DNA from: a virus
IMG/VR virus record: IMGVR_UViG_3300042112_000078
Location: 1 to 20,901 of that record
Length of the DNA stretch: 20,901 bases
Reading direction: 5' to 3' (one strand)
The notes under the pieces are model-generated. The model did not search any database. It saw nothing but the letters and a program-made list of their open reading frames with translations, and was not told the DNA's origin. Positions 1 through 20,901 of the stretch are shown in pieces. Within the stretch, counting starts at the first letter, position 1. Each line of letters starts with the position of its first letter. Both the position numbers and the translations under genes were made by a program.

Positions 1-585
1 GAATATGGAGAGCATACCGACAACTATAAGACATTAGCGACTCGACAGGTATTTGGTAAAGACTTGGAGCAGGAAGAGTTGGCTTTTCGGGATGAGGTAG
101 TCGATGATACATTAGATAAGAAGATTCTGGATGTAATCGCCAAGAATAAAGGGATTCGGGATGAGGATATCGCTAAGGCGGTTAAAGAGGATTTAGTGGT
201 CATTCAGGAGCGTATTAACAAACTGAAGGAGTTGGAGATTCTTAAAATCGATTCTAAGGGGGTTAAGAGCCTCACTAAGCCATTATCTGAGATTATCGAT
301 AAACCTGTCAAGACTTCGTTTCTTGTCCGCTATTCGTACGAATGGAAGTCTATCGTGCCTACAAGCGAAAGGAATACCGCTGCTCATCCTTCTCGACCAT
401 TCTGTGCTAAGTTAATGCAGTTGGATAGGCTTTATTCTCGGTCGGAGATTGAATCTATTTCTCGCAGATTGGGTTACTCGGTATTCGATAGAGGTGGTGG
501 ATGGTGGAATATGGGTAACGGAGTAAACTCTCCTTCGTGCAGACATCAGTGGGTCTCCAAGGTGGTAATCAAAAAAGACAAATAA
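1..585 (+). CDS. C-terminal part of a phage head/portal-type structural protein (5' end outside window)
   Basis: The frame is open from the first base, so this is a 194-residue fragment of a longer gene; a TTG at 64 is only an internal codon. Residues about 38-85 look like a winged helix (DKKILDVIAKN, then an IQERINKLKELEIL recognition-type helix). The last 85 residues have a compact motif set: RPFCAKLM, Y.RSEIE, GGGWW and CRHQW. Similar Cys/His/Trp tails end portal or Mu gpF-like minor head proteins of many Bacteroidetes phages; that match is from memory. It is followed after one base by the next gene in what looks like a head-to-tail assembly operon. The fold of the missing N-terminus would settle portal versus minor head protein. 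Confidence 0.55.
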   Translation, partial: EYGEHTDNYKTLATRQVFGKDLEQEELAFRDEVVDDTLDKKILDVIAKNKGIRDEDIAKAVKEDLVVIQERINKLKELEILKIDSKGVKSLTKPLSEIIDKPVKTSFLVRYSYEWKSIVPTSERNTAAHPSRPFCAKLMQLDRLYSRSEIESISRRLGYSVFDRGGGWWNMGNGVNSPSCRHQWVSKVVIKKDK

Positions 586-586
586 G

Positions 587-1177
587 ATGAGCAGAAACAT
601 ACTTTTTATTTCAGTACAGACTATCAAGGACAGGACAGGACTTCACTCCAACGTGGATGATAAATTGATTAACCCTGAGATATTAACGGCTCAGGATATG
701 TATATCCTTCCTGCGTTGGGAACAGGACTTTACGAGCGACTTCAAGATGGCATTGAGAATCAAGATTTAACTAACGATGAATCGACTTTGTTGGATACCT
801 ATATTACTCCTTGTCTGGTTTATTTTGTTATTTCAGAACTTCCGATGGGTCTCTCCTATCAGTTCTACAACAAAGGAATGATTCGTAAAAGTGGAGAAGG
901 TCAAGAGAATCCGAGTGCTTCCGATATGATAGATGTAGCGAATAGGTATAAGTCGAGAGCTGAGTTCTATAAGCAAAGACTTGTGAAGTATCTCAAAGAG
1001 AAGTCAGGTACTAACTTATTTCCGCTTTACAATAACCCGGGTAATGGCTATGATGTTATCGTTCCGGATAACGAAGCCTACACTACGTCTATTTGGCTTG
1101 GAGATGATGATTGCTGTGCAGGAAAATCTTTTGAAGAAAAATATCAAGGTAACATAACACGATGCTGTGGCAAATAA
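587..1177 (+). CDS. phage head-tail connector-like protein (DUF6712-type)
   Basis: This 196-residue protein starts one base after the upstream stop. It is mostly helical, with a 'ILPALGTGLYERLQDGI' segment near residues 40-57 and an alpha-helical 'IDVANRYKSRAEFYKQRLVKYL' stretch around 115-137. The C-terminal region is Asn/Gly/Asp-rich and ends in Cys pairs (DDDCC and RCC). The length, helical make-up and position between a head-type gene and a probable tail-completion gene match connector or neck proteins of Bacteroidetes phages, which I recall being grouped as DUF6712. No catalytic motif is visible. Assignment to the virion neck is inference from context. Confidence 0.5.
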   Translation: MSRNILFISVQTIKDRTGLHSNVDDKLINPEILTAQDMYILPALGTGLYERLQDGIENQDLTNDESTLLDTYITPCLVYFVISELPMGLSYQFYNKGMIRKSGEGQENPSASDMIDVANRYKSRAEFYKQRLVKYLKEKSGTNLFPLYNNPGNGYDVIVPDNEAYTTSIWLGDDDCCAGKSFEEKYQGNITRCCGK

Positions 1178-1233
1178 AACCTACTCACTTAAAAATCAAA
1201 AGAAGCTCAAAGTCTTCTTAGAAAAACAAGAAA

Positions 1234-1680
1234 ATGGCTCAGACCTTAAATCAGATAGTTCAAACGATAACCAACTTAGCGAACGCACATCAGCAGATAG
1301 AGAGCGTTTACTTCGGAGACTTTCCCGATTACCTAAGCAGGGGAACGGATAACGTATATCCTTCCTTATATTTTGATTTGACAGGTGGTCAGATTCAGGA
1401 GCGTAGTTTAGTTCTGAATTTCTCTCTTTACTTTTTCGATAGGATGCTTCACGAAGAGACCAACGAGACCGAGGTGCTTAGTGATATGTTAGAAGTCTGT
1501 CAGGATATTATCGCTCAATTAAGGCATCAGAACTTTGAGTTCGATGAGGGATTGAGTGCTACTCTTTCGTTCTTTACTGAAGATACTCCCGATTTATTAG
1601 CAGGAGTTCGGGCAGATATAACCTTAGACCTTCCGTTCCTTGCGAACAGATGTGTCGTTCCTTCTACTTATGAATACTAA
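1234..1680 (+). CDS. putative phage tail terminator/completion protein
   Basis: The product is an acidic 148-residue protein. An N-terminal helix (IVQTITNLANAHQQI) is followed by beta-rich stretches (VYPSLYFDLTGG, LVLNFSLYFFD), a central helix (LSDMLEVCQDIIAQLRHQ) and more strands ending 'ADITLDLPFLANRC'. This alpha-beta order, and the place just after a connector-like gene and before tail genes, resembles tail-terminator or head-closure proteins. There is no diagnostic motif, so the role is inferred. The start is ATG, preceded by an A-rich stretch with no Shine-Dalgarno sequence. A GTG-started 61-codon frame at 1167-1352 largely overlaps this gene in another frame and is treated as a shadow. 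Confidence 0.45.
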   Translation: MAQTLNQIVQTITNLANAHQQIESVYFGDFPDYLSRGTDNVYPSLYFDLTGGQIQERSLVLNFSLYFFDRMLHEETNETEVLSDMLEVCQDIIAQLRHQNFEFDEGLSATLSFFTEDTPDLLAGVRADITLDLPFLANRCVVPSTYEY

Positions 1681-1690
1681 ATAAATTACA

Positions 1691-3514
1691 ATGCCGAATA
1701 AAAAGATAAATGAATTAACTCCAAGAACTCCTACGATAACGGACTTGATTATTGTAGGAGACCCTGCTTCGGGTTATTCATACAAAGCGACTATTTCTAC
1801 TATTTCTACTTTCGTAGGTAATAACATTCAATTCAGTTCTTTAGGTGGCATTTCTTTGAGTTCTCCTACGAATGGTCAGGTATTAACTTATAATGGAACG
1901 AATTGGGTTAATCAGACTCCTGCTGCTGTTCCTGTTACAAGTGTGTTCGGTCGCACAGGTGCGGTTGTAGCTGCGGAAGGAGATTACAATTTAGGACAAT
2001 TAGGAGATGTTACGATTACAACTCCTACAAGCGGTCAGGTTCTTAAATATAACGGAACGGCTTGGGTAAACGATAGCGACACAGACACAGGGATTGTTAG
2101 CCTTAATGGATTAACTGCGACTACGCAGACATTCGCAACAGGTACAAGTGGAACGGACTTTGCGATTACTTCAACTACTTCAACGCATACTTTTAATCTA
2201 CCGATTGCTTCAGCTACGAATACAGGTAAGTTATCTTCTACGGATTGGAGTACGTTTAATGCAAAGCAAAGTGCGATTACTTTAACGACCACAGGTTCAA
2301 GCGGTTCAGCTACGTTCGTTTCTAATACACTTAATATCCCTACTTATACTCTTGCAGGTCTCGGTGGAGTTAGTGGCTCAGGCACTACCAACTATATCTC
2401 CAAGTGGACAGGTACAAGTGCATTGGGAAACTCACAGATATTTGATAATGGAACGAGTGTGGGAATTGGAACTGCAAGTCCGAGTGCTTCATATTTATTA
2501 GATGTCAACGGAACTGCAAGAGTGCAGAACTCAGCTTACTTTGCTACAACAAGTGGGAACGTAGGAATTGGTACTACTTCTGTATCAAATAGTGCAAGTG
2601 AAAGAGTTTTACAATTAAACGCATTATATTATTCTACTTTTAGATTGAGAAATGATGCTAATACTGTAACAACAATTTTAAGTAATAATGCTAGCGGATG
2701 GGGGTATGTTGGAACAGAAACAAATCATCCTTTTTTATTTCTTACCAATAATACAGAACGTGCAAGGATTACCGCTGCTGGTCGCTTACTCATCGGAACA
2801 ACTACCGAATCGACGTATTTGCTTGATGTAAACGGAACATCGAGAGTTCGTGAATATCTCTATATGTTGCGTTCAGATGGTGCTGCAACTATCGCTGCTC
2901 TGACATATCAACCCGGGAATACTATTGATATTGGGAACACGTTTCGTGTACTTGGTACTAACAGATGGCAAAACACAGTAGGGTCTGCATCATACATTGA
3001 AAATAACTATTTCACAAAAGTATTTGCATCGGTACCACAAACAAACGGAAATTGGACAATGTACGACTTTCAATTGTTCGGTAGTATGGCTCCCACCATT
3101 GCTGCATCATACAGTCAAAAAGTTATTGGTACTGCGTTTACAATTCAAAGTACCGCGGTAAATAGTTTCTTTGGTGTTGATGTAAGAGCAACAGACAATT
3201 CATCATCAATAGCAAACAATGTGTATGCAATTTATGGTGACGCAACACTTGGAACAAATACTTCGGCGAATCGTTGGGCGGGATATTTTATCGGTCGTGG
3301 ATATTTTAGTCAAGTATTAGCAATTGGTACAACTTCGCCGAATGCATCAGCTCTTTTAGATGTAAGCAGTACAACAAAGGGTTTCCTACCTCCGAGAATG
3401 ACCAATGCACAAATGGTGGCAATAGCAACTCCTGCCACTGGGTTGGTTGTTTACGATACCACAAACAATAAACTAAACGTGTACGATGGTACAAATTGGG
3501 TCGCAACTCACTAA
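1691..3514 (+). CDS. phage tail fibre / receptor-binding protein
   Basis: This is a 607-residue protein rich in Ser, Thr, Asn and Gly, typical of trimeric beta-structured fibres. An N-terminal segment (KINELTPRTPTITDLIIVGD) resembles the virion-anchoring start of Bacteroidetes phage fibres. Internal repeats are plain: 'GQVLTYNGTNWV' and 'GQVLKYNGTAWV'; then 'LLDVNGTARV', 'LLDVNGTSRV' and 'LLDVSST', each after an IGT(A/T) motif. Residues 564-607 hold the end module 'GFLPPRMTNAQMVAI ... YDTTNNKLNVYDGTNW'. No C-terminal S74-type chaperone domain is visible. The region between the second and third LLDV modules is probably the variable part. It is the largest virion gene here and likely sets host range. 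Confidence 0.82.
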   Translation: MPNKKINELTPRTPTITDLIIVGDPASGYSYKATISTISTFVGNNIQFSSLGGISLSSPTNGQVLTYNGTNWVNQTPAAVPVTSVFGRTGAVVAAEGDYNLGQLGDVTITTPTSGQVLKYNGTAWVNDSDTDTGIVSLNGLTATTQTFATGTSGTDFAITSTTSTHTFNLPIASATNTGKLSSTDWSTFNAKQSAITLTTTGSSGSATFVSNTLNIPTYTLAGLGGVSGSGTTNYISKWTGTSALGNSQIFDNGTSVGIGTASPSASYLLDVNGTARVQNSAYFATTSGNVGIGTTSVSNSASERVLQLNALYYSTFRLRNDANTVTTILSNNASGWGYVGTETNHPFLFLTNNTERARITAAGRLLIGTTTESTYLLDVNGTSRVREYLYMLRSDGAATIAALTYQPGNTIDIGNTFRVLGTNRWQNTVGSASYIENNYFTKVFASVPQTNGNWTMYDFQLFGSMAPTIAASYSQKVIGTAFTIQSTAVNSFFGVDVRATDNSSSIANNVYAIYGDATLGTNTSANRWAGYFIGRGYFSQVLAIGTTSPNASALLDVSSTTKGFLPPRMTNAQMVAIATPATGLVVYDTTNNKLNVYDGTNWVATH

Positions 3515-3531
3515 CTCTTAAAATAAAACAA

Positions 3532-3807
3532 ATGAAAACAATTCAACCTGTAAACGTATGGCAGAACGGACAAGTAAAATCTGCTACTAAATTCGACCTA
3601 AATATCGTGTACGACAATTTGGAAAGTTCAGCTACTTTCTACTATCAGCTTTTGGAAGTATTGGTAGATGCAGAAGGTAACGAATCTACTCAGTCGGTAG
3701 CGGTCGGTAACTTGACTATGGATGGTCAAGAGTATCAAGATTGGGATGACTCTAATGATGGTGCCTATATTTGGGGTGCAGATCAGTTGAGCCTGACAAT
3801 TATCTAA
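3532..3807 (+). CDS. small protein following the tail fibre, probably virion-associated
   Basis: Starting at the ATG at 3532 the product is 91 residues (MKTIQPVNVWQNGQ...). An in-frame ATG at 3496 lies inside the tail-fibre gene and would add a 12-residue tail translated from its overlap, so I prefer 3532, which is preceded by AAAATAAAACAA like other starts here. The protein is acidic and beta-rich, with Tyr-rich strands (ATFYYQLLEVLV) and an aromatic end (YIWGADQLSLTII). It has no known catalytic motif. Its place directly after the fibre suggests a fibre accessory, chaperone or tail-tip component. I do not recognise a named family. Confidence 0.6.
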   Translation: MKTIQPVNVWQNGQVKSATKFDLNIVYDNLESSATFYYQLLEVLVDAEGNESTQSVAVGNLTMDGQEYQDWDDSNDGAYIWGADQLSLTII

Positions 3808-3835
3808 GTTTATCTATTTACTAAAAATACCTAAT

Positions 3836-4252
3836 ATGACATTAAAACTGCACGAAGTAATCAATCTCTACTACGAACTTAACGGAGTAACGAAGCAAAC
3901 AAAAGAGGGAAGCGAAGTCGTTAGCCTCGGTATTTTAAAACAGAAAATGTCCTTAAAGAGCAAGGTCTATCTGCAACGATTGAACAAAGTAGTATCCGAT
4001 GAGGTAAAACTCTACGAGGATGCTAAAAAGGAACTATTTGAAAAGTACGGAAAGCAGGAAGGGGAATCAATGTTTATCCCTGCTGAAAGTATTGAAGCGT
4101 TCAATCAGGAGCATTTAGACCTATTAACCGCAGAAAAGAGCATTGATATCTCTAATCTGTGGGGATCAGATTTGACATTAGAGGCTTTGGAATCTATCGA
4201 AACTGACGAGTTTTATCCACAATTATTTGATTTGATAGATTCTAAAAAATGA
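3836..4252 (+). CDS. conserved phage helical protein (DUF1617-like architecture)
   Basis: A 138-residue, charged, almost wholly helical protein. It begins with a 'LKLHEVINLYYELNG' helix and continues with 'LKSKVYLQRLNKVVSDEVKLYEDAKKELFEKYG', a long coiled-coil-prone stretch. A 'FIPAESIEAFNQEHLDLLTAEKSIDI' segment follows. The order (short helix, long ridged helix, then FxxE..E.FxxE..L) recalls the DUF1617 phage family usually found between tail fibres and lysis genes, and that is where this gene lies. The function of that family is not known. Its stop overlaps the next start by 4 bases (ATGA), so the two are probably co-translated. Confidence 0.5.
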   Translation: MTLKLHEVINLYYELNGVTKQTKEGSEVVSLGILKQKMSLKSKVYLQRLNKVVSDEVKLYEDAKKELFEKYGKQEGESMFIPAESIEAFNQEHLDLLTAEKSIDISNLWGSDLTLEALESIETDEFYPQLFDLIDSKK

Positions 4253-4467
4253 ACGAGATTGTAGTATTCTTAGTTGGTCAAGCCGTAGCAATTATTGCAG
4301 GACTGATTACTATCTACACGAAGATTACTCTAAAGCTAAAAGAGTTAGAAATCCGAGTAGAGATGATTGAAAAGGAAGATGATTATATGATGCAGAAACT
4401 CGATAAAATCGAGAGAGCTATCAATAACATCGCAATAGAATTACAAAACAAAAAAGATAGAGAATGA
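4249..4467 (+). CDS. small TM plus coiled-coil protein of the lysis block
   Basis: The 72 residues contain one hydrophobic segment (residues about 4-24, IVVFLVGQAVAIIAGLITIY). A heptad-like helix follows (27-68, LKLKELEIRVEMIEKEDDYMMQKLDKIERAI). It overlaps its neighbours by 4 bases on both sides. A single membrane span with a long coiled coil directly before a holin candidate and an endolysin suggests a membrane-anchored lysis accessory such as a holin partner. XhlA-type proteins have the reverse order (coiled coil then TM), so I do not assign that family. Confidence 0.5.
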   Translation: MNEIVVFLVGQAVAIIAGLITIYTKITLKLKELEIRVEMIEKEDDYMMQKLDKIERAINNIAIELQNKKDRE

Positions 4468-4667
4468 AATTCGGTTGGAAACATTACTTCGCTCCCACTC
4501 CTAAGCGGATGAGAGTCCTGGGGGATTCCTTAGCAGCAGCAGGTACATTCGGAGCAGGTATCATTATCCTTAACGGACATCCTTTAGCAGGTACGATTGT
4601 AATGATTATAGCGGTAGTAGGTAAGTTTATTTCAAACTTCTTTACTGATGAACCTGATACAAACTGA
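4464..4667 (+). CDS. putative holin
   Basis: A 67-residue protein. A basic N-terminus (MKFGWKHYFAPTPKRMR) is followed by two hydrophobic segments, roughly 22-36 (Ala/Gly-rich) and 41-60 (LAGTIVMIIAVVGKFISNFF). A short acidic tail ends it (TDEPDTN). Size, two TM spans and position immediately before a zinc amidase fit a class II-like phage holin that would open the inner membrane to release the endolysin. The gene overlaps the preceding one by 4 bases and the endolysin by 20 bases. Holin families share little sequence, so the call rests on topology and context. Confidence 0.6.
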   Translation: MKFGWKHYFAPTPKRMRVLGDSLAAAGTFGAGIIILNGHPLAGTIVMIIAVVGKFISNFFTDEPDTN

Positions 4668-5280
4668 TTTTCCATCTTCTCAGTATTTCGCTGAGGAGGT
4701 CCAGAAGAAACAAATCTACCTGCATCATACAGCAGGTAATTCAAATGCTATTAATACGTTCAAATGGTGGGCGAGTAATCCTGAACGCATAGCTACTTGC
4801 GTAGCGATAGCAGGAGATGGTCAAATCGTACAAGGTTTTTCCTCTAAGTATTGGGCGTATCATTTAGGAGTGAAGCGGTCTGTATTCGATATTTATGGTT
4901 TTCCCTTTATCAACTTAGATAAGATTTCTATCGGTATTGAAATTTGTAATTGGGGGCAACTAAGCGAGTCCAATGGCAAGTTCTATAACTATGTCGGTGG
5001 AGAAGTTCCTAAGAGTGAAGTGGTAGAGTTATTAAATCCTTACAAGGGATGGAAGTATTTTCACAACTATACGGATGCTCAGATAGAGAGTGTGCGTGAG
5101 TTATTAGTATTGTGGAATCAGCGGTATGGTATTCCGCTTACGTACAACGAAGATATCTGGGGAGTAACTCCGAGAGCCTTGAAAGGAGAACCAGGAGTGT
5201 TCACTCATAACTCAGTACGTAAAGATAAGGTCGATATTTACCCTCATCATAAGATGATACAAATGCTCAAATCTTTATGA
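4648..5280 (+). CDS. endolysin: N-acetylmuramoyl-L-alanine amidase (Amidase_2/PGRP fold)
   Basis: This 210-residue protein should cleave the amide bond between muramic acid and L-alanine in peptidoglycan. Visible family features are the HHTAG motif at residues 26-30 (first zinc His), 'YWAYHLG' at 68-74, 'IGIEICNWG' at 95-103, and 'THNSVRKDKVDIYPH' at 186-200. By analogy to T7 lysozyme and AmiD, H187 and D196 are the other zinc ligands and K194 the catalytic Lys two residues before. There is no signal peptide, so export depends on the adjacent holin. The single domain fills the ORF with no cell-wall-binding module, as usual for phages of Gram-negative hosts. Confidence 0.9.
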   Translation: MNLIQTDFPSSQYFAEEVQKKQIYLHHTAGNSNAINTFKWWASNPERIATCVAIAGDGQIVQGFSSKYWAYHLGVKRSVFDIYGFPFINLDKISIGIEICNWGQLSESNGKFYNYVGGEVPKSEVVELLNPYKGWKYFHNYTDAQIESVRELLVLWNQRYGIPLTYNEDIWGVTPRALKGEPGVFTHNSVRKDKVDIYPHHKMIQMLKSL

Positions 5281-5801
5281 GAAATTGGAAGGATAATGCT
5301 ACTAATGTTCTTATCATAGGGTATATTATTTTTATCCTTCTTGCTTTGGTTTCTGTTTTATCCTGTAATCCTGTTAAGCAGGTTCTAAAAGATAAAGAGA
5401 AGTTAGATAAGGTCGCTGAGGTGGTAGTCAAAAGTGGATACTGTGCGAACGATACTACGATAATTACGAAGAGCGATACTACGATTCAATACGATACTAC
5501 TTACGAAACTCAAATTCAGATCAATGAGAAAACAGATACTATCCGCATTCCGAAAGTTATCACTCGAACTATCACTATTCGTGATACGATTAAAAGTGTG
5601 GTGGTCGATAATGCTCGAATCAATCTTCTACAACAGGAAATAAATGCCTATAAAGAATCTACCTACAAGCTGAAAGAAGAGTTATTACATTGGAAGGAAT
5701 TAGCTAAGAAAAGATGGTGGAATCTTTTAGGTCTGATTATTTTATTCAGTATCTACATTCTACGTAAACCTATCTTAAAGCTAATCAATGTTGCTATCTA
5801 A
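5277..5801 (+). CDS. candidate unimolecular spanin (u-spanin)
   Basis: The 174-residue protein has a lipoprotein-type signal: hydrophobic residues 11-29 ending in a V-L-S-C lipobox with C30. A Thr/Asp/Ile-rich, beta-prone stretch follows at 56-110 (repeated DTT.., DTIRIP, TITIRDTIK), then a coiled-coil helix at 113-146. A second TM segment at about 148-164 (WWNLLGLIILFSIYILRK) and a basic tail end it. Outer-membrane lipid anchor, periplasmic domain and C-terminal inner-membrane span in one protein is the architecture of u-spanins such as phage T1 gp11. It overlaps the endolysin stop by 4 bases, which fits a lysis role. Many uncharacterised Bacteroidetes phage genes look like this; the call is from topology only. 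Confidence 0.6.
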   Translation: MRNWKDNATNVLIIGYIIFILLALVSVLSCNPVKQVLKDKEKLDKVAEVVVKSGYCANDTTIITKSDTTIQYDTTYETQIQINEKTDTIRIPKVITRTITIRDTIKSVVVDNARINLLQQEINAYKESTYKLKEELLHWKELAKKRWWNLLGLIILFSIYILRKPILKLINVAI

Positions 5802-6522
5802 AAGAAGGAGACTCTACTTCGATATCGAAACGAGTCCGAATATCGGAATGTTCTGGAGTGCAGGGTATAAGCAGAACATCGACTATTCCAATATCATTAA
5901 GGAGAGAGCCATTATCTGTATCTGCTACAAGTGGGAAGATGAGAGACAGGTCTATGGCTTAACGTGGGATGAGAATCAAGATGATAAGGCTATGCTCGAA
6001 AAGTTTATCGAGATAGCAAATCAAGCCGATGAGTTAGTAGGACACAACGGAGATAAGTTCGATTTAGCTTGGATTCGGACTCGGTGCTTATTCCATCAGA
6101 TACAGATGTTCCCTAAATACGTTACTATCGATACCTTGAAGGTGGCTCGGAGTAAGTTTAGGTTCAATTCTAACAGGTTAGATTACATCGCTAAATACTT
6201 AGGAATCGGACACAAAATTAAGACCGATTTTAATCTGTGGAAGAACATCCTCTTAAATAAGGACCAGAAGGCTCTGAACTATATGGTCAAGTATTGTAAG
6301 ATGGATGTAAGTCTTTTGGAGCAGGTGCATAAAAAATTATCCACTCACATAGATAGGAAAACACATTACGGAGTTATCTTCGGTCAAGATAGGGGTACTT
6401 GTCCTGAGTGTGGCTCTGATGAGTTGATAATTAACAAACGAAAAACAACTGCAACAGGGTTAAAAAAGATTCAGTACCAATGTAAGACTTGTAATCACTA
6501 TCACGAAAAGACAGACAAATGA
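5788..6522 (+). CDS. DnaQ-like 3'-5' exonuclease with C-terminal zinc ribbon
   Basis: A 244-residue RNase H-fold nuclease of the DEDD type. ExoI is 'FDIET' with D12 and E14. ExoII is 'GHNGDKFDLAWIRTR' (85-99) with D92. ExoIII is 'YMVKYCKMDVSLL' (165-177) with Y169 and D173, the DEDDy pattern. Such proteins resemble the exonuclease domain of family B polymerases and are often stand-alone in phages, degrading or proofreading DNA ends. Residues 205-235 form a zinc ribbon (CPECG and CKTC). It overlaps the spanin candidate by 14 bases. A replication-type gene on the late strand is unusual but is clearly in the same operon. Confidence 0.82.
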   Translation: MLLSKRRRLYFDIETSPNIGMFWSAGYKQNIDYSNIIKERAIICICYKWEDERQVYGLTWDENQDDKAMLEKFIEIANQADELVGHNGDKFDLAWIRTRCLFHQIQMFPKYVTIDTLKVARSKFRFNSNRLDYIAKYLGIGHKIKTDFNLWKNILLNKDQKALNYMVKYCKMDVSLLEQVHKKLSTHIDRKTHYGVIFGQDRGTCPECGSDELIINKRKTTATGLKKIQYQCKTCNHYHEKTDK

Positions 6523-6785
6523 GCAAGATATTAGATGAGGTTATTGAAGACTTCCGTAAGCGAGAGCAGAGAGGTATAATGAAGTACGGAGTTACTATGG
6601 ATCGTGAGGATTTACTTTCTCACGAGTGGATTCAACATTTCATAGAAGAGTTACAAGATGCGATTTTATATTTGAAGAAAATACAAACACTACAAAATGG
6701 GACACAAAGATTCACCGATTCTAAAGAAGCAGATTCAGGAAATGTTGAGCAAGCTCGAAGCAGCGGAGAGATTATCAATCCTTGA
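6519..6785 (+). CDS. MazG-like nucleotide pyrophosphohydrolase-type protein
   Basis: The first about 58 residues carry the recognisable part: 'RKREQRGIMKYGVTMDRED', then 'EWIQHFIEELQDAILYLKKI', where the EExxDAxxYL pattern is the metal-binding helix of the all-alpha NTP-PPase superfamily. Known members hydrolyse non-canonical or surplus (d)NTPs to the monophosphate. At 88 residues this holds only the core helices. The last about 29 residues look like low-information sequence and lie over the next gene in another frame, so the functional protein may effectively end near residue 58. The start overlaps the exonuclease stop by 4 bases. Confidence 0.6.
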   Translation: MSKILDEVIEDFRKREQRGIMKYGVTMDREDLLSHEWIQHFIEELQDAILYLKKIQTLQNGTQRFTDSKEADSGNVEQARSSGEIINP

Positions 6786-6891
6786 GCCTCTGTGTGAGAA
6801 GTACCGAAAGGAAAGCCGACAGAACATCGAGAAAGACCTTCGGGAGTTCAAACAAAAGAAAGGAATACCTCGGATTAAAACTGACTACTGA
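6697..6891 (+). CDS. small helical hypothetical protein
   Basis: A 64-residue, strongly charged, helical protein (LKKQIQEMLSKLEAAERLSI ... NIEKDLREFKQKKG). It has no known domain. It begins at an ATG 89 bases inside the upstream gene and ends in an ATGA overlap with the next gene. Its helix-like composition runs through the overlap while the upstream frame there looks random, so this frame is probably the selected one. A +1 frameshift fusion with the upstream MazG-like protein is an alternative. Confidence 0.55.
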   Translation: MGHKDSPILKKQIQEMLSKLEAAERLSILEPLCEKYRKESRQNIEKDLREFKQKKGIPRIKTDY

Positions 6892-7130
6892 TGGAAGTAG
6901 ATGAGCAGATACCAAACTTTACCACTCCGCACGAAGACATAGGAGCAGCCTTTAACGCAATTAACTCTATATCTGAGTACGATATGGGTTTATGCGATGA
7001 GGAAGAGCGAATGATCTTAAAGGAGATTAAGTTAATGGCTCTCTACATTATTCATATCGGTATGAGGGAAATATACAAAAGTAACTTCTATGACTCAGAA
7101 GAAGAACCCTCACAAGGTAATCCATCGTAA
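6891..7130 (+). CDS. conserved phage hypothetical protein, acidic and helical
   Basis: A 79-residue protein whose ATG shares a base with the previous stop (TGATG). The centre is 'FNAINSISEYDMGLCDEEERMILKEIKLMALYIIHIG', a helical pair with acidic caps. I recall similar sequences in other Bacteroidetes phage genomes but know no function. The C-terminal 13 residues overlap the next gene. Confidence 0.6.
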   Translation: MEVDEQIPNFTTPHEDIGAAFNAINSISEYDMGLCDEEERMILKEIKLMALYIIHIGMREIYKSNFYDSEEEPSQGNPS

Positions 7131-7347
7131 ATTAGGAAAGGAGAGAGCCTACGGATTGGCTCATACGGAAGATAACGTAATGGAGTTAGATGAGCGTTTA
7201 TCTGGGTATCGGTACTTGCTCTATGCTTTACACGAACACTTCCACTTAAAGCATCCCGATTGGTCAGAAACTAAGGTACGTCAGGAAAGCTCGAAAACGG
7301 CTCGATTTTTATGGGGTATGGGGTTTCGGTTGGTCGAACTGAGATAG
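7090..7347 (+). CDS. small HExxH metallopeptidase-like protein
   Basis: An 85-residue basic protein. An HExxH motif sits at residues 48-52 (H48, E49, H52) inside 'LLYALHEHFHLKHPDW', with a helical downstream part (ETKVRQESSKTARFLWGMGF). HExxH is the zinc-binding signature of gluzincin-type peptidases, including SprT and ImmA/IrrE relatives. No third ligand can be named with confidence, and the protein is very short for a protease. It is the last gene of the rightward block and overlaps its neighbour by 41 bases. It may be a minimal peptidase or a zinc-binding structural protein. Confidence 0.5.
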   Translation: MTQKKNPHKVIHRKLGKERAYGLAHTEDNVMELDERLSGYRYLLYALHEHFHLKHPDWSETKVRQESSKTARFLWGMGFRLVELR

Positions 7348-7362
7348 GCTCTTAAATCGCCT

Positions 7363-7746
7363 CTAAATGCGTCTGAGAAGATGTGAGATATCTTCAGCAT
7401 CCTCGATAAACAGCATCCCGACCAATTTGGGTACTTTTTGAGTATCCTCGAACTCGGTGGTATGGGGCATTTCCCTTAAATAAAATTCAGGCTCTTTTAT
7501 TTTGTGCAGGTCAAAGGAAAATATACCTAAAGGAGTGGAGTTGATATAGTAAACATTCTTACATTTTATCAGCTTATCCCACTTCATTTTTTCTATTAGT
7601 AAGGTATCGTAGTGCTTGTTTCTGCACTTCAGTTCGATAGTTAAATCGAATTTCGGGGAGTATCCATCTCGGTAACTGAATTGGTCGGTCTTTTGTAGGT
7701 CAGTTATTACCGACTTGACTAAGGTAAAGAGTATTTCTTCGTTCAT
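7363..7746 (-). CDS. PD-(D/E)XK nuclease-like protein
   Basis: A 127-residue protein with 'YSPKFDLTIELKCRNKHYD' at 29-47. D34 and E38-x-K40 fit the PD-(D/E)XK nuclease core, where acidic residues bind metal and the Lys assists cleavage. A helix with 'LIEKMKWDKLI' and strands 'NVYYINSTPLGIFSFDL' follow, as in Holliday-junction-resolvase or VRR-NUC-like folds. Last gene of the leftward operon, it overlaps the zinc-finger gene by 4 bases. In a phage replication block it could resolve recombination or packaging junctions. The exact family cannot be told from sight. Confidence 0.6.
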   Translation of the reverse strand: MNEEILFTLVKSVITDLQKTDQFSYRDGYSPKFDLTIELKCRNKHYDTLLIEKMKWDKLIKCKNVYYINSTPLGIFSFDLHKIKEPEFYLREMPHTTEFEDTQKVPKLVGMLFIEDAEDISHLLRRI

Positions 7747-7937
7747 CCGAAGTAATGTTTATGCCAATTATCAGTACCGCAGATAACTCCTATCCATCCA
7801 TCGGGGTTACTATTCCTTCTCTCTTTTGCTTTTAATTTTTCGCATTGAATACAATGGGGAGAATAGTAGTTACCACTTTTCACGAAGTAAAAATCTCCTG
7901 AGTGTTTAGTCTGCTTACAGACTGTGCATTTTTTCAT
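7743..7937 (-). CDS. small zinc-finger protein
   Basis: A 64-residue basic protein. Four cysteines in two CxxC pairs (C4/C7 in 'KKCTVCKQTK' and C29/C32 in 'PHCIQCEKLKAKERR') make a single zinc ribbon. A basic helix follows, then a Gly/Trp/His-rich tail. Such mini zinc fingers are frequent in phages and may bind DNA or a protein partner; the pattern also resembles the zinc-knuckle part of HNH proteins, but no HNH active site is visible. It has 4-base overlaps with both neighbours. Confidence 0.65.
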   Translation of the reverse strand: MKKCTVCKQTKHSGDFYFVKSGNYYSPHCIQCEKLKAKERRNSNPDGWIGVICGTDNWHKHYFG

Positions 7938-8206
7938 TTCGTTAGGTTGTAGATTATTAAAAGAATATCCGCTAAGTTCTGAGCTTCTTTACCTTCGTAG
8001 TATTTGTATGCGTAAGGCTTGAAGTTAGTATTCTCTTGATCCATCTCTTGATATGCTCCTTCTGACTTGTAGGCTCGGATTATCTCTTGGCAGACTGTAC
8101 GTATAGATTTATATTTTCTGTACGTATTAAGGAAGTTCCTTCCATCTTTTTTGTACTCGTTAGCGTAGTAGAAGCTGAGTTGGATGAGATGCTCTTCGTA
8201 TGTCAT
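7934..8206 (-). CDS. hypothetical protein in replication operon
   Basis: A 90-residue protein rich in Tyr and charged residues (HLIQLSFYYANEYKKDGRNF ... FKPYAYKYYEGKEAQNLADI). It is probably helical. It overlaps both neighbours by 4 bases (ATGA), which supports it as a real gene. No known domain or function is recognised. Confidence 0.6.
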   Translation of the reverse strand: MTYEEHLIQLSFYYANEYKKDGRNFLNTYRKYKSIRTVCQEIIRAYKSEGAYQEMDQENTNFKPYAYKYYEGKEAQNLADILLIIYNLTK

Positions 8207-8739
8207 AGAGTATAAATTAAGCCTATTCCTTGCATCTTACAAGCATTAAAGTAATTACCGACTGCGGTCTGCTTTGCATATGGTACGTGATAGTTCTTGG
8301 CTATGTAAAAAGTACAGGCATCTTTATCGATGCGTTGGTCAAGACTTAATCTGTCGTAGATATCAGGGTGGAATTGAGTTACATCTCCGTTATCTAAATA
8401 ACTTCTATAAGCCTTATTAGTCTCTCGCATCCATTGTTCTGGACTTGTAGGATATCCGATGTCGGTTATCTTCAAGGTAGGATTCAGCAGAGGTTGATTT
8501 AGGTACTTGTTATTTTGCGAGTTATTCTGAGTAAATTTACTAATCCAACTTAGTAAAGTGCGAGGATCAAGTGAATAGTATTCTCCATAATCTCCACAGA
8601 TACCATTCTCGAAGCACTCTATTACGTTCTTCATTGTGAGTTCAGGATATAGCTTACGGACTTTTCTGATTACTAAATCCTCTGTCTCATCGCTTACAGG
8701 CTTAAAAGACCTTAAATAGTCAAAGGCTGCGTTGCTCAT
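8203..8739 (-). CDS. conserved Bacteroidetes phage protein, probably replication-associated
   Basis: A 178-residue protein. The middle part 'VIECFENGICGDYGEYYSLDPRTLLSWISKF' (residues about 39-69) is a motif I associate with conserved but uncharacterised genes beside replication genes in Bacteroidetes phages (ENG..G.YG..Y.L...T...WI). The N-terminal helices and the position after a replication-initiator-like gene suggest a helicase-loader or initiator accessory role, which is inference. A 69-base gap with an inverted repeat separates it from the upstream gene. Confidence 0.5.
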   Translation of the reverse strand: MSNAAFDYLRSFKPVSDETEDLVIRKVRKLYPELTMKNVIECFENGICGDYGEYYSLDPRTLLSWISKFTQNNSQNNKYLNQPLLNPTLKITDIGYPTSPEQWMRETNKAYRSYLDNGDVTQFHPDIYDRLSLDQRIDKDACTFYIAKNYHVPYAKQTAVGNYFNACKMQGIGLIYTL

Positions 8740-8787
8740 AATGTGATTTTGGTGTTATTTCTAATGATGGAATGATAGTTTGATTAT

Positions 8788-8811
8788 TAAATCACAAATG
8801 AATGTGATTTA
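8788..8811. repeat. 9-bp perfect inverted repeat TAAATCACA-6-TGTGATTTA
   Basis: TAAATCACA (8788-8796) and TGTGATTTA (8803-8811) are perfect complements around a 6-base loop, overlapping the stop codon of the initiator-like gene. AATGTGATTT recurs as a direct repeat at 8740-8749 over the start of the next gene. There is no GC-rich stem or T-run, so a terminator is unlikely. It resembles a protein-binding site; TAAATCACA also partly resembles a DnaA box (TTATNCACA). Confidence 0.55.
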
Positions 8812-9426
8812 TATCTCAGTAAATCTTTGATTCTGAATTTCGGTTAGCTTATTCTTTAGGGATTCGTTCTTTACTTTAGATTGGTTCTGTCGGTTGTACC
8901 AAGTATTAACAGATGCTCTCCAGGACTTCATTTTATTCTTTCCTATCATCCATCCTACTGACTCGTAGTAATTAAGAAACTTCTCTGCTTCTATCTTAGC
9001 CTTCGCTGAGTCGTTGTACTTCTCTTTCATTTCAGAGTGAACATCAGAATAAGAAGGTGGAGTAAAGTTCGAAGATTGTTGCTTGACCTCGACAGGGATA
9101 TTGTACTTTTCAAGTATCGTAATAACCTTAGCGTGAATCGGACTTGTAGGGTTTAACTTACCTCCGTATTGGAAGTCTATAAATCCCTTACAGATAATCT
9201 TGCCATCTGATAACTTCTCGAATTGCTCTCCATTATCGATTGATAGAAGATCAGTTTCAGTTACTTGCTGTCCGATATAAAGCGAAGCGAGAGTGTAGTT
9301 AGGATGCCAGAGACCGGCTATGTCGCACTTATCTCTTACGAATTTTACAAAGCATTTAATCTTAGGGGAAAGTTCCATAAACCAAGCCTTATCCCATATC
9401 TCGGTGTCGGTAAATCTCTTAGCCAT
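8809..9426 (-). CDS. phage replication initiator/replisome-organiser-like protein
   Basis: Counting from the ATG at 9426 the protein has 205 residues (MAKRFTDTEIWDKAWFMEL...). That start overlaps the upstream stop in ATGGCTAA; an ATG at 9450 would add eight residues inside the upstream gene and is less likely. The N-terminal 'F.DTEIWDKAWFMELSPKIKCFVKFVRDKCDIAGLW' region resembles the winged-helix start of phage replication proteins. The C-terminal 'FLNYYESVGWMIGKNKMKSWRASVNTWY' is the familiar ending of DnaD/DnaC-interacting phage initiators. A long linker lies between. The expected role is binding the origin and loading host helicase. Confidence 0.65.
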   Translation of the reverse strand: MAKRFTDTEIWDKAWFMELSPKIKCFVKFVRDKCDIAGLWHPNYTLASLYIGQQVTETDLLSIDNGEQFEKLSDGKIICKGFIDFQYGGKLNPTSPIHAKVITILEKYNIPVEVKQQSSNFTPPSYSDVHSEMKEKYNDSAKAKIEAEKFLNYYESVGWMIGKNKMKSWRASVNTWYNRQNQSKVKNESLKNKLTEIQNQRFTEI

Positions 9427-9658
9427 TTTTTTCATTTTGGTATTGTTCAAAGGTAGAAAAACTATTTGTAACTATGTCTTGGTGTGCTTTTTTATATCCA
9501 TCTTCCCAAGCCTGTCTTAACTCTTTACTGAGCATTATTTTAGCTTCATAAATAAAATCAACTTGTAATTCTTTAGCAGTTCGTGAGTCCATTTCTTTTT
9601 TACTAACCATTGAATTGAGAAAATTAAATCTATCTGCTAAAAATTCTACTGCTGTCAT
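9419..9658 (-). CDS. small conserved phage protein (MTAVEF... type)
   Basis: A 79-residue charged helical protein that starts 'MTAVEFLADRFNFL' and ends with 'FEQYQNEKNG'. Short proteins beginning MTAVEWL/MTAVEFL are very common in Bacteroidetes phages and prophages, and none has an assigned function that I know. It overlaps the upstream gene by 4 bases and the downstream start by 8. Confidence 0.65.
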   Translation of the reverse strand: MTAVEFLADRFNFLNSMVSKKEMDSRTAKELQVDFIYEAKIMLSKELRQAWEDGYKKAHQDIVTNSFSTFEQYQNEKNG

Positions 9659-10053
9659 ACGTTTGCTTTTGGTAGGATGATGTAATTCTTGTAAGGCACT
9701 CGCTGAATCTTAATCGGTGGTGGGTATGTTTTAGCTACATCCAGAAGGTTGTTATAGTAACTCATAAAGACTACGTCATTATTCTTTATGTAGTTCGTTA
9801 TTTTGGTGTAATGATAACTGATAACTGAGTGATCTGAGTATCCTATTAGTCTTGCTATTTGGCTCAAGGTTACAGGGTAATTGTGATAGATGTAATGTCC
9901 GAGAGCCATTCTCATAGTGGACATACTGACTGCTCCTTTAAGTCTTGCTCGCTTCGTTCCGTACATCTTAAATAAATCCTTCCGAGTGATTCCGTAAGAT
10001 TCGCAGTAAGCATCTACGAGTGCGATTAGTTGTTTAGTTTGTTCTTGATTCAT
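9655..10053 (-). CDS. DnaA domain IV-like DNA-binding protein
   Basis: A 132-residue protein without an AAA+ domain. Residues 48-88 match the DnaA C-terminal helix-turn-helix: 'MALGHYIYHNYPVTLSQIARLIG' followed by 'YSDHSVISYHYTKI', the equivalent of the DnaA signature (G.RDHSTV..A..KI). In DnaA this domain recognises DnaA boxes. Here it is preceded by a short helical region and followed by a basic, Pro/Tyr-rich tail. Position beside the initiator-like gene suggests a role in origin recognition or hijacking host initiation. The binding site cannot be read from sequence alone. Confidence 0.75.
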   Translation of the reverse strand: MNQEQTKQLIALVDAYCESYGITRKDLFKMYGTKRARLKGAVSMSTMRMALGHYIYHNYPVTLSQIARLIGYSDHSVISYHYTKITNYIKNNDVVFMSYYNNLLDVAKTYPPPIKIQRVPYKNYIILPKANV

Positions 10054-10066
10054 ATTGTTTTGTTTT

Positions 10067-10708
10067 TTATCCCCATTGATCAGCCATAGCTTTAGCTATA
10101 AGTGGAAATCTAAATGATCGTGCTACCATTCTATCTTCAGATGTTTTTGAATTAGTTAATCCTTTATAATGCCACATTGGATCTCTTTTTTTTCTTCCTG
10201 TTTTTTTACAAATCCATTCATAAAATTCACCTTTATCTACTGATTCACCAAATAAAGGAGCATCATAATGAGTAGCAACTAATTTTTTTAATCCATTAAT
10301 CCATAAGCAAGTAGTTTTCTGTGCTGCGTGACCAAAGTGGTATGGTTGAATAATTTGATCTGGCTTTCTATAAATTTTACTCATAATGCCAACAGGGTTC
10401 TCTATACATACTTTTGGTATTTTAGTATTAGTAAATAATAAAAAAAAATCTATTGCTAATTTTTGTCTACCATCTTGCTGCTTCTTTTTGAAATGCATAG
10501 CACCGCTTGATGCAAGATGCGTACAAGGTGGGTGAGCTATCATCATATCCCAATCATTATTTAATACTTTTGTTACATCATCTTTTATATGCCATTCAGG
10601 ATGTCCTCCGCTGCAATCTTTAAGATCACAAGAATATGCTTCGTGACCTTTTTCTCTAAAAGCCTTACACATAATTTGTGATTCTTCACAAGCTATAAGT
10701 ATTTTCAT
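10067..10708 (-). CDS. small phage DNA cytosine-methyltransferase-like protein
   Basis: From the ATG at 10708, which overlaps the NinG stop in ATGA, the protein has 213 residues. A SAM-binding-type start 'MKILIACEESQ' leads to 'FREKGHEAYSCDLKDCSGGHPEWH'. 'IAHPPCTHLASSG' (58-69) contains the PPC motif with C62 as the nucleophile candidate. 'CIENPVGIMS' (101-110) carries the ENP motif. These are C5-MTase motifs, yet the protein lacks a normal target-recognition domain, as in many short phage homologues. By eye the gene is more AT-rich than its neighbours, with T/A runs, suggesting acquisition. Activity and target are unknown. Confidence 0.7.
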   Translation of the reverse strand: MKILIACEESQIMCKAFREKGHEAYSCDLKDCSGGHPEWHIKDDVTKVLNNDWDMMIAHPPCTHLASSGAMHFKKKQQDGRQKLAIDFFLLFTNTKIPKVCIENPVGIMSKIYRKPDQIIQPYHFGHAAQKTTCLWINGLKKLVATHYDAPLFGESVDKGEFYEWICKKTGRKKRDPMWHYKGLTNSKTSEDRMVARSFRFPLIAKAMADQWG

Positions 10709-11097
10709 TTGTAGTAGTTTATTATTTCCTCTAATTCGCTTCGAGACCATTTCTTTAATGGGTTCTCCAAAGCATACTCTTCTAATTCCTTTACGAACTC
10801 TTCTCCGTATCTCGATACAAGTCCTAAGCGGTATCTAATAAGATTACCAGAGAGGAACATATTACATCTGATACATTGACCGTTCGTGTTATAGTATGCT
10901 AACGAATCAGGGAGACCGAATCTTAGTCCGCTATGTTGCCCCTGAGAGTGGTAGTGTCCCGCTTGCTGAACTTCTGATCCGCAGGAAATACAGCCGAAGT
11001 CTTTATCTCTTTCCCTTATGTGTGCGTTGAACTTTTCCTGTGCTTTCTTTAATAACTTGGGGAGAGGGATTGACTTTTTGCTCTGATAGTTTTTCAT
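10705..11097 (-). CDS. ninG: NinG/Rap-like recombination protein
   Basis: From the ATG at 11097 the protein is 130 residues; the ATG at 11106 is possible. It shows the lambda NinG pattern: 'LPKLLKKAQEKFNAHIRERD', CISCG (36-40), 'AGHYHSQGQHSGLRF' (46-60), 'QCIRCNMFLSGN' (74-85), then 'YRLGLVSRYGEEFVKELE'. The two CxxC pairs form a zinc-binding HNH-like core. NinG/Rap acts in phage Red-type recombination as a branched-DNA endonuclease. It lies a few genes downstream of an ERF annealing protein, which fits a recombination module. It overlaps the preceding gene by 95 bases. Confidence 0.75.
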   Translation of the reverse strand: MKNYQSKKSIPLPKLLKKAQEKFNAHIRERDKDFGCISCGSEVQQAGHYHSQGQHSGLRFGLPDSLAYYNTNGQCIRCNMFLSGNLIRYRLGLVSRYGEEFVKELEEYALENPLKKWSRSELEEIINYYK

Positions 11098-11233
11098 AGC
11101 GAACAAAGAAACGATTTCCGTTATTGTTTACCAAACACATTTCGAGTTCTTCTCTGATTACTTCTACGTGGTCTCCTTTGCGACCATAGACTATATCAGA
11201 AGCTGCTCCTATTATGTCTTCAGTTAGATACAT
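11003..11233 (-). CDS. small beta-rich hypothetical protein
   Basis: A 76-residue protein with an SH3-like look in its first about 50 residues (MYLTEDIIGAASDIVYGRKG, then DHVEVIREELEMCLVNNNGNRFFVRYEKLSEQ). Its last about 25 residues overlap the NinG-like gene and look like unselected basic sequence. The start shares bases with the upstream stop (TAATG), supporting it. No specific function is recognised. Confidence 0.55.
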   Translation of the reverse strand: MYLTEDIIGAASDIVYGRKGDHVEVIREELEMCLVNNNGNRFFVRYEKLSEQKVNPSPQVIKESTGKVQRTHKGKR

Positions 11234-11472
11234 TAGAAGGGTAAGTCTGATTTCTTTTCTTTCGGCTCGTAAGTATCGACTGAGACCTGAACATCTTTTC
11301 CGTACTTGTCCGGCTCGTTAAGTAGATTAACATTCAGCTTAATGAATTTTGATCCGTTGTATTCTTGAATGTAATCTTTAATCTTGTCAGGATTGATAGT
11401 AATTTGAAGCCAAGTGTCGTTTCTTTTTTTACCGCTTCCGCAGTAGATTTTCTTTTGCATTTTCTTTTGCAT
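11233..11472 (-). CDS. small protein with SSB-like acidic C-terminal tail
   Basis: A 79-residue protein whose beta-rich middle ('TWLQITINPDKIKDYIQEYN', 'KFIKLNVNLLNEPDKYGKDV') ends in 'EKKSDLPF'. An acidic linker closing in (D)-L/I-P-F is the hallmark of SSB C-termini that recruit replication proteins. The fold could be a minimal OB-like domain, though it is shorter than a normal SSB. Two starts are possible because a 12-base tandem repeat gives MQKKMQKK: ATG at 11472 or at 11460. It lies between the terminator hairpin and the recombination genes. Confidence 0.6.
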   Translation of the reverse strand: MQKKMQKKIYCGSGKKRNDTWLQITINPDKIKDYIQEYNGSKFIKLNVNLLNEPDKYGKDVQVSVDTYEPKEKKSDLPF

Positions 11473-11493
11473 TTTATTTTGATTGATTGATTA

Positions 11494-11518
11494 AAAAGTT
11501 AGGGGGATTGCTCCCCCT
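11494..11518 (-). terminator. Rho-independent terminator-like hairpin
   Basis: On the minus strand AGGGGGA, a GCAA loop and TCCCCCT form a perfect 7-bp GC-rich stem (11501-11518), followed by AACTTTTT. It lies just after the stop of the 49-residue ORF and before the SSB-tail gene. As the operon appears to continue, it may give partial termination or be bypassed. Confidence 0.65.
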
Positions 11519-11530
11519 TTAATGGTACAA

Positions 11531-11680
11531 TTACTTGTACTTAGCTCGGAACTCCAGAGCTGCTTTCTTTGTGGCGAAGTTCTTAGAGATGAGTTTCCCT
11601 TTGTGGGTTACTCGTACTCGATAGGAGTTTCCATCCTTGTAAACATTTGCAGCTACGCTGCGATAAGTGGTGCTTGCCAT
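11531..11680 (-). CDS. 49-residue AP2/integrase-arm-like DNA-binding protein
   Basis: Direct reading on the minus strand gives a 49-residue ORF from ATG at 11680 to TAA at 11531. It starts MASTTYRSVAANVYKDGN, continues with a YRVRVTHKGK strand pair and ends ISKNFATKKAALEFRAKYK. The 'three-strand then helix' order (GxSYRVRV, xKGKxxSKxFxTKKEA) is like AP2 or tyrosine-recombinase arm-type DNA-binding domains. It is followed by a terminator hairpin. A role as a small DNA-binding regulator is inferred. Composition is basic, as expected. Confidence 0.65.
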   Translation of the reverse strand: MASTTYRSVAANVYKDGNSYRVRVTHKGKLISKNFATKKAALEFRAKYK

Positions 11681-11710
11681 AGTTTAGGCTTTAAGGGTTA
11701 AGAAAAAAAG

Positions 11711-11950
11711 TTAATCTTCTCCGGTTAGCATTATATCATCTATGTCCATTTCTTTAAGTGCTTTCTCAACATCATCTTTTCTAAGATAAACATCTGGAGA
11801 ATGTTCGACTACCCAACAATCAAACCAATATGGGCATTGTTCATTTCCTCCGTGCGGATCGTATTCCCATTCAACTAATGTTCGGTAACAATCGCTATCG
11901 TTTTCGTCAATTTCTACCCATACATCGACATAGTTTCTTCCTGTTCTCAT
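11711..11950 (-). CDS. acidic hypothetical protein
   Basis: A 79-residue, strongly acidic protein rich in Asp/Glu and Trp/Tyr. A strand-like start ('NYVDVWVEIDENDSDCYRTL') is followed by 'WFDCWVVEHSPDVYL' and a helical acidic end ('KDDVEKALKEMDIDDIML'). Its start overlaps the ERF stop by 4 bases (ATGA). I recognise no family. Small acidic phage proteins of early operons sometimes mimic DNA or block host enzymes, but nothing here shows that specifically. Confidence 0.6.
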   Translation of the reverse strand: MRTGRNYVDVWVEIDENDSDCYRTLVEWEYDPHGGNEQCPYWFDCWVVEHSPDVYLRKDDVEKALKEMDIDDIMLTGED

Positions 11951-12543
11951 TTTAATTTTTTTATGTGTTTAGAAATTTCCTTCTGAGTCGGGTTAGTTAC
12001 CTGGTCTAAAGGTAGCTGCAAATCTTCAAGCCTGAACTGAATCTTCTGGTAAGTTTCGTAGTTCACGCACTTCTCGATTGATTCGAAGGCTGACTCTCTC
12101 TGTTCTTCCGTTAGAGTGGTATTGTAAACTAAGTTACGGAGTATCTGCTTCTCTTCTTCGGTAGGTATTTCGTGCTTGTTAGTAGCATCAGAGTCGGCGG
12201 TATCATCGATAGCGAAGAGTCCATTAAGTGCGTACTTGCGAGCGTAGGAAGATGCTGCTCCTGTTACCTGTGATCCATCCATTCCCTTCTTAACTTCTTC
12301 CTCTCTTGCGTAAGCTACGGACTCATAAACTTCCGTTCCATTGCTAATTCGTGCGGTTGCTTTAATGTAGAATCGGTTGCCTAATACGACTACTTCATCG
12401 CTTAGAGTGAGATAGAATCCGAGAGGATTGATTACCGGCTTTACAGCTTCTACGATGTCCTCGCAGCTTCTGTACTTGTACTTACCGAATGAGTTAAATT
12501 GTCCTTTCGGTGCTTTAATTAAAGATTGAATTTTTGCTAACAT
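11947..12543 (-). CDS. erf: ERF-family single-strand annealing protein
   Basis: From ATG at 12543 the protein has 198 residues; a TTG extension upstream is unlikely. The N-terminal region shows the ERF pattern: 'LIKAPKGQFNSFGKYKYRS' (8-26), 'EDIVEAVKPV', 'LSDEVVVLGNRFYIKATARI' and 'GAASSYARKYALNGLF' (95-110), followed by the acidic 'AIDDTADSDA'. ERF/Erf proteins anneal complementary single strands in phage recombination and circularisation. The C-terminal part is helical and probably oligomerises or contacts partners. It belongs with the SSB-tail and NinG-type genes downstream. The leader at 12544-12636 has a GC-rich imperfect hairpin but no clear promoter. Confidence 0.8.
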   Translation of the reverse strand: MLAKIQSLIKAPKGQFNSFGKYKYRSCEDIVEAVKPVINPLGFYLTLSDEVVVLGNRFYIKATARISNGTEVYESVAYAREEEVKKGMDGSQVTGAASSYARKYALNGLFAIDDTADSDATNKHEIPTEEEKQILRNLVYNTTLTEEQRESAFESIEKCVNYETYQKIQFRLEDLQLPLDQVTNPTQKEISKHIKKLK

Positions 12544-12636
12544 ATAGGTAGATTGATATTTGAAAAAATAAGGAGGGGGAGACCAAACCAAACCATAAAA
12601 AAACTCCCCACTCCGTTTCGCTTCAGATTAACGACC

Positions 12637-12801
12637 TCAGCGAGATGGTCTATTCCTTTGCTGATGGATGTATAGTAACCATTCCGAGAAATTCTTAGGC
12701 TCGTTTATTTTTGGTTGAGCCTTTATCTTGATTAGTTTATCTCGATGGATATATCGCATCCAAGCATTAAACTTATCGCACTCGTTCTGGTTCTGTGCCA
12801 T
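12637..12801 (-). CDS. small hypothetical protein
   Basis: From the ATG at 12801 (MAQNQNECDKFNAWMRYIHR...) this is a 54-residue basic protein. An upstream in-frame ATG at 12861 would add 20 residues lying over the neighbouring gene, so I prefer the shorter form. Two similar segments stand out, 'FNAWMRYIHRDKL' and 'FSEWLLYIHQQRN', possibly an internal duplication of a Trp/Tyr-Ile-His helix. Function is unknown; it overlaps the upstream gene by 29 bases. Confidence 0.5.
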   Translation of the reverse strand: MAQNQNECDKFNAWMRYIHRDKLIKIKAQPKINEPKNFSEWLLYIHQQRNRPSR

Positions 12802-13018
12802 AGCTTGAGTATTTAAGATCAAGTCCGTAGGAGATACCGGCTGAGAAAATAGACTGAGCAATCAGAGATATATCGTAGAACTTATTGAACGTGATAGTAA
12901 CATCGTACATATCATCCTGATACCGTTCTACTTCTACTGATTCCATCGCAGAATTAGTAAGACTGTAAACCTTTAAGAACTCGGCTTGGAGTTCGCTTGT
13001 GAGAATTTTGATAATCAT
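12773..13018 (-). CDS. hypothetical protein of early operon
   Basis: An 81-residue protein starting at ATG 13018, which overlaps the upstream 51-codon ORF stop (ATGA). An alpha/beta pattern is likely (IIKILTSELQAEFLKVYSLT, then VEVERYQDDMYDVTITFNKF, then helix ISLIAQSIFSAGISYG). It has no known motif. Small proteins of this size in early phage operons are often host-takeover or regulatory factors, but no specific function can be seen. Confidence 0.55.
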   Translation of the reverse strand: MIIKILTSELQAEFLKVYSLTNSAMESVEVERYQDDMYDVTITFNKFYDISLIAQSIFSAGISYGLDLKYSSYGTEPERVR

Positions 13019-13170
13019 TGTTTTTGGTTTTTAGCGTTATTAAATACATCATCCCAATACTGTTCCCATTCTGATTTTGCGTCTTTCTTGTACTTCCATA
13101 TCTCGAATAACATTTTTACATAGAATCCGAAGATAAGCAAAAGAAAGGAGTAAAGGAGAATCTCTTTCAT
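13015..13170 (-). CDS. 51-residue single-TM protein
   Basis: Read directly on the minus strand: ATG at 13170, TGA at 13015-13017. A hydrophobic N-terminus (MKEILLYSFLLLIFGFYVKM) is followed by a charged, aromatic cytoplasmic-type tail (WKYKKDAKSEWEQYWDDVF). Both ends make 4-base ATGA overlaps with neighbouring genes, strong evidence for a real small gene. Membrane location is predicted; function is unknown. Confidence 0.65.
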   Translation of the reverse strand: MKEILLYSFLLLIFGFYVKMLFEIWKYKKDAKSEWEQYWDDVFNNAKNQKQ

Positions 13171-13256
13171 AGCTGTTCGAGTTTAGATGCCAGGAATAAG
13201 ATTAGAGCCATTGCGAGCAATCCGATTACAGGATTAATGTCTGTGTTCTTTTTCAT
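13167..13256 (-). CDS. 29-residue membrane peptide
   Basis: ATG at 13256 and a TGA that overlaps the next ATG (ATGA). The peptide has a short charged start (MKKNTDINP), then one hydrophobic helix (VIGLLAMALILFLASKL) and a short end. The overlap, A-rich leader and lack of a competing frame support translation. It may be a tiny inner-membrane regulator; function is unknown. Confidence 0.55.
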   Translation of the reverse strand: MKKNTDINPVIGLLAMALILFLASKLEQL

Positions 13257-13276
13257 TGGTTTAGTTTTTAAGGTTA

Positions 13277-13471
13277 TTATTTATTTTCAGATAACTTCCA
13301 ATACTTTAACTCTCCTTCTCCTAATGTTCTCCATCCACTTTTGTTTGAAATTTCCCAGATCATTGGATTTTCGTTATACAAGCGTTCTACTTTGTAAGTT
13401 CCCCAATTTTCAGAGATAAATTCGATTTTATCTCCTACTTTAAGATTTTGCTTTGTAATTTGTGTGGTCAT
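13277..13471 (-). CDS. small SH3/KOW-like hypothetical protein, first gene of leftward operon
   Basis: A 64-residue basic/aromatic protein (KQNLKVGDKIEFISENWGTY, KVERLYNENPMIWEISNKSGWRTLGEGELKYW). A 'KVGDKIEF' strand and Trp-rich beta stretches suggest a small SH3-like barrel. It is the first ORF after the strong promoter at 13512-13543, with a leader of about 35 bases, so it is probably among the earliest products. No catalytic motif; role unknown. Confidence 0.55.
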   Translation of the reverse strand: MTTQITKQNLKVGDKIEFISENWGTYKVERLYNENPMIWEISNKSGWRTLGEGELKYWKLSENK

Positions 13472-13511
13472 TTGGTTTAGTTTTTAGTGGCTTTCGCCGT
13501 TATTGATAGAA

Positions 13512-13543
13512 CAAATATAGAGCGACTTTTACACATTTCCAAA
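13512..13543 (-). promoter_or_regulatory. Bacteroidetes-type promoter for the leftward operon
   Basis: On the minus strand a TTTG (13540-13543) is followed after 20 bases by TATATTTG (13512-13519). These match the -33 TTTG and -7 TAnnTTTG elements of Bacteroidetes primary-sigma promoters at canonical spacing. Transcription would begin near 13505, about 35 bases before the first ATG. Confidence 0.75.
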
Positions 13544-13578
13544 TTTTCGGGCAACTTTTTTTGAACTTTTTTTGAAAC

Positions 13579-13683
13579 GGGGTATATCCTATTGAAAATC
13601 AAGCAGTTAGAAAATAGGGTATTTAGAGAAATAGTATTTTAATACCTATTTAGTAGGTAGTATGTAGGGTATTTAGTACCCTA
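13579..13683. repeat. cluster of TAGGGTATT-like repeats and inverted repeats (iteron/operator candidate)
   Basis: TAGGGTATTTAG occurs exactly at 13615-13626 and 13665-13676. The second copy forms a perfect 7-bp stem TAGGGTA-TTTAG-TACCCTA (13665-13683). Degenerate or inverted versions are at about 13581-13593 (TATATCCTATT), 13632-13638 (TAGTATT) and 13641-13648 (AATACCTA). Six related sites within about 105 bases sit between divergent operons. Confidence 0.6.
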
Positions 13684-13744
13684 TAATAATAAGAATAAGA
13701 AGAAGTATAAGAATAATAATAAGAAGAAGAATAAGAGTAGGTAG
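13682..13744 (+). other. C-free AT-rich tract (candidate DNA unwinding element)
   Basis: For 63 bases no C occurs; the tract is made of AATAAGAA/AAGAAGAA-type blocks and follows the repeat cluster. Such asymmetric, easily melted tracts can act as unwinding elements or spacers beside origins. The rest of the 308-base gap (13472-13779) holds the promoter and repeats; I see no other gene in it. Confidence 0.5.
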
Positions 13745-13779
13745 CAAATTTGTAAAATGACATCGCTTATTTTAGTAAA

Positions 13780-14271
13780 GTGAATCGCTCAGAGATCATA
13801 ACGGAACTCTACTTATCGAAGGACATTAACGAAGCCATCGGGAAGATGCAACCTTATGAACTGCAAGAGGAACTAAGGCAGGAAGTCTTTTTAGTGCTTT
13901 GTGAGATGGATGAGGAGCGTTTACTGAAAATGTACTCAGATGGATATTTGAAGTATTTTGTAGTCCGTACCATCGTGAATATGGCTAAGAGCGACCGCAG
14001 TAACTTCGCTCGGACTTTTCGAAGAGTTTATGAAGAGGTGGGAGATTTAGGATCAGTTGAGCCTTACGATGAGTCTATAAGCGAGAAGCTGAGTAAGTCT
14101 ATGGAGATTCTACACTGGTACGAAGAACAAATCTTCAAACTTTATGCTGAATGTGGTAACTTACTTCAAGTTTCAAGAGATACGAAGATTCCGTACCGGT
14201 CGCTTCTAAAAACCATAAAGAAAGTAAAGACATTACTCAAATACAAAATTAGAAACTATGCACACGATTAG
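13780..14271 (+). CDS. sigma-70-like / DNA-binding regulator, first gene of rightward operon
   Basis: A 163-residue protein starting with GTG; the only upstream ATG in the same frame region (ATG at 13757) runs into a stop after eight codons. Residues 25-80 resemble sigma region 2 ('LQEELRQEVFLVL', 'YLKYFVVRTIVNMAKSDRSNFARTFRR'). Residues 110-155 resemble the region 4 helix-turn-helix ('YEEQIFKLYAECGNLLQVSRDTKIPYRSLLKTIKKV'). Short sigma-like proteins occur at the head of late operons in many Bacteroidetes phages. It may direct transcription of the following late genes. Region 2 motifs are weak, so it could be only HTH-like. Confidence 0.6.
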   Translation: MNRSEIITELYLSKDINEAIGKMQPYELQEELRQEVFLVLCEMDEERLLKMYSDGYLKYFVVRTIVNMAKSDRSNFARTFRRVYEEVGDLGSVEPYDESISEKLSKSMEILHWYEEQIFKLYAECGNLLQVSRDTKIPYRSLLKTIKKVKTLLKYKIRNYAHD

Positions 14272-14512
14272 TATCATCTTAGCTGCGAACCTATTTACGT
14301 TCTATGCGATTACTCAATCTCGTTTATTCGAGAAGTGGGGATGGAACTTCAAACCCTTCACCTGTCCCTTGTGTTTAACCGCTTGGGTAGGTCTGGCTTT
14401 GTTCTTACTACCTGACTTCGTTACCTACGGAACTTTGGCTATGTTTGGCTCTGGGGTATTCGCTCCCTACTTTAAGAACTTCCTTATCAACATCTACAAT
14501 AAATTCCAATGA
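14258..14512 (+). CDS. small membrane protein with CPLCLTAW motif
   Basis: An 84-residue hydrophobic protein: TM segment 3-20, then 'CPLCLTAWVGLALFLLP' near residues 45-60, and a third hydrophobic stretch near the end. The CPxC motif next to a membrane span is found in a family of phage and bacterial membrane proteins of unknown role. It overlaps the sigma-like gene by 14 bases and the next by 4. Confidence 0.55.
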   Translation: MHTISIILAANLFTFYAITQSRLFEKWGWNFKPFTCPLCLTAWVGLALFLLPDFVTYGTLAMFGSGVFAPYFKNFLINIYNKFQ

Positions 14513-14826
14513 CAAAGCAAGAGGTAGATTTTCTTATTCAGCATAAGATAAACTTCGATTCAGTTAAGCTCGGATTCACTCGAAACATTCCTTTCGAGGT
14601 ACTCGGAGAATATGAGCAACTCTATCGGAAGTATTTAGATGGTCAGTTTATTCTGACGTATTGGTGCGGTGCTTGTGTATTCGATATGCTTGAGAGATTG
14701 ATTAGATACTGCGAAGATCAACAGGAGTACATCAATGCAATGAATCCACAAACGTATGAATCTACAAAAGTGGAATCTGCACAAACTGATGTGCAACCTA
14801 AAAAGAGAGGGAGACCTAAGAAATGA
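14509..14826 (+). CDS. conserved phage protein with basic AT-hook-like tail
   Basis: A 105-residue protein. The first 70 residues are helical with a characteristic 'YWCGACVFDMLERLIRYCE' segment. The C-terminus is low complexity and ends in KKRGRPKK, which resembles an AT-hook (RGRP core). That tail suggests binding to the minor groove of AT-rich DNA. Neighbours overlap by 4 bases on each side. The function is unknown. Confidence 0.55.
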   Translation: MTKQEVDFLIQHKINFDSVKLGFTRNIPFEVLGEYEQLYRKYLDGQFILTYWCGACVFDMLERLIRYCEDQQEYINAMNPQTYESTKVESAQTDVQPKKRGRPKK

Positions 14827-15830
14827 GGATACTCGTAATTACTCAGCAGAACTCAGGTGTAGGTTATCACAGATTAATGCTACCTGTCCACTTCCTACCG
14901 AAGACCTATGCTCTTATTACTGATGTGCTAAGCGAAGATACTCTCAAAGAAGGATGGGATATTGTTTACATCAATCGATTCATACCTGCGATTCATATCT
15001 CAGTTCTTGAAGATTTTAAGGAGCGTTACGGATTCAAGTTAGTAATCGATATCGATGATTATTGGCACTTAGACCAATGGCACATACTCAAAGATGTTTA
15101 TCCTACTCAGGCGGTAATCGACCATATCAAAATCGCTGACCTGGTTACTACCACTACCGAAAGACTATGGAATGAGATTAGACCTATCAATTCTAACGTA
15201 GCGATAGTACCGAACGCTTTGCCTTATGGTGAGGATCAATTTACCGATGTTGTAACAAAAAGCGACAAGATTCGTTTCATATACGCAGGTTCAATCACTC
15301 ACGAGAAAGACCTTCAGATACTCCAAAACCCACTAAAGAAAGTCGCATCGGACTCTAACTTAAAATCAAAAGTGCATTTTCGGTTGTGCGGATTCGATAA
15401 TCCGAACAGATACTCGGAAGCGGTATGGCATAAGATGATACACTACTTTACAGCAGGACTAAAACTCGGAGACATTGAAAGGAACAAACCTGTAACCGAG
15501 TATATGAACTTTTATAATAACGCAGATGCTACGATAGTACCTCTCGTTCCTTCTAAGTTCAACTCGATGAAGAGTAATCTAAAAATCTTAGAAGCTGCTT
15601 GTAAGAAGATTCCTGTTATCATTTCTAACGTACCGCCATACGATGATGCACCTCACGTAATCAAAATAGATAAGCAAACCGAGTGGTATTCAGCGATTAA
15701 AAAAATCACAGAAGATTCTATTTATAGGAAAGAACTCGGAGAAGCGAATTACGAATGGTGTAACGAGCATTTCAATTTGCACAAAGTAAACATCCTTAGA
15801 AAACAATTATTCGAATCTATATGCCAGTAA
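14823..15830 (+). CDS. GT4-like glycosyltransferase
   Basis: A 335-residue two-domain protein of the GT-B type. The N-terminal domain begins 'MRILVITQQNSGVGYHRLML' and carries 'KLVIDIDDYWHLDQWH' (72-87). The C-terminal Rossmann domain starts 'KIRFIYAGSITHEKDLQIL' (149-167), with 'SKFNSMKSNLKILEAACKKIPVI' (244-266) holding E257 in the position of the conserved EX7E-type sugar-nucleotide glutamate. Such enzymes add sugars from nucleotide donors. Here it heads a sugar/acyl cassette inside the late operon, so it may modify phage DNA, virion or host surface polysaccharide. Donor and acceptor cannot be read from sequence. Confidence 0.75.
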   Translation: MRILVITQQNSGVGYHRLMLPVHFLPKTYALITDVLSEDTLKEGWDIVYINRFIPAIHISVLEDFKERYGFKLVIDIDDYWHLDQWHILKDVYPTQAVIDHIKIADLVTTTTERLWNEIRPINSNVAIVPNALPYGEDQFTDVVTKSDKIRFIYAGSITHEKDLQILQNPLKKVASDSNLKSKVHFRLCGFDNPNRYSEAVWHKMIHYFTAGLKLGDIERNKPVTEYMNFYNNADATIVPLVPSKFNSMKSNLKILEAACKKIPVIISNVPPYDDAPHVIKIDKQTEWYSAIKKITEDSIYRKELGEANYEWCNEHFNLHKVNILRKQLFESICQ

Positions 15831-16021
15831 CTCAATGTAAGAACGGAAAGTGGAAAATCGGTACAGGAGAATGTCAGTACGATACAAAAGAAAAGGCTAT
15901 GGAAGTATGGCAAGCAATTTTAGCATCAGGACAATATGGCAAAGTTAACAACAAACAAAGTAACCTTCGGAAAACGGAAGGGGGGCAAAGCTCAGAAGAG
16001 CAGAAACAAAAACAATCGTAA
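15821..16021 (+). CDS. small phage protein with KWKIGTGECQYDT motif
   Basis: A 66-residue protein with 'PVTQCKNGKWKIGTGECQYD' then a helix 'TKEKAMEVWQAILASGQYG'. This small motif (NGKW.IG.G.C.Y.T...A...W.AIL) is frequent in phage proteins, sometimes fused to larger ones. The last 28 or so residues overlap the 38-codon ORF in another frame and look unselected. It overlaps the glycosyltransferase by 10 bases. Confidence 0.6.
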   Translation: MPVTQCKNGKWKIGTGECQYDTKEKAMEVWQAILASGQYGKVNNKQSNLRKTEGGQSSEEQKQKQS

Positions 16022-16052
16022 GGAGAGAAACTATCGAGGTCAAGGAAGATGA
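15936..16052 (+). CDS. 38-residue highly basic protein
   Basis: Read directly: ATG at 15936, TGA at 16050-16052 overlapping the acyltransferase ATG (ATGA). It starts MAKLTTNKVTFGKRKGGKAQ and ends in NYRGQGR, with 13 Lys/Arg and no aromatics except F and Y. I recall similar 'FGKRKGGKAKK...KYRGQGR' mini-proteins in other Bacteroidetes phages. It may bind nucleic acid or condense DNA. It overlaps the upstream gene by 86 bases. Confidence 0.6.
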   Translation: MAKLTTNKVTFGKRKGGKAQKSRNKNNRKERNYRGQGR

Positions 16053-16537
16053 TACACGAATCAGCTTACATACATCCGACTGCGGTAATCTATCCTAACG
16101 TAGTAATCGAAGAGAATGTCTATATCGGTGCTTTGTGTATTATTGGAAGTCCTGCGGAGTGGAAAGGTAAAGAAGATAACACAGGCAAAGTAATAATCAA
16201 GAAAGGATCAAGGCTCACAGGATTAGTAACTGTCGATTCAGGAACGCATCAGAATACAATCATCGGAGAGAATTGTTACCTAATGAAGCACTCGCACGTA
16301 GGACACGATGCGATTATTCAGGATGGAGTAGTGTTAAGTTGCGGTGCGAAAATCGGAGGACATTCGATTATCCATAAAAATACTAACATAGGACTGAATG
16401 CAGTTATCCATCAGAAGGTAGTCGTACCCGAAGGATGTATGATAGGTGCTTCCGCTTTCGTAGGTAAGAAATCAGAGTTACAACCATTTCATAAATACGC
16501 AGGAGTACCTGTAAAAGATTTAGGATGGAATCGCTAA
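16049..16537 (+). CDS. left-handed beta-helix (hexapeptide) acyltransferase
   Basis: A 162-residue protein made of hexapeptide repeats ([IV]-x-x-x-x-x) beginning 'AYIHPTAVIYPNVVIEENVYIG' and continuing 'TIIGENCYLMKHSHVGHDAII', 'GVVLSCGAKIGGHSII' and 'NIGLNAVIHQKVVVPEGCMIG'. The 'HSHVGHDAII' loop resembles the catalytic His region of LpxA-type acyltransferases. This family moves acyl or acetyl groups from CoA or ACP to sugars. It lies between two glycosyltransferases, pointing to an acylated sugar product. Substrate is unknown. Confidence 0.75.
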   Translation: MIHESAYIHPTAVIYPNVVIEENVYIGALCIIGSPAEWKGKEDNTGKVIIKKGSRLTGLVTVDSGTHQNTIIGENCYLMKHSHVGHDAIIQDGVVLSCGAKIGGHSIIHKNTNIGLNAVIHQKVVVPEGCMIGASAFVGKKSELQPFHKYAGVPVKDLGWNR

Positions 16538-17172
16538 ACATAAACGTCATACTCTTAGACTACGATAGGCACGACTATACTCAGAGGGTAAAGGATGTGA
16601 ACTTCAATAACGCAGGATATCCTTTCGATTTTACCATAGTGGATATGAAAGGAATCTCACGAGCATTGAACCACGGAATCTTCCAATCAAGAACCTACGA
16701 TGCGGTAGTTACAATGGCTAACGATATTCTGATGCCTAATAGTTGGCTCGAAAGAATGGTACAAGCTATGATAACCATTCCTAACTCTGGAATGATAGGA
16801 ATACATACAGTCGAAAGTATCTCAGAGCCTACCACGATAAACGGACTTCAAGTACACATACAAGAAGCAGCCTTCGGGAATGTTCTTATTCCTATGAAAG
16901 CGATAGATAAGATAGGATACTTTAACGAAGCCTACGATCCTTACGGAATGCAGGATAGAGATTACTCATACCGGTTACAAATGACAGGACATTTGAATTA
17001 CTATCTAAGCGGACTCCGAGCAGAACACATAGGACACGATGTAGGACAGGACACTCCTTATCGAAAGATGAAAGACGAAGGACTGAGCAAATGCGATTAC
17101 TTATGGGCAAGGGAGACAGGAAAATACCAAGAAGAAAATAACTATACTATCTATCAAACAGAATGGCTATGA
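16525..17172 (+). CDS. GT2-like glycosyltransferase (GT-A fold)
   Basis: A 215-residue protein. 'NINVILLDYDRHDYTQRVKD' begins the nucleotide-sugar-binding half. 'AVVTMANDILMPNSWLERMV' (60-79) is in the place of the DXD metal motif. 'YFNEAYDPYGMQDRDYSYRL' (132-151) matches the acceptor-site (E/D)DxDxxxR motif of GT2 enzymes, with D144, D146 and R150. 'RAEHIGHDVG' follows. It overlaps the acyltransferase by 13 bases and the methyltransferase by 10. Together with the upstream glycosyltransferase it could build a short glycan. The first motif is a variant, so activity is likely but not certain. Confidence 0.65.
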   Translation: MESLNINVILLDYDRHDYTQRVKDVNFNNAGYPFDFTIVDMKGISRALNHGIFQSRTYDAVVTMANDILMPNSWLERMVQAMITIPNSGMIGIHTVESISEPTTINGLQVHIQEAAFGNVLIPMKAIDKIGYFNEAYDPYGMQDRDYSYRLQMTGHLNYYLSGLRAEHIGHDVGQDTPYRKMKDEGLSKCDYLWARETGKYQEENNYTIYQTEWL

Positions 17173-18350
17173 TTAAAGTACCTATCAGCCAAGTAAAAGC
17201 GAACCCGAACAATCCGAGAATAATTAAGGATGATAAGTTCAAAAAGCTCGTAAAAAGCATTCAGGAGTTCCCTGAAATGCTTGAGTTAAGACCTATCGTA
17301 GTCAATGAAGATATGGTCGTACTCGGTGGGAATATGCGATTGAAAGCCTGTAAAGAAGCAGGACTTGATAAAGTACCTGTTATCAAAGCAAGCAACCTAA
17401 CAGAAGAGCAGCAGAAGGAATTTATCATTAAGGATAACGTAGGATTCGGAGAATGGGATTGGAACGACTTAGCGAATAATTGGGAGACAGAAAAGCTACA
17501 AGAGTGGGGGTTGGATATACCTGGGTTTGAAGCAGAAGTATTAGAAGCAGAGGAAGATGACTTCGCAGCACCTGAAGGTGGAATAGAAACGGATATCGTA
17601 TTAGGAGATTTGTTTGAGATAGGAGAGCATCGTTTGCTTTGTGGGGATTCAACGGATAGCGACCAAGTGGCAAAGTTAATGAACGGACAAAAGACGGATA
17701 TGGTATTTACCGACCCACCATACGGAATGTTTTTAGATACTGATTATTCTCAAATAAAGGGTTCTGAAAAGTCAATCGGATTTAAAGGAAATAAAACAGG
17801 AAATAAATACGACAAGATTATTGGTGACAATGAAGATTTTACTCCCGAACTAATTAATACCATCTTTGCAAACTTTAATTATTGCAAGGAGATTTTTATT
17901 TGGGGAGCAGATTATTTCATTGACCTTATACCAAACTACGGAAAGGATGGCAGTTGGTTTGTTTGGAATAAAAGGAGTAGCGAAGCTCAACAAAGAGGAA
18001 TCGGAAATACATTTGAGCTTTGTTGGAGTAAAACAAAACACAAAAGAATTGTATTTGATTTTGAATGGTTTGGGTTTTTAAGCAAGGATGACCCAAATGA
18101 AGCTCGTAATAGAGTTCATCCATCAATGAAGCCATCCAAACTTTTATCAAGATTGATAAATGATTATTGTAAAGGAGATAGATTGGTTGACCTGTTTCTC
18201 GGAAGTGGCTCTACAATGGTAGCAGCACATCAACTCAAACGCAAATGCTACGGAATGGAACTTGACCCTAAATACTGCCAAGTGATTGTGGACAGGATGA
18301 AGAAACTTGATCCGACTTTGGTAATCAAAAAGAATGGGTTACCTATCTGA
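17163..18350 (+). CDS. ParB-like domain fused to beta-class DNA methyltransferase (m6A/m4C)
   Basis: A 395-residue protein; an ATG at 17169 that overlaps the upstream TGA in ATGA is an alternative start. Residues 1-92 form a ParB/Srx-like domain with 'VVLGGNMRLKACKEAGLDKVPVI'. The methyltransferase follows: 'VFTDPPYGMF' (181-190, motif IV), then a variable region, then 'DLFLGSGSTMVAAHQL' (343-358, motif I) and 'YGMELDPKYC'. DPPY before FxGxG is the beta-class order; the region between is expected to recognise the target. By eye, 17726-18190 is more AT-rich than its flanks, suggesting an exchanged recognition segment. It would mark phage DNA against host restriction. Confidence 0.82.
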   Translation: MAMIKVPISQVKANPNNPRIIKDDKFKKLVKSIQEFPEMLELRPIVVNEDMVVLGGNMRLKACKEAGLDKVPVIKASNLTEEQQKEFIIKDNVGFGEWDWNDLANNWETEKLQEWGLDIPGFEAEVLEAEEDDFAAPEGGIETDIVLGDLFEIGEHRLLCGDSTDSDQVAKLMNGQKTDMVFTDPPYGMFLDTDYSQIKGSEKSIGFKGNKTGNKYDKIIGDNEDFTPELINTIFANFNYCKEIFIWGADYFIDLIPNYGKDGSWFVWNKRSSEAQQRGIGNTFELCWSKTKHKRIVFDFEWFGFLSKDDPNEARNRVHPSMKPSKLLSRLINDYCKGDRLVDLFLGSGSTMVAAHQLKRKCYGMELDPKYCQVIVDRMKKLDPTLVIKKNGLPI

Positions 18351-18373
18351 TAATTTAGAAGGAATAAAGAGAA

Positions 18374-18736
18374 ATGGCAAACGAACAGAACTTAATACCT
18401 GCTAAGAAAGGAGAGGTAAGGAATCCTAACGGAAGACCTAAGAAGTACGTAACACTTCTAAGAGAGCAAGGATATAAACTATCCGAGATAAACGATACGA
18501 TTCAAACGATGCTTCAAATGGACTTAGACGAACTTAAAGAGGTATGGGATAATCCGAAGGCTACGATATTAGAAAAAACCATAGCCAACGCTATGAAGAA
18601 AAGTCTGGAGAAAGGTAGCCTGTATTCGGTTGAAACTCTGCTCACTCGTGTATATGGTAAGCCAAAAGAAACTCAGCAGGTCAGTACAGATTCACGAATC
18701 GAAGTAGTATTCGTGAAGGGTAAAACAATTCTATGA
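18374..18736 (+). CDS. terminase small subunit-like protein
   Basis: A 120-residue protein with the start 'LIPAKKGEVRNPNGRPKKYV', a motif (KKGE.RNPNGRPKK) common at the N-terminus of phage small terminase-type proteins. Helices 'LLREQGYKLSEIND' and 'ATILEKTIANAMKKSLEKGSL' follow. It lies directly before the large terminase, overlapping it by 4 bases. It would recognise the packaging site and pass DNA to the large subunit. Confidence 0.7.
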   Translation: MANEQNLIPAKKGEVRNPNGRPKKYVTLLREQGYKLSEINDTIQTMLQMDLDELKEVWDNPKATILEKTIANAMKKSLEKGSLYSVETLLTRVYGKPKETQQVSTDSRIEVVFVKGKTIL

Positions 18737-19884
18737 CACTTGAGCTTCCTGAACCGCATATCAATCAACAGAAAATCCTTGACAGCGAAGCAAGATTCAG
18801 GGTGGTTATGTGCGGTCGAAGATTCGGTAAATCAGAACTCAGCCAAATAGAGATCATAAGTAACGCTTTACTCGGTAAGTCAGTAGCATACATAACTCCA
18901 ACCTATCAGCTCGCCAGAGTATTCTTTGATAGGTTAATACTCGCAGTTCCGTTTCAGTCCAACAAATCAGAACTCACGATTAAGTTCCCGAATGGTGGCT
19001 CGGTAGATTTCTTTACGGGAGAGAGATTAGACAACCTACGTGGTCGCAAATTCCACTTAGTTGTAGTAGATGAGGCTTCGTTCATTCCTAACCTCGAAGA
19101 TGGATGGCTTAACTCAATCCGACCTACCTTAACCGACTACAAAGGTCGAGCGTTATTCCTAAGCACTCCGAAAGGTAAGAACTTTTTTTACTCGCTATTC
19201 CTGAAAGGTGGCGAACCTGATTGGGAGTCCTTCAGATTTACTACCTATGATAATCCTTATATCGACAAGGGAGAGATAGATGATGCACGTACTCAACTTC
19301 CTGAAGTAGTCTTCGAGCAGGAGTATATGGCTAACCCTGCTGAGAACTCATCTAATCCTTTCGGGTCTGCTTATATCAAACAATGCACATACGCATTAAG
19401 TACAGAACAACCGATAGTGTATGGAATCGACTTAGCGAAGGCGGTAGATTGGACTGTGATTATAGGACTCGATAGAAACGGCTCGGTCTGTCATTTCGAT
19501 AGATTCCAAAAAGATTGGAGACAAACCAAGCAAACTATCCTAAGCCTAAATAAAGCTCCTATTTTGATAGATAGCACAGGGGTAGGTGATCCTATCTTCG
19601 AGGATTTACAACGTGAAGGATTGGCTATAAATGGCTTCAAATTCAGTTCTACCACAAAGCAACAACTAATGGAAGGACTAAGCTCAGCGATTCAGCAAAG
19701 GAAGATAACTTATCCCGAAGGACATATCGTAAACGAGTTAGAGGTATTCGAGTATCAGTACACAGCGACAGGGGTAAGGTACTCAGCTCCGCAGGGATTT
19801 CACGATGACTGCGTAATGAGTCTGGCTTTGGCTTGGCATCACTATACTCGGAACTCAGGACAGGGTAGGTATAGTTTTGCTTGA
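18733..19884 (+). CDS. terL: terminase large subunit
   Basis: A 383-residue packaging motor with clear motifs. Walker A is 'CGRRFGKSE' (27-35). Walker B is 'LVVVDEAS' (109-116) with D113/E114. The coupling motif is 'STPKGKN' (144-150). The nuclease half shows 'YGIDLAKAVDWT' (D233), 'ILIDSTGVGDP' (D280) and 'HDDCVMSLALA' (D358/D359). It pumps DNA into the prohead and cuts the concatemer. Length is slightly short but all motor and nuclease motifs are present. It is the most reliable phage marker in the window. Confidence 0.92.
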   Translation: MTLELPEPHINQQKILDSEARFRVVMCGRRFGKSELSQIEIISNALLGKSVAYITPTYQLARVFFDRLILAVPFQSNKSELTIKFPNGGSVDFFTGERLDNLRGRKFHLVVVDEASFIPNLEDGWLNSIRPTLTDYKGRALFLSTPKGKNFFYSLFLKGGEPDWESFRFTTYDNPYIDKGEIDDARTQLPEVVFEQEYMANPAENSSNPFGSAYIKQCTYALSTEQPIVYGIDLAKAVDWTVIIGLDRNGSVCHFDRFQKDWRQTKQTILSLNKAPILIDSTGVGDPIFEDLQREGLAINGFKFSSTTKQQLMEGLSSAIQQRKITYPEGHIVNELEVFEYQYTATGVRYSAPQGFHDDCVMSLALAWHHYTRNSGQGRYSFA

Positions 19885-19937
19885 GGATTGCAAACAGCGA
19901 ACGTGAGTATATAGTTTTACACATCTATTACAATAAG

Positions 19938-19970
19938 TTTACTTTTCTCTATTTACTATTAAAAAGTAAA
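19938..19970. repeat. 9-bp perfect inverted repeat before the GIY-YIG/XRE gene
   Basis: TTTACTTTT (19938-19946) and AAAAGTAAA (19962-19970) flank a 15-base loop and end 5 bases before the ATG. It could be the operator for the HTH encoded next, or a translation-limiting hairpin. It is in the AT-rich patch after terL. Confidence 0.5.
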
Positions 19971-19975
19971 TCTAT

Positions 19976-20455
19976 ATGTTGTATTTTATCAAAAATGGTA
20001 GGTATGTAAAAATTGGTCATACTAATAATATCAAATTAAGATTATCTGATTTACAAGTAGCTAATCCAGAAAGATTAAGCGTTATTGGATTAATTGAAGG
20101 TTCTCGTAATGATGAAGCTGAATTGCATAATAAGTTTAAGCATTTATCCGCAGGTGGGGAATGGTTTTATTATACAGAAGAATTAATAGATTTTATTCAA
20201 AATCTTGAAACTGATTTAATGTGGCGTTATGGATTTATTAATGAGCAAAAAAGTCCAATAGGTTTAATAAAGTTATGTAGGTTAGAAAAAAACATTTCTT
20301 TAGAGGAATTAGGAAACCTAATTGGAGTTACAAAACAATCTGTAAAAGGTATGGAAAAAAGAGAAATTCAAGGTGCTATAAGTATAAAATGCTTGAATAA
20401 TGCTTTGAATTCTATGGGGTATAAATTAGATTTAAGAGCAATTAATGTTTCTTAA
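19976..20455 (+). CDS. GIY-YIG (T5orf172/Mug113-like) nuclease domain fused to XRE helix-turn-helix
   Basis: A 159-residue protein. Residues 1-75 match the T5orf172/Mug113 branch of GIY-YIG: 'LYFIKNGRYVKIGHTNNIKLRLSDLQ', 'EAELHNKFKHL' with the catalytic-type Glu and 'GGEWFYYTEEL'. Residues 97-155 are an XRE-type HTH ('IKLCRLEKNISLEELGNLIG', 'VTKQSVKGMEKREIQGAISI'), similar to mobile mystery protein A-type HTHs. The gene is clearly more AT-rich than its neighbours and sits alone between terminase and structural genes. It may be a homing-type nuclease or a regulatory moron inserted there. Confidence 0.7.
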   Translation: MLYFIKNGRYVKIGHTNNIKLRLSDLQVANPERLSVIGLIEGSRNDEAELHNKFKHLSAGGEWFYYTEELIDFIQNLETDLMWRYGFINEQKSPIGLIKLCRLEKNISLEELGNLIGVTKQSVKGMEKREIQGAISIKCLNNALNSMGYKLDLRAINVS

Positions 20456-20523
20456 AAGATTCATAATTAAACATATTTGCTTACTATAAGACGCATAGGA
20501 CATAACTCCGAAAATATCTATTT

Positions 20524-20901
20524 ATGGTTATGACTTGGAAAAATGTAAACGTATTCCAATGGCAACAGATCGTGGACTTATTCACGAAAAGCAAAGACCT
20601 GACTGAGTTAGACTTAGCGGTTAAGTGCGTTGCTATCATTAAGGGAATGACAGAGCATCAGATAGATTCTCTCCCTTTAGGTGAGTTGAATCCTCTTCTG
20701 AAGTCTATCGACTTTATCCACGAAGAGATTAAGCCACAGCCTGAGAAGTTTATCAAGGTCGGTAAAAAGCGGTATAAGTGTATCTACGATGTTAGAAAGA
20801 TTCCTGCTGCTCGGTATATCGAGAGCAAGCACTTCGCTAAAGACGTGAACGGGAACTTACATAGGATCGCTGCGAGTATGGTTATGCCTATGAAGAAAAC
20901 C
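20524..20901 (+). CDS. 5' part of a conserved phage protein (runs off window)
   Basis: The frame is open from ATG at 20524 (or ATG at 20530, MTWKNVNVFQWQQIVD...) to the window end, giving 126 residues so far. It contains helical 'FTKSKDLTELDLAVKCVAII' and 'GELNPLLKSIDFIHEEIKPQ', then beta-like 'KFIKVGKKRYKCIYDVRKIP', 'AARYIESKHFAKDVNGNLHR'. Codon use matches the late operon again. The type is probably a structural or assembly protein near the head genes; I do not recognise a family. A weak TTTG-containing -7-like site lies at about 20475. Confidence 0.6.
   Translation, partial: MVMTWKNVNVFQWQQIVDLFTKSKDLTELDLAVKCVAIIKGMTEHQIDSLPLGELNPLLKSIDFIHEEIKPQPEKFIKVGKKRYKCIYDVRKIPAARYIESKHFAKDVNGNLHRIAASMVMPMKKT

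What the first reader, a model, noticed from the sequence alone, without database searches (positions are those of the whole stretch)
14823..17172. Sugar/acyl-transfer cassette inside the late operon
A GT4-like enzyme, a hexapeptide acyltransferase and a GT2-like enzyme lie in a row with overlaps, just before a DNA methyltransferase and terminase. This set is enough to build and acylate a glycan. Targets could be hypermodified DNA, the virion, or host surface polysaccharide. I know no described system of exactly this composition.
Basis: partly seen in the sequence, partly recalled or inferred. Interest (0 to 1): 0.6.

Follow-up and report, generated by a model that had tools for sequence, protein, structure and literature searches.

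The report
Phage sugar-coating gene cassette
An uncultivated freshwater phage carries, next to its DNA-packaging genes, a conserved set of sugar-adding and sugar-capping enzymes that most likely decorate its own virus particle, and almost the same set recurs in over a hundred related viral contigs of phages of Bacteroidota bacteria.

Summary
The window encodes a GT-B glycosyltransferase (GT4 type), an LpxA-like hexapeptide acyltransferase and a GT-A glycosyltransferase (GT2 type) in one operon with a ParB-MTase fusion and terminase. The genes are under strong purifying selection (dN/dS 0.005-0.17). GT4 is in all 35 long related genomes checked and lies upstream of TerL on the same strand in 113 of 113 dereplicated contigs. 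The acyltransferase is followed by a GT2 in 79 of 86. Where it is missing, a methyltransferase replaces it, with or without a PLOD-type GT. DNA as the target is unlikely: DNA modification sits in a separate, exchangeable slot behind a ParB domain, base-hydroxylating candidates are absent in 31 of 35 genomes, and the cassette persists without any DNA-modification gene. Host-LPS conversion is disfavoured: soluble enzymes, late operon, no close host homologue found. The best reading is cytoplasmic glycosylation of virion proteins with an acyl or methyl cap, analogous to mycobacteriophage virion glycosylation but not detectably homologous. Confidence is about 0.55. The acceptor is inferred, not shown.

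The parts
13780..14271 (+). SIG: small HTH/sigma-like protein at the operon start (GTG start), core gene of the lineage
   Evidence: 30 of 30 long genomes; no Pfam or PHROG match; sigma-like nature is my reading of the sequence
14258..14512 (+). TM: 84-aa hydrophobic protein with CPLC motif (weak PHROG 781)
   Evidence: Kyte-Doolittle 19-residue maximum 1.86; 24 of 30 genomes
14509..14826 (+). g105: conserved 105-aa protein, AT-hook-like C-terminus (KKRGRPKK)
   Evidence: 28 of 30 genomes; function unknown
14823..15830 (+). GT4-type glycosyltransferase, GT-B fold
   Evidence: Pfam and PHROG; AlphaFold pLDDT 96, matches GlgM, BshA, MshA; 35 of 35 genomes
15821..16021 (+). 66-aa ORF overlapping the GT4 end; its start resembles that of longer proteins at the same place in relatives
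   Evidence: cluster of 14; no PHROG match
16049..16537 (+). LpxA-like hexapeptide acyltransferase without the LpxA C-terminal region
   Evidence: Hexapep 4.6e-20; PDB 8e62 E 5e-38, then LpxA enzymes; invariant H83, H86, D87, H105, H121, Q122
16525..17172 (+). GT2-type glycosyltransferase, GT-A fold
   Evidence: PF00535; AlphaFold pLDDT 91, matches ppGalNAc-T and WrtF; dN/dS 0.005-0.05 for the window-type subfamily
17163..18350 (+). ParB-N + N6_N4 DNA methyltransferase fusion: the DNA-modification slot, probably a separate function
18374..18736 (+). Small terminase-like protein (weak DUF5681)
   Evidence: below the family's cut-off; 22 of 30 genomes; position before TerL
18733..19884 (+). Large terminase
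   Evidence: Terminase_6N and 6C, PHROG 2

Best explanation
The trio is a virion-glycosylation module of an uncultivated ~35-kb tailed-phage lineage of Bacteroidota. It is transcribed with the terminase, tail and capsid genes, and its enzymes act in the cytoplasm during particle assembly. Using host nucleotide sugars, one glycosyltransferase (perhaps GT4, the constant member) places a first sugar on a phage structural protein. The LpxA-like enzyme acylates a UDP-HexNAc-type sugar or the growing glycan, and the GT2 adds the acylated sugar. Related phages replace the acyl cap by an O-methyl cap (Methyltransf_24 plus a PLOD-type GT, or a Methyltransf_23-like enzyme), so the same core glycan comes with exchangeable outer chemistry. 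Shown: enzyme families and predicted folds, operon position, core conservation, module swapping, purifying selection. Inferred: acceptor, sugar identity, acyl donor and order of steps.
For: GT4 is as universal as TerL and SIG: 30 of 30 in the gene clustering and 35 of 35 by search. Its divergence tracks the core genes (r 0.76-0.95). It lies on the same strand as TerL in 113 of 113 dereplicated contigs, median 2.8 kb upstream. The acyltransferase is followed by a GT2 in 79 of 86, and fully flanked GT4 loci always carry an acyl- or methyltransferase (24 HEX+GT2; 15 GT2+PLOD+MT24; 4 MT23; none bare). No predicted membrane segment in the trio. GT4 has no homologue at E<=1e-20 in 300 genomes of the Mucilaginibacter order apart from a prophage copy. 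Similar acyltransferase-GT2 sets occur in large (56-162 kb) viral contigs. Precedent: virion glycosylation by phage GTs. Distant GT4 homologues occur in phAPEC8-type coliphages, relatives of a group reported as very restriction-sensitive, so that family need not shield DNA.
Against: No direct evidence for any acceptor: no mass spectrometry, no isolated phage. No homology to the mycobacteriophage glycosyltransferases was detected. Late expression would also fit modification of a host protein or of surface receptors just before lysis. A distant Mucilaginibacter prophage has GT4 without a neighbouring acyl- or methyltransferase.
Confidence: 0.55

Rival explanations
1. The trio modifies host surface polysaccharide late in infection (receptor masking, superinfection exclusion, or release of progeny from debris).
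For: The acyltransferase belongs to the LpxA group, whose known substrate is the lipid A precursor UDP-GlcNAc. GT2 and GT4 enzymes are common in O-antigen pathways (general knowledge). A small hydrophobic protein is encoded in the same operon.
Against: No flippase, no membrane-anchored GT and no predicted membrane segment in the trio. Position in the late operon rather than a lysogeny module. No close homologue of GT4 or of the acyltransferase in 300 host-order genomes at the thresholds used (the second without a positive control).
Confidence: 0.2
2. The trio hypermodifies phage DNA: a base bearing a hydroxyl is glycosylated and acylated.
For: Neighbouring DNA methyltransferase. Some relatives carry TET/JBP or thymidylate-synthase-like genes.
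Against: TET/JBP in 2 of 35 and thymidylate-synthase-like genes in 2 others, against GT4 in 35 of 35. The cassette persists with Mom, C5-MTase, 7-deazaguanine, TET or no DNA-modification gene. DNA-modification modules occupy their own slot, and TET there often comes with a separate GT-like protein that is not related to GT4 by BLASTP.
Confidence: 0.12
3. The trio glycosylates a non-virion target: a host protein, a small molecule or a phage regulator such as g105.
For: g105 and SIG are nearly as conserved as GT4 and sit directly upstream. GT4-fold neighbours include small-molecule GTs such as BshA and MshA.
Against: The interchangeable acyl and methyl caps fit exposed antigen-like decoration better than a fixed regulatory modification (inference).
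Confidence: 0.13

Closest known systems
Virion glycosylation of mycobacteriophages Che8, Corndog and Myrna (Freeman et al. 2023, as cited in PMC12363180 and PMC11256854)
   Same: Phage-encoded glycosyltransferases of a tailed phage that modify, or here are inferred to modify, capsid or tail proteins
   Different: No sequence match detected. Here the genes sit beside the terminase, GT4 is a lineage-wide core gene, and an LpxA-like acyltransferase or methyltransferases replace each other. Virion glycans are not shown here.
LpxA (UDP-GlcNAc acyltransferase) and the 189-aa PDB entry 8e62
   Same: Left-handed beta-helix hexapeptide family; conserved His/Asp and IHQ motifs of the LpxA active site
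   Different: 162 aa, lacking the LpxA C-terminal region; found embedded in glycosyltransferase cassettes; acyl donor unknown
PHROG 7162 glycosyltransferases of Phapecoctavirus, Justusliebigvirus and similar coliphages
   Same: Same GT4 family over the full length (about 31% identity); also within a GT cluster
   Different: Different neighbours: four GTs in a row, no annotated hexapeptide enzyme, not next to the terminase
DNA glycosylation (T4 alpha/beta-GT, RB69 arabinosylation, TET-linked GTs)
   Same: Phage glycosyltransferases; GT-B fold
   Different: No base-hydroxylating candidate in 31 of 35 relatives; DNA modification has a separate slot
Serotype-converting gtr operons of temperate phages
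   Same: Phage-encoded GTs and acetyltransferases
   Different: No GtrA-like flippase or membrane GT; late operon rather than lysogenic expression

Membership tests
GT4 glycosyltransferases | Glycos_transf_1-type domain and GT-B fold | tested here: met
   Pfam Glyco_trans_1_4 above cut-off; AlphaFold pLDDT 96 with GT4 neighbours
GT4 glycosyltransferases | E-x7-E nucleotide-sugar motif | tested here: inconclusive
   Second Glu (E257) invariant; the first is not; K250, S251 and N252 invariant instead
GT2 glycosyltransferases | Glycos_transf_2 match and GT-A fold | tested here: met
   PF00535 25.0 bits against 23.3 cut-off; model matches GT-A enzymes
GT2 glycosyltransferases | Canonical DxD metal site | tested here: inconclusive
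   Invariant N66-D67 at the expected place; D144 and D146 also invariant
Hexapeptide (LbH) acyltransferases | Hexapeptide repeats | tested here: met
   PF00132 70.8 bits
LpxA | Active-site His and IHQ motif | tested here: met
   H83, H86, D87, H105, H121, Q122 invariant; H86, D87, H105, H121 and Q122 align with the same residues of Campylobacter LpxA
LpxA | Full-length enzyme with C-terminal domain (about 260 aa) | tested here: not met
   162 aa against 257-305 aa for the LpxA chains; so not LpxA itself
Phage virion glycosylation (Che8 type) | Glycan on capsid or tail proteins | not testable with these tools
   Needs mass spectrometry
Phage virion glycosylation (Che8 type) | Glycosyltransferase homologous to the Che8, Corndog or Myrna enzymes | tested here: inconclusive
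   GT2: no tblastn match in 50,697 phage records at 1e-5. GT4: 136 matches, mostly coliphages; no mycobacteriophage among the groups named, but four records' groups are not named
Glycosylated hypermodified DNA | Enzyme creating a hydroxylated base (TET/JBP, thymidylate-synthase-like hydroxymethylase) | tested here: not met
   Not seen in the window (a fragment); absent in 31 of 35 long relatives
gtr serotype-conversion operon | Membrane flippase and membrane-anchored GT | tested here: not met
   Highest 19-residue hydropathy of the trio 1.34; only an 84-aa hydrophobic protein of unknown function nearby

The most novel reading that the evidence does not exclude
A whole lineage of Bacteroidota tailed phages builds an obligatory glycan coat on its virions with a constant core glycosyltransferase and exchangeable outer caps (acyl by an LpxA-like enzyme, or O-methyl), a phage counterpart of bacterial surface-antigen variation, alongside an equally exchangeable DNA-modification slot in the same operon.
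Probability: 0.4. Interest if true: 0.68.

Novelty: new variant of a known kind. Interest (0 to 1): 0.5.

Why it matters
Virion glycosylation is documented for only a few phages. If this cassette glycosylates virions, it would be a lineage-wide core trait of widespread freshwater phages with a visible logic: fixed core, swappable caps. That would make it testable what a phage glycan coat is for (adsorption, particle stability, protection from proteases or grazers). The separate DNA-modification slot is also a clean natural experiment in anti-restriction module exchange.

Tried and rejected
Nucleotide search of phage records found nothing. GT4 search in genome contigs found no relative. The PLOD/collagen idea (a PLOD-type GT acting on collagen-like fibres) was dropped: no G-X-Y run above 6 repeats in any of the long genomes. 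The profile comparison of the two GT2 subfamilies is circular, because the second alignment contained the window sequence, and is not used. Association of cassette type with other gene clusters reflects relatedness of the genomes and names no acceptor. Consensus promoter and terminator scans gave no more than chance. Whether GT4 and HEX also occur inside bacterial polysaccharide loci was tested only in one order; the HEX search found nothing at 1e-25 and had no positive control. The Ser/Thr-rich fibre protein at 1691-3514 is a possible acceptor but was not tested further. The Freeman et al. 2023 paper itself is not held, so it is used only through papers that cite it.

Full report
What is there. 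The window is a complete 20,901-base IMG/VR virus record, itself a genome fragment. The three genes exist at the stated coordinates: a GT4-type enzyme at 14823-15830, a hexapeptide acyltransferase at 16049-16537 and a GT2-type enzyme at 16525-17172, followed by a ParB-N + N6_N4 methyltransferase fusion, a small-terminase-like protein and TerL. From 13780 onward the genes of this block lie on one strand with overlaps or short gaps. In relatives the same strand continues into tail, capsid and portal genes, so 'late operon' is a fair description.

Are the enzymes real? Pfam and PHROG matches are significant for all three. AlphaFold models are confident: GT4 has pLDDT 96 and a GT-B fold closest to GlgM, BshA and MshA; GT2 has pLDDT 91 and a GT-A fold closest to polypeptide GalNAc-transferases and the WrtF fucosyltransferase. 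Such fold matches do not fix the substrate. The acyltransferase matches PDB 8e62, named UDP-N-acetylglucosamine acyltransferase, at E 5e-38 and then LpxA enzymes. Its H83, H86, D87, H105, H121 and Q122 are invariant across 27 relatives and fall on the LpxA His, GH and IHQ motifs, but it lacks the LpxA C-terminal region. Pairwise dN/dS is about 0.005-0.10 for GT2, 0.04-0.08 for GT4 and 0.05-0.17 for the acyltransferase, against 0.03-0.08 for TerL.

How conserved? Scans of viral contigs gave 71 GT4, 67 acyltransferase, 67 GT2 and 80 TerL loci, merged to 202 contigs and dereplicated to 164. The order SIG-TM-g105-GT4-(small ORF)-HEX-GT2-[ParB/MTase]-TerS-TerL recurs throughout. Among 30 long genomes GT4 is in all, like TerL and SIG, and a wider search found it in 35 of 35. 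Since many of these records were found through GT4 or its neighbours, these frequencies are not an unbiased census, although the TerL scan found loci independently of the cassette. GT4 divergence correlates with that of SIG (r 0.95), portal (0.91), MCP (0.85) and TerL (0.76), so it is inherited with the core.

Module logic. Two other versions of the cassette occur: GT4 - GT2' - PLOD-type GT - Methyltransf_24 protein, and GT4 with a Methyltransf_23-like protein. Of 43 dereplicated GT4 loci with both flanks, 24 have HEX+GT2, 15 have GT2+PLOD+MT24, 4 have MT23 alone, and none is bare. The acyltransferase is followed by a GT2 within 1.5 kb in 79 of 86 cases. In large viral contigs (56-162 kb; sizes) the same acyltransferase sits between other glycosyltransferases. 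This is what one expects of a glycan with a constant base and an exchangeable acyl or methyl cap.

Which target? DNA: the slot between GT2 and TerS holds DNA modification. When the ParB domain is fused to the N6_N4 methyltransferase, no recognised module follows (61 of 61 contigs). When ParB stands alone, Mom (17), TET with or without a GT-like partner (9), an ABC-ATPase/GNAT protein (4), a C5-MTase (2) or a 7-deazaguanine set (2) follows in 34 of 40 (contigs not dereplicated). Mom and Tet_JBP are Pfam identities and QueD a PHROG identity; the GNAT, C5, DpdA, QueE and FolE labels are my reading of the sequences. The glycan cassette is present with all of these and with none. TET/JBP occurs in 2 of 35 and thymidylate-synthase-like genes in 2 of 35 genomes. 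Relatives of GT4 at about 31% identity occur in phAPEC8-type coliphages, relatives of the Vequintavirinae, which the BASEL study found exceptionally restriction-sensitive together with their relatives (PMC8594841). Whether the tested BASEL isolates themselves carry this GT4 was not checked. DNA is therefore unlikely as the acceptor.

Host surface: the trio has no predicted membrane segment and no flippase partner. GT4 has no homologue at E<=1e-20 in 300 genomes of the Mucilaginibacter order except a prophage, and the acyltransferase none at 1e-25, the latter without a positive control. These points make classical lysogenic LPS conversion unlikely, though late receptor masking is not excluded.

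Virion: by elimination, by late-operon position, by core status and by precedent in mycobacteriophages, cytoplasmic glycosylation of virion proteins is the best explanation, at about 0.55. The acceptor is not identified.

Host and lifestyle. TerL relatives lie in Bacteroidota: a Chitinophagaceae MAG contig with SIG-TM-g105-HEX-GT2-GT4-...-TerL (L330), a Mucilaginibacter pedocola prophage with SIG-GT4-TerL-tail-capsid (L336), and Pollutibacter soli regions with TerL but no GT found. More distant TerL matches in other phyla carry none of the cassette. The lineage is thus tied to Bacteroidota and has temperate relatives. No close isolate exists in the phage collection.

Novelty. Phage virion glycosylation is known; this gene set, its lineage-wide core status and its exchangeable caps are, as far as my limited literature search shows, a new variant.

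Noticed in passing
window 17163-18350 and the same slot in relatives: Exchangeable DNA-modification slot: full ParB-MTase fusion with no further module (61 contigs), or ParB alone followed by Mom, TET(+GT-like), ABC-GNAT, C5-MTase or 7-deazaguanine genes (34 of 40). Nearly perfect mutual exclusion.
   Followed up: partly
L180:7198-8990, also L174, L143, L097: TET/JBP dioxygenase paired with an unannotated ~300-aa GT-like protein that matches no PHROG: a candidate DNA-hypermodification pair.
   Followed up: partly
L048, L115, L229: 7-deazaguanine DNA-modification genes (DpdA-like, QueD, QueE, FolE) in small ~35-kb phages.
   Followed up: no
L336:7810-21122: Prophage of cultured Mucilaginibacter pedocola TBZ30 with SIG, GT4, TerL, tail and capsid genes: a possible laboratory entry point to this lineage.
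   Followed up: partly
L091, L107, L108, L110: Viral contigs, crAss-like by my reading (three of them 56-115 kb long), carry a GT2-acyltransferase-GT2 cassette with an about 70-77% identical acyltransferase: transfer between unrelated phages.
   Followed up: no
L099, first ORF (1255 aa): Collagen-like protein with 198 G-X-Y repeats on a contig that also carries the acyltransferase.
   Followed up: no
window 10067-10750 (-): Second methyltransferase-like gene (PHROG 757, weak C5-MTase Pfam match) in the early region.
   Followed up: no
window 1691-3514: Ser/Thr-rich (26%) 607-aa fibre-like protein; a possible glycan acceptor.
   Followed up: no
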